Position numbers and translations under genes: made by a program. Below the pieces are notes generated by a model, which was not told where the DNA came from, made no database searches, and saw only the letters and a program-made list of their open reading frames with translations. A stretch of DNA of 64,000 nt from Nautilus pompilius (lineage: Eukaryota > Mollusca > Cephalopoda > Nautilida > Nautilidae), in assembly GCA_018389105.1 (NCBI GenBank), contig JACATO010002189.1:645001-709000 (forward strand), read 5' to 3'. Of this stretch, positions 1 to 64,000 are shown in pieces. The first letter of the stretch is position 1. Every line of letters starts with the position of its first letter.

Positions 1-237
1 TCCTCATAATGAAGGCTACACGCCAGTAACCTCTGACCTGGTCTATTTTTTAAAAAAAGGATTATAATTTCCGACTAAATACTATCTCTGACAAATGAGG
101 TTGGGGCCGTCTTTAACATCACGGTCCGAAATAATCCAGATTGCAGCTTCTTCTTTCTTTTTTGTTTTTTTTAAGTGAACAAAAGAAATCTCGGTTTTCG
201 AAACCAGTACAGAGACAAGTTCGAGTGTGACTTACAC

Positions 238-502
238 CTCATACACAGCAGCCAGGTGGCGCTGACGTTGGAACACGGAGAAAGAACTTTGGTTTCTATT
301 TCCGCGCGTCTGTCGATCTCCGCCATGTGAATACCACACTGCTCGCTGGAGAAGTTATACTGATAAGCGTGGCAAATCTGCTCTTCCATCATGGCATGCT
401 GGCAAATCAACTGGCAACCGCTCATGTTAACCTTTTCTTCAAAGGTCAGTCTCCCGCCCGGGTCCATGCACGTGTTTATGCTGCTTCTCTTAATGCAGCT
501 CC
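238..502 (-). CDS. Lectin gene exon: cysteine-rich PAN/apple-like domain
   Basis: The exon opens with two bases completing an Arg codon and then reads SCIKRSSINTCMDPGGRL and so on. Cysteine spacing and the CHAYQYNFSSEQCGI segment resemble PAN/apple domains, which mediate protein or glycan contacts. The acceptor cag lies at 503-505 and the donor gtgtaag at 231-237. It ends two bases into a codon, so at least one more exon lies left of the window. The domain name is inferred from the pattern only. Confidence 0.7.
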
Positions 503-3500
503 CTGGTTATATATAATACATCAATAAAATTATAACGTGGAAAAAATCAATATAAAACAATGCGAGCCTAGAATGGTCCGACATTATATATACACGAGTT
601 GATTACTACTCTCAGAATCTATAAAAATAAGGCATAAGGATTTCGCTAGTGGGTGATGTATGGAAATTGAAAACGAAAAGGTTCCTCTTGGAGAAACTTA
701 ACGATTTGAAAGTGACAAGTTTCAATTCCACTATTTAGATTCAGTTTAATATGGATTACGCGTCTTTGGCACCGCGTTGGTGATAAATGATTACAGAGAA
801 ATCAATAATTTTCGACATTCTTTAGTGATAAATACTGTGATAAAATGCAATCAAGTGGTCGCAGCTGATTGTTGCATCTTCTTTTACTGTTGGTTCCCGT
901 TAATTGTATGCAGGTCCTTGGCATAATAATAATTCGAGCAGGATAGATTTTCGAAACTGCAGCTCATGCTGCGTAAACTTGAAGCATGAAGACTGTCAGA
1001 TTGTCGGTTGTGAACCCGTTTAGATTTTCCCACAGAATTTGCAATTGTTTCGTTAGTTGCCGCTGCGAAACTAGCCTTGGTCTTTGTCTGTATCTTGCCT
1101 TCCAAAGATGCTTCCATTCCGCAATATTACAAGCTGCAGCGGTTCCGGATGACCGACGTGTTTGAAGATATGGTCATTACGTAGATCTAATTCAGGCAGA
1201 GAAGTGTACTCTGAAGGATGGATATGTAACCGACGAAATTTACTGCCCGTCAATGATTCCAAAATCCGTTTCAACTTTACAGAAAATACTCGCTTACACC
1301 ATTGCCTCGTGGACACCGTGCTGTGAGTCCAGAGAATGTACACTGATGAAGTTTTATACTTCCCAAATCAAATCGAATCCAATCACTATTTGCAGAAGTG
1401 AATGTTTTAGATCGATGTTTTAACCATATTCACACATTATTTGGGAAAAGTGTTTGCAGTATGAAACGTTTCTTGTATCACTTGACATTCTGAAAATCTG
1501 CATCTGACTCGAGATCATTCGATCCACGTAGCGACGAAGAGATGCGTTTGATATTCTATCATGATTTTATGTGTCCGCGCGATTCGCAAGAGCGCCCGGT
1601 CCATTGCTGGGTCTTTGTTGCATAACAACCTAAGACGTCGTTTCTCTAAATAGTTTAGCTCCCGTCCCACAACAGAGAAGGGACTCACTCACACCCTTAA
1701 CTCCCTCTTGTGACCTATTTCCCACTTTCAAACAGAATGACAAACAGTATAAATGTACAAATTATGTTTGCTGATAAGCCGAATAAATACATAAAATATC
1801 AAATACAAATGTATTTTTTTTTTTAAAAAAGGAAACAAACAAATTGCAGGATTTTAGAAACGCAGGCCCGAGGTTCCATATTTGTTGGAGACGATCATTT
1901 TAAGATTCTCCGGGGATCCCCGAGACGGCTGAGCTCGACAGAGGCGGGTCACAATCACACTGGATGCTAATTCAACAGGAAACGGAGGGAGAACATGTCT
2001 CCATCCATTTTACAAACAATAAAAATAGAGTCCTACACCCGTTCCCGAATCCAGATTGGATTTTACAAAAATAAATTGTGGCCCAAACTTTCCCTCCTCA
2101 GAACAAGGACACACAGAGAGAGTCCAGCCAGGATAAACCTACCCCTCCTGCGGGCAATACGAAGGAGTTTGGATAGCCCGCTGCTCTCGCTAGGCTGAGG
2201 TACACTCTAAACAAAAACATAGGCCGAAATAAGACCTCACTTGTAAACAGCTGAGACGGCCGGTCGTGAAACCGATCCAGCTACACCCACATACATATGC
2301 AACTTCACACACACCCCTAAACACCGCACAACACCAAAAAAAAAAAAAAAGATTCTCCGGGGATCCCTGAGACGGCTGAGCTCGACAGAGGCGGGCCACG
2401 ATCAACGCAGACGGTACCTCAGTCGGCTCGCCACCCGCCACTGGAGAAGCCGGAAATCCATCTGCAACGAATTCACTCCTCCAAACGCCCTTTTTGTTTC
2501 GGCGAGCGCGAACTTCGCGAATCCTTTCGTCTTGCCAATCACCTCCTCGTTGTCACGGTGCGTGGAGATCTCGTCTTTCGGGGGGGGGACTACGATCCGG
2601 TGGCAAACGTGTCGGCCAGATCCCTCGAAGCGCAATTTACGAAGAAACGACCCCCGTCCGCTGAAGCAATCTGCTCGAACATGATCTCGAGCGCATTCTG
2701 GACAAAGCTCCATAACCGCAGAATTGCCCTCACTGCATCCTCGCCGTCATCGTTCTCGCCTTCGACGCTCTCCTCTACGATGCCTCAGGACGCCTTAAGC
2801 GCGTGGCCCGCACTTGTGGTTCCGACCGCAAGGTTGGCCGTGGTGAGGGATTTGGCAAAGTGCTGCCAGGCAAGTACCTCGATCAGCACTTTCGCGCTGC
2901 ATCATAATGCGGGCGATCGGGCCCATGAAGTTCTGCATTCTCCCCTCACTCGATCACTCGTAGATATCCATGGTAACAGATGTAGCGCTTGCTAATCATG
3001 ATGAACTGGTAGCAGCCCAGAATCCCGTACTCCGGAATACATTTCGTCACCACCACATCCAAGTCCTTCTGACGGTCCTGGGCAACCTTCGGCTCTGTAA
3101 AGAAGGGGGAACTGCCATGAAGCGCTTGCTTCACGACCCCCATCTTGCAGAACTAATCTGACTTCTGCTTGTAGGTCTCTGGATGGAGGGGGGGTCTCCT
3201 CAGCTCCGTCCTCGAAATGCCGCTGAAAGTATGAGAATGTTCTTGCCGTCGCCCGGGAACTCAGAGAACTTCGGACAGCACTTTGGCAGGCCGGCTCCGC
3301 CGCCACGACACCGTTCCCAGCACGGAAACGAACATTTCAGATAGACCTGTGCAATGCACACAGTAATGTAGCCGTCCCCAAACACTTTAAAAAAACACTC
3401 TACTATCGTGTAAACGTAGGCAAACAATGATCGAGATTCAGTGTAGAGAATAAAAAGATAGAAACTAAAATGGAATAATCATCGATAGCGCGCACTATTT

Positions 3501-6500
3501 GTAGGCGCGGAGCCTCGCAAACAAACAACCAATGTCATAGCAGACTCCTGCTGCTGAGTTTCGCCGACAACGTTGTTGGAGACAGTCACCGTGGGATGCT
3601 TGAACACTAGTAACCAAATGACAAAAAAAAATTCACGTTACCTAGAAAGTGACAGATACTATACACGATGGCACAAATTAAAATCCAACCGCATCAATTG
3701 CGAATTTGACTTCCACGATTCTTTACCGATATTGGACATTTAAATTATTGAATCTAGAGAAAGGAATAGGCGGCATCGTTTATCCGTTTCCCTCCTGTTC
3801 TTAGTCATATTAGATGCTTCCCCACCTGAATGAGCTCCTTCCATGTTAAACTCCCAACATCCTCAAGTAAAAGTCTTCGTTAAATCTGATTGACTTAGAA
3901 AAACCAGAAGACTGTTTATATGACATTTATTATTCATACTTAATGTCTTGTAAATAAGAAAACAGAAAAACAATGAGTACATAAACAGGATTCTCTGGAC
4001 CATATATAAGCATTAAATTTTTAAAAAAATATTTTTAAAGGCTCTTCGTTATTCAGTATACACTGCCTGCCCACAAAATTGGAAAATAGCGTAGTAAGAC
4101 CACAGATGTCTCGGTCGAATGACAAGTTCAGCATGTAGTAACACGGATTACACATATATCAGAAGACACCATCTGGTATTTCTAATGATTGGTCCAAGAA
4201 CACAACGCCATGGGTTGTTGGTCAGGAGAAGGTAGTTCATGGCAGTTGCTTGAAGGTACAGAAATGTAGAGGCTGAGCTGGCCAGGAAAGATGTGAAGCT
4301 ACATTCATGTTCTGTAAAGTTATCCGGCACAATACGGTCCGGATAACTGGTGTCGATGCCATCCTAAAATATCCTATACGTTCGCATCTTTTCATGTTTC
4401 ATTCAAAGCAAAAACATGATCTGTCTTGCCTCACTCCCTTGGCTTTCCTACTACGAAGACTTCAAAAACGACAGCAGACTTACTCTATTTTTCTTCGTAG
4501 TAAAAATTAGATTTTCGCACAGGCGACCTGCTATCAGCCCCAAATACAATTTCCTGGGACAATGTTCGAGTGAAAACAGGTCCGTCTTCTCCACTGTTTA
4601 TCTTTTGAGATTTAGACTGCTATAAAACGTCTGATCACGTTGCCCGAATCTGTGGGTTCGATCTGACGAGGCATTGCTCCGCAAACACTGCTATGGCAGA
4701 AATAACCGGGAGAGGGATGAGCATGTTGGCCGGTGTATTGAGGAGCGAGGCAGCTGTGGGGCACACACTATCATACTTCTTCTGCGGTCATTAACACCCT
4801 TCTGCTTTTCTCTGACGTCACGTGACCATTTAAAGCCGGATACCTATTTTGGTTATGAAAAAATTTTCTTTTAATTTCACTTCGATCTCTAATTTTTTTT
4901 TCTAAGCCGGAAGCACATTTTTCTGCAAAATTGTTTTGTTTTTTTTTAAATTTTTATCTTTATTAACAAAATTAAAAATGGGAGATCAGGGGTCGGTCTT
5001 AAACTTCTATTTTCCAAAGCTAACAAAGAGGAAAAAAGGGTATCTCACTTTGCTGCTTCATGCAGATAAAAGGATAAGTCTTCTCGCAAGCAGTTGACTT
5101 CCACTTTCCACTCTCAATGTCTCCCCTCACGCATGCCATACATTCCCGTGGTTTGTCGCCGCCACTCCACAAGGGGTCGGGTCCCAGTTGACTACAATCC
5201 GCCCACCTGTACTGACAACTACTTGAAGCATGTAAGCCTATCCAGTAGTCCGTGTTCCTGTTATTTAAAAAAGTAATTAGCAAAATTAAACTTTAAAAAT
5301 AAGAAAAACGAAGCACCTATATATTTTTTTAGGTTTATAAGACATCCACTGTACACATTAAAATTAAATATTTCATTGATTTTTTAACGAGACAAACCGG
5401 CGTAAGAGTTATTTCCCTTGATATGCGAGTTAAATAATCTCGGCACAGCATCACTTAAGGGAGTATAGGATTGTACTGAGTAACACAAGCGATAACGGAA
5501 GCACCAATTAGATTTTTTAAATTTCCATTTTAACGAGTAAATACGGACTCTTTGTGGTTCAAACTCGTGATTGTGACAGCCATTGCCTATCAACTGGCGG
5601 AGCGACACCTATGACCAACCGTTTGGACAATCTGCCCAACGCCACTGGGACTGATCCAGAGATTACGATCGCTGCTTCGTCAGTTGCCAGACTCTGAGAA
5701 TCCACGTGATCACGCGAGTTCTGCATAAGAAATCTAACCTCTAGTCGCGTCAACCTATTGCGCAAGAAAGCAACTCGCACACCACGGTGAAAGAAGAGAA
5801 AATTAGCTAATTATTAAAAGAATGAAGCACTTCTACTAAGATGCTCTTTTTACTTGCTCGCGAAATCCCATTAGTTGTGAAGAACGTCACGTACTGGTGT
5901 GGCTAAGCAGAAATCGTTCCATCTTTAATATGGTATTAACGTGCAGTACTGCTGTCGGAAGCGCATAACTTGGTAAGAATTAATTAGATGCTGTCACATC
6001 TCCAATTCAGCAACCGCTACTTCTGTTTTTGAAGTCCTCTTCAACAGGAAGCCATATCTCGCACAACTGCGCATGACGCCAACTAAGTTGTTTATAGCCT
6101 TTCTGTCAGAGAACTGATATTTAATTCCTTTAAATTTAAGGATAAAGGTATGTCATTATAAAAAATGCCTAAGAGTAAATAAGCCCTGCTAATGAATAAA
6201 CTTCAGTTGTTTTTTTTAAAAAAACAATAAAATATTGATTATGCTTAATATAAAATTATACAATAAATAAGCAATTATTAGAAAATATAGAAAATAATAT
6301 TTTTTTAAAATAGGTAATTCTTTTAATTAGGCAGTAGAGAGCATGAATTCAATCTTAAGCTTGCCAGATGTAATGAATTTTATCAATTTACTTGATTAGA
6401 GTCTAACAGTAGTTTGTCAGGTGTAATTCGTTGTTCTAAAGGTGGCGGTTTCTGACGTCATTACCGTTCGTGGATTTTAGAAAAATAAATATTTAAAGTT

Positions 6501-7623
6501 TTCCGTAATAGCATATAGAGTTTGTGCTTACTTAAGGTAGCCTTTCGAAATATCTCTAAAATGTCAGAGTGATTTATTTAAAATACTCGTAATAGTGCGA
6601 CCTCACCGAAAGGGTAAAACAAAAACGTCCTCAGGTGTACGAAGCTGTGTATTGCAGCTGTATTCAAACTACGGTCTTGAGAGAAGTTTTAGTTAGTTCC
6701 ATGTATAAGTCCCTGGTCGAATATACTGCGCGAGCGTGAAGTCCTTATCTCGAAAAGATGCTGATGTACCAGAATGTTACTAACTTTTGAAAATTCTGAA
6801 TGGGCCAAATAATTTTTAAATATTTATATATACTGAATTTGAAAGTTTAAGAGAAAACCTAATAGAGATTTTAAAAACAATTAGGATTTGTAATAGTGTA
6901 TGTAAGAGTGGGACATTTTTTTCCAGCCGTGTACAGTTGCTGCTACTAGGGGTCATAATTACAGATTCGCTAAACATATGAGAAAATACTATTTTTGTAG
7001 AACGCTAGAATTAGTGATGAGTGGAATAAGTTACCAACAATCGTTCGTTAGTGGAGACAGAACTAATCAACTGGAAAATCCGGTTGAGGGACCACTTGAG
7101 AAAGAAGCTTGCATAGAGTGCGGTGCTGCCAGCCTCCCTGTAAATATTATACTAAATCAAAGTAAACTATAATCACATCTTTATTTGTAAAGTAAGAAAC
7201 TGCTGACTTTCAATTCTCTTTTACGAAATGTATTCCGTACATCACCAAAACCAATTTACAGATAATCAAAGAATCCTTTCGCGTGTTTCATCCGCTTTCT
7301 GCGCTGAGAACCCCAATAATCGCATCACCGTTTCTCTACTTTCTCCTCGGCGAGCCCTTGTCACGAAGCAGTGAGCTGAGAGGACGGGGTCGAGGTGCAG
7401 GGCGGCTAGTAAGGGAAAGACAAGCAGGGTAATACTCACAGGTAACTGACCCAGTTTGTGTGGTTCTTCAGAAATTTCAGTTCTACAACGATGCGTGGAC
7501 TATTAACTGTCAGCAGCCTGAACCCCTTTTCCTCGCACGTCCGCCGAGCCTCGTTCCAGGTTGCCGGAGTGACGTGGAGATGGTATATCCTTCTCGAACT
7601 CAGAAAGCCAGAGAAAGATACAA
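238..7623 (-). CDS. C-type lectin plus PAN/apple-like domain protein (partial gene, three exons seen)
   Basis: Three minus-strand exons join with matching phases: 7440-7623, 5049-5257 and 238-502. The first two together make one C-type lectin-like domain: the TWNEARRTC start motif, then WIGL, then GKW, then a closing CEKTYPFIC. The third adds a cysteine-rich stretch (SGCQLICQ, then CHAYQYNFSSEQC) resembling a PAN/apple module. Proteins of this layout are normally secreted and bind carbohydrate or protein ligands. The classic EPN/QPD and WND calcium-sugar motifs are not evident, so sugar binding is uncertain. The signal-peptide exon upstream of 7623 was not found. The gene continues past the left edge, because the last exon ends in phase 2 at a gtgtaag donor. 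The lectin assignment is strong and the PAN assignment is tentative. Confidence 0.82.
1902..1957 (+). repeat. 56-bp direct repeat, copy 1
   Basis: The copy begins aagattctccggggatcc and continues through gagacggctgagctcgac. It matches 2349-2404 with only a few substitutions. The copies are 447 bp apart in the same orientation. They could be a segmental duplication or remnants of element ends; I cannot tell which. Confidence 0.85.
2349..2404 (+). repeat. 56-bp direct repeat, copy 2
   Basis: This is the second copy of the repeat at 1902-1957. It is preceded by a run of A at about 2335-2350 and followed directly by the GC-rich coding-like block. Confidence 0.85.
2400..3310 (-). pseudogene. GC-rich degraded coding-like block, unidentified
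   Basis: On the minus strand one frame is open for long stretches broken by single stops and frame changes. Examples are VLIEVLAWQHFAKSLTTANL, then LWSFVQNALEIMFEQI, and RFFVNCASRDLADTFATGS. GC content and CpG use are much higher than in the flanks. This looks like a decayed retrocopy or captured exon block inside the lectin intron. I do not recognise the family. It could also be non-coding GC-rich DNA whose open frames arise by chance. Confidence 0.35.
5049..5257 (-). CDS. Lectin gene exon: C-terminal half of C-type lectin domain
   Basis: The exon encodes NTDYWIGLHASSSCQYRWAD, then LWSGGDK, CMACVRG, GKWKSTACEK and TYPFICMKQQ. This is the WIGL to terminal-cysteine half of a C-type lectin domain. 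It has an acceptor cag before 5257 and a gtgaga donor below 5049. The 209 bp start with the third base of a codon and end with one base over, which fits both neighbouring exons. Confidence 0.88.
5258..7439 (-). other. Intron of lectin gene
   Basis: This is a 2.2 kb AT-rich intron between the two halves of the C-type lectin domain. I see no repeats with clear ends and no other exon. Confidence 0.6.
7440..7623 (-). CDS. Lectin gene exon: N-terminal half of C-type lectin domain
   Basis: The exon reads VSFSGFLSSRRIYHLHV, then TWNEARRTCEEKGFRLL and FLKNHTNWVSY. The acceptor follows a strong pyrimidine tract at about 7626-7660. The donor is gtgagt, reading down from 7439. It enters with two bases of a codon and ends with CT of a leucine codon, which the next exon completes with G. 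An open frame extends beyond the acceptor into a hydrophobic stretch without a Met; I treat that stretch as intron. Confidence 0.8.
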
Positions 7624-9607
7624 CTTCAAAGGAAAATGTAGCAAGAAAAAATAAAAATGCAAATGTGACAACGAGATAGTGACGTCACTCGTGACGTACA
7701 GGTATGTCAAACCCTAGTGGGAGCATCCATTGGGTCTAAGAATGTTTTGCCAAAAAATAGTCTACCCCACACCAAAAAAAAGTATGTAGAAAAGTTATTT
7801 CAGAACCCAAAAAAGATTACTTCTTTAACTAAATAAATAAAGCTTGTCTCAGATTTAAGTGAAGTGTTAAGTTTAAACAAGAATTAATTTTAAAATTAAA
7901 GACGAATGAGCTTAGATATTTTCGGACAGAATCCGCCACTGGCTTTTCACACCTGGCTGACGGTTTGGCCTGTACGTTTTTCTTGTACTGTACTGCAGTC
8001 TACAATGCAAAATGTGTGTATTCCTTGAAGTATTCTGTTACTTTTACTGGTACTACAATAACGGAGATGGTAACAATGTTTGAAAACAGTCCCCAGTAAA
8101 GAGTAATCGATAAGGTCATTAAAACTTCATTTTATGCTATTTTACATGGTGGTGAACTTCCTGGGGCAGTTACTACATTCAGTTTTGTGTGGCAAAATTA
8201 AACAGTCAATTTAGACATGGGGTGATTTTTATTTATTATTAATGCGGTGTGCAAGCGTTCAAAGAAGTCCATTTATTAATGTATTTTGATAGATTCAAGC
8301 TTTTTAATGAGGTGTGGGGGCCCAATATTTTTTGTTCCAAGGGGCCTCAATAAATTTTAATCCGCCTCTGACCCTCACCTCACAAACTTTCAAAAAACAA
8401 AAAAAAAGTAAGACGCAGTAACGGGCCGATGTAGTTTGCTTATTTAAGTCAGACTTTTGGCAATAAATAACAGGGGTTCTAGAATCTTCAACCCGAAGAC
8501 TGTGCTAGAGCTGGACGCCATCGACGAATAAAGGTTGCCTTGTGCATGCCCTTTGGTTAAGCAGGTACGATTCTTCCAACCTGAGATCGGTGGTAGACGC
8601 GTTGGATCGAAACTACAATCGAATTTCTCAAAATGGACGGGAAGACGGTCTTTAGAAGGTAAAACATGTCCCAGTCTAGCACCGGTAATGAAGCACACAT
8701 AGCCTTCAGAGATATGCGGAAGTAATTAAGCAATTGCCCTTGTGTGAAGTCCACTTCTGGAATTCCGGTTTTATTTGACTATATTTAGTAAAAAGTGAAG
8801 AGAGTTTTGTTCGAACATTTTGAAAGTTTATTCATTGAGCCATTAATAGCTGTCGGTTTTTTTTTAAAAAAATAAAATAAGCAGAGATTTTTGTATATTA
8901 GCACATGGCATTAAGAAGCAAGGAATAAAGCAATAATGGATGTGCCAGTCAATCAAAAGCAAAAGTTGTGAACATTTTCATCTATTCACAAAATCTGCAC
9001 ACCAAAAGAATACCTAGATTTCGGGGCTTTTAAAACTTATCTATCAGTCCATCAGGTTATCCTTTATTCTATCTCTTATTTTAGTTTGCAACCAGTTAAA
9101 ATTTCCTGGGAGTGTAATACAAAACACCACAAAGGAATAAAATACAAAAAAAAAAACTGTGAATTTCAAGTCTGGCTGCACAAGACCACGTCACACGTCG
9201 TGTGGACAAACTAGAGCCACAAAGAGGACGAATCAACTTGACTTCCAGTTTCGGTGTTTAAGGTAGTTTTGGAAGTAACAGGAAGCAAGTTTGCACGTTG
9301 AAACATCATATCTTATACATTAGTGGTATAAATATAATTCTTCGAAAGACTGGCCTCGAGTACCTCACAAGCTTTGTAATTTTACTTGAAGTGCCGGGTA
9401 AAACGAAAGTATACTGTTGACAAGAAATATTCCGTTTACTCCGTCTATTCATCTTTGAGAGACAAAGACTCGCATCAGTCACTTCCGTAAACGTCATATG
9501 ACGGAAGATATGACGTCATTTCTACTGTGTTATCCACAGCAACTTCAGATCTAGCGTTTTTGCACGACTCCACCTTCTTAAGACTAACTCAGCCCTTATT
9601 CAGCTCT

Positions 9608-9610
<3 letters not shown>
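7624..9610. other. Upstream region of lectin gene, mostly featureless
   Basis: The missing 5' exon of the lectin gene should lie here or beyond, but I could not identify it. Two short hAT-like termini in the same orientation sit at 7928-7941 and 8359-8370 (aatccgcc followed by actg or tctg). The second is joined to a G/C-rich stretch typical of such ends. Nothing else is recognised. Confidence 0.4.

Positions 9611-9672
<62 letters not shown>
9611..9672 (+). repeat. (GA)n microsatellite
   Basis: About 31 uninterrupted GA dinucleotides are visible directly. Confidence 0.97.
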
Positions 9673-9674
<2 letters not shown>

Positions 9675-10221
9675 TAGGGGCATAACTATTGCCTGGGAAA
9701 CACTATGTCATTGGACAGATGATCTTGATGTCATCTTTAACTTATTGTTCTTTTCCGTATCTCATCCATGAGTTGTTGTTACTGGTAAGACGCATTTTCA
9801 GAAGAGTAGGTAGGATGGCAGTAGGGTTAATTCTACATTTCCCGAAAGAAATTGTGCCGTTTGAATTATGGCGACAAACTCACTGGCCGGCTGTGGTTTG
9901 GTTGGAATAACAGTGAATAGCAACAACAGCTGACGTTTTTTGCACACAGAAACGAAAAGTAAATAAATAATAATTCAAATAAATGCTCAAATAAAAAGTT
10001 TCTTACCAAAATGTTACTTCTGAAAGTCTATAAACACAGCTTTCAAGACGTGTACTGAAACAATACAATTAAACGGAAAAACCGCAGCAGAAAATCTAAA
10101 TGAAAAGTAATAGCACTTACAGGAGAAGAAATCCAGAAGGATCCGTGTATAAGAAGTCTGTTGTAAGAGAAAATGGAAGAAATGCTTAGTAAAAATGAGA
10201 TGCAGTATTTGTATTAAGTAG

Positions 10222-10372
10222 GCACACACACACACACACAGACAGAGAGAGACACCCACACACACACATACACACACGCACACACACGCGCACACACACA
10301 TACACACACACATACATACATACACACACACGCACACACATACACACCCACACACACACACACACACACACA
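10222..10372 (+). repeat. (CA)n compound microsatellite
   Basis: About 150 bp of CA repeats are interrupted by a short CAGAGAGA block, CATA units and CGCA units. Long Cys/Val-rich open frames on the minus strand here are artefacts of the repeat. Confidence 0.97.
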
Positions 10373-11978
10373 ATATAGGAAGCCACTGCTAGTCCAATAC
10401 ACCATTTCATCTTAATTTCAAGAAGACTTTCATATTTTTGTCTGTCCCGTAAATATTCCACAGCGCTGCACCGACATCGCGAACGTCCTTACGACTGGAA
10501 GGAAACACTATATAAAATGCCATTTCGCCTTCCATCTGTTTCTCTGTTTTCTTTTATAAATATGCTAAGTATTCTTTCTAAAGTGACGTTTTCCATACGC
10601 TTTTATTGACTTGTCTATTTCCATTTTGTAAGCGAACAACAATACTCCTGCACTAAACTGTTCTAATAATGCTTCTGTCTATTTGTTTCTCTTCCTCTTC
10701 TACTTTTACATCTAACCACTCCTGTCATAGGCTTAGCTTTCCACAGCATTTCTGCTCGATCGCCTCTCTTATTGGAATTAGGGAGCAAAGCGACGAATTA
10801 TGATGAACACAGACGCCAAAGAGGCAAAAGGATTTTAAAAAATTAATTAACTCACCATTTTTTTTACCAATAGCAATTATCTTCTGTTTCGTAAAGGTGG
10901 CTAGGCAAAATACATCCGCATGCTGGTCAATCGTCAATTCGCTTTTCTCTTCTTATGTAGAGATCTTCGCAAAAGAGAATAAGATATATCTATTCGCCAC
11001 CTCATGATCAACATTCATACTTCGCCTAGTGATGTTCAGGCAATAAAGGTAAATTATTAACAATGTAAAGTAATTCCCTGCATATTAAAGCCAGTAAGCC
11101 GGATGGAGAATGATTATGTACAGTTGTTCGATAACTCATCCACTTCAGCTTGTTTAGAACAAAAGCTAATTATTTAAAGTTGCTATGTAATTAAAAGCAA
11201 ACAGAAACAATCAACCAACGAACTTTGCCGAAGGACCATTCCCTTCGTATCTAATGGATTTTTGTTGCCTTTAAGAAAAGTATGAATAAATCATTAACAA
11301 TAACATTAATAATTTACACTGAAAAGACAACAATTGCGCAGTAGATGCTATAGAAACTGTCTTTAATAATCGTGAAACATTTGGAATAAAACTGTGGCTT
11401 GAAAATCGTTAAAACATTCATTAAGTCATTCGTGATATAAAATAGGGGACTGACAGGTAGAGATGGGGGTTCACTTTCGACTCAAAAGAACCCCGGCTTG
11501 CTGGCTGCATGATATGACGTAACCAACAAAGATGCTCATGGATTCTGGTCGTGAATCATGGGAAATGGCAGAAGTTTAGAAAAACCAACCATTTTGATTT
11601 AGCGAAATGATTTCGGTCTGAAGTTCTAGCACTCGATGAAACAGGCGGTTAAAGCGACAAAATTCCGGAGATAAATGGTGAAGACAAAGCTTTTCTTCTC
11701 GGCGATCGGAAAACATGGCATCAAACGCTGCTGTCGTGGCCAGCCAAATCTTACCGCCAGAGGACGCACGAATCACGTGCTTGATCAGTCAAGGGTGAGA
11801 ACTGCTTCAAAGCTGTTTCTTTTTTATATTTTCTGTTGGTGCTACTGACTCAAGCCATATAAGGACCAGAACCAGTCACTTATGATCTCATTGGGTTTAA
11901 ATAAGTATTTTCATGTCGTTTATTAGATAAAATTAAGGGTTACTTACGAAAGGAAATTTATTTCTTACGCACAAAAAA
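10373..11978. other. Intergenic stretch, no gene seen
   Basis: This is AT-rich DNA with a CpG-richer patch at about 11580-11790. That patch is open on the minus strand over 66 codons but has no recognisable domain and no convincing splice partner. I assign no function. Confidence 0.4.
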
Positions 11979-12260
11979 TGGACCTAGTCTACTGGACTAG
12001 TAAGATTGAGTGATGGTCCCCGAGTTCGAATCCAGGTCGGTGCCTCCGTGGCATGGTTTCCTCTCGCCCTCCTTAACCAGCTGGGTCGCGTGGAATTTCG
12101 TCGGTTTCCTCTGGTTTCCTCCCACATCTAAAAATGAAGGATTTTAGCGGGAACTTTCGCTCTGGGGTCTTCCAAGCTGAAAAGTGGTCAAGCGACCCAC
12201 TCGGCATATCCCGTAACCAAAACAGGGATCCGCAACCATCGTAACCGGAGAAAGCGGACG
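11979..12260 (+). mobile_element. tRNA-derived SINE-like element
   Basis: The head resembles a tRNA: ggacctagtctactggact, followed 30 bases later by a B-box-like gagttcgaatccaggtc. The body contains tttcctctggtttcctccc and cacatctaaaaatga, a motif found again in the copy at 53525. Tail and target duplication are not clear. Internal Pol III promoter boxes of this kind define tRNA-SINEs; the family name is unknown to me. Confidence 0.65.
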
Positions 12261-13065
12261 ACGATGACACAAAAGGGGGACGTTGCAGACCCCTTTTAAA
12301 AAGGGGTAAACGTTAGGGAATGATGTCGAGAAAAATTTTGGATTTTCTTTAAATAAGTCTTCGTTTTTATTAGACGGCGTTGATGTGGAGAGGTAATGAG
12401 TCGTGTTTTGTAGAGGGTATATCACGGCCACCCCCACCTGAGAGATCGTGGCGTCATCTACCGGGGGATTTCCGCTACAGGGCGTCCGTACATCAGTAGC
12501 CTCTCAAAGAAGTCCCGACTGCTGCAGGACCCCTCCTCCTCCGCCAGTTGCGCTTACCAGGGTTCTCCCTGCTGACGTTAGGCGGCGCAGAGTATTTCTG
12601 CAGTAACTCGGAGCTGGAGCGTATCGAAATTAACGAAAATCACGCTATCGAAAATCGATACCATCCTGATATTCCGATCTCATGATGCTGTTGTTGTCAA
12701 GAGTGGTTTTTTTCCGGATGCTTATCGGTGTTATCGGCCGCCACACCAATATTTAACTCTCCAAGCCGCCTTGGCGCACCCGGGATACACGTTCAGGTGA
12801 AACCCGGCCGGATACGACTTCGGCGATTCTACTTTCAGCTGCGTTTCATCAAAGATGTTTTAATTCATCCATATCCACGAATATTCCATTTCTGGTACGC
12901 AAAATAAACGTCATCTTTTCAATATACGCCAACAATGACGCAATACCTTCAACGTTTTAACGCGGGGAGGGGCTGGTGAAGATTTAAATATATTGGAAAC
13001 TAAGCATCGGTACGATAAGAATTTTTTGGAAAAAACAAAGGTAAGCGTTGGATTCTAGGGTAGGG
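12261..13065 (+). promoter_or_regulatory. CpG-containing upstream region of the NIT-domain cyclase gene
   Basis: The 800 bp before the start codon are rich in CpG compared with the rest of the gene, and they include a short hairpin of the form cccctttt/aaaagggg near 12290-12306. The core promoter should lie here, but no TATA box or initiator can be fixed. An upstream noncoding exon is possible. Confidence 0.35.
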
Positions 13066-13840
13066 ATGTCGCTTTCCAACCGAAACGGTGGCCAGAATGC
13101 TCCAGAGGCGGACAAGTGCAACGTATTCGAAATAGGAGAGAACCCGCTGTTCAATACATCGAGTAGCGACTCCCTGAATGCCACAGTTTTAGGTACAAGA
13201 AGGTCCGCCATCTTGCCAGGCGTCAAATGTTGCGAGTGCTGCTACCCGGATCCGGCAACCGAGCGTGGAAAACGGTACTTTACGGTCAACCTGCTGTTAA
13301 TCACCGTCATTCCGATACTGATCCTCTTGGGCTTTAACGGCTGGCTGCTGTACATTTCGCTGAAAAAGGTGGACCAGGCCGTGAAACTGAAAAGGGAAGT
13401 CATGCTAGGCCTGCCCGTGTTACACTTCCGGCACTCGATGCAGCTCGAACGAGGCGAGGTGGTGCTACACGTGAGCAACTTCAGCAGGAGATACAGCAAG
13501 CTCCAAATGAGGTACAGGGAAACCGACAAGGCACTGGCCAAGGTAAAGCAGCTGATCGAGAACGACGAGACGATGGAGTACTTCAAAATGCTCAACTACG
13601 AATACATCATGCGGTCCCTGCGAGACATCCGGTCCAAGACACGTCGCCAAGAACTGACAATGGCAGAAGTGACCAAAATGTACACAGCTATCACGAATGA
13701 AACCAATGAAATCCTCAAAATAAGAAATAAGGAAATAGAAACAGATTTATGGAAGGAGCTCGAGTCAGAGAAAAAGGTCTCCTACAGTAACGATCACGCT
13801 GCATTAGAAAAGGAATCAGGAATTAAATTCTATATTAAAG
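13066..13840 (+). CDS. NIT-cyclase exon 1: cytoplasmic tail, TM1, first part of NIT region
   Basis: This exon encodes residues 1-258 plus one base of codon 259. It includes the CCECC cluster before TM1 and the [18 protein letters not shown] segment typical of NIT helices. The donor is gtaagt. This exon is GC- and CpG-rich, unlike all later exons. Confidence 0.92.
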
Positions 13841-16800
13841 GTAAGTCTTTCTTTTACTAACTTCCCATATGGGGAATATATTTTGTGCATCAAAACAAAT
13901 TTTCGTAATTTGTAACATTAAAAAAAATAAATAAAGTACATAGCATGACAAAAATTAAACATCAGTACCTGGCAGTTTAATGAGGCACTGCATAACTTAA
14001 TGGTAGCTTAAATACGTCATGGTAGTGGTTCCACAATTTTCTACATGATACATGCTTCAATTTTCACCATCACTCAAGTACTGTCTTTCTGAGTAAGGTA
14101 GAACTGAAGGTAGTGAACTATTAGCCGTAAACACATCTTCAAAATCATTCTAAAGATTTCATACTTGCCAACTTTCCAAAATTCTCCTGAGTTAGATTTT
14201 GCGAGAGTCACTGAAAATCAAGCAATTTCTCTGAGTGGGTGTCGTAACTCTTAACACATGCAAGGAGAAATGGTTCCTTCCTACAGTGATTTATAATTTC
14301 ATTGTGCAAGGTTGGAGCTAACGACCTCCTGATCACCTGCATTGTCATTGCACGACCAGAGTGAAACTTCTGAGTTATCTTGGAGTCAGGAAGCATCATC
14401 TTACACAGCTTGGTAAAATGGTCAGCAAAGGCTATGTTGTGCTCTGCGATGGAGTTGCTAAATAGAACCTCTGCTTTGATAACACTGTCATCTGTTGTTG
14501 AGTTCACAAAAATTGATGAAAATGAGGAAGTGGTTGTCTTTGCATTCTGGGTGGTAATGTGCAATGTTGTCTGACTTTGCTAAATAGAGTCAAACAAGAA
14601 TTCTAATCTTACTGAACAATGAAGAACAATATCTTGGCAGAGGTTCCCCTACCCTTGGCCTTTTAGAAAAATTTTAGTTTAAATAAAAACAATATACTTA
14701 ATTATGGATACAACAATCAGTCAGAGAATAAAGCATTTCATAAATGTCAAGTGTAAAATAAAATAGGCCTAACCTTGCAAAATGCATCTGTTTTCAAAGT
14801 ACATTTGGCCACCCAAGGAATTTCTGTTTCCCAAGATGTCTGGAACTTCGCCTTTGGTTGTGTGGTAGTCATGATGTTGATCTTGACAGAAAACAAGAGT
14901 TAAAACTTTTCTGTTTGCCAAAGAAGCCATTTTGAGTAATTGCATGAACAATCACGCTTGGTTTGGAATGATAAATATGATTGGTTGTCTTATTTGTATA
15001 ATTGGCTTCCATTGGCCAAGAATAAATCGAAGCCAGATTTCCTGTATGAACCACGTGTTTACTCAACTGGCTTTTTATATAGAGAGCAAACAATTGGCTG
15101 ACATTTACTGGGAAATATTTAATGTATGAAAAAGTTAATTGTAGTTATGTAAATCGGTAGAAATGACCAATTTTTAAAATCTGATCAATAGATCAGGTTA
15201 AAGGTCTCAATTCGGGAGACCCCAACAAATCAGAGTTGGTGAGTTTGAAATTTCTGTTGAGGTCCAATGACTGCCCTGGCCAAGCAAGATGTTGGAAGGA
15301 TGGCTTATGTTCTTCAAGCCAATCAAAATGAATGGATGCAGTTCTGTATTGAAAGTACCAGCCAACCTCACAGCAGAAATGGTATATGAAGGGAAACTCT
15401 TGGTCTGCAAAATATGCAAATATTAGCAAATGCAATGCAGCTTTTCAAGAATGGCTATTGGACTCAGTGCATGCCATAAAAATATTAAAAATCATTACTT
15501 CCTGCTACATCCCCCCTAAAGTGGCTTCCACAGTAGAAACAAAAGAGTTTATACAAAAAAGTGTGAACTATGATTTTTATGTCAGCACATCCTTCTATCA
15601 GTGTACAGCCCAAGGCCAATGGTCTTGCCCCATTGAAAACACACCTTCCTGTTTGCAGCAGGCACAAGTGATTTGCGAATAAAGGCACCATTGCCAAACT
15701 TTGTCATGTATTTCCTTAAGTATTGATCTTGGATGTTCTGGATACTTTATGTATTCTGTCAACTGCTGAACCATTGAACATTGACAGTACATATAGTCCA
15801 GATGTTGTCTCATTCTGTGGAAGCCTTGTTATTGTATTCTGAGGGATCCTATGCCATACTTTTGTCAGTACAGCCTGCAGATTATTTAACATCCTCAGAT
15901 GATTATGGATGACTCACTCAAAGATGTCCCACAAGTGTTCAAGATCCAGCAGAACGTGGTACAAAATGCTGTCTCCAAAGAGCACATCTAATACATGTTC
16001 AACACCTGCCCATACTATCAGCCCATGCTGGTTTACTCAACCAAAGTATTCTCATAAGCAAGGTGACTATGGCCTTTAATCAATCAAATGTCTAGAAACT
16101 AAGTTGTTCTGCACACTTTGGACAGAAATATTGGTCCTCTGGACTGGAGTTACTGATGAGCGACTATCACAAATCATTGTCTTAGTCTTCTATTCACAAT
16201 GAATATCATCACAATATCATTCTAGGTTGACCACTATGGGGCTCTCTTGAGTTCTGCTGGTTATCAGTTATCACTGTCATAAGTGACTTAACAAAATTGT
16301 GGGTGGTTGCATTCATGTTTGCAGCAACTGTTGCTATCTAAAGCATTTCAACTGCACAGTTACATCCATTTTCTCTGAATTATTTTGAACCTGGCATAGT
16401 GAGATTCTGGTTACACATAACAATTGTATGAATGTCTACACATCTAATATGGTGAATATATACCACAGACCATTTCAGGCATAAGGTGCACATGAGAATT
16501 AAAGAAACTGCTGCTCACACTTTGAGAAGATACTTGCAACATTTTACAGTAAGTCTACCTTCTGTGCACCATATCATCACATGTTTATTGATCAATAAGA
16601 TATCTGAAGCATTTTGTTTACTATCATTATTATGGCAGCTACCCTGGCAGAAATTCTCAGATGCTGTGGTTAAGAAACATCTCGATCATGTTCAGGTGTG
16701 TCATTAAGAAACTTCTCTCATCATCATTAGGAAACCTCTGGTAATCCTGTTAAGGTTTCAAAATCAAAGATTGTTCCTCCCCGTAATTTATTCAGCAGAA

Positions 16801-19800
16801 AAAGGAAGAAAAAAGGAAAGGTTCCTTGCAAAACAGTTTCATTAAAAGAATTAAATGGTGAATTCCCATTTATGTCCTAAATCAATATCAAATAATCAAT
16901 ATAGAATAAGATGAATTTTTAACTTTCCTATCCTCTGAATAACATGTTAAGAGTTGTGGTGTGGAGAAAAGCTCATTCCTATCATGTAACACATTGATAA
17001 ACAAGAAAAAGAGGATCACATCCCTTGCCCCCCTGTGATGCAGGGTAAATGTAATTTATCATCTTTTTCTTCTCTCTACTGCAGGTGGGTTTTCTTTGAA
17101 AGAATTTCTGTATCACAATAGTCAGAAAGTAATAAGTGAAGATCATCTGAGGTTGAGCCAGTTGGATCTTCCCCTGGTTAGTGACTACCTGGACAAGAAG
17201 TTCACAAACACATCCACAGCAAGATCGCTTGAAAGGATGCGCGCAGAGATTTCGGTGAACCAGTCTACAGACTCAGCTAGACAGTGGCTGAACACCATGG
17301 CAGTTTATATGCAGGTATTGAACAAACTGCAATTGTTCTTGAAGAACATAACGATTCAAAAAGTCAAGGAGATTGAAAATATATCTAGGATACCTGCCAT
17401 TTTCAACATTTTCATTATAATTGTGGTCTTGATGCTACTTCCACTACAGGTAAAATGTACTTTTTTTGGTTCCTGTAATAATTTTATCACACTACTATTA
17501 TTTTTTTACAACAGTTTACTCCACAAATACAGCATTGCCCTGTTTGCCTTGAGGTTTGAGGCATAATACTCAACAAATGTTTGGTTTCTGCTTTCTTGAG
17601 GATGCTATAGATCCTTTTGTAATTTTTTTATTTTATTGCTGGTGACACCTAACTAGCAAACTAGAAGGGGTACACTGATTAGCTTTGGTAATCAAGTGAC
17701 AAGCTGGATGGACTTTTGGGCAGTAATCAAGGTATGAGCCAATCAATAGTTACCCAGAAAACTCAACTAGAACTCTTCCATTTCAGAGGTTGGAGGAAAC
17801 CGGAATGCCCAGAAACTATACCAGAGTGGTGCACGAAACCGAAATAGTCCCAAATGAGATTCAAATGAGGATCCTCAACCACAGCAGACCAGTAGTCTAC
17901 CACTGAACCACTGGCCACCAAATAACATATTTTAAAATTTGCAAAATATTGTTAACAATATGTTAATACTTTCAAGGTTATGAACCCTGTTAGATCAATG
18001 CACATATTAGCACTCCTTCCTCTATAATATCAGTCTATGCTTTCCTTTTTTTCTTAGCGCTATACTCAGTATTCACTCATGAGTTAATAACATTTTTCTC
18101 TCTTCCTTAACACGTGCAGCATCTTTAAAAAAAATTCAGATTCACATTGAATTTATCATAACAGAATCCAATCTCAATAAAATCTCTGACACAAAGTAAT
18201 CAATAAATACAGAAACCTCTTGACATTTTATAGGGAGAGTTTAAAAGAAATCAATAATCTAGAATATCTGATTTGTGTGTAGAACATCAAGATAAATTCA
18301 AAGGTAGGCCTCTAGTTTTGAAGTCAAGGCATCTTGAGTAGGAAACAGCTGCTAGTGTGGCAAAGTTTGGTCACAAAATGTAGTACTGGAATATCTACCT
18401 CTGCTACTCTGTCACAGGCAGCAAATACATTCAAGTCAAACTACCCCATCAGCTCAATGTTCACCAGTCCACTGAACTGTAATTACTCTCAGGTTTCATA
18501 CAAATTAAAATTAGGCAAATCTTTTTGAAGATAATGGACTTAAGTTTACCTTTTGCCAGCTTAGTCAAAAATTGCTTTTTAAAATAATGGAGCTAAACCT
18601 AAACACACATACACATGCTGAAAAGTAGATAAAATCAAGCTTCTCCTGAATCTGAGTTGGATGCTATCAAGTGGACAGATAAGTCTGTCTTCCAACGACA
18701 TAATGGAGACAGTGTTTCTGGTTGTGCTTGGACCAAAATGAAGTGACAGAACTGAAATATGTTTAGAAAAGAAGTACAATGAATCAAAAGGAAAGAAGAA
18801 ACATGCTAAGAGTTACTGAATGCAGTCCCATGTTTCATATTAGCTTAGAAAAACTATGACACTAAAGGAGGAAAAATCTGTAGATGTGAATTCACTGAGC
18901 AGGGAAACCAACAAAGTAAATATATAGTTCCCTGAGTTTATATTTTGATAGGAAAAAATTTGTTTTAGATAGGTACTGCAAAATTGTAAAAAAAGATGAT
19001 ATTAAAAACTACATTCTATGATTTTTTTAAAATATTTCACATCGATTTTTAGTCCTTTATCAATATAGAGCTTAAATTATTACATGAATATAATCCATAG
19101 GTGTCAAGAAAATTATGACGTAAGTGAATAGGGCTGAGAGCTAGAACATTAGAATTATTCTGACAGTGAATGATTACAGAAAAACAGATTTTAGCTTAAT
19201 TATTTAATCAAAGATTCATTTCCTGTAAAAGGATATGCATTAATAAAAAGTTCGTCTCACAGTAGTAATCACATGCAAAAAGCCTTCTTTTGTTTTTATG
19301 CATAGATGAAAAGATTAACCCTACGGCAATAGTGGAAAACCAGCCTAAAAGGTAGAACATCATTTAATAATACATATATATATTACTATTAATTTTACCA
19401 GCTGCAGTTGAAACCAGACAATATAATTTTGCTTTGCCTTCTAACTTAGTTACCCATTAAGTGCAAACAATGTTTTTGTTTTTGTTTTTACTTTATTATA
19501 AATGGTGAATTAGGCTACTCAGTCTAGTGGTAGACTGCTTGATCCTTAGGTTACCTGGAGAGCCTGCATTTGATTTTCAACAGTTCCATATTATTTGTTG
19601 ACTTTTTTCTTTCTTTTAAAATTTCTAGGAGTAACTTTTCAGTTATTGGTACAACAACTGAAAGATTATTTTGTACATTTATTCTTTTTATTTTACTCCC
19701 TAAGATTATTCTTCTCTCACCCTTTCCACCAACCTCATCACTATAATAGTATCCAGCCCCTGGGTTTCATTTGAACAACCCTAGTAAACAGACATTTGTA

Positions 19801-22800
19801 TATTTAAAATATTGGGAAAATCTATGTACATTAACAGTGAATGTTTTTGTTTTTTTAAAACTTGTTTGAAATGTTTATACTTAGGAATAGATTAGTTAAA
19901 ATATCTTAAATTGCCCCCCTCCCCTACAAACTAGGATTCCTGCAAAAGATCCAATTTTAAGATTTCCTGATTTGAGTTAAGTTATACCCAACCATACATG
20001 AGAGAAAATCACTTTTTTAAAATCCTTCAACCTCCCCTTACAGCCATCTTGCCCATCCTTTTTATCTAAATCTTTTGTGCATTTACACAGTAGCAACAAG
20101 CCTGTACTAAAGTTTTAAACAACACAAACAGCTAACGATACTGGAAAATAGATTCTTTTAAGAATTGCATGCAATTCTATTTTACATCTACTGGCATTTT
20201 CATTTACAGAGTTTATGCCAATATCAGGCTCATAAAAATGGTACTGTCCACCAGCAAGGGCTGCAGTTTCACAAGCATTGTGATAAACCTCTAGCAACAA
20301 GTATGAGAGTGTTAAACACAATACTGTTTAATGGAAGAAGTGTTAATAAACTGCAATTTTATTGAAGGCTACCATTGTCATAAAACATGCTAAATAGGTC
20401 CAACAATATTCACTAGAAATGACAACAGCATTACCAAGAACTGTACACCTGAATTAGTACTTAGTAGCACATACTGGTACGTAACTGACCATTCTGACTC
20501 AGGACATTTCCATCCCTTTAACAGTTATAAGAAATTTTTCTTTCCAAAGTTCGCGCTTTCTTGTTTGATTTTCAATAACTTCGCTCTCCTTTGCTTTCGA
20601 TAGCAGTGACATTGTTATTCTCTGCATTAACGTACACTTCATCTACCGACACCCTTACTGTTTTTTCCAACTTCTGCTTTTCTTTTTTATGCTCAACAGG
20701 TTGTCTAAACAATAGTTTCCGTTTTCTGTGCTGCAACAGTTCCATCAGCTTTTCTTTATTCTCTTTTTGGCACACATCATATCAGCTTCTTGCAGAATTC
20801 AAACATCTGTTTGCTAATATGATATCATTTTTATTTGCAAAACAACTTTGGACAACAATGGATTCCAAAGGTTCCAAACATAATGCTTTTCATAAAACAA
20901 TAATGTTAAACTTCAGATGAATATTGAAGAGAACATCTTGAAAAAATGTGCTATTATAATAGTTCAGTGACAGAAGATTGCCATAAAGCCATATTTCTCA
21001 GCCATCTTAGGTCATTCTTTTCATTCTCATGAATCTCTCCTGGTATGGGGGAATCCTACTCCAAATAAAAAGGTCCACAGCAAACATACTAGAAATAGGG
21101 CCTTCAGCTCTGTGGTAACATGTAAAGCATACTTTCACATCAGTCCAAAATGCCTTAAATAATATAAATTAAAAAAAAAAAAATTTAACAAATTACCTCC
21201 CCTTTTCTAACATACCTAGTATCTCAGAAACAGAATAATGTTCTTGTTTTTTTGTTTTTATTTGATGAGCCAAACTGAAAAAAGAAAAATAAAGTTAATA
21301 AGTGGGTTTCCATGGATGCAGATCAGTGACATCAGAAAGATGACAAAACACTGATGTAAGTTGCGAATCATTTTTGTTTTTACTATTCATCAGCTTTCAT
21401 AAGATTTTTTAAAATATAGCAAGAAAAAGTAAAAAAAAAAAGCATTCACTACAATTTTTTGGTTTATTTAGTGATGAGCAACAACAGCTTTTAATGCAAA
21501 CTAAGATGGAACAAGCACATTGCAGCATATCTGACATGAATCAAAAGGAAAATAACGAACAAACCATTATTTTAATTACTTAAAACTGCATCAGGTATTT
21601 TTTTTTAAGAGTCTGCACTTTATTTGCAATCCACAAGATTCACCCACAAAACAAATACCATTAATGACATTTTTGACTAAATAATTGCCAACAGTCTAAT
21701 TACAATTAAGCATTTTAAGAATATCCCTTAAACTTATAATTTTAATGACATTTTTGAAGCATATAGGTAATTGCCCCAAAACGTTTAGCAGATAAAGGGT
21801 TAATAAAGTTGTGTGTGTGTGTGTACGCATGCGTGCATGTGTGTGTGTGTATATATATAGCACACACATACACACTTTTAGGGTATTCTGGAGTGGTATG
21901 TGAAAGTATCCTGAAATAAGCAAACTCATCAGATATATTAAATTTATATATATATATATTTATAATGTTTATTTATAGTTGAGTATGTACGTAATGGTTA
22001 AAACTATGACTACCTGGGCGATATCAACCTGTCTTTTAATGGAAAACTTTAAAAAAACAAAAAGCAAACAAGAAAGCACATTTAATATTTAACAGAAAAT
22101 ACTCAAATGAAAAAATGTGTGGCTGACACCCGCTTAATTCTGCCTTCCAGATTTAGTTTTAAATCTAATAATACATTAGCAGACATTTAGATGAGAAAGC
22201 AGCAGGAATTAGGAATAATGATGATTATTGTTTATATTTCAGCATAATGCATGCACATACACAAATAACGAATGTAGAAAAACTAGACAGGTTAGTTCAC
22301 CCATCCCCTCACCCCCACCTTGTTAGTGAAACTAACTAGAGAAAAACTACATTCCGAAGGTCTTTAGCCCGTTGCCATCATCAGGGAGATGCTTCCAATG
22401 GCTCAGCGGGCTAAAATTTTGGCATGAAAACATTTAAAAAAAAAGACTTGGCAACCAACAGAATGAAGACCAACTCCAGCCACATGTACTATCCAAAACA
22501 TATAAGCACTTGCTGCATGTCAAAACAGTCATTGGGTACTAAGTATTAAATACACCCTGATGATGACAACAGAGAAAGATATCTGAAACGTAGGCTTTCT
22601 AGTTTGTTCTACTAACAAGTGGTGAGAACTGGCCAAATTAACAGTCTAGTTACTGTTAGAAACACATTTCCAATAATTCTATACTCTAATATTGAACATA
22701 TATTATTAAACAGGTTATATCACCCATAAATCAGGTAAAATCAAAACTAATTGTACATCAAACCTACTGATTTGAGAGCCAAACGTTATATGTATAAAAA

Positions 22801-25800
22801 GAAGAGTTATTATTTCCTGAATACACATTAAATAGAAAAGGAAAACCTTGAAGGTAACCCAGACGTGTTTTATGATTTCAGGCCTCCCTTGTACAGCAAC
22901 TGGGATGATTATACAAATATGTTTGAAATTATTCACTTGATTCAAGAAGTGACAAATTTGTGACACCGCATGATAAAGGTTATGAATAATGGATGAATAG
23001 AGGAGCAAGTTGAAAATAAACTTACTAGAGATGGACATTCAAATGTAACCCAGCTGAAGTGCATGTTTCATCTGAATGTCCTTAGAGTGAGTGTGTGTGC
23101 GCGGTCTGTTTGTATTATTATTTAAATCAACCGAACTTCAATTATTAGCAGTGTGTAGATAATACAGTATTGTTATTTAAACATAACCTTGCTAAATTTC
23201 CAGTCTTGTGTCTAACTGCTCATCTTAAACAGAGTAACATGTCACTAGGGAACCTGTAGTTACTACCAACAGTTCACTCATACCTAATGGAACTAATGTC
23301 AAACCACATACGTAAAGTGGCATCCTTCTTAGCTGTCCAGAAACCATCATACCCACCAGCATATGCTGTGAAAAAAGCACCAACACTTTCCCTTGCTGGC
23401 TGAAAATGTAGGAAAAGTACTGCTTTTAAAAGAATAAACACAAACTGTTCATTTACTTTAGTAAACTGTAGTTCCAGGGTTTCTTTTGTAGTCTCTTACT
23501 ATTCATCCTTGAGTTATACACACACTAGAAAAACTACTATAAAGCAAGCAAATAAATGCTAGCCTTGCTTCCAATTTTCATATTATTCATTCATTTCCTT
23601 ACTGTTCAACACAGACAAAGTGAGACTAAGGCCAACTATGTGGTTCAGGGGCTGGAAGTTAGTATAGGATCTTTAAAAGGTAGATATACAGTTTAAACAT
23701 TAAAAGTTTTTTGTTAATACAAATATTAACCTTTTTAGCAGGTGTCACTTTTTCCATTAATATCTACATAGTTGATTTTTAATAAATTATGTATATTTTT
23801 AGGCATACCGGGTATATTGGCTCACCAATTCACTACAGTTATACTCCACTTGTCTACAAATGCAAGCGCAAAAACTTGAAAAGGAAAGACATCGCAGTGA
23901 GAAAATCCTTCTTGAGTTTCTCCCAGGATCCATAGCTCAGGCACTGATTCAGAAGGAAACAGTGTATCCAGAACAGTTTGAAAGTGTCACCATTTTATTT
24001 TCTGACGTAGTTGATTTTACTGCCATCTCATCCAACAGCACACCCATGGAGGTGATCACCATGATAAATATGATATTCTGTGAGTTTGATGATACTGTGA
24101 AGTGCTATGATGTTTATAGGATGGCGATAATAGGTGAGAAATGCACAATAAAAGCAAAAACTAAACGCACAAAACAATAACTACATTTATCACTTTCACA
24201 AGCAGTTATATGCGATCATTCTTTCTGTAAACAAACATGTTTACTGTTAAAAATGCGCCACTTTTGTTTTATACTATGCTATATTTCTATAGTACTGATA
24301 CACATTTACAAAATGTGAAATGTTTAGCTCCAGCTAACATGGAGTATACATTAACAAGATTAACAAGTCTTCTGAGTTAGCTCCCTTCAATGTTCGATAG
24401 CATGCAAGGTGATTCTACTATGTAAACTCTCCACACAATTAGTTGAGTTAGAAAATAAAATGTCAAAAGTCAGTTTGGCACACCTACTCTTTCTGAAAAT
24501 GTTGATATAATTTATGCATATAATAAAAAGCAGAGGACCAACAACAATTTTCTCTAAGTATGCATGTTTCTGTAGCCATAAAAGTAATTTGCCATCTGTA
24601 CCCAGAGCTTCACAGATATAGCAAGATCTGTATGAAACTTTTTCCCCTCTATTTTATCCAAGTTCTGCTAACAGTGAATTTTCCTTTACAATGTAGCATA
24701 GATCAAATCGCCATAATTTCTGGCAGACAGAAAATTGTTTCAGATTCTATACATTCCCAACCTCTACCAGAGTTCTATATTGACCCCCTCCCTAATTAAC
24801 TATTTGGACAAATCTATGATTTTATTCACACAAAATGTAGTGGGGAAATACTAGAATTCCCACCAAATGTTTGAATCAGTTCATCCACATGTATTTTGTC
24901 AGGTGTTGCATCACTCAGTGGCTACCTGCCTGAACTTTGCTGATCAAAATGATAATGGGATTCTGGCTCAGGGCAGACATTATGCATACAAAGTATCAAC
25001 AAATACTATGTGCAATCAAAAGTACTTTCTCAGTGCAAAACAATGTGGTTATTTTAATCCACTGCAAGAATTCTCTCCAGCGACAGTTGCTCCTCTCCAG
25101 AGGATTCCCAACTACATGCTGATGATCAAGCAATTATTCAATACAAAGATGTGAACTACCCTGACTTCTACTTTCTGGAATTGGCATTAAATAGAATATC
25201 AACCTTTACAAAAATGCTAAACAATGTGTTAGATCATAGTCTCCAGACAGGCAGTGTAAAAAGGAAAAGGTACAACAATGCATCTGGTCTTTTCAGCTGA
25301 TACAGCAATAGGATTTCCACATCTCGATTTTCTCTTCAATCTCATATTTTCACGATAGGAATGTAAAGATCATCATTTAACAATTCAATAAATGATGGAG
25401 GACTCTCTGGTGCATAATGCAGTTGTAAATAAATGCTTTAGAGCTCACACCCTCTTTTACATGGAACTCTAGCACACTTTTTTGTTTCATCATGCCATTC
25501 AGACTACTCCCTTTACAATTGCTACTGCGCTGCCACCTGTGAAGTGTAACAGTGATGCTGCTGTGTTAATAAGTAGACGTGACATTCATAATTTATGCAG
25601 ATAAAACCACAGGTTTTCCTGATCAGCAGTTTTCCTGTAATAAATCAGGGCTCATTAATTTCAGTATACCATAATTTCTTTAAAAAAATTTTTTTGGTTA
25701 ATTAAGAAAACATTTCGTTTGTTCTTCTTAAATAATACTGACATCTTTGTTATGTTGTGCAGGAGATGCCTACATGGTTATTTCTGGCCTACCAGTGAGG

Positions 25801-28800
25801 AATGGCATCAGGCATGCCACAGAGATTGCTAATTTTGCTTTGCACCTCATAGACTCCATCCCACAGCTGAAAATACCACACATGCCATTGGAAAATCTTA
25901 AACTCAGAGTTGGCATAAACACAGGTAACAGATGAAACATTGTTACAAAGCTGAGAAATTAGTTTATTCCATGATTTAAAAAAAAAAATAACAATCAATT
26001 TTCTGAGTTTTCTAATCTGGCAACAAAGAGAAAAAGATGCACACATGATAGGTTTAATTCATTAAAGCTTTCATCAGTTGTTCGTCTACACTGAGAGAAG
26101 AAGTAATATTTACATACACATATACTTTATAAAAATCTAAATAAATGCTTTAAATGTTGTTTAAGAAGAAAACTGTTTTAAAGTCTCCCATATAGGCAAA
26201 AACAGTAGGAAAGCAATGAGATTTAGCTATCAAGAATTTCTTTGGAAAATTTCAGAGAGAGAGAGATCATCACTTAGTTAAAGAACCTCTGAAGTTCAAT
26301 CTCAACATATGTAGCCACTATTCAGGATTCATTTTTTTCATTGCCAATATTACTTATTCTAAATATTAAAATATCCTTGTATCAATACTTCAAAGACAGT
26401 ACAACATCCTGCACAAATAAATGACATAGCACAAAGAGATCACTATACAGCACTGTCTACACAAAGTCATTTGTAGCCTTCTAAATAGGAACGTTGCAGC
26501 ATTGACCAGACCAAGTTAGTTCTGAAAACCTAAATTTACTAACATTTTCCTGAAACTCATGATATAGGCAAGTTACTTCATGGTAAAAGTATTTGTTTCA
26601 ATGGTCTGTTTAATAAGGTAGAGTATAAAGTTAAGCTAGCACAACTTTGAAAAGAGAACAAGTCTGAAGATGTCATCACTGTATCCCCAGTGCAAGAACA
26701 TACAAGCTTTCTTATTTTGATTTGATTAGAAGTTAATTTTGGAATTAAAGCTAATGACATAGTTTTTTAGCATCTTATAATTTAATGATACTAATCTCAA
26801 TATTGATAACAAGAATAAGAATAGGAACAATACATTATAACCCTTTTCTGAAGACAAATTTTGCTTTTCCTTCCTTCCTGTCATGTTGTTACACATCCAT
26901 AAGGGAGGAGGGAACCCCACAAAACTAAAGGACAGAATCCAGATTTAAATGAGCTTAAAAATACTATGGATGTCAAATGAAACCTGGCTGGAAATATAAA
27001 TACGAAATATAAACTGAATCTAATGTTTTAATTCTTAATTTACAGGACCTGTAGTTGGTGGAATTGTTGGAGATATGATGCCATTTTATACTGTTTTTGG
27101 AGACACTGTAAATATCGCATCAAGAATGGAATCAACTGGTTTGCGTAAGTATAGAATTTCACATGCATTATACGATTTGACATATTGCATAATGCTAAAG
27201 TTCACAGATTAGCATGTGCATCACTACTGTTCCTTTTGTCATTCAGTCTCAATGTGGTCACTACCAATCCAAAATGTCCAAGTCTCTATGATAATTATTA
27301 ATGAATATTGCTTTACTTGTACAGCATATTTTCAAGCTCCTATGACAGGAGAACAAAAAATAATGATGGTATCTTTATTTCATGTGAAAAAGAAACCAAC
27401 AACAAGAATCCAACCAAAAATGCAACAAATTTAAGATCATCGATAAATCATTAAACGTCTTGGCACACAACTGAAGAATGGCAGTCACGAAAAATATGAG
27501 TTATCTCACCAAAAGTATGATAAAAAACATCCATTTCAACAATCTGAAATTCTCCAGAGATATTAGTTTTAATGAGAGACTAAAATCTTAGAGCCCATGA
27601 TCTAAAATCATCTGCATATCCATCAGCAAATTAGCTCTTTATATTCTCCTTCAGACACCCAAATGCATAACTAACAATTTTTTAGTTTGTTTGTCTTCCT
27701 TTTTATTATTGCAGTTATGCATTTAGAACTTAAACTAGGGGTTGTTGAAATGAAACCCAAGAGCTGGGTATCTTTACAGTAATGCTATTTAAGCCAGGTT
27801 TCCTTTGAACAACCCTAGTGCATTGCATGGATAAATGAGAGCAGCATTTTCTCTTTAATTATAAAACATATTATAATGAATATGTTGAATATTTACTGTG
27901 TTTTATGAATGAAGTGCCCTAAACATGAAACTCAATGGCAAGGGAATCTACAGATATTGTAAAATCTATTAAGGATAACAGCCATTGTTGGTCAAACCAG
28001 TCGAGTATAGTTATAGTAATAGAGTCTAATTATTTAGGGTGGCACAAAAAAAAAGAAAATGCATGCATTGATAGTGAGAGTTGATTGTTGGCAATGTCAA
28101 CAGAGCAAGGTATCTTCAGAAGTTTTAAATTGAAGCTGTACTTGCTACAGGTACAAGGAAAATGTTTGGCAACAGAGGAATGTCTATTCCAACAGGACAG
28201 TGCACCATCTCAAGTTATCAAGTACATGCTTATTTGGAAGCGTCTACACTTGGAGAAAAGGTGTTAACCGCCACCACCATGCACACTCACCAAACAGATT
28301 AGTTTTTTAAGTGTTTGCTGATGACTTTAAAAGATAAGGTGAACTCCACAAGACCAAGAAAAATTGATAAACTAAAGCAGGCAATAATGGATATGGATAA
28401 AGGCATTAATGTAGATACGGGAGCTAAAATTTGGCACTCAATTCTTTAATCTGCAATCAAGTGATTCAGTACCATTGATGAATATATTAAATACATGTGG
28501 CTTACTGAAGACAAGCAATAGAAAAGCTCATTTTACTATGCTACATTCTATTGACAAACAAAACTTAAACTGTTTCTCTGCAAGTATTACACTGGTCAAC
28601 AAGTATTTTTCATCAAGCATATGTCAAGATGTACTTAGTGTAGTTTTTAATGCTGATTTCAAATATACAATTACTTTTTTGACATCACATACAGTTTTCA
28701 AGATGAGAAAGTTTTTTGGTTTTAGCTCATGCATTATATAGAAATTCCAATTAATGTGTATGCATGTATCTCATTTATATCATGGAAACATACCTTTAAA

Positions 28801-31800
28801 ATAAACTACATTATTCATTGCTGCATAGTTCAGATGCAATATTTCACCATCTTAAATTAACCAATCAAGTTTTGTCTGATGAAATAGGTATTTCAACATC
28901 TCAAATTGTCCAGTCATAATTGGTCTGATGAAATATTTCATCATCTCAAATTCAATATAAGTATAACTGTTTGTATCTATTTCCTTACTTGTTTTACAGT
29001 GTTAACAATGTCAAGACAGTGTAGAAATCCTCCTGATGTGTTTTGTTATGTCTGTGGACAATTTATTGTGAAAGCTCAAAAACGTACAATAACACCAGAG
29101 ATCAAGAAGATTTATAAGCTATACTTTGACTGTCCTCTTGGAGATCAGGACAAGTTATGGGCACCACATTTTATCTGCTCAGCTTGCTCAAATGGTTTAC
29201 ATGACTGGTTCAATAAGAGGAAGAAGTCCATGCCTTTTGCCATTAACCCTAACCCTAATCCTGCAGAGTGGTGTTTGTTTATTGACTCTCCAAAACGAAG
29301 TTTAAAAGCTGTACTTCTCCATAATATTAATTTGAAGCCCTCCATTCCTATTGCACACTCCGTTCATCTTCATGAATCATATGAGAATATGGAACTTTTA
29401 CTTCATGCCACTGCCTATGAAAGATTCTCATGGAAAATATGTGGAGATTTAAAAGTCATTGGAATGTTAATGGGAATGCAGTCAGGTTTCACAAAATACT
29501 GTTGTTTCTTGTGTCTATGGGATAGTCGGGCAACTGACAGACATTATTCGGAATCAAACTGGCATACAAGAACATCATACCAGCCAGGACTGTCTATCGT
29601 CAAGAATACACCTCTTGTAGATCCATGTAATGTCCTATTGCCTCCTTTGCACATAAAGCTTGGACTAATGAAAGTTTGTAAAGACACTAGGGTAGAGAAA
29701 TGCCAGAGAGTTTGAGCATATTGTAGAAAAGTTTCCCAAAATCACACAGGCGAAGTTGAAAAAGGGTATCTTTGTCGGACCCCAAATTAGAGAAGTACTC
29801 AAAGATGTCAACTTCAAGACAACACTGGATGAACTGGAACTGCCTGCCTGGAATGCTTTCAAATTGGATCTGTGAGAATTTCTTGGGCAACAAGAAGGCA
29901 ATGGACTACAAGGATGGCATCAAGAATCTTCTGAAATGTTACTCAGCAATGGGTTGTCGCATGTCACTGAAAGTTCACTTCTTGGACTCCCATCTGGATT
30001 TCTTCGCAAATAACCTTGGAGCAGTGTCTGATGAACATGGTGAAAGATTTCACCAGGACATTAGAGCTATGGAGAAACATACCAAGGCTTCTGGAATGAC
30101 AGTATGCTGGCTGACTACTGCTGGACACTTTACCGTGATCAACCAGATCAGGAACACCGCAGGAAATCCAAATCACAATATTTCTAACTCTGTTGTTCTA
30201 ACTTTGTCTGACCCATTTTTTGTGTATTCACTCTTTGTAGAATGATAATGATGATTTTTAACTCAATAAACTCATTTACTTTCTAAAAATAATGTCCTTA
30301 TTTATTACGTTAATGATTTCATATATACAAATATGTAAATATTTGCATGTATCTACTGAAAAACTGATAGGTGCTGCATACAAATGGAGTGAAATTTTGG
30401 AATCAGCATGAAAAATTTGTCTAAAAAAGTTGGTTTGCATTCATAATGAGTATAATACATTTAATTTTGTTGACCAGTGTTATCAGTGCATACATTTTTC
30501 TATATCACTATATTAAAGATATAAATGGTTTTCAAAGAAAAAAACAACAATTCATCTTATCTGATGGATAACCATTTTTCAGTGATCTGACAAAACAAAA
30601 CCTTGTCATGTAAACAGTGTGGCAGCATCTCCAAGAGTCTGTTTACTTTAGTTTGATAAATTTACACTACAGTCCACAGCTAAAGTTCCAGCAACATCAG
30701 AGTCTGTTATTTTTCCAGCCAGCAAATTGTACGATCTTTGAAATGCTTTGTTGAAGCTGGATGCTTAGAGTGTTTTAAATTGAGGGGTAATTCAGACATT
30801 TCCCTTTACCTTATTAGCAGTAACCAAACTAACTAATGAATGCATATTTCAGCAATCTTACTCTGATATATGAATACTTATAATGGCAACAGGAAGAGAT
30901 TCCCTACTTCTGACCTTAGCTCCTCCTCCTCCTCCAATGAGCTGAAGCTTAACATTTTGAGTTTTCTAGAAGAAAATAGACATATACTAGCGCATATTCC
31001 CAATAATCATGGTAGACAAATAAACAAACATTTTAAACATGTAATTCATACAAGATATACTGTGATTTACAGGACAGCAACAAAGCCAATGTGCCAACCG
31101 GAGATACAGCAGCAGTACCCGCATTAGATAACCTCCATTAGGGTATGTCCATTGTAGCATTGCTGAGAAATATGGCATTGGTCTTACTACCGTTAAAGAT
31201 TGGAGAAAAAGCAGAGGCTAAAATAAGAGCTTGTTGCTACTGTTAAGTCTAAAAAGATGTTTTTTGTTAGAATGTCTGAAAATGTTGGCTTTGAAAAAAC
31301 TCTTCATGAATGAATACATCACAAAACAGAACATTTTAATCTTGATTAATATTATTTGTGAGGAGGATAAAAAAACATTTAGGCCCAGATCTATTCAGAG
31401 GAAAACAAAAGAAAGCCAATTCCATATGTAAAGTCTGGTTTGGTAGATTCTGCAATTGCCATGGAATGGATCTTAGCAAAGTTCTAGGTTAAACATCCAG
31501 TGCTAATACAGATGCAGCTGAAAGGCTTAAACCTTTAAAAGACTACCTGTCTCAATATCAGCCTGAACAAATATTTAAGGCTGATGAAACACATTTATTC
31601 TGGGAAAAGCTACCATCACAGACCTATTGTATGCAGGAAGAGGTTTCTACTGGTTTTAAAGGTATTTAAGGACAATAACTGTTCTCTTATGTTCCAATGC
31701 TGATGGAGATTTGCATTTGTCCCTTGCTTGTGTCTATGGAGTAAAGCCGCTAGACCTCTAGTATGGTGGAGGGCTAATAAAAAGGCCTGGGTTATTGTTC

Positions 31801-34800
31801 AAATCTTTGACAACTGGTTTAAATCTGTGTTTATTTGTAAAGTAAATTGTTATTTAAATCAAAGGTGTTCCAAGACAGATATTACTTCTCCTTGACAATG
31901 TTCTGGCTATTCTGCAGAAGTCCTGTTGATTTCAAGATGTCATTTCTTCCTACCTCCAGCCTTTAGATCAATGTGCAATTGCCATTTTCAAGCATCTTTA
32001 CTTCTTCTGCCTTTTTTTTTTTTTTTTTTTTTGGAAGAGCTACCATTACTGGAGGAAAATATCCGAGAAAATAGCTTCAACAAGACATGGAAGAAATTTA
32101 ACATTTTGGAATGCCTTAAATTAATGATCCAGGCATGAAATGGCTTACCACATTCTGCTCTGCAAGGTATTTGGAAGTCTTTATGCACGTCTGTAATACC
32201 AGACTTTGGAGATTTTGAATGAATTAAATTCTGTATTTTTATTATACAGTAATTTTAAGTACCATAAGTTTAACTTAAGTTCAGTTATTGTAAGAGAGGG
32301 TACCTTAAGTGAAATGAAAACAGAAATTGTGATTAAACATTTTATTTTAATTATAATTTATTACTTTATATATTCTGACCTCCCTGTACTTCTGAAGAAT
32401 CATGCTGCCTCAATAAGTTGGAAGTCTGAGGACTAATTGAAGTAGGGCTGTTCAAATAAAACTCGGCCCCAGATACCATTATGGCAATGCTATTTCTGCC
32501 AGGTTTCATTTGGAAGTTGTGCACATGCATGTGTGTGTATATATACACATACACATGCACACAAAGACACACAAGCAAGAGGCAGAGGTAAATGTCCTGC
32601 AGCTATGACTTATAAGTACTAATCTAATTCCCCAAATTTGAAGGAACCATGCTAAATCTTTTATTAAAAAAAAGTTTTTTTCTTTTTTTCCCCCACAGCT
32701 GGAAGAATTCAGATATCTCAGTCTACACACAATCTCTTACAAGATTATGACTACATCTTTGAAAAGAGAGGGTTTATTTACATCAAGGTATTGATGCTTG
32801 CTATAGATTTCTTAACCCTCTGAGGAGTATATTTAAGGAGAGTGGGTACTAAGCCTGAGGGAATAATCTCCCTTGTAAATAAATGTTTCTGAGGTTTACA
32901 TGGGCCGTGAAAACGAAGGTTGTACCTGGTTGAAAAGGTGAGGAAACATCTCGGTTAAAGCAATTTCTGTAATTCCCCCTCCAAGACTACTTCTTCTGCA
33001 CATAAATACCCATTTAAAAAAAAACACCACTCCTCAAAGGGTTAATCGAAGCACTATGAAAGTTTTATATTGTTTCATATATCTAACAAGTGACAAAGTA
33101 ATAACAAATGCACAAGGAGCTAGTGAAATACAAATTTTTTAAGATTACTGGAGTTTGCAAAACGTTTGTTCATATAAACTGAACTGTTCCTTTGCATAAA
33201 TTCTAGCGAGTGCTACCTGTGTTCCCTGCCTGTTAATTTGTTTGTTCGTTTTAAATTTTGCATAGTGTTTTATTCATATTGATTCCAAACTAAAAAAAAG
33301 ATAATTAAAAATTTTAAATGAGAAAATGAGCAAAATCAAGAATCTCCATTAAAAAATATTTCTATATAAAGTATCAACAAGCATCCAATAGCAAATGTTC
33401 AAAAAGTATTTTATATTTAAATGAATCAAGATTTCTGAACTGAAATTTCCATGAAAATACTGATGTTAATACATACATTGGTAAAATTTTCCTTTTATCC
33501 AGCAGTAATGTATCTGCTGTCTGTCTTTAGATGGATTTCATCAGATTTAAAGAATAATAATTTAAGAGGGAGAGAAAGACAAAATCAATCAATCAGTGAG
33601 AGAGAGAGAGAGAGAATAGACAGATGGAGGAAGGAGAAGGAAGAGTCAGTCAGTCAGAGAGAGAGAGAGAGAGAGAGAGACATAGATGGAGAAAGTGGAA
33701 GAATAGTCAGGCAGAAAGAGACATAGATGGAGAAAGAGGGGAAATAGACAGTCAGTCAGAGAGAGAGAGAGACATAGATGGAGAAAGTGGAAGAATAGAC
33801 AGTCAGGCAGAGAGAGACATAGATGGAGAAAGAGGGAAATAGACAGTCAGTCAGAGAGAGAGAGAGAGACATAGATGGAGAAAGTGGAAGAATAGACAGT
33901 CAGGCAGAGAGAGACATAGATGGAGAAAGAGGGAAATAGACAGTCAGTCAGAGAGAGAGAGAGACATAGATGGAGAAAGTGGAAGAATAGACAGTCAGGC
34001 AGAGAGAGACATAGATGGAGAAGAGGGGAAATAGACAGTCAGTCAGAGAGAGAGAGAGACATAGATGGAGAAAGTGGAAGAATAGACAGTCAGGCAGAGA
34101 GAGACATAGATGGAGAAAGAGGGGAAATAGACAGTCAGTCAGAGAGAGAGAGAGACATAGATGGAGAAAGTGGAAGAATAGACAGTCAGGCAGAGAGAGA
34201 CATAGATGGAGAAAGAGGGGAAATAGACAGTCAGTCAGAGAGAGAGAGAGACATAGATGGAGAAAGTGGAAGAATAGACAGTCAGGCAGAGAGAGACATA
34301 GATGGAGAAAGAGGGGAAATAGACAGTCAGTCAGAGAGAGAGAGAGACATAGATGGAGAAAGTGGAAGAAGACAGCAGGCAGAGAGAGAGAGACATAGAT
34401 GGAGAAAGAGGGGAAATAGACAGTCAGTCAGAGAGAGAGAGAGACATAGATGGAAAAGTGGAAGAATAGACAGTCAGGCAGAGAGGAGACATAGATGGAG
34501 AAAGAGGGGAAATAGACAGTCAGTCAGAGAGAGAGAGAGACATAGATGGAGAAAGTGGAAGAATAGACAGTCAGGCAGAGAGAGACATAGATGGAGAAAG
34601 AGGGGAAATAGACAGTCAGTCAGAGAGAGAGAGAGAATCGATGGAGGAAAGTGGAAGAAGAGAGACAGTCAGGCAGAGAGAGACATAGATGGAGAAAGAG
34701 GGAAATAGACAGTCAGTCAGAGGAGAGAGAGACATAGATGGAGAAAGTGGAAGAAGACAGTCAGGCAGAGAGAGACATAGATGAGAGAAAGAGGGAAATA

Positions 34801-37719
34801 GACAGTCAGTCAGAGAGAGAGAGAGAGACATAGATGGAGAAAGTGGAAGAATAGACAGTCAGGCAGAGAGAGGACATAGATGGAGAAAGAGGGAAATAGA
34901 CAGTCAGTCAGAGAGAGAGAGAGACATAGATGGAGAAAGTGGAAGAATAGACAGTCAGGCAGAGAGAGACATAGATGGAGAAAGAGGGGAAATAGACAGT
35001 CAGTCAGAGAGAGAGAGAGACATAGATGGGAAAGAGGGGAAATAAGACAGTCAGTCAGAGAGAGAGAGAGACATAGATGGAGAAAGTGGAAGAATAGACA
35101 GTCAGGCAGAGAGAGACATAGATGGAGAAGAGGGGGGAAATAGACAGTCAGTCAGAGAGAGAGAGAGAGACATCGATGGAGAAAGTGGAAGAAGAGACAG
35201 TCAGGCAGAGAGAGACATAGATGGAGAAAGAGGGGAAATAGACAGTCAGTCAGAGAGAGAGAGAGACATAGATTGAGAAAGTGGAAGAATAGACAGTCAG
35301 GCAGAGAGAGACATAGATGGAGAAAGAGGGGAAATAGACAGTCAGTCAGAGAGAGAGAGAGACATCGATGGAGAAAGTGGAAGAAGAGACAGTCAGGCAG
35401 AGAGAGACATAGATGGAGAAAGAGGGGAAATAGACAGTCAGTCAGAGAGAGAGAGAGACATAGATTGAGAAAGTGGAAGAATAGACAGTCAGGCAGAGAG
35501 AGACATAGATGGAGAAAGAGGGGAAATAGACAGTCAGTCAGAGAGAGAGAGAGACATAGATGGAGAAAGTGGAAGAATAGACAGTCAGGCAGAGAGAGAC
35601 TATAGATGGAGAAAGAGGGGAAATAGACAGTCAGTCAGAGAGAGAGAGAGACAGATAGGGGAGAGAAAGAGGGGAAATAGACAGTCAGTCAGAGAGAGAG
35701 AGAGAGACATAGATGGAGAAAGAGGGGAAATAGACAGTCAGTCAGAGAGAGAGAGAGAGAGACATAGATGGAGAAAGAGGGGAAATAGACAGTCAGGCAG
35801 AGAGAGAGAGAGACATAGATGGAGAAAGTGGAAGAATAGACAGTCAGGCAGAGAGAGACTATAGATGGAGAAAGAGGGGAAAAGACAGTCAGTCAGAGAG
35901 AGAGAGACATAGATGGAGAAAGAGGGGAAATAGACAGTCAGTCAGAGAGAGAGAGAGAGACATAGATGGAGAAAGAGGGGAAATAGACAGTCAGTCAGAG
36001 AGAGAGAGAGAGACATAGATGGAGAAAGAGGGGAAATAGACAGTCAGGCAGAGAGAGAGAGAGACATAGATGGAGAAAGAGGGGAAATAGACAGTCAGGC
36101 AGAGAGAGACATAGATTGAGAAAGTGGAAGAATAGACAGTCAGTCAGAGAGAGAGAGAGAATGCATAACCCCATGGCTGCCTAAAACTGCCCATGCACTC
36201 ACTGCATGATTAAAGACACTTTCTCCTTGTTAGTTATGAAACAGAAAACTACACAAACTCGTCAGGATTTATTGATAATCCCAAAAAGCATGCACACATT
36301 TTTTGTTGTTGGTGACACAGGGCCAAAAAGGATAAATGACATAGGAATTTCTCTGTAGCGACTTAATCCTTTCACAAGCACCTTTTGGTATCTAAAATAA
36401 ATAAATATATATAGTGGTCACTTTTTTTTTTTTAAGTCTGCAGATTGTTGATAAACCTTTTCTTAGCTATCATTAACCAAAACACGAGGCCAACAAGAGA
36501 TTAGAGCTCACAGCCTAGCACTACCATCTTCTAAGTAACATGATAACACCTGCACATTGCCTGACCATTGTTTTAATTATTTTTTTTTAAAAAATAAAGT
36601 GCCTCTGATATTCTGGGGGTCCAAAAACAGTGACAGAACTTTACTGTCCTTGTGTTTAAGCAAGTCCCTAAAGTGGTTGTCAGGGGCCAGTTTTGCCAGA
36701 ATGCCGTGTATTAAGGTAATCATGGCTATATTATTCTTAGTTTTAATTTTCTAGACTAGTAAAAAGCAATGCTTTATAGAAATCCCCCACCTACTCCAAG
36801 TAAGCTCAGCACTTGTCATCTTCCAGCACAGAGATTGATAGAGTTGGGAATCTTGCTTTAGTACAATCAGCCGTCTACACCACATGCTAAATACCAGTAA
36901 AAACAGCTACCATTGTTGCTGGTAACCACAAATAACCTGTTCTGTACAGTAACTTGTCAAGGGCTCATTCTCTTCATCAGTCACTTAGGAAAGAATGTGC
37001 TAATACTTTTGGTCCTGACAAGCATGTAATGGTGGCACACAGGGTAGCCAAATTTGTTCTTTGGCAATATTTTGTATCACTACATTCATTGTCTATGTGT
37101 GTGTGTGTGTGGGGTACTTGTGCATCAAGCCAGCAATACTTGTTATAATAGAGAGAAAAATTACTGCAAGTTCATCAGGATTTATTTTTCTGTGTGGATT
37201 AAACTGAAGTAGGCTGACTGTTCTAGATTAGCAGGCAGGGTTGTTGGTGATTGTACTATATGTACTCTGAACCAGGATTGGCAGCAGGGTTGGGATTCTT
37301 AGGCAAAGTAAAATGCAAGAAAATACTGACAGTTTCTTGAGCTTAAGTTTTAACAGTAATAATGTTACTTAGAAAAGTTACTTAAAGAAAATGCAGCTGT
37401 TCACTCCAATTAAGAAGTTATGTTTGTGCAAAACATAAAAATGGCGGCCAAAACTCTCTGCTTCCATCAGTAAAATTTAAAGTGGCAAATATTTTTTTTT
37501 AATTTGTTACACTTTCACTCATCACACCATCTGTAATTGTAACAAGTGATGTTGGCTTCACACACATCCACCCACATGTACTTTATTATTCCTTTTTTCT
37601 TTTTTCAGGGTAAAGGAGAAATGGAAACATATTGGTTGCTAGGCAAATACACTGAGAATAAAAGCAGGTGCTGTATAGAATCATACAGCAAAAGTTCCAT
37701 AAATACGCAAGACTCATAA
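13066..37719 (+). CDS. NIT-domain receptor-type guanylyl (class III nucleotidyl) cyclase, complete seven-exon gene
   Basis: Exons 13066-13840, 17085-17449, 23803-24133, 25763-25924, 27046-27144, 32699-32787 and 37609-37719 join in phase into 643 codons plus TAA. The order is: an N-terminal cytoplasmic tail with CCECC; TM1 at about 71-99; a NIT-like all-helical extracellular region with the MQLERG motif, about 100-358; TM2 about 359-381; a signalling helix about 390-420; and the cyclase domain about 440-620. NIT domains sense nitrate, nitrite or nitric oxide, and cyclases of this kind make cGMP at the membrane. Metal Asp448 (LFSDVVDFT) and Asp492 (IIGDAYM), and transition-state Asn567 and Arg571 (DTVNIASRM), are present. 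The guanine-selecting Glu and Cys are Ala488 and Thr560, so nucleotide preference is uncertain. No kinase-homology domain is present. The ATG at 13066 is the first in-frame one. Confidence 0.9.
15193..15435 (-). mobile_element. Tc1-type transposase fragment
   Basis: One minus-strand frame reads [20 protein letters not shown] followed by DLN, the degraded HxxPWPxQSPDLNP motif of Tc1 DD34E transposases around the second catalytic Asp. No inverted repeats were found. It lies inside cyclase intron 1. Confidence 0.6.
15590..16340 (-). mobile_element. Tc1-type transposase relic
   Basis: Across several minus-strand frames I see [13 protein letters not shown] (the XISxxTVRNxLxxxGL segment), then [12 protein letters not shown], then [18 protein letters not shown], in the order found in Tc1 transposases. 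Stops and frameshifts are frequent. It is a different copy from 15193-15435, because the motifs overlap. Confidence 0.6.
17085..17449 (+). CDS. NIT-cyclase exon 2: rest of NIT region and TM2
   Basis: The acceptor is tctctctactgcag and the donor gtaaaa. It encodes residues 259-380: helices such as [20 protein letters not shown], then the second membrane helix ([16 protein letters not shown]). It enters two bases into a codon and leaves in phase 0. Confidence 0.9.
17650..17919 (-). mobile_element. tRNA-derived SINE-like element
   Basis: Read on the minus strand, the right end gives ggtggccagtggttcagtgg and then tagactactgg, a tRNA-like A-box region. It is followed by gaggatcctcatttgaatc in the B-box position and a body with the ccggtttcctcc motif shared with the copies at 11979 and 53525. 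Confidence 0.65.
19512..19630 (+). mobile_element. tRNA-derived SINE-like fragment
   Basis: The sequence ggctactcagtctagtggta with gactgcttgatccttagg and gcatttgattttc resembles the A-box to B-box span of the other SINE-like copies in this window. It is followed by a T-rich stretch. The tail and target duplication are not clear. Confidence 0.5.
21810..21860 (+). repeat. (GT)n microsatellite with adjacent (TA)n
   Basis: GT dinucleotides are interrupted by acgcatgcgtgcat and followed by a short TA run, all visible directly. Confidence 0.9.
22287..22636. mobile_element. 350-bp non-autonomous element with about 85-bp terminal inverted repeats
   Basis: The left arm (acaggttagttcacc, later ttgttagtgaaactaacta, and ccgttgccatcatcaggg) is matched in inverse by the right arm (cctgatgatgacaacagag, later tactaacaagtggtgag and aactggcc). 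The arms are diverged but collinear. The left arm also contains tttagcccg, answered by cgggctaaa at 22407-22415. There is no coding content. The superfamily is not determined. Confidence 0.55.
23803..24133 (+). CDS. NIT-cyclase exon 3: signalling helix and start of cyclase domain
   Basis: The acceptor is tatttttag and the donor gtgaga. It encodes residues 381-490, including the [19 protein letters not shown] linker helix common to membrane guanylyl cyclases, Asp448 in LFSDVVDFT, and YRMAII, where the family normally has YKVETI. Confidence 0.93.
24134..25762 (+). other. NIT-cyclase intron 3
   Basis: An open stretch at 24867-25154 on the plus strand has no recognisable domain. I see no element ends. 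Confidence 0.5.
25763..25924 (+). CDS. NIT-cyclase exon 4: [11 protein letters not shown] segment
   Basis: The acceptor is ttgtgcag and the donor gtaaca. It encodes [19 protein letters not shown] through LRVGINTG, the highly conserved centre of the cyclase domain, and carries Asp492. Confidence 0.95.
25925..27045 (+). other. NIT-cyclase intron 4
   Basis: This is 1.1 kb of AT-rich sequence. A caaatgaaacctggctgg segment at about 26975 resembles part of the small MITE family at 27735. Nothing else is seen. Confidence 0.5.
27046..27144 (+). CDS. NIT-cyclase exon 5: [14 protein letters not shown] segment
   Basis: The acceptor is taatttacag and the donor gtaagt. It encodes [20 protein letters not shown] and then [12 protein letters not shown]. 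Asn567 and Arg571 are present; Thr560 stands where guanylyl cyclases usually have Cys. Confidence 0.95.
27735..27818. mobile_element. 84-bp palindromic MITE
   Basis: The ends ctaggggttgttgaaatg and aacaaccctag are inverted copies, each followed inward by the gaaacc/ggtttc box. TA dinucleotides bracket both ends, as expected for Tc1/mariner-type insertion. Related sequence occurs at 19762-19792 and, internally similar (ataccattatggcaatgcta), at 32445-32515. Confidence 0.6.
28130..28490 (+). mobile_element. Tc1/mariner-type transposase fragment
   Basis: Plus-strand frames read [18 protein letters not shown], matching the second catalytic Asp motif, and further on [20 protein letters not shown], matching the C-terminal helix region. 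No ends were found. Confidence 0.45.
28831..28957 (+). repeat. Three subterminal tandem repeats in the CACTG element
   Basis: Units start at 28833, 28878 and 28927 (spacings 45 and 49 bp). Each runs from gatg(c/a)aata to catct(t/c)aaatt. The third contains the perfect palindrome gatgaaatatttcatc at 28927-28942. They may be transposase-binding sites. Confidence 0.6.
29008..30245 (+). pseudogene. Broken copy of an uncharacterised zinc-finger-like transposon protein
   Basis: It begins [19 protein letters not shown] at 29008, just after a ttttacag acceptor-like site. It keeps family landmarks: [92 protein letters not shown] and [17 protein letters not shown]. From memory, such proteins occur in many invertebrate genomes in multiple copies annotated only as uncharacterised. 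At about 29242 a large central part of the usual protein is missing. Reading-frame changes occur near 29680 and 29880, so no intact product is possible. Paired cysteines suggest zinc binding; catalytic function is unknown. Confidence 0.75.
29244..29259 (+). repeat. Interstitial telomere-like repeat (CCCTAA)2 at a deletion junction
   Basis: The sequence taaccctaaccctaat lies exactly where the encoded protein jumps from its N-terminal part to a much later part. It is in frame, reading NPNPNP. Confidence 0.8.
31110..32215 (+). mobile_element. Tigger/pogo (jerky)-like transposase relic
   Basis: Plus-strand frames carry, in the family's order: [18 protein letters not shown] (helix-turn-helix), [20 protein letters not shown] (first catalytic Asp), [35 protein letters not shown], the decayed leucine-rich LLLDNAxxH and LPPNTTSLIQPxDQ region, and finally [10 protein letters not shown]. 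Stops and frameshifts are numerous, and a T-run lies at 32010-32033. Terminal repeats were not located. Confidence 0.7.
32699..32787 (+). CDS. NIT-cyclase exon 6
   Basis: The acceptor follows a long pyrimidine tract (tttttttcccccacag); the donor is gtattg. It encodes [20 protein letters not shown] and then [10 protein letters not shown], matching the usual ISQSTxxLL and RGxIxIKGKG region of guanylyl cyclases. Confidence 0.93.
32788..37608 (+). other. NIT-cyclase intron 6
   Basis: More than half of this intron is the 96-bp minisatellite. The remaining parts (32788-33565 and 36161-37608) are AT-rich with no gene or element that I can support. Confidence 0.7.
33566..36160 (+). repeat. 2.6 kb minisatellite with 96-bp dimeric unit
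   Basis: The regular unit is 96 bp, for example from 34132 to 34227. It consists of a 51-bp half (cagtcagtcagagagaga ending gtggaagaataga) and a 45-bp half (cagtcaggcagagagaga ending aggggaaataga). Both share acatagatggagaaag. About 25 units fit, with indels and a run of 45-bp-type units with longer GA tracts after 35640. Because 96 is divisible by 3, long Arg/Glu-rich reading frames appear; they are not genes. Confidence 0.95.
37609..37719 (+). CDS. NIT-cyclase exon 7: C-terminus and stop
   Basis: The acceptor is ttttttcag. It encodes [20 protein letters not shown] followed by a short tail and TAA at 37717-37719. GKGxMxTYWL is the standard end of a cyclase domain. Confidence 0.93.
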   Translation, partial: GKGEMETYWLLGKYTENKSRCCIESYSKSSINTQDS

Positions 37720-39420
37720 CAACAACCTCACGCTATCTATGGTCACAGAGGACGATGCCAAAGACGTGCTAACAAACGCCCCCTCTCTGCACATGGTTAA
37801 AAAAACAGAGAGTGAGACCACTACCATTCAGATGTAAGATGCCTGGATTTAAACAGTAGACAACCTCACCAGGTTTTTCTGACAGGCTAAGACAACAGCG
37901 GCTAGTATAACATATCTTCCAGAAAACACAATACGTTATTTGCTACACAAAATCATGAAAACTAAAGGCATGCGTTTGATGTTTCTACTGTAGTATTTGG
38001 AATGCTTAGTGCTGTAATGCTATATATCTGAATAAGAGATTTGTATATTTTTTTAAAAAAGACTATACACACATTCTCTGACTTAAAATTGTCAAGTTTA
38101 CTGAATGAACATAATCTTTCTAATGTTTTCTGAGATTGTTTGACTCCTGAATAATTGTAAAGGAAAAGAAATTGTGAAATCGTATAGTGTATTTAGGTTG
38201 GATTTTATGCTTTTATAGAACTCCAGTTTTGTTACAAATTCAAAATTTAAAAACAAATTACAACCTCCCAGAAAAACACAAAAAACATGCTCTCCTGGAT
38301 AAAGTTTCTAGTAAAAATGAACTGAGATGCTCAGGATTCCAAGTGCAGGTAGTAAAAGGAATTTCTAGCCAGTTATTTCCTATCTGGCAGGTCAATTAAC
38401 TGAACCTAACCATTGGGTGGCAGACATGAACAGTATTTCAAGGTGGAATGAAAAAGCTGCTATAAATTTTTTACATCAGGTAATTCATCTTTAAACATGG
38501 CTAAACTTAAAAATACCAAAATATTTAAATATGCATTATATATTAATATACTGTGTTGCTGTTTCAAAGTCAGCGTAAAAAGCACCCCCACTGTTTCAGT
38601 TTTACAAACCAAGTAGAGGACAACAGGACATGAAGGTTAACAACATGTGTAACACAAAGTGGTTCTAGTGGGAAGATGTTTTTTTTTCCCTCAGATGTTG
38701 GAGAAAACCAGAGAGCTCCTGAGAAAATCCACACAACTCAATGGCAGGCAAAGAAATTATGCCAACAAGCCAGGCCACTTCTCAACGATGATTTGAATGC
38801 AAGGCCCTCAACCTTAGTAGTCCAGGAAACTAATGCACCACCCTGCCACCACAATACAGGCATAGTTAAAGGGAACCAAATCATTGTCATAGTATTCCCA
38901 GCAATTTAGAATATAAAAGCAAATCAGATGGAGACATCTGAATGAAACAATCTTAAGTCTCCAGAACAAAGTAGTGTACATCAGGCGATAATACAAAATA
39001 CTCAGCACCTCCTTAAAGCTAGAATTCCATTAAAGATAATTCAAAAGTCATAATAAAAACATTTAAAAAATTGAATCACCTTGTTCCTAAAGTCAAGTCT
39101 TTGGTGAAGGAACACTACTGTTTTTTTTTTTTTTTACTGAAGTGTGTGCAATCAGGTAAACATCCACATCAGCTACTGGCAACTACAGTAAACGGACTTC
39201 AGAATTATGAGAAGTTTATGAAGAGAATTTGCATATCTGGGGTAAAAGATGAATTAACTGCATCTTAAATGTCCACACACAGGCATTCAAAATTGCATCC
39301 ACCATTATGGAAACACTATACCTGACATTTCCAGACTTGTCAATGAAAATGCATTATTCCAGTAAAAACCATGAAAAATAATGATTAATTGTAAAGCCGT
39401 CAAGCTTTTCCTTTTTTTCA
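37720..39420. other. Downstream of NIT-cyclase gene
   Basis: This should include the cyclase 3' untranslated region, but no polyadenylation signal can be fixed. It contains a minus-strand SINE-like copy at 38693-38852. The rest is featureless. Confidence 0.45.
38693..38852 (-). mobile_element. tRNA-derived SINE-like element
   Basis: Read on the minus strand it starts ggtggcagggtggtgcatta and continues gtttcctggactactaagg with gcattcaaatc in the B-box position. A body with ttttctcaggagctctctgg follows. It resembles the other SINE-like copies here. Confidence 0.55.
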
Positions 39421-39660
39421 TCAAAATAACCATGTTTTATGTAATTGCTGCACACTGAGTAACTTTTCAAAATGATGCTTTGTAAGTATCCCCCCACCCA
39501 ACATAAATTCGGTAGGATTCAGATCTGGAGACTGAGGTGGGGTGAGCCAAACAACTCTTTTTAAAAAGCAAGGTATTGCATATTTGCAGAGTCTTAAGTT
39601 CTGATAGAATTGCATGTTGCAGAATGATGCGATTTCTCTTCTACAAACATCCAATTAATT
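39421..39660 (-). mobile_element. Tc1/mariner-type transposase fragment
   Basis: The minus-strand frame contains WLTPPQSPDLNPTEFMLGG, the SPDLNPxE motif of DDE transposases, followed by a degraded C-terminus. No ends are visible. Confidence 0.6.
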
Positions 39661-41367
39661 TTTCTAATTGCCAGTCTAATAACCAGAAGCTCCCCCCTCA
39701 TACTTCCACATATTCACCACCATGCTAACTGTAGAGCATACAAAGCCATTGCTATACAAGGTCCCCCTTCACCTTTTGTCACCCCTTTATCTGTTGTTGA
39801 CAAATATCAGAGTAATAAATACAGTATAATAAATTTCATGTTTAAAAGTATGTAAAAGTGCACACTACATACTTCTAAAAAACACATGCAAGTGCTAGCA
39901 AACATTATCAGCAGATAGGCTCAGCTGTAAATGAGCACACTAGTGCAGCAGGAATCTTGGAAAGTGATGGCGCATGGTGGGCAAATGTCAAGCAGGTAGT
40001 AGTTCTTCCTGCCCCAAAGAGAGACAAAGAAAAAGTGCTAGCCTCGATGTTAAAGTAAACATGTTAGTGCAATTTGAGAAAGGGTAAGGAGCTATGTATA
40101 TTGCTAGGACTCTAGGCCTGTTCATATAAATGTCTTACCCACCCACAATCCAAGCAGGTCATCATTCAACCTCATCAAACATTTTATATAAGTGTTATTT
40201 CATTTTTTACATTATAATTCTGTTGTTGCTTAGCCCATTCTTTTCACAACATCTGAGCAGGAGCTTTCTATCTGCTACTGGGCCAACCATCCAACCTCAC
40301 TTAACTATCTTTTCATTGGTAGAAGTTGAAATGCTGACTGTTGCAGAAGGGTAGCATTCAGAAATTAGTTAGCTACCTGTCAAGAAAGGGTTTATTGTAG
40401 CTCTTTGAACCAGAAACTTATTTTCCCATTCTGTTGTGATTTTCTTTCTTCCATGGCCTTTAAGTTCGTGGTTGAACCAGGTGACTTCATTCTATAAAAG
40501 GTTGTTTGCACACCACCTGTGTAATGATCATCCACTGGAAGTAACCAGCTTTATGAAAGGCAATAATGGATAGCCTTTTTTTCATATAGGTTTTATTTAT
40601 CAATACTATTTTCATCTGTCAATCAAAGCGATAGCAATCACTGATAATGAAGTTCCTTAACCTATACGCAAAAGGATATCATGAGCTAGCAATTACTGAA
40701 ATTAGTAATAAGAAATGGTATCAGATGAACATAACATCATTCTTTTGATTTGAACTAAATTTAACATTCATAGAAATAACTCACTAGGTTCACTATTAAT
40801 GGTGGTTGTGTTCTGATATATGGTGCATCAGATTTTTTAATGTTTTTTGTTGTTGTAATAATGCATTTGTATGGTGTAGCCATAATTTTAAATGTCAGTA
40901 TTTACAGCCTGCCATAATAATTTGATTACCTGTTATCATCATAGAAATACCAAATAAAAGCAAGAAAAAGAATGACGTGGTTGAGCCACCTTTTGTAGCA
41001 CAAGGAATCTCTACTCTTTTTAGCAGTGAATCAGTGGGATTTTGTATTGTGTTCTGGTCTGGCTTTCTCTATGAGACATTTAGTGGGACATGATGGTTTG
41101 CTTTTAGTGAAAATCCAGGTGGTCTACTGGATTCATATCAGAGTTTTGGAGTATCCAGGGAAGAAGATAAATGTCTTGATTCCTCCTCTAGACTGGTCAC
41201 ATGGGGCGTGGGGCATGTAGCACCATCCTCTAAAAGAAATATCCACCATGCCAGATTGCAGTCCTTACCATGACACATCCATCTCCATACCTGACTGCTG
41301 GCTGATAACAATGGAGTTGAAATGATTTCTCCAACCTTAGGTGCAAACCCCCTGGATTTAGGGTATA
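39661..41367. other. Intergenic, no feature recognised
   Basis: This is AT-rich DNA between transposon copies with no open frame of recognisable content. The part just before 41367 flanks the Tc1 insertion. Confidence 0.4.
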
Positions 41368-42916
41368 CAGGTGTATCTCAAAAAATTAGAATATTATGGA
41401 AGAGTTCAATATTTTTTGTCAGTTATTTCAGAAAGTGAAAATTCTATATATTCTAGACTCATTACATGTAAATTAAAATCTATCAAGCATTTTTTAAATT
41501 TTAATTTTGATGATTACGGCTTACAGTTAAAAAAAAAATAGAAAAAAACCTATCTCAAAATATTAGAATATTTCATAACATCAATAAAAAAAAAGGATTC
41601 ATAATATAGAAATGCCGAACTTCTGAAAAGTATGTTCATTTATGCATTCAATACTTGGTCGGGGCTCCTATTGCATGAATCACTGCATCAATGCTGCATG
41701 GCATGGAGGCGATCAGCCTCTGGCACTGCTGAGATGTTATGGAAGCCCGGGTTGCTTTGATAGCAGCCTTCAGCTCGTCTGTATTGTTGGGTCTGGTGTC
41801 TCTCATTTTCCTCTTGACAATACCCCATAGATTCTCTATTGGGTTTAGGTCAGGCGAGTTGGCTGGCCAAGCAAGCACAGTAATACCATGGTCAGAAAAC
41901 CAGTTACTAGTCATTTTGGCACTGTGGGCAGGTGCCAAGTCCTGCTGCAACAGGAAATCAGCATCTCCATAAAGCTTGTCAGCAGACGGAAGCATGAAGT
42001 GCTCTCAAATCTCCTGGTAGACGGCTACGTTGACTTTGGACTTGATAAAACACAGTGGACCAATACCAGCAGATGACATGGCATCCCAAATCATCACTGA
42101 CTGTGGAAACTTCACACTGGACTTCAAGCAACTTGGATTCTGTGCCTCTCCACTCTTCCTCCAGACTGTGGGACCTTGATTTCCAAATGAAATGCAAAAT
42201 TTACTTTCATCTGAAAAGAGGACTCTGGACCACTGAGCAATGTCCAGTTCTTTTTCTCCTTAGTCCAGGTAAGACGCTTCTGACGCTGTCTCTGGTTCAG
42301 GAGTGGCTTGACACTAGGAATGTGACACTTGTAGCCCATTTCCTGGACAAGTCTGTGCATGGTGGCTATTGATGCACTGACTCCAGCCTCAGTCCACTCC
42401 TTGTGAAGCTCCCCCCAAGTTCTTGAATCGGCTTTGCTTGACAATCCTCTCAAGGTTGTGGTCATCCCTCTTGCTTGTGCATCTTTTCCTACCACACGTT
42501 TCCCTTCCAGTCAACTTTCCATGAATATGCTTTGATACAGCACTCTGCGAACAGCCAGCCCTTTCAGCAATGACCTTCTGTGGCTTACCCTCCTTGTGGA
42601 GGGTGTCAATGAGTGCCTTCTGGACAACTGTCAAGTTAGCAGTCTTCCCCATGATTGTGGTTGTGTACTGAACCAGACTGAGAGATTCATGGTATTTATA
42701 CTGCATAAATAGTGATTTACTCAAACTCAAAATGGAATATTCTAATATTTTGAGATACGTTTTTTTCTATTTTTTTTTTTAGCTATAGGCCGTAATTATT
42801 TAAATTAAAATTAAAAATGCTTGAAACATTTTAATTTACATGTAATGAGTCTAGAATATATATAATTTTCACTTTCTGAAATAACTGAAAAAATATTGAA
42901 CTCTTCCACGCACCTG
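41368..42916 (-). mobile_element. Tc1-type transposon with long IR/DR-like ends
   Basis: TA dinucleotides flank the 1.55 kb element. Left and right ends are inverted repeats of roughly 190-210 bp (left 41368 to about 41580, right about 42730 to 42916). The left arm carries a tctcaaaa(a/t)attagaata repeat at both its outer and inner ends (near 41375 and 41553). The right arm keeps only the inner copy (about 42736-42758). By pattern it belongs with Tc1 families known from fishes and other animals; that placement is from memory. Confidence 0.9.
41648..42652 (-). pseudogene. Tc1 transposase, frameshifted
   Basis: The start MGKTANLTVVQKALIDTLHK is at 42652. It is followed by the paired helix-turn-helix (KVIAERAGCSQSAVSKHIHG), WGELHKEWTEAGVSASIAT, and after frame breaks FLLQQDLAPAHSAK, then WPANSPDLNPIENLWGIVKR. 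The last two motifs hold the second Asp and the final Glu of DD34E. Frame changes near 42400 and 42200-42000 prevent one continuous product. It is inactive as it stands. Confidence 0.88.
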
Positions 42917-43309
42917 TATGTTGCCAATACTCAAGGGTCTTGTCCTCTAAGCAAACATTTTGAAGCATTTTGGTGTTATACTTGCAATGCAACCCTTTTA
43001 GCCAAGTTGGATGGGATGAAATTGGGCTGTTCTTTGAATCATGTCTATTGCATGGGCAACACAGAAAGGTCCACTATGTTGAAGATATATCTAATAGAAA
43101 ATTGGAAATGGTATATATTACAGCAATTACAGATTCGCACTATATTCATAAGCATTTCTAAATTTTATATCATCAAAGGTACTGTTTAGAAGAATTCAGT
43201 GTAACTTAAAAAACACATTGTGGTGAATACTATATAGCTCTTGGGAAGGAAATATCACATGATAAGTGTATAGAAATCAAAGTCTTAGCTAGTGAAGGCT
43301 ACTTCATGT

Positions 43310-44226
43310 GACTGATTGCAGCTTGACTTCATGTTTCAGGAGGAGCTGCATTCAAGACTCTATGAAGGATGTGTGAAATTAATACTGTTGACAATAGATG
43401 TGGTCAAGAAAGAAAGCCCAAAAACTCCAGAAGTGATGTTAGGTACCTCAGGTTATGTTCTCTACATGACAGACAATGAGCCAGTAGATATCTTTAAAAT
43501 GACCTAGCTACAAGTATAGGTGATAGCATTTCTTCAAGAACAGTAAGATTCACATTAAAGCAAAGTGACCTCATTGGATCTGTAGTTGCCTTAAAACTTT
43601 TGCTTAGGAAAGACAACCAAATTTAAAGGCTGAAATGGGTGGCATAAATGAAACAGAACCAAATCTGGAAAAAGGTGCTCTTTACAAATGGGTCAAAATT
43701 TGATCTTTTTGACAATAATCAGTGCCATTTTGTTCAAAGATGGAATGGATAGTAGTACAACAGTCAGGGTACAAAAGCTACAATGAGGCATGGGAGTGGA
43801 TCAATACAAGTGTGGGGGCTGCATATTATCCAGTGTTAGATATTTGCATAAAATCAAAGGTATACCATCTGCTGACAGATACAGGAACCTTATCCTTCAT
43901 GTCATTCCATTCGGAAGACATTTCATTGGTTGGAGATTCATCTTCCAACATGTGGCATGCAGGCAATGTGGTGAAAAACTACCTGGAACATAGAAATGCT
44001 GATGGAACACTCAAAAAGATGTCTTGGCCTGCACAGTCCTGATATGAACATCATTGAGGTCATATGGGGTTACATGGCTACTGAGAAAGTCAAACAGCAA
44101 CCAAATACCTTGGACAAATTGAGAGAAATGCTACAGGATATTTGGAACTACATTGCACAGTCTCACCATAATGATGGAGATCAGCAACATAGATACATAT
44201 TTCAGATTAGCTTGCAACTGATATGA
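43310..44226 (+). mobile_element. Tc1-type transposase relic
   Basis: Plus-strand frames in order: PKTPEVMLGTSGYVLYM (linker), SISSRTVRFTLKQSDLIGSV, KKVLFTNGSKFDLFDNNQCH (catalytic Asp replaced by Asn), then VVKNYLEHRNADGTLKKMSW and PAQSPDMNIIEVIWGYMATE. Several frame breaks occur. It is a different Tc1 subfamily from the neighbour at 41368. Confidence 0.75.
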
Positions 44227-45269
44227 ACTTCCATAAAAGTTCTTTTATAGAAAAAAACAAAGCAATCATTGTAAAAAATTTATAAAGTATGATTTTAAAA
44301 AGTTTTAGTTTCATTATAAACAGATTCTACAAAACTTCAGTGCTTTTGGTAGTTTCTTCAATATGAGAAACATTTGTGTCTTAATATTCGATCCTTTGCT
44401 GGCCAGAATTTTTAAAATTAATATTTTAATGATATAAGTATTTATGTCTTAGTTGCAAAGTATGTGTATAGATCTAAACAAACAACTCCAAGGAGAATAG
44501 GGTGGATAAACGGACAACTTTCCACTAGAAAGTGACAGCATCTATCTATGGTTGTTTCATTGTCATCTTGTACTTTAACAGAGAAAGCTTTGATGATGAT
44601 AAAATGCTAGTTCCATCAACTATGAGAAATGTAAGGACCCTTTATACTTTGTACAATATTAGTAACTTCCAGATGTTTACACTCTTTAGAAATGACTGTC
44701 GCTTGACTACTGTATGCCCACATCATTACCTATGACCAAATATGGAAGTACCAAGGTATCTGAACTGTAAAGAAAAAGGTCCAGTCAAAAAAAAAAAAAT
44801 CCTGCAGATTTCGATTCCTCTCATACAACAATTTATAAAAAACTCCCTACTATTCAAGAAATACCCATCAAAATGGTCATATAAACTCATCCTATAATAA
44901 TAGGGTTAATAAAATGAAAAATTCCTGAAACTTATTCCATGACCTGCATATATATGATAAAACAAACTCAATTTTTGGTCATCACAAGTTAGCATCCTCT
45001 AATTATCACCAATGTAGTTTTTATTTATATATTTTTCAGATCAGAAAACTTTCCACAACCCTAAATATATAAAGTTAGAGGGGTACACAACTGCAATTAA
45101 TAATTAACACAAACATTTGCTTGTTCTTAGCAGCTTTGTGGAGTAAGAATCTATGACATTCATCATATACTACCATCCATTAAAAAGCATACATAGGAAT
45201 TAAAACCACTGACTAAAAGTAATTTTCAACAAAGGAATTATACAAAGACTAGTGATCAATATCTGCAGT

Positions 45270-45900
45270 CGATAGCAAGTGAGGAGAGAGAGAAGTTTAC
45301 TCAAAGGTGAATATGGCAGTCAGGTTGGTCCCAAAGTTTTTTATTGGAGACATATCTGGTGATCTTGCTGGCAATGGCAAGACATGCTGTCTTGAGTCTG
45401 GAAATACAGCTGGTAAATTTTGGTAATTTCTCTTGCATTATTGAGCTGAAAAATTATTCCAAGGCTAAAACATCTAATAATTGCACCACCTGTAGTACCA
45501 GAGTTTTATCCCTGTACCCCTAGCCAATAACGTTGCTGCTGATACTTTCACCTATTGGTTATAGTTTTGAAAGCTAATGCATCTCCAAACCATGACACTC
45601 TCCATCTAAGCAATCCAATTCTTGGACACGGTATTTCACCAATCTCTAGATGGAATTTATGAACTCTCCTGTCATTCCTGGAAGGACAGAACCTTGATTT
45701 TCCAAAAAAAGACAACAGAATGCTACTTCAGTCATGTCTAGCAAATATTGCATAGCTCACTGCAAATGTGCAGTGTGATGTTGCTGAGTCAAAATAGAAA
45801 GATCAATGTGCAAAAAAAAAAAAAAAAAATCACTATTAGCAAGTCTTCCAGTCATTGCTTTGTCTGCTGATTCTGTGATGGGCAGATGCATTTGCTCTCA
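45270..45900 (-). mobile_element. Tc1-type transposase relic
   Basis: On the minus strand I read MVWRCISFQ (the VMVWGCIS motif) and, further on, LPLPARSPDMSPIKNFGTN (the WPARSPDLSPIENVW motif), separated by decayed sequence of the expected length. No terminal repeats were found. Confidence 0.55.
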
Positions 45901-46474
45901 AAAAATATGGTCTCCATGTAAGAAACTTGAATGTAATGATCTTTGTGCTATGACACATGAGTGGCTGAGGGTAGATAGCTACAAAGCCAGTCTGATGTTG
46001 ATGTAGTAGCAACCTTCACACTGTTATTTGGGTGCAGATTTAAAATCTTGCACCTTGGGTCTGACGAGTCTCTGCCTGTAACAATCCAGTAGCCTGTTTT
46101 TTTTGTCATCCTCCGATAGTCAAGACATACAGTGTCACCTTCTAAATATCTCAGACAATGCTCATTTTAACCAAACAGGTTTTATACCTTTATAGTGCTG
46201 TTTACCCCTGTATATGCAAAAAAACAAATGGCAATGCCATGTGCAAAGTCAGTAGTCATTTAATTCTGGCTGCCAGCCCAGAGAACAAAACCAAGTGACA
46301 AATAGGCGAAACAACTGTTTAACTGTGCATCTTTCATCATTAACACAGGCAAGAATTTTTTGTCTGCACACCTCTTAATAGACATCAAGATATATACAGT
46401 AAATATCCAGTAAACTAAAATTTTTTTAAATAAAAAAAAATTCTGGAGTAATTAAAAAAAATTTTTAAAAATGT

Positions 46475-46480
46475 TTTATT
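46475..46480 (-). other. Candidate polyadenylation signal of RPP30
   Basis: AATAAA is present on the minus strand about 115 bases after the RPP30 stop codon. It is a plausible cleavage signal, but AT-rich flanks make chance matches likely. Confidence 0.4.
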
Positions 46481-46595
46481 CCAGATGCTTTTTGAAATAA
46501 CCTGATTTTTCCAGCATATTAAAAGATGTTTTAGTAACTTTTCCATTAGTCCAGTGAGACTAAATCTGGACATAATCACAATGTCTGTCCAGGTA

Positions 46596-46783
46596 TTAAA
46601 TTATTTCGAGCTTGCACTTCTTTTTTACTGGTGTCTCAATGCTGTGGTCACTACTTTCATCACTTTCTTGCTCTTCCTCACTCTCTGATAGCTCTTTACA
46701 AGCCTGTAAAGCCCACTGGTTCCTGCTGGACAATTCCCCCACTTTCACTGCACTCACCACTGACTTTGTCATTTTTCTTGCTT
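46596..46783 (-). CDS. RPP30: RPP30 last exon with acidic tail and stop
   Basis: Two bases complete a Gln codon, then ARKMTKSVVSAVKVGELSSR follows, then an acidic serine-rich stretch and a lysine-rich end, with TAA at 46596-46598. The start matches the family's ExRKTAFGIISxVK segment. Confidence 0.87.
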
Positions 46784-49700
46784 CTAAAAATAATAATAAT
46801 ATTTTTTGAAGTTAATTTTTTTAATGGCTCTATAGTATAAAACAGCTCCATTTCATCCTTTCTTCTTAGCATGCATATTTAATTTCTTTAAAATGTTTTC
46901 ATAATGACACTTAAGCAGAATACAAAAGTTTATTTAGGTTGTGTAGTTTAAAAAAAAAATGGCATCCACAGACATTGAAATAATAATTAATAGTAACAAA
47001 CAAAAACAAAGCTTATCTACAACACTTGCTGGCAGCAACTACAGGTGCAAACAAGCAGACTGACTTAGAATAAAATACTTTTTAATGAGCATGTAAAATT
47101 AGAAAAAAAAAAACAAGACACTTTTAGAAAATTCAAGTTTATAGCTTTATTATCTCTGCTGCAAATCAGACAGGGCCATGATTGCAGATACGACAGATGA
47201 AAACCACCCAAACAATGAAAATCCTAGCTAATATAGACTGAAAAATAAATGTTCTCAAAATTATTATTTTTTTAAACTGCATTTTAATTGCTTTCTCTCT
47301 AAACCAGATTTATGATTAGACTAATGTCCAAACACTGCATGGGACATAACTTACCATGTGTCGTTTTGATGAGTTCTGTCCCATGCCAAAAAAAAAAAGA
47401 AGGGAGGGCCCACCAATCTAAATCTAGGGAAGATAACTCCTATAAAAAAAATGTATTAAACAATTAAACGTATATTTTCCAGAATATGCCATGCAGATTT
47501 CATACTAAACACATTATCTCCCATCACCACTACCATCTTATTTTTTTAAAAAATCTGTACAAATCTACATATTAATAGTATCACTATACTTACTATTAAA
47601 AATGTATCTGGTGCTACTTTCAAATTTATAGACAGTATCATGCAGTAATTCAAGGGTACTTATTTTCTGAGAATTTGTTTAAAACTCGTACAACTTTCAA
47701 TGTTGTCAGGAAGATAGCAGAGCAGTGACACACACGTCACATGACACTTCACAACAGCCGTTTTTTTGAAAGAGAGAAAGAAAAGATAAGCTTGGAAGGA
47801 TGTTTCTTGAAGAAAGGCTAAATATTTAAGGTGAAACAGTAAAATTTCCTGCATACTGGAACTAAAAACAACAATAATCAGCTACATCAACAATATATGA
47901 TGGACACCCAGGGCTGCCGTAAGAATCATGTTTGCTTTATGCCACATAATTTTGAAATAAATATGGTCAGGATTTGCTTGTAAGTCAGTAAGAAAATCAA
48001 AATTCTTTGTATTAGCACAGTTGGCAATTTTACTGACCTGCATGTTTTACTGAATAACCCACTCATACACCAGCACATGATCTAACTACAATAAAACCAA
48101 CAGCAAAAAATGTCAAAACCACAAGAAAAGCTCAAAATTATTAAACAAGACAACAACTTACGTGCATGTACTAAAGCAGCTCTGCAGTTTTTGGTAATGG
48201 AATCTTTACTCTGCTCGTTATTCATTCCAAGCAACAACCCTCTGAATGTTGTCAAAGATGCAAAATATCTTTAGTTATGCATTGTTCTTGTGAGAGAGAG
48301 AGAGAGAGAGAGAGTGAATCACTGCCTGACTAAAGCAATTTCAACGTTAAATGCCCCAAAATGAATTGTTCATAATAAAAGTCATGTTACTCTTTACAAG
48401 TGTACCACATGTAGTTACAAATAGCTATTTGCTATAAATAATAACCAACACCTGAAATGCTTTATGACATCTGTTTTCCTTTGAAATCCTATAATTTTAA
48501 GAAGATATTATGAATCATGTATACATTACTACTACTGGTTGGTAAAAATTAAAAAGAACAATAAACAAAGCCCTCCCCCCCCACACACACATGCGCGTGC
48601 ACACTCCCAAAAGATAATCCAACGATTGCCAATTTATTCAAAGCTCTATTAATCAACCAGGAGGCCAGAATCTATTCTAGATGTTGCAGAAAGCTACCCA
48701 TCTACAAGAGTCCGTGAGCAAGTAATAAAATATTAAGAATATATTTATCATTTCTTTTAATAATGCACACACACATTCAATACATACAGTATAAAAAAAT
48801 CTATTAAGATATCAGCATATTTGATGAGTAGATACATTAAATTTTAAAAGGATACAATGTTACCACATCATATGGTCCCCTCAAAAGAAGTGGCTATATA
48901 AATTAAGCAGGAAGGAAAAAAGAGGGAGATTTTGTTTAGTCATGATATAAATAGACACAATCAATTGCATTATTATTACTGTGGAGATATCAAGGATACA
49001 ACTGCCATGGCTCTCCCAAGAACAATTAGTCAGAAGCATCAAAAGATTCTAAATAAAAAATGCCTTTGGCTATTGGATTTCTGTGTGGGCAGTGTTCTGT
49101 CATCATTCCTTCACATCTATGTCCACATTGAGCAGGACCGGCAATGCTGAGCTGATAGTATTGTGTGGTGTTCCAGGGTCTACAGCAATCATTTATGATA
49201 GCTAAGGTGTGTTAAATAAAAATTTTCTAAAATGATTAGGATTTGGCAAAGTTTGAGATCCAATATTTAAATAATTTACAGCCATGATAACATACAAAAT
49301 GTGCATAAGGTATGACAATTCAGTGTTCCCATAAAGAAATCAATGTTTTGTTTCTGAGCATGCTGTCCCAATACTGGTCTTTCCAACTTCAGCAGATAAA
49401 TTCCTATTAGAACTCTTCATTTTTGGATGTGGGAGAAAATCAGAGTGCAATGTCACTTGAGACTATACAATAGCATTGCACAAACCTGAACAATACACTC
49501 TGCTTGAACTCATGTTTACAGAATTATAATTTAAATAATAATACAATTTTGAATAAAAACACTAGCAACCTTTTTAGTCTACCAAACAAATTTGGCACAT
49601 AATTCCTCATTTTATTCAAAAAAACTGAAAATTATAAATTTATATGATACAAACAAGAATCGCTGCACATGTAAAAATTTCCTCACACGAGCAAAATATC

Positions 49701-52700
49701 TGTTTCAGTATCTCTTTTATAAAGTGATATAGTAAAGTTATCTCCTCTGAACCTGTGTGCCAAAGCCAGCATATCAGACAGCCACCAGAAAACCCCTGGT
49801 GTTAGTTTCCAAAAAGAACAGAGTGCAGAGGTTAACTGTATGCCTACCATCAGAAAGTCTCTAGTAGTACTCTTAAGTTTTTAGATGTGGGTGGAAAACC
49901 ATGTGACTGGCTGGTGAAGAAGAAAACCATGCCAGAGAGATATGGCATAGACTCTACTATGGGTCAGTGCAGTGGTTAGATATGATTAACTATTAAAATA
50001 ACTGAATATTTCAACAACTCTGGTTGAAAAAGAACAGAATGGCAAGAATAAATAACAGTGCAGAGCACTGTGGTGCTTTTTAACAGTCAACCAGCTACTG
50101 AAAATTTGTCATTTAAAAATATTTTTAAATACAATCAAGTTCAAGCTTAGAGAACAATAAAAAAAAACAACAAACAAACAAACAAGGCAAGCAACAAAAA
50201 ATCCACTATTTGCAGTTTTATTTATACACTAATGTATCACCCGTCTGTGACAGACAGTGCACTATCTATTCCAAAGCATATTTCATAATTCAACACTTCT
50301 AGATACCAAATGTTATTGCATAGAAATCTTCCTTTTTTTTGAAGGGGAGGAGTGGGATCTAAAAATTCTGAGTGGTTTGTAGTTGGACACAAAAATAAGA
50401 CAACATTTAGCTAGTCCTGAATACATTTTGATAGATAAATCCCAACTCATCCAAGGGGTTTTCCCTAGTCCTTCATACTACTGCCATTGTAAAGGCTAGC
50501 TGTACTAAAAATTAGCTTCACTTAAGTGGAAATGGTAGATTTATGTTGCTGGGACAGAGTAATCTGTAGCAAGGAGAAGGGAATACACCTGTTATAATCT
50601 CAACACCCAAGAGGTCTTGATGGTCAATCTAGTACAACTGCAGTCCTTTTGTTGGATCCAGGTCATGCTCCAACTTTCAAGGTCATCTGGTGTGGTGGCA
50701 TACCCTATGGCATCAACAAATACAAGAATTCCAACAGATACAGCAAAACCTCAATTTAATGACCTAATGGGGGTGAAGGGGGTATCCATTAAATCTGGGT
50801 CTTTACATACGCATGTGCAAAGGGCACCCAAAGCTAAAAATTGTTTCGCACAGCTCAACAGAGACTTTTGTCTGTCTGGAGACCAAACAGCGTCCATTGG
50901 TCCTGAAGTCCATTAGATCGAGGTGCTACTGTAATCTGTGCATCCACTACAGTGATTAGATTAAATTAACACTTTCAGTAAGCATCTTAAAGTGTTTAAA
51001 ACAAAGCAGCGTGGCCTTCAAACAAGCATTTACTCATTAAAAGTCAATCCAACATTAAAGATTTTCATAAACAGTGTGTTAAGTGTATCATCATCATATA
51101 TAGTGTATGTGGTATTATTCAGGATAGGATGCTTACTTCAAACCCATTTTGAAGGTGGAATGCTCAGCTACTAACCACCAACATCACTCCCATTCCCTGT
51201 AAGTTACATGGCACACTACAAGCCATTACAGATAACAGAGACACACTAATGGCCTTAATGCTGTGTCCTGGGCTGAGAATATACTAACATACTCAGGGAA
51301 AACTATTTAGATGCAATACATTTTAAAAATTCTACCTAAATAAACTCAGCTTGCAATGTTGGGTCTCAGCAGACATAAGGTAGTATTAAAGCTGCAAAGG
51401 AGAAAGGGATAATGTTGGAAAACTCAAACAAAATCCAGTCTAGTTCTCAAAAATCATTTAGTTCATGAATTAAAGGGAAAAACAAGAATAAAAGCTTACT
51501 TTTTCACACCCACTGGTAATAATGATATTCTGGAAAAAAAAATTTTTTCTGTTTATGTATTAACAGAATTTAATGTAAAAACTTATTTATCATGAATAGT
51601 AACAAAAACAAAAATTTCAACCTCTGTTGACTTTTAGAGAACAGAAGCCATAGTTTGCATGCACAGTTTGACTACAAGGTATTGTGTTCCAGCTTCCACC
51701 AAGTTATTACTTAAAGGTTATTCACCGGCCTACATGCTGATTCCACGTATCATTTACCATGTCAGAACTGGAGTTGGCTAGTAAAAATGCTTTAACGGAA
51801 TGATTAGCCAAAAATGGATTGTCAGATAACTAAATCTGCAAGTCATTAGTCAAAAATTCTTCAGTTTCTGAAAACAACATGAACCCATCACCAGTTTATA
51901 TCAAAAAGCAAGCCATTTGCTGTCTACAGCAAAGTTTTAACATACATGCCTTTCAGGAAATGACAATGCAAATCATCTGTATCATAATCCATGGATAGGG
52001 TAAGAAGCATAATGTTAGATGTTATTTATTTTGATTTCCCACTCTCTTTAACATTTACAAATAATTAAGCCAGGTAAGTAATATTTTTCACTATTATTAT
52101 TACATTTTTACTATTACTTCCAGTAGCATAATGTTGTTTTCTTTCACTGAGAGGAAATAAATTTTCTGGAGCTAATGATATTATTATTATTATTAAAAGT
52201 AATTTTATAAAGTAGTTTAAATAGAAAGATTCTAGACTGTAGTGAGACCACTTGTCACCACAATCTTGATGTTACTACAAAGTATGATACTGTTTCCATA
52301 ATGGCAAACATGGAGGCAGAAAATGGGACCAGTACAACTTAGTCAAGAGCCCTGTGAATATTCTTGTTTATAAAGATCTCAAATTTTATAATGTAAAAAA
52401 GCGTTTACTTAGAAAGTGACTGCTTGAAATTAAAGGTTGTGAGAGAAAAAATTACATTCACCATTTAAAGGTATTCTTTGTTTTTTTTTTAAAGTGAAAA
52501 CAAAGTAAACAATTCATTAGTCAGCACTATTGTCCAGCAGCAAGGGTGATCAGGTGAGTCCTGCTATTTAGTGTTATAATGGCTATGCTAACATAAATTT
52601 GTCAGATTAGACTCGACTTAATTATACCATCTGAATTATTCTTCATATCTTCTACCATCACAGACTTTACTTACCATCAATAGATACCCTCATACTGATC

Positions 52701-55700
52701 TACTTTATCTTTTCATTTCTTTACTGAACAAAATTTCATTCTTTTATCTGAATCAACAGTTTTTTTTTAAAAATTATTTTACATGTTAAAGAACAATCTC
52801 TGTGCAGTCAATATAAACAGTTGACTAATAAAAAGGAAAATATTTTCAAATTGGTTTTAGTAGTATACAAGCTGTATATTGCTAGTATTAAAATTATATT
52901 AACTATTTAATTTCTCTGTCTTTTTATTTTTCATAACGGTACGACAGCATGATAATAAGAATAAGCTTATTACGTGGAAATCAATATGGAGAAGTACATT
53001 TAATTTTGACCTATATGCAAGTGAACTTCCAAATCTTGTCACCAATGGGGCACCTGACTTATAAGCTGGAAAACGGAGTACGGCAATTAATGTGAGAGAC
53101 ACTAACCGCCTAGATGTTTGTGTTTCTGCAACCAAAATTTAATTATGGCCACCAGATCAGGCCAAACTTTGTTCCTTCTTACTCTTGCTCACCTTTCCTT
53201 TGCATACATCCAACAGCTTCTGCGTATTGGATATGGTGAATCTTCTAGCACTGCTGTCTTCTATTAAAGGGCTGTATAGAATCTCAAACACCACACCTCT
53301 TTCTAAAGCCTAGAAATAAAAAAAAAATGTGGGTGAGTTGGAGATAAAATAACAAAAATAAAGGATTATTAAAATAAATAAAACAACACAGTGGAGTAAA
53401 CAATTTTTTTTTTTAAATTTTAAAATGTCACTTAGTCATTAACAGCTTTTTTTTTTTAATATCATCATTATCAAAGATTTATATCAATGACAAGAATCTC
53501 TTCTACTTTGCAGTTAAACTAAACAGGTTCGCTGACTCAGTGGTGACTGCCAGGGCTGAGGTATGAGCTTGACACCCGATCTGGCGTACCTCTGTGGTTC
53601 CTTCTGGATGCTCCGTTTCCTCTCATGTCTAAAAATGAATAGTTCTGAAAGGGATTTCCTTGCTAAAGTTGCAAGTGCCAGCCCCATTGAGGCATAGGAC
53701 AAGCAACGCTCTCTATTGAGCAATATGGCATCACGCTCCTTCATCGAAGCTGTCTCCATCCAACGTAAAGAGGTTAGTTATCCATGTTGTTGAAACTGGT
53801 GTAGGACACAACAAGTTCGTCTGGTTACAAATTGAGGGCTGCTTATACTTACCAAGTTCAGAGAGGTTTTCTTTATTTTGAACAAAAGCTTTTCTGTGAA
53901 GTCCAAAGAAATGATGTCGATATCTAAGGTCCCACATGCAACCTATTTAAAAGAAAAATTTTTTAAACTTTTTTCTATTATCAAATTTTAAAAAAAAATT
54001 ATAATGGTGTTAATGTTAGGACAATGGACATGCTGTGATAATTGTAGTTTCCTTTTTATTTTTTAAAATTTATCTGTATAAATAAAAACAATACAAGAAA
54101 ACAACAAATGATTCAGACTTTCTAAATTAAAAACAATTGCCTGATCGTGAATATACACAAGAATTCTAGAAAGATTCCAGTAAATAGAATTACAGAGCAT
54201 GAAAATTAAAATAAAGAAAAGCAAAGAAACTAACAAAGGAAATGACTGTATTATGATTTTTTAAAAAATAAAAAATACGAGGTCTGTCGAAAAAGTATCT
54301 GACTATTTTTTCCCGTGGGAAGTAATGGTGTTAGGGAGGCAAAAGTGTGCATAGTGGAGCCGTATAGCTTCTTGCGCATGTGTGGTTTTTGGCAGGCTTG
54401 CTGGATGGGTCAGTCGCTATCAGGCAGCCAGCGCATGAGGTGCTGTACTACTTACTCGTCACATTTTCATTATTTTGCCCGTGATGACGGAATGTGTGGA
54501 GCAACGATCTTGCATCAAGTTTTGCCAAAAGCTTGGAGATACCCAAGCGGAAAAAATTCGCAAAATTCAACAGGCTTTTGGTGACAATGCCATGGGTGTT
54601 ACCAAAATTAAAGAATGGTACAACAGGTTCAAAGATGGCTGCACATCGGTGGAGGGAGGCCATCAACAAGATGCAATGCAGTTGTTATTGAGAAAATGAG
54701 AACCTTGATAATGGAGGATCATTGTTTGACGGTGTGTGAAATTGGTGATGAGGTTGGGATCAGTAAAGATTCTGCACATGCAATTTTAGAGGATTTTGGC
54801 TTGTGCAGAATGGCGGCAGAATTTGTGCCCAAGCTGCTTTCTCTGGAACAACAACAACTTTGTCTTGAGGTTTCGCAGGGCCTGCTGGATACTGCCGCCA
54901 ACAGGGATCCTGAGTTCCAGAATACCGTGATAAGAGATGAGATGTGGGTACAGGTACGACCTGGAAACCAAAGCTCAGTCGTCACAGTGGAAGCACCCAA
55001 CATTGCCAAGGTCCGGAGCAAAATCAAGGTGATGCTGACTGTTTGACTACCGAGACGTTGTGCATCATGAATACGCACCAGAAGGACAAACAGTTACAAA
55101 GGAGTACTATCAGGAAGTCCTCCAATGTCTTCATGATGCAGTTCGGTGCAAGAGAGCGGACCTGTGGGCCTCACAAAACTGGCAGCTGGATCATGACAAC
55201 ACCCCGGTTCAGTTGTTGTAGCTGATCCAAGCTCTCTTGGCAAAGAAAGGCATTTCGCTCATTCACCAGGCTCCCTACTCTCCAGACATGGCTCCTTCTG
55301 TTTGTTCCAAAAAATGAAGATGCCCCTGAAAGGCTCCTGCTTTGAGAGCTGAGAGGACATCATGTGGAATGCGATGGTGGAACTGAGAGCCATTCCTAAA
55401 GAAGCATTCCAGACATGCTTCGAACAGTGGAAGGATCACTGGACTAAGTGTGTGGAGGCACAAGGGGCTTACCTCGAAGGGGATTAGCAATTGAACCCCA
55501 CCAAGTACGTAATTTTTTTTTCCCAGCCTAAGGTCGGATACTTTTTCGACAGACCTCATACTATTTTTTTTTTCTACCGAGTATGTTAGCTTGGTTAACA
55601 TAAATAAAATAAGAGAATCCAAAAGATCAGTGTAAATAAAGAGATAACAAATACTTCTCTTAATCATTTTGTCAGAACAGAGTTTACACCTTATCATCAT

Positions 55701-58700
55701 CTTGGAAAAATAATTCTTTGTTTTCCTAAGAATGCCTTCTGCTATTGAGACCACTTTCTATTTGTTATCCTTAGAAACTGGTAAAGCAGCAAGGTCTAAT
55801 AAACAGTATATTAGAAAGCCTTTGTTTATACAGAATTCAAATTAGAACAATATTGAATACACTACATCTAATTTAGCAATGGTTTTTGCAACTCACATAT
55901 TCTATGAACAGTTTTAATGTAAAATAATAAATGTTTATATTAAATTCTTTATTCATTCTATTAAAGATTTTAAACATAACTGACACAAACAACTAATGAA
56001 GTCATTCTGAAGCACTAATTAAGGTGTATCTATATTTAATAAAAATGATCTACTACCAAACAGTCAGCATTTCAAAAACAGAAGCTATTGTATGAAAGAT
56101 GATCTTTTAAAAATCTACCTGTAGAGAAATACAAAGCAAACTGACTTTGAGTGTTAGAATGTGTCATGACTTGGCTGCCAGGTGCTATAAAGATAGTATC
56201 AAACCAGGAAGAAGCAACGTACGTGAAGCAGCTTCTCTGAAGTGGGCTGTATAGCAATCAGGTCATAGGCTTGTATTTCAGCACAACTTTGCTGAAAAAA
56301 TAATGTGTACGTTCATTACTAAATAAATAATGGTTAAAAAAAGTACTTTTTAACCTGCTGCATGACACCTGGGGTACATCTGCATCCCACTAGCCTTCAA
56401 ATCTGTATTACTCAGCACAGGACGAGTCATAGGAGCTGTGACACAGTACTTTCCTCAATAATATAACCTTTTGAAACAACGGATCTTCATTCCCACCTGT
56501 TTTGCATTACGAGTGTGTGTTGACTAAACATACAGCCAGTTCAATATGAATACTAACTAACCAGTGCTCCTAGGCTAGGCTAAAGTAAAAAAAAATAATA
56601 ATAATGTGGTATACAGAGGGTTAATACTACTAACAAACAACAAAAAAAGCCAAATATATTATGTTAAATGACACCTTACACTTACCAAAAGGATTATAAC
56701 CACCACAAAAAACAACAATTTTTCCAAATTACAGTTTTATAAAGAGAGAATAAATTAATTAAGGATGAACAAATTAAAAACTAAATTTGTCTGCTGGCAA
56801 GCAAAGATTAAGGTGATACTGCTCATGGTAAATGATTCCTGCTCTGTGGGTGAAAAGCATTTAACAATCAGTTTTATGAGATTCATTGTGCTAATTGAAA
56901 CACTTTAGATAACAAAAAAAATGCTGATAACAATGGACTTTGAACAAATTTAAAAACTGTAAATAGTTTGCCCCGTTCTTAGAAAACAAATTATATTTAA
57001 CTTACTAGGCTATGTATCTGTTCAGGGTTATCTAACACCATTGTTAATCTTGATAACTGGCGAAATTTGGGTTTTGGGCCCTGAAAAATAAAATTATTAT
57101 TTCAATACAAAAATGCAGTTAAATACTTTGAAACAAAAAAAAACTGCCTTATAAACAAAGTTCTATGCATACCTTGATGAAATAGAAAAAAAAAACTAAC
57201 TGTATGTATACTCCCACCCCATGGATGACTAAAAACCAGTTAATTCACATCATTAATTTTTAACTAAAGCGCACATCTTCATTTCTTTCAAAGTGCTAAT
57301 CTGGACGAAAGTCAGGTCTCACCTTTGTGTACACCAATTGTAATTGAAAATGGCCTGAAAAGCTCACAGCTCATTATCACCAAGTTCCTGTTTATAGCAT
57401 AAAAATACACCCTGTCCCATGATCAGATGCTAGGAAGAGTAAGATATATATTTTTTAAAAAGTCATAAATTCCCTGCTATGCTTTAAACAGCAAACTGGG
57501 TTAGTGTGTGAAAAAAAACACAAATAAAAAATAAAATAAGTATAATAAACAAGAATCTTTGTAAACTTAAAGTAGCAATATTCTTAAATAACAAATTTTG
57601 TTTTTCATATATTAGATCAGCATGTCAAACATGCGGCCCTTTACAAGCACACCTGCGGCCCGCACAAAGGATACTAATTTGCAACAAAAATATTCTGCAA
57701 TAAATTTTATTAAATGACTTCAATTAGTTGTAATGTGCGCAATTGATTGTCGTGTGTGGCCCTCATGACAACACGTGTGACCCATGTGGCCCTTGGGGGA
57801 CCCTCAGTTTGACATGCCTGTATTAGATTTTCTCTATAAAATTTACAAAATCTTATTTTCATGTGTGAATAGTCAGATAAAAAGTGTTTTTATCATCAAT
57901 TTAATCATTTTTTTCAAAGAAAAAAAGTAGTTACCATTTTTAATCTTAAAAAAAAAAAGTCACAGATTCCTTGATTAAATCACCATTTATTTCTCACAAA
58001 AATATAAAAACTTACCCCTGCTTCATCTTTGGAGATAAACTTGCTTTCATCAACTTTTATTTCTTCTGGTGCTTTTATTGTGATCTGTAGAAAAAAGAGA
58101 GATAATTAATATCTGTTGTTTTTAATTCTAAAAACTTGTGAATTCATAAGTTGCATGAGATCACTACCATTTGAAATATAATAAAAGTGATAAAATCTAA
58201 AACAAAATTTTATTTGAAAAATATAAATACTATGCTAAAGAGTGAAATTATAATCATAAAGGAATCAATGGATGGAGAACGGTAGTGTTTCTATCAGTAT
58301 TACACTCCCTTTTTTGTAATAAGTGTAACAAAAAGAATAAAAAACAAGCTTTGGTGACCACAAATGTAGCAGAATATGTAGATGTCCACAAGAATCATCA
58401 GATATCTTTACAGCATGGGTCACAGTGTACAACAGAAGAGCAGCAAACAGAGACCATTCTTAAATCATATCCATTGTCATTTGTTAACTGCAATGGGCAA
58501 TACAGATGCTGCTATGTCCTTCCACCATTTGGAACACTGTCGATTTTTCTGATGAGTCTGGATTTTCACAGTTCTCAGACAGTGGTTATGTATACATGTA
58601 GTGCAATCAAGAACAGAAATTTTCAATGACCCATATGTAAGCCACAATAAAACATAATTATCTGTCTGTTATGGCAGGGGTGGGGGGATAATTTGGGCCT

Positions 58701-59869
58701 TTGGATGGTCACAATGGTAGTCTGTAGAAAAACTATAGCTTTTATCTGACATACCAACATTCTTTGAGAGGAACTCCTGCCTGTCTATGCCTTTACTCAT
58801 CTGTTCAAACAGAACAGTATTTCTTAAAGATGGTATCCAAACTCACACAACATGTGCAATGCAAACATGGAGAGTCAGAGCATCACATATCTCCATGGCT
58901 TGGCCATTCACAGATGAACTTCAATAAACATGTATGGAGGCTACCCCCAATAAATCCCTGTAATATTGTCCTTATAAACCACTTCCTGGTACACACTAAT
59001 ATAGACTGTCAGTAATGGCTAAAAACGTACAATCCAAGATTGCTGATCTCATCAACATCATGTGTCAGAACATTGCTACCCTGCATAAAACAAGGAGCTG
59101 GTCTTCAGAATATTAACTCCACTCATATTTTGGCAGTACTATTTATAGGTTTCTTCAAATAGGTGTCCATTTACTTATGTCATCTCTGTATATTACAAAA
59201 CCATCACATTTCCATTGGTTCATTTTTAAATACAAGTGTGATTCTGATCATCATTCTAATCATTCACTATATATTCTTATATACACAAATAACTAGGCTG
59301 TATTCATCTTTTGCTTATTGTTTTCTTTCACAGTTGCTGTTTTAGCACATTTGGAAAAGGAAAGTAAAAAAAAATAATAAAATATGTTCTATATCATATG
59401 TTGGGGATTGGTGGATTGTATTTAAGATTCTGGAGCAACATGGTTAATTTGGGGGTGGGGGTTCCTGGTCCCATTTTCATCTCACTCTTCTTAACTGACA
59501 ACTCTGATTTGGCAGGGGTAGACACCAACTTTCCTGATGAAGGCAGCTAAGCATGACAGTAGTCTTAGCTACTCCTGAGAAGTGCATGCGTACAAGTCCA
59601 AACATTTGAACTACATTCATCAAACAAAATAATAATAATAATAATTATTATATATAAAACCTTATGTATTTAGAGCATCAACACTATTAAAATAATTCAT
59701 TTATCTTTGTTTTCTGCACTATTACATTTGAGTTATTTACATCCCTACCTTTTCAATTTTTTTTTTCTGTGTGAAGTTTCCCCCATTACCTCACTTTAGC
59801 ATACCTTGTTCTTACTTTCCTTCTGTGGCATTTCAATAGTATTGTTAACAGCAACAAGCTGATATCCCA
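46596..59869 (-). CDS. RPP30: RNase P/MRP protein subunit p30 (Rpp30), ten exons, 5' end missing
   Basis: Exons in gene order: 59805-59869, 58016-58084, 57006-57080, 56223-56291, 53853-53942, 53193-53309, 51500-51529, 48856-48893, 48162-48241, 46596-46783. All phases match across GT-AG introns, giving about 270 residues plus a missing start of roughly 25-30. Recognised blocks are GYQLVAVNN, FRQLSRLTMVLDNP, YDLIAIQPTSEKLLH, LDIDIISLDFTEKL, ERGVVFEILYSPLIEDSSAR, RFTISNTQKLL, RGPYDVVTLGLLLGM and NCRAALVHAQARK, all in Rpp30 order. The protein folds as a TIM-barrel (PHP-like) subunit of nuclear RNase P, which trims the 5' leader of pre-tRNA, and of RNase MRP. The tail is acidic (SESEEEQESDES). The gene is convergent with the cyclase gene. 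Confidence 0.93.
46784..48161 (-). other. RPP30 intron
   Basis: This 1.4 kb AT-rich intron holds nothing recognisable. Confidence 0.5.
48162..48241 (-). CDS. RPP30: RPP30 exon: GLLLGM to NCRAALVHA
   Basis: This exon begins with A completing the Leu codon, then encodes GLLLGMNNEQSKDSITKNCR and AALVHA, ending one base over. The acceptor is acattcag and the donor gtaagt. Confidence 0.9.
48292..48314 (+). repeat. (GA)n microsatellite
   Basis: About eleven GA units lie in an RPP30 intron, just upstream (in gene direction) of the exon at 48162-48241. Confidence 0.9.
48856..48893 (-). CDS. RPP30: RPP30 38-bp exon: RGPYDVVT
   Basis: This exon encodes PLLLRGPYDVVT plus two bases (TT) of a leucine codon. 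The acceptor is tatatag and the donor gtatcc is weak. The RGPYDV motif is a family signature, and the phase fits the next exon exactly. Confidence 0.82.
49878..49982 (-). mobile_element. SINE-like remnant
   Basis: The motif tagatgtgggtggaaaacc, followed by tggctggtgaagaagaaaa, is the reverse of the cccacatctaaaaa body motif in the copy at 11979. A tRNA-like gtgcagtggttagata lies at the other end. It is decayed. Confidence 0.4.
50741..50931. mobile_element. 191-bp pogo/Tigger-type MITE
   Basis: The inverted ends cagcaaaacctcaatttaat and cagtagcacctcgatctaat (right end read in reverse) match over about 22 bp with substitutions. TA lies immediately outside each end. CAGTxG(C/A)ACCTCGAT is typical of pogo/Tigger termini. 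It has no coding content and sits in an RPP30 intron. Confidence 0.75.
51500..51529 (-). CDS. RPP30: RPP30 30-bp exon: NIIITSGCEK
   Basis: This ten-codon exon has acceptor ttttccag and donor gtaagc, phase 0 on both sides. It matches the NVIISSAAE strand of the family. Confidence 0.85.
51530..53192 (-). other. RPP30 intron
   Basis: This 1.66 kb AT-rich intron contains no recognisable element. Confidence 0.5.
53193..53309 (-). CDS. RPP30: RPP30 exon: ERGVVFEILYSP
   Basis: This exon encodes 39 residues from ALERGVVFEILYSPLIEDSS to KLLDVCKGK in phase 0. The donor is gtgagc. It is the most conserved block of the family (RGxxFExxYSP). Confidence 0.95.
53525..53765 (+). mobile_element. tRNA-derived SINE-like element
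   Basis: The body contains tttcctctcatgtctaaaaa and tgaatagttctgaaaggga, collinear with cccacatctaaaaatga and tttagcggga in the copy at 11979. The head ggttcgctgactcagtggtg resembles a tRNA A-box region. It lies in the RPP30 intron between 53309 and 53853. Confidence 0.55.
53853..53942 (-). CDS. RPP30: RPP30 exon: LDIDIISLDFTEKL
   Basis: This exon encodes 30 residues, VACGTLDIDIISLDFTEKLL and so on, in phase 0. The acceptor is aaatag and the donor gtaagt. It matches the CTHLDVDLVCITVTEKLPF block. Confidence 0.92.
54278..55558 (+). mobile_element. Full-length mariner transposon
   Basis: The length is 1281 bp. The ends gaggtctgtcgaaaaagtat at left and its inverse at right match over about 26 bp with few differences, and TA flanks both ends. 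Size, TA target and transposase order fit mariner. It is inserted in an RPP30 intron, on the opposite strand to the gene. Confidence 0.95.
54484..55488 (+). pseudogene. Mariner transposase, frameshifted
   Basis: The start MTECVEQRSCIKFCQKLGDT is at 54484. It runs through MGVTKIKEWYNRFKDG, then after a frame change EKMRTLIMEDHCLTV and KDSAHAILEDFG. The catalytic triad motifs IRDEMWV, DHDNTPVQ and YSPDMAP keep the three aspartates of a DD34D transposase. Frame changes near 54670 and 55045 and in-frame stops near 55220 and 55315 break it, so the copy is dead. The overall family resembles mariner copies common in animal genomes. Confidence 0.9.
56223..56291 (-). CDS. RPP30: RPP30 exon: YDLIAIQPTSEKLLH
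   Basis: This exon encodes QSCAEIQAYDLIAIQPTSEK and LLH in phase 0. The acceptor ends cag and the donor is gtacgt. It matches the YDVVAVFPKTEKLFH block. Confidence 0.9.
56292..57005 (-). other. RPP30 intron
   Basis: This is a short AT-rich intron with nothing recognised. Confidence 0.5.
57006..57080 (-). CDS. RPP30: RPP30 exon: RLTMVLDNP
   Basis: This exon encodes GPKPKFRQLSRLTMVLDNPE and then QIHSL in phase 0. The acceptor is tttttcag and the donor gtaagt. It matches the conserved LTRLTIIVSDP strand of Rpp30. Confidence 0.88.
57081..58015 (-). other. RPP30 intron with hAT MITE
   Basis: This intron of 0.9 kb contains the hAT-type element at 57618-57820 and is otherwise featureless. Confidence 0.6.
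57618..57820. mobile_element. 203-bp hAT-type MITE with perfect 8-bp target duplication
   Basis: The ends cagcatgtcaaacatgcggc and, in reverse, caggcatgtcaaactgaggg are inverted repeats beginning with CAG. TATTAGAT occurs at 57610-57617 and again at 57821-57828. An 8-bp duplication and CAG termini define hAT superfamily insertions. No coding content. Confidence 0.92.
58016..58084 (-). CDS. RPP30: RPP30 exon
   Basis: This exon encodes ITIKAPEEIKVDESKFISKD and EAG in phase 0. The acceptor is ctacag and the donor gtaagt. It corresponds to the variable linker before the RLT strand. Confidence 0.8.
58085..59804 (-). other. RPP30 intron holding a Tc1 relic
   Basis: This 1.72 kb intron is mostly occupied by the Tc1 fragment at 58440-59110. 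The rest is AT-rich with no other feature. Confidence 0.6.
58440..59110 (+). mobile_element. Tc1-type transposase relic
   Basis: Across frames I see DESGFSQFSDSGYVYM (the DESRFxLxxxDGRVRV motif), FGPLDGHNGSL, and LRGTPACLCLYSSVQTEQYF. These are followed by the decayed PWLGHSQMNFNKHVWRLPPI and NPCNIVLINHFLVHTNI, in the order of a Tc1 transposase C-terminal half. The frame is broken in several places. Confidence 0.55.
59805..59869 (-). CDS. RPP30: RPP30 exon (first visible): GYQLVAVNN
   Basis: The acceptor is tgttttacag and the donor gtatgc. The 65 bp start with TG, completing a codon that should be Leu (LGY in orthologues). The exon encodes GYQLVAVNNTIEMPQKESKN and K, the first beta strand region of the barrel. 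Confidence 0.85.
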
Positions 59870-61045
59870 CTGTAAAACATAAAAATATATTACTGTGCTA
59901 CTGATAAAGAGGGAATTTTCTTCATTTGCTATAACAGTTATTTAACTGTTTTTAAATCCATTAGCATACAGTGTTTACAATACAATGACTAACAACTGCT
60001 TAGCCACATGAGAGAGAACAAAAACAGGTAAATTGTAGTAAAAAGTAATTTTCTTAAAGTTATTACTACTTTTTGTTGTGCTGTTCAGATTATCGTGAAA
60101 TCAGTTGCTAAACTGAGGTTTGGTTATTCCACTGAGCTGAAAGTTTAGGGCACATTACATTCTTGAAAACATTCAAAAAGATGCAAGTCTGTAAATTCCA
60201 GTAAAGCAGATCAATTTACAGGCCTAATAAGCTTAGTTTTTTTAGTAGTAAAAATATCGTCTCCCTTGATGCTCACCTCCTTCTGAACCTACAAGTGATG
60301 GGTGTTTTAAGGTGAATCTCTTAAGCCAAGCAAAAAAAAAAAAAAGCCTTTCCACAAATAATCAAGCAACCTACAACAAATACTTCTTGGACAATATTGC
60401 TTATAATACTGAAAACTAGACTAGTAGTCACTTTTTCTAAGCTCCTCTCCATTTACAGTAAGCAAAGTTTTTTTTTTAATACTATACAACAGTTCTAGTG
60501 TGTATACTGCTGACCACTGACTTATCTTTGCCAATCCAGCTGTTTCTGTTGTATGTTGGTGGGAAGAAAAACTGAGTGTGTGTGGCTGGTAAATGCTAAC
60601 CAGAAAAGAGAATTTCTTTTTAAGTGGAATAAACCCTACCATGACTCTTCTGCCATTATATATTTTTAAAAAATTAATTTAAAGTTAAAAAAATCAAAAG
60701 CTTTCTTTTCACAAAGTATTGAAACTTTACCTGACATCTGATTCGATGCTTACTTTATTCAATGAAGTTATAATAAAGTAAAAAAAAAAAAAACAAAAAA
60801 GGCTAAATACAGCTGAATTCCAGGAGATTAAAGTTAGCAACAAATAAAAATGGTGCTCTGATCAAATTAAAAGTTAATTATAGTCATTTATTTATACTAA
60901 GCATCTGCAAGCCTGATATGTGTGTGTTCACAAATGTGTTTATTGAGAATGTTTAGGCAGATTTTTTCAGATATCAGCTAAGCTAATTCATAAAAATGAT
61001 TTATGAACATTAATTTTAAAATGATACTAATCCTACCAATAACAA
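59870..61045. other. RPP30 upstream intron, featureless
   Basis: The missing first coding exon(s) of RPP30 must lie in 59870-64000 or beyond. I found no exon with the required donor phase (one base over) and Rpp30-like N-terminal content. Confidence 0.4.
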
Positions 61046-61069
61046 ATATATATATATATATATATATAT
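61046..61069 (+). repeat. (TA)n microsatellite
   Basis: Twelve TA units directly precede the repeat-like block at 61069. Confidence 0.9.
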
Positions 61070-61665
61070 CGGTTTTTGAATTTATCCAGCTAAGATCAAA
61101 GTGTAAGTGCTTTTTTTCTGGCTGGAGAGGATTAGGCCCCTTAGTTCTGTTCAAGGAACTTACAGGGTTTTTTGGGACTTAGCAGCTGACTCAGGTACTG
61201 GTGAATTCTGCCATTTCTGGGAGCTCAGATTTCATTAGAAGTGGTGAAGTGGAGCCCACTGGAACAGCAGTCGTTGATGTCTCGGAGGCTTGCACAGCAG
61301 GGCCCTTAGGAGAGAAGCCCCAGTAACTGAGTCCATTTGAGCTTGGTGAAGACATTTCTTCTCAGGGGATGTGGCAGTTGATCCTTTACCCGGAGACATT
61401 TGGCTGGGAGTCTGGACCTTATGGGACCACAATGTGGACCCGCAATGCCAAGGCTTTTTCCTGCTGAGGTTTTTGCTAGGGAAGTTGATCACTAAACATG
61501 GGGATTTTGATTTTTCAAGACCTATCCTGAGTTCTTCATTACTGGTTACACGGGGGCTACAAGTATGCTCCCAAGTCCAACCTTTTGGTCAGCCTTACAA
61601 AGTTTTTTTTCAAAAACCTCAACATTTTGAAACTTTTTGATTTTCACATACAGACACATGTACCA
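61069..61665. repeat. Unclassified GC-richer interspersed block with U2-like head
   Basis: The block is richer in GC than both flanks and opens atcggttttt, then agctaagatcaaagtgtaag, which resembles the first 35 nt of U2 snRNA. The following 500 bp are partly open in several frames on both strands but match nothing I recognise. It may be a retroposed sequence. Confidence 0.3.
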
Positions 61666-63349
61666 CACATACCTGGCCTTCAGGAAAAAATAAAAAGCAA
61701 GCAAATATTTAGATTCTGAAAGCCATTAAAAATTTCAAACATATCAACCATATCTCTACTTAGTCATCTGAACCTGAAAATTGATAATTTCAGTTATTAC
61801 AGTGTGTTGTCTTGGTCTAAGGGGCACCTTTCTCACATCAACAGATGAAATATTAAGTGTATGCTAAATGAAGTGATTAAATTAATCTCTAGAGAGTAGA
61901 AACCTGAAACAACCTTGGAGTGCTTATAGTTGGTTGCAGTAAAAAATCTTCCTCTAATTCCTCTTTTTGACAATGGCCAACTGTAAGCATCACAGAATTG
62001 TTGTACACATTCCTGTGAGAGATTTGCATAAGGGTGCACCTGGATACTTTAAGTAACCATGTATTTCATTTGCAACAATAAACAACATTTTCAGCAAATT
62101 CCTCAAATTATATACAGTATGAATCTCAAAACTGCACAGGTGAGTTAAAACTCTGGATTTATGCATTCTAGCAAAGTTGTCCACAAAGAATATGAGACTG
62201 ACTGCTTGAAGAAAAAAAAAAATTAAGTATTAAATAATCATCTGCCACTTCCACATTAATTAAGCACTTTTGCTATTTAAATTGATAACAATCAGGTGGT
62301 ACATTTTTGTTAGTTCAGCTATAAGTGCATAGTAGACAACTGCAGTGCTTATATTTTAATTACAACTGAATGCTAAAGACATTGCTAAACAATCTAGTTG
62401 AAAGCAAATCTGAAGCATTGACAATAATTCAACTGCATTTCAAGTTTCTTAATACAGTAAATATCAAAATTGAAAATAGGTATAAATATCATAGGGCCAT
62501 TCAATGTCATGTGTTATAATCTTAAAACCACCTTGTTTCCTATTTTATTAGTCTGTAGCCTGAATAAGAGTGATATATTTTATAAGCTGTATAGTTCACT
62601 TGCATTGAATATTTTTCTTATAAATTGAACATCAAATAACCATTTTTAAAAGAATACATGATTCTGGGGTTGATTTTTTGATGCTACACATTACATTCAG
62701 AGAACTGTGTTAAAAAGGGGTCAAGCAATAAAAGTCCATATTTCTGTGAAGTTTGTATTATGTAGTGATTAATGCTTTCAGCATAAAAATATTTTTCTTA
62801 CAACTTGACAATATCCAAAATCTATAGCCTCATAACTGTGTTATGAGTGTTATAGTTCTGATTATGATATTACCTTTTCAAATTCTTCTGTTTTTGGAGA
62901 GGCCACATGACCAAGCGCATGAAAGATTAAGGTCACATGACTAGCAGGTGTTCCTTAAAGTTGCCAATATGACTTACATTGATCAAGTCACAAGTATGGG
63001 TGGTTCAAGAAAAAGGGATATATTTTATTATATTATTAAAAATATTAAATCAATCTAATAACTCTAATATATTTTATATAAAAATTATAATTTAAAAATC
63101 TAAAAATTCTAAATCAATCTATGCTGTTGAATGATTGTAATCACCAATTTAATGAAATATCCATTGAAACAGCCTCTTAGATTGTAAGAAAACGAATACC
63201 ATTTAATTTCTTATGCATGGGAAATGTATGTACATAACTCCAAAATTAAACATTAAATTGCCCCTTTTCCATATAATACTTATCTGTTATGTTAAAAGTA
63301 TTTCTTCACTCATTAATCTGTAAAAGAATATTCATTTTGCCATTTTCTT
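61666..63349. other. AT-rich region, nothing recognised
   Basis: There are no open frames of recognisable content and no repeat ends. Confidence 0.4.
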
Positions 63350-64000
63350 TCAGTTTTAGGTCATAGCATTGCAGAGAGAGTTGCAAAACTCAGGCAAAAG
63401 TGTGAGCTTGAAGATCATATTTCCAGACAAAAGAAAATAAAAAAACAGAAGAATGCTGCAAAGCTAAATTCAGAAATATGACAAACAATAAGAAAAATGA
63501 GGTGTGAGTTAAAGGAAGGAAAAGAAGTAAATCATGTAGAGTAGACAGAAGAAGAAATTACAGAGAAAAAAAAGAGGAAAATGTTAAAGCAGATACTCTG
63601 ACATTAGCATCATCTTTTGAAAAAGGGTTTAAAATCCTCAATCTCTGGAGAAAGCTATGAAAAGAATAATCTCTCATCTTGTATCACCTTCAAAACAAGC
63701 TTAAGACAAAGAATCACAAAAATGACCAATAACATGAGTTATAACAGCGTCTCTTCCAAAACTGTGGAACTATTAAAAGAAATTTTCTTTGAAATAGATA
63801 ATGTCTGCAATGCACCTGGGATGAATGATGTAATGACTCCTTGGAATGGTGTGAAAGTAAAGCTAATAAAATACTATCTAACAATGTTTTGAGGGAAGTT
63901 TACCACCTGTTGAAAAAATATCCATTCTGACAGTGAGATTGGATTTTTGAAGTTTGTGTCTATTAGACCACAAAATGTATTTTTACTGAAAGATGAGCTT
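63350..64000 (+). pseudogene. Degraded copy of a basic-region multicopy invertebrate protein, cut by window end
   Basis: Plus-strand frames read AKLRQKCELEDHISRQKKIK (a basic Arg/Lys-rich start). Then LRQRITKMTNNMSYNSVSSK, CNAPGMNDVMTPWNGVKVKL and KYYLTMF follow, and after a frame change LREVYHLLKKYPF, then IGFLKFVSIRPQNVFLLKD. This order (basic repeat region, APGxxDxVTV, RYLTMxLxEAYxLF, IGxSKFxxLRPKxV) matches proteins I remember as multicopy and uncharacterised in invertebrate genomes, probably transposon-derived. Stops occur in the basic region. Confidence 0.6.

Follow-up and report, generated by a model that had tools for sequence, protein, structure and literature searches.

The window analysed here, 64,000 nucleotides of Nautilus pompilius DNA, contains an unbroken gene for a membrane NIT-domain cyclase (hereafter W) in which the guanine-selecting Glu of guanylyl cyclases is replaced by Ala488. 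By the textbook rule, a class III cyclase chooses its base through a Glu/Cys or a Lys/Asp pair. W, a naturally occurring animal receptor, has neither of these pairs although the remainder of its site is intact, and it offers a direct test of whether the rule is complete. We tentatively read W as a functional NIT-cyclase subunit whose choice of base is weakened or changed.

Gene structure and family of the NIT cyclase

An independent gene model gave W seven exons (13066-37719, + strand, about 24.7 kb, 643 aa) and six introns, all GT-AG, with the frame open through to the stop at 37719. The original prediction was drawn from the range 23803-27144, which covers three of these exons and leaves exons 1, 2, 6 and 7 outside; that the gene is unbroken was borne out by the model, which has no stop, frameshift or damaged splice site.

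13066..13840, + strand: exon 1, start ATG, cytoplasmic N-terminus, TM1 and first part of NIT; phase 1 donor
13279..13335, + strand: TM1, aa 72-90 (Kyte-Doolittle scan)
13432..13809, + strand: NIT-profile match, aa 123-248, profile 4-136 of 239 (PF08376)
17085..17449, + strand: exon 2, end of the extracellular region and TM2
17390..17446, + strand: TM2, aa 361-379 (Kyte-Doolittle scan)
23803..24133, + strand: exon 3, helical linker and the initial third of the cyclase domain, with D448 and A488; PF00211 E 6e-14
25763..25924, + strand: exon 4, cyclase domain, starts in GDAYM, with Asp492; PF00211 E 3.1e-12
27046..27144, + strand: exon 5, cyclase domain with Phe558-Tyr-Thr560, Asn567 and Arg571; PF00211 E 1.2e-10
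32699..32787, + strand: exon 6, cyclase domain, [14 protein letters not shown]...YIK; weak PF00211 match, E 0.0096
37609..37719, + strand: exon 7, [13 protein letters not shown], C-terminal tail and stop codon

The order of the protein is TM1, NIT domain, TM2 and class III cyclase domain, so that two TMs flank the NIT domain and the cyclase domain is single and C-terminal. Its naming as a NIT-domain cyclase, a NIT domain being of the nitrate/nitrite-sensing type, stands on a PF08376 match above the cut-off (E 3.3e-7, 31.4 bits against 24.9, over profile positions 4-136 of 239 only; 7.5e-5 in the genome search) together with the PF00211 cyclase domain. Two further NIT cyclases, A and B, were found in the genome. 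The first of the two Arg positions that we take to be ligand-binding is kept in W (R129 in LERG), and the second is Lys in W and Arg in A and B in a three-way alignment that is weak there. Paralogue A had no NIT match in the PDB, only matches to factor VIII and a ligase at E 0.058 or worse, and the NasR structure 4AKK was therefore left aside. The annelid linker family PF16915 had no match either, but its controls also matched nowhere, and this carries no information on the phylum.

The cyclase domain of W groups with GC-C and ANPR1 in the tree (support 95/88) and is of the natriuretic-receptor type; its best solved match is ANPR1, to which 98 of 185 aligned residues are identical. Without constraint the tree leaves the three NIT cyclases apart, and they come together in 4% of bootstraps; a constraint uniting them was not rejected (p-AU 0.541), its likelihood being 0.48 higher; with 142 columns and 11 of 20 inner branches open, this tree is uninformative on orthology. 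W has the longest branch among the membrane-type cyclases, 1.17 changes per column versus a median of 0.31.

Active-site residues

The catalytic and base-pocket positions of W are as follows.

24004-24006, + strand: Asp448, metal ligand, codon GAC
24118..24126, + strand: Arg486-Met487-Ala488 replacing Lys-Val-Glu (alignment and codons)
24124-24126, + strand: Ala488, codon GCG
25765-25767, + strand: Asp492, metal ligand, codon GAT
27084..27092, + strand: Phe558-Tyr559-Thr560 replacing Arg-Tyr-Cys (alignment and codons)
27090-27092, + strand: Thr560, codon ACT
27111-27113, + strand: Asn567, codon AAT
27123-27125, + strand: Arg571, codon AGA

Aligned with natriuretic peptide receptor 1 and guanylyl cyclase C, without gaps across both motifs, W has Ala488 in the Glu column and Thr560 in the Cys column. 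The changes of KVE to RMA and of YC to YT had been predicted, and the independent gene model returned the same residues under the same numbers; codons and alignment likewise agree with the prediction that Asp448, Asp492, Asn567 and Arg571 are intact. Beyond these, Phe558 stands at the Arg of PRYC, and K to R and V to M changes immediately precede Ala488. W has the two metal Asp and the Asn-xxx-Arg (D448, D492, N567, R571) found in catalytically competent class III cyclases, and its KGKG motif is intact. Taken together, the chemical part of the active site is kept and the part that recognises guanine is remodelled (Glu to Ala, Arg to Phe, Cys to Thr).

The prediction that both guanine-selecting residues are missing stands for the Glu and was overstated for the Cys, because this position varies among real guanylyl cyclases and the same genome has another membrane cyclase with Glu and Thr. 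The second site is C, S, T, H, A or G in natural guanylyl cyclases as described in PMC4215837, a range that includes Thr560. In structure work, according to PMC7384201, GTP is specified mainly by the contact with Glu and to a minor degree by the second residue; the adenylyl signature given there is Lys with Asp or Thr, of which W has no Lys at 488 and Thr560 alone fits. Thr560 is thus a mild change, and Ala488 is the true anomaly of W. Since the Lys/Asp pair is absent, nothing points to ATP.

An alternative exon restoring Glu at 488 was looked for in the window and was not found: a tblastn search with W, A, B and one canonical domain as queries (E up to 10) returned the seven W exons and scattered weak matches judged to be chance, and a K/R-x-E motif scan of both strands gave no KVE-like motif elsewhere. 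RNA editing as a rescue of Glu488 is ruled out, as neither A-to-I nor C-to-U editing can make a Glu codon from GCG.

Comparison with paralogues and relatives

Glu is kept at the KVE column in all 13 other membrane-type cyclases assembled from the same genome; D1 was read in 7 of these genes, the exon being unjoined in the other 6. In 15 other membrane guanylyl cyclase domains 54 columns never vary, and W is altered at 11 of these. In a table of 23 rows, which leaves out adenylyl cyclase domains, C1346, C1362 and the sGC alpha gene C330, the Glu is lost four times (W, NIT B, C100 and C108), and only W of these keeps the Asn, the other three having Phe, Tyr or His. Among prokaryotic or viral-contig relatives (the best 80 of 353 from genome contigs plus 2 of 2 from viral contigs) the Lys/Asp pair is present in 82/82, and Ala at the Glu site in none of the 82; one of the two peptide patterns used on the genome contigs, and one used on the viral contigs, let E, A or T into the Glu column and so favoured such residues, and the Ala count was still zero. 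Three of these 82 Lys/Asp relatives have Phe at the column of residue 558. One of the 82 has Glu in both metal columns.

Neither A nor B is canonical. A has Glu/Ser at the base sites and keeps Asn and Arg; B has Thr/Cys and keeps the metal Asp, with Asn changed to Phe and Arg to Glu. Each of the three NIT cyclases found misses a different part of the canonical residue set, and the idea of heterodimeric NIT receptors thereby becomes concrete and testable. The loss in B is alpha-subunit-like and fits a metal-donating (alpha/NeoR-like) pattern, in which Asn-xxx-Arg is lost and Asp kept; W retains N567 and R571.

Possible functions of W and relation to known systems

By its sequence anatomy W is a membrane sensor of the animal NIT-cyclase family. 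A short cytoplasmic start and TM1 lead to the NIT domain on the outer side, and TM2 and a helical linker then lead to a single class III cyclase domain, which must dimerise. From the kept residues we infer that it would still cyclise a nucleotide, with guanine held without the Glu-N1/N2 contact; base choice would then be weak or shifted, and turnover probably low. A W homodimer would have two odd sites, and a W/A heterodimer one near-normal guanylyl site (metal Asp from W, Glu/Ser/Asn/Arg from A) and one odd site. The intact 643-aa frame and conserved D448, D492, N567, R571 and KGKG speak for a working subunit. Against it, the Lys/Asp pair is absent, the long branch would also be expected from relaxed constraint, and the NIT match covers only the first half of the profile, with the second ligand-type Arg apparently aligned with Lys. 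Conserved residues are also insufficient in themselves, NeoR-cat being still inactive after Asn/Arg were restored, as reported in PMC12264004.

The original prediction had also allowed for a heterodimer that supplies the missing residues, and A is a candidate partner for this. In its strict form, which we consider possible but somewhat unlikely, W would act only within a heterodimer and would donate the metal Asp, as sGC alpha and NeoR do; A would give Glu/Ser/Asn/Arg, the output would be ordinary cGMP and the base half-site of W would be a free-drifting pseudo-site. The intact metal Asp and lost base residues of W are consistent with this, as are the complementary losses of A (Glu, Asn and Arg kept) and B (Asp kept), and there is precedent in ODR-1/DAF-11, where each monomer gives essential catalytic residues (PMC5225109), and in NeoR/RGC1, described with a single active site (PMC12264004). 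However, W keeps Asn-xxx-Arg in a well-conserved [15 protein letters not shown]; because NeoR and B lose this pair, its retention speaks against a plain metal-donor subunit. Moreover, A has Ser at the Cys site, and C541S cut sGC activity about 40-fold (PMC3591389); the W and A loci also lie on different contigs.

We think it unlikely that W is a cyclase-like receptor whose catalysis is lost or being lost and which is now a relic, scaffold or dominant-negative partner. The radical changes at the otherwise invariant Glu and Arg, the long branch and the weak second half of the NIT domain would fit such decay, and all three NIT cyclases found in the genome deviate, as if the family were loosely constrained in this lineage; yet stops, frameshifts and broken splice sites are absent, the metal, transition-state and KGKG residues are intact and the identity to ANPR1 is retained. 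An assembly error or rare allele giving Ala488 (GCG for GAG) in an atypical but Glu-bearing cyclase is very improbable. The two codons are one base apart, and the locus is single-copy in the assembly, so there is no second haplotype to compare. But K to R and V to M beside 488, and Arg to Phe and Cys to Thr on another exon, are changed too, so the pocket is remodelled whatever residue stands at 488. More far-reaching, and in our view quite doubtful, is the possibility that in this lineage the paralogous NIT receptors have shared out the cyclase active site among themselves, and that the product of W is cAMP or a pyrimidine cyclic nucleotide and not mainly cGMP. W would then be a NIT (nitric oxide / nitrite-type) receptor with a product other than mainly cGMP, and one extracellular cue could give different second messengers according to the pairing of NIT subunits.

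Among the papers searched, none was found to discuss the base-selecting residues of NIT cyclases. Animal NIT-domain guanylyl cyclases have been described as a placozoan set (Moroz et al. 2020, PMC7400543) and as NIT-GC1/NIT-GC2 of Platynereis (Jokura et al. 2023, cited through PMC10584369), and by the latter account the family carries nitric oxide signals in an annelid. W resembles them, by domain description only, in having two TMs flanking NIT and then one PF00211 domain of natriuretic-receptor type, and is itself Glu-less with Thr for Cys. The closest solved relatives over its cyclase domain are NPR1 (GC-A) and GC-C (E 2.4e-67 and 2e-61), which share its metal and transition-state residues but, unlike W, carry Glu, Arg and Cys in the pocket for the base; they also have a kinase-homology domain, and their sensor is unrelated. 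ODR-1/DAF-11 of C. elegans, an obligate heterodimer of receptor guanylyl cyclases (PMC5225109), differs in that the NIT domain is absent. Chytrid NeoR/RGC rhodopsin guanylyl cyclases are membrane class III enzymes with unequal subunits and unequal catalytic residues (PMC12264004); NeoR is the reverse of W, with Glu/Cys kept and NxxxR lost, and NIT B is the NeoR-like one of this genome. Of the class III adenylyl cyclases compared (bacterial class IIIa and Rv1625c), Rv1625c has Phe at the PRYC-Arg column as in W (F363; PMC4174876), whereas all 82 relatives considered above have Lys/Asp where W has Ala/Thr.

Structure and domain layout of the NIT-domain cyclase gene

The window (C2087:645001-709000 of the host assembly G000; 727.6 Mb, 2558 contigs) carries a NIT-domain cyclase gene, here called W, which we rebuilt independently of the original prediction. 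W has seven exons, separated by six GT-AG introns and read in a single open frame of 643 codons, and the residue numbers D448, A488, D492, T560, N567 and R571 were reproduced exactly. The range first proposed, 23803..27144, holds exons 3 to 5, the other four lying outside it.

Exons of W (window coordinates)
13066-13840, +, exon 1
17085-17449, +, exon 2
23803-24133, +, exon 3
25763-25924, +, exon 4
27046-27144, +, exon 5
32699-32787, +, exon 6
37609-37719, +, exon 7

Intron 5 contains two long open frames (28888-30242) with no Pfam match above cut-off that look like a broken repeat element, and intron 6 a purine-rich minisatellite with 51- and 96-base units (33603-36160). A Mos1-type transposase helix-turn-helix (HTH_48, E 7e-9) lies at 54439-54696, with further element sequence seen downstream by eye.

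An extracellular region lies between two hydrophobic stretches (aa 72-90 and aa 361-379) and matches the NIT family PF08376 above cut-off (E 3.3e-7) over the first half of the profile only; in the column of the second ligand-type Arg the alignment places Lys. Beyond the second stretch come a helical linker and a single class III cyclase domain (PF00211). Animal NIT cyclases have been described with the same layout (PMC7400543), and W belongs to this known group. Among solved proteins its cyclase domain is closest to natriuretic peptide receptor 1 (E 2.4e-67), followed by guanylyl cyclase C (2e-61).

The base-selecting site

Alignment with natriuretic peptide receptor 1 is gapless around both motifs. 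KVETIGD of the receptor becomes RMAIIGD, and MPRYCLFGDTVNTASR is the aligned counterpart of the 16-residue Phe-Tyr-Thr stretch of W, so that Glu is replaced by Ala, Cys by Thr and the Arg two before that Cys by Phe; the motif changes reported originally are thus real and were correctly read. The Ala488 codon, GCG, is one base away from a Glu codon, and Phe558 is the same residue as F363 of the adenylyl cyclase Rv1625c (PMC4174876). The metal Asp, the Asn-xxx-Arg pair and KGKG are retained. W deviates at 11 of the 54 columns that do not vary across 15 membrane guanylyl cyclase domains (13 from this genome and those of the two solved receptors, each column being filled in at least 9 rows). Most of these changes are mild, but Glu to Ala, Arg to Phe and His to Asn also occur.

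A survey of cyclases elsewhere in this genome drew on at least 79 PF00211 matches, with exons joined by nearness. All 13 other membrane-type genes retain Glu; 12 of them also retain Cys, and the remaining one has Thr (C592:1158621); this guanylyl cyclase (C592 1156678-1158734) has Glu, and Thr for Cys (MPRYTLFGDTVNTAARM). Lys and Asp occupy the two sites in all 82 prokaryotic or viral-contig relatives examined. Guanylyl cyclases in published alignments have Glu, but their second residue can be C, S, T, H, A or G (PMC4215837). Judging from a structure with bound GTP, most base choosing appears to be done by the Glu contact (PMC7384201). Thr560 is therefore unremarkable and Ala488 the key point, so the claim that both guanine-selecting residues are lost was somewhat overstated.

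Two further cyclases (C100 222068-224228 and C108 497582-499860) carry Gln for Glu and Tyr or His for Asn; the tree places them next to the sGC beta row, and they are possible non-catalytic half-sites. Other odd cyclase domains, at C1346 216398-216892 and C1362 219432-223455, comprise a 903-aa open frame with a degenerate cyclase domain and a separate cyclase reading VPRFVVMGEAAVIASK.

Two further NIT cyclases and their predicted pairings

Three NIT genes were found in the genome, W and two convergent genes about 19 kb apart; a W-based genome search returned no further NIT gene.

NIT cyclases A and B
C1784:135559-141435, +, A, 616 aa
C1784:167802 down to about 160,300, -, B, 602 aa

A has Glu, Ser, Asn and Arg at its active site, and B has Thr and Cys, with Phe for Asn, Glu for Arg and ILG for GKG. 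This complementary loss is as expected of a heterodimer, and B looks like a metal-donating subunit. Canonical Glu plus Cys occurs in 0/3 NIT cyclases versus 12/13 other membrane genes (Fisher p 0.007; for Glu alone p 0.025; both post hoc, with genes that are not independent). In a tree of 142 columns the NIT cyclases formed one clade in 4% of bootstraps, while constraining them to one clade was not rejected (p-AU 0.541), so that the tree neither shows nor rejects such a clade. Nitric oxide synthase exons lie on three contigs (C31, C2026 and C2003), of which C31 holds two near-copies separated by about 37 kb; their presence fits a use for NIT sensors without proving it.

From the residues present, W/W would have two Ala/Thr/Asn/Arg sites and A/A two Glu/Ser/Asn/Arg sites, B/B would be dead, A/B would have one guanylyl and one dead site, W/A a guanylyl site using W's Asp plus an odd site, and W/B an odd plus a dead site. 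The half-site of W itself would thus be Ala/Thr/Asn/Arg in any pair where it could catalyse.

Possible roles of W and known heterodimers

Glu is lost in four rows of a 23-row cyclase table (W, B and the C100 and C108 cyclases), and Asn is lost as well in all of these except W, which argues that the half-site of W remains chemically active although its base contacts have changed. For this reason we prefer, tentatively, to regard W as an active subunit with weak or shifted base choice. Against it count the longest membrane-type branch in the tree (1.17 versus a median of 0.31), the weak second half of the NIT domain and the Lys that the alignment shows for the second ligand-type Arg. A role of W as a metal donor subunit is somewhat less likely, and a decaying cyclase less likely still. 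Preference for an active subunit is tempered by NeoR, which stayed inactive with Asn/Arg restored (PMC12264004), so that conserved residues are no proof of activity. In the NeoR/RGC1 pair, as that report describes it, Asp comes from the subunit without Asn-xxx-Arg, there is only one working site and the other subunit makes the base choice; ODR-1/DAF-11 provides an animal precedent for a heterodimeric membrane cyclase (PMC5225109).
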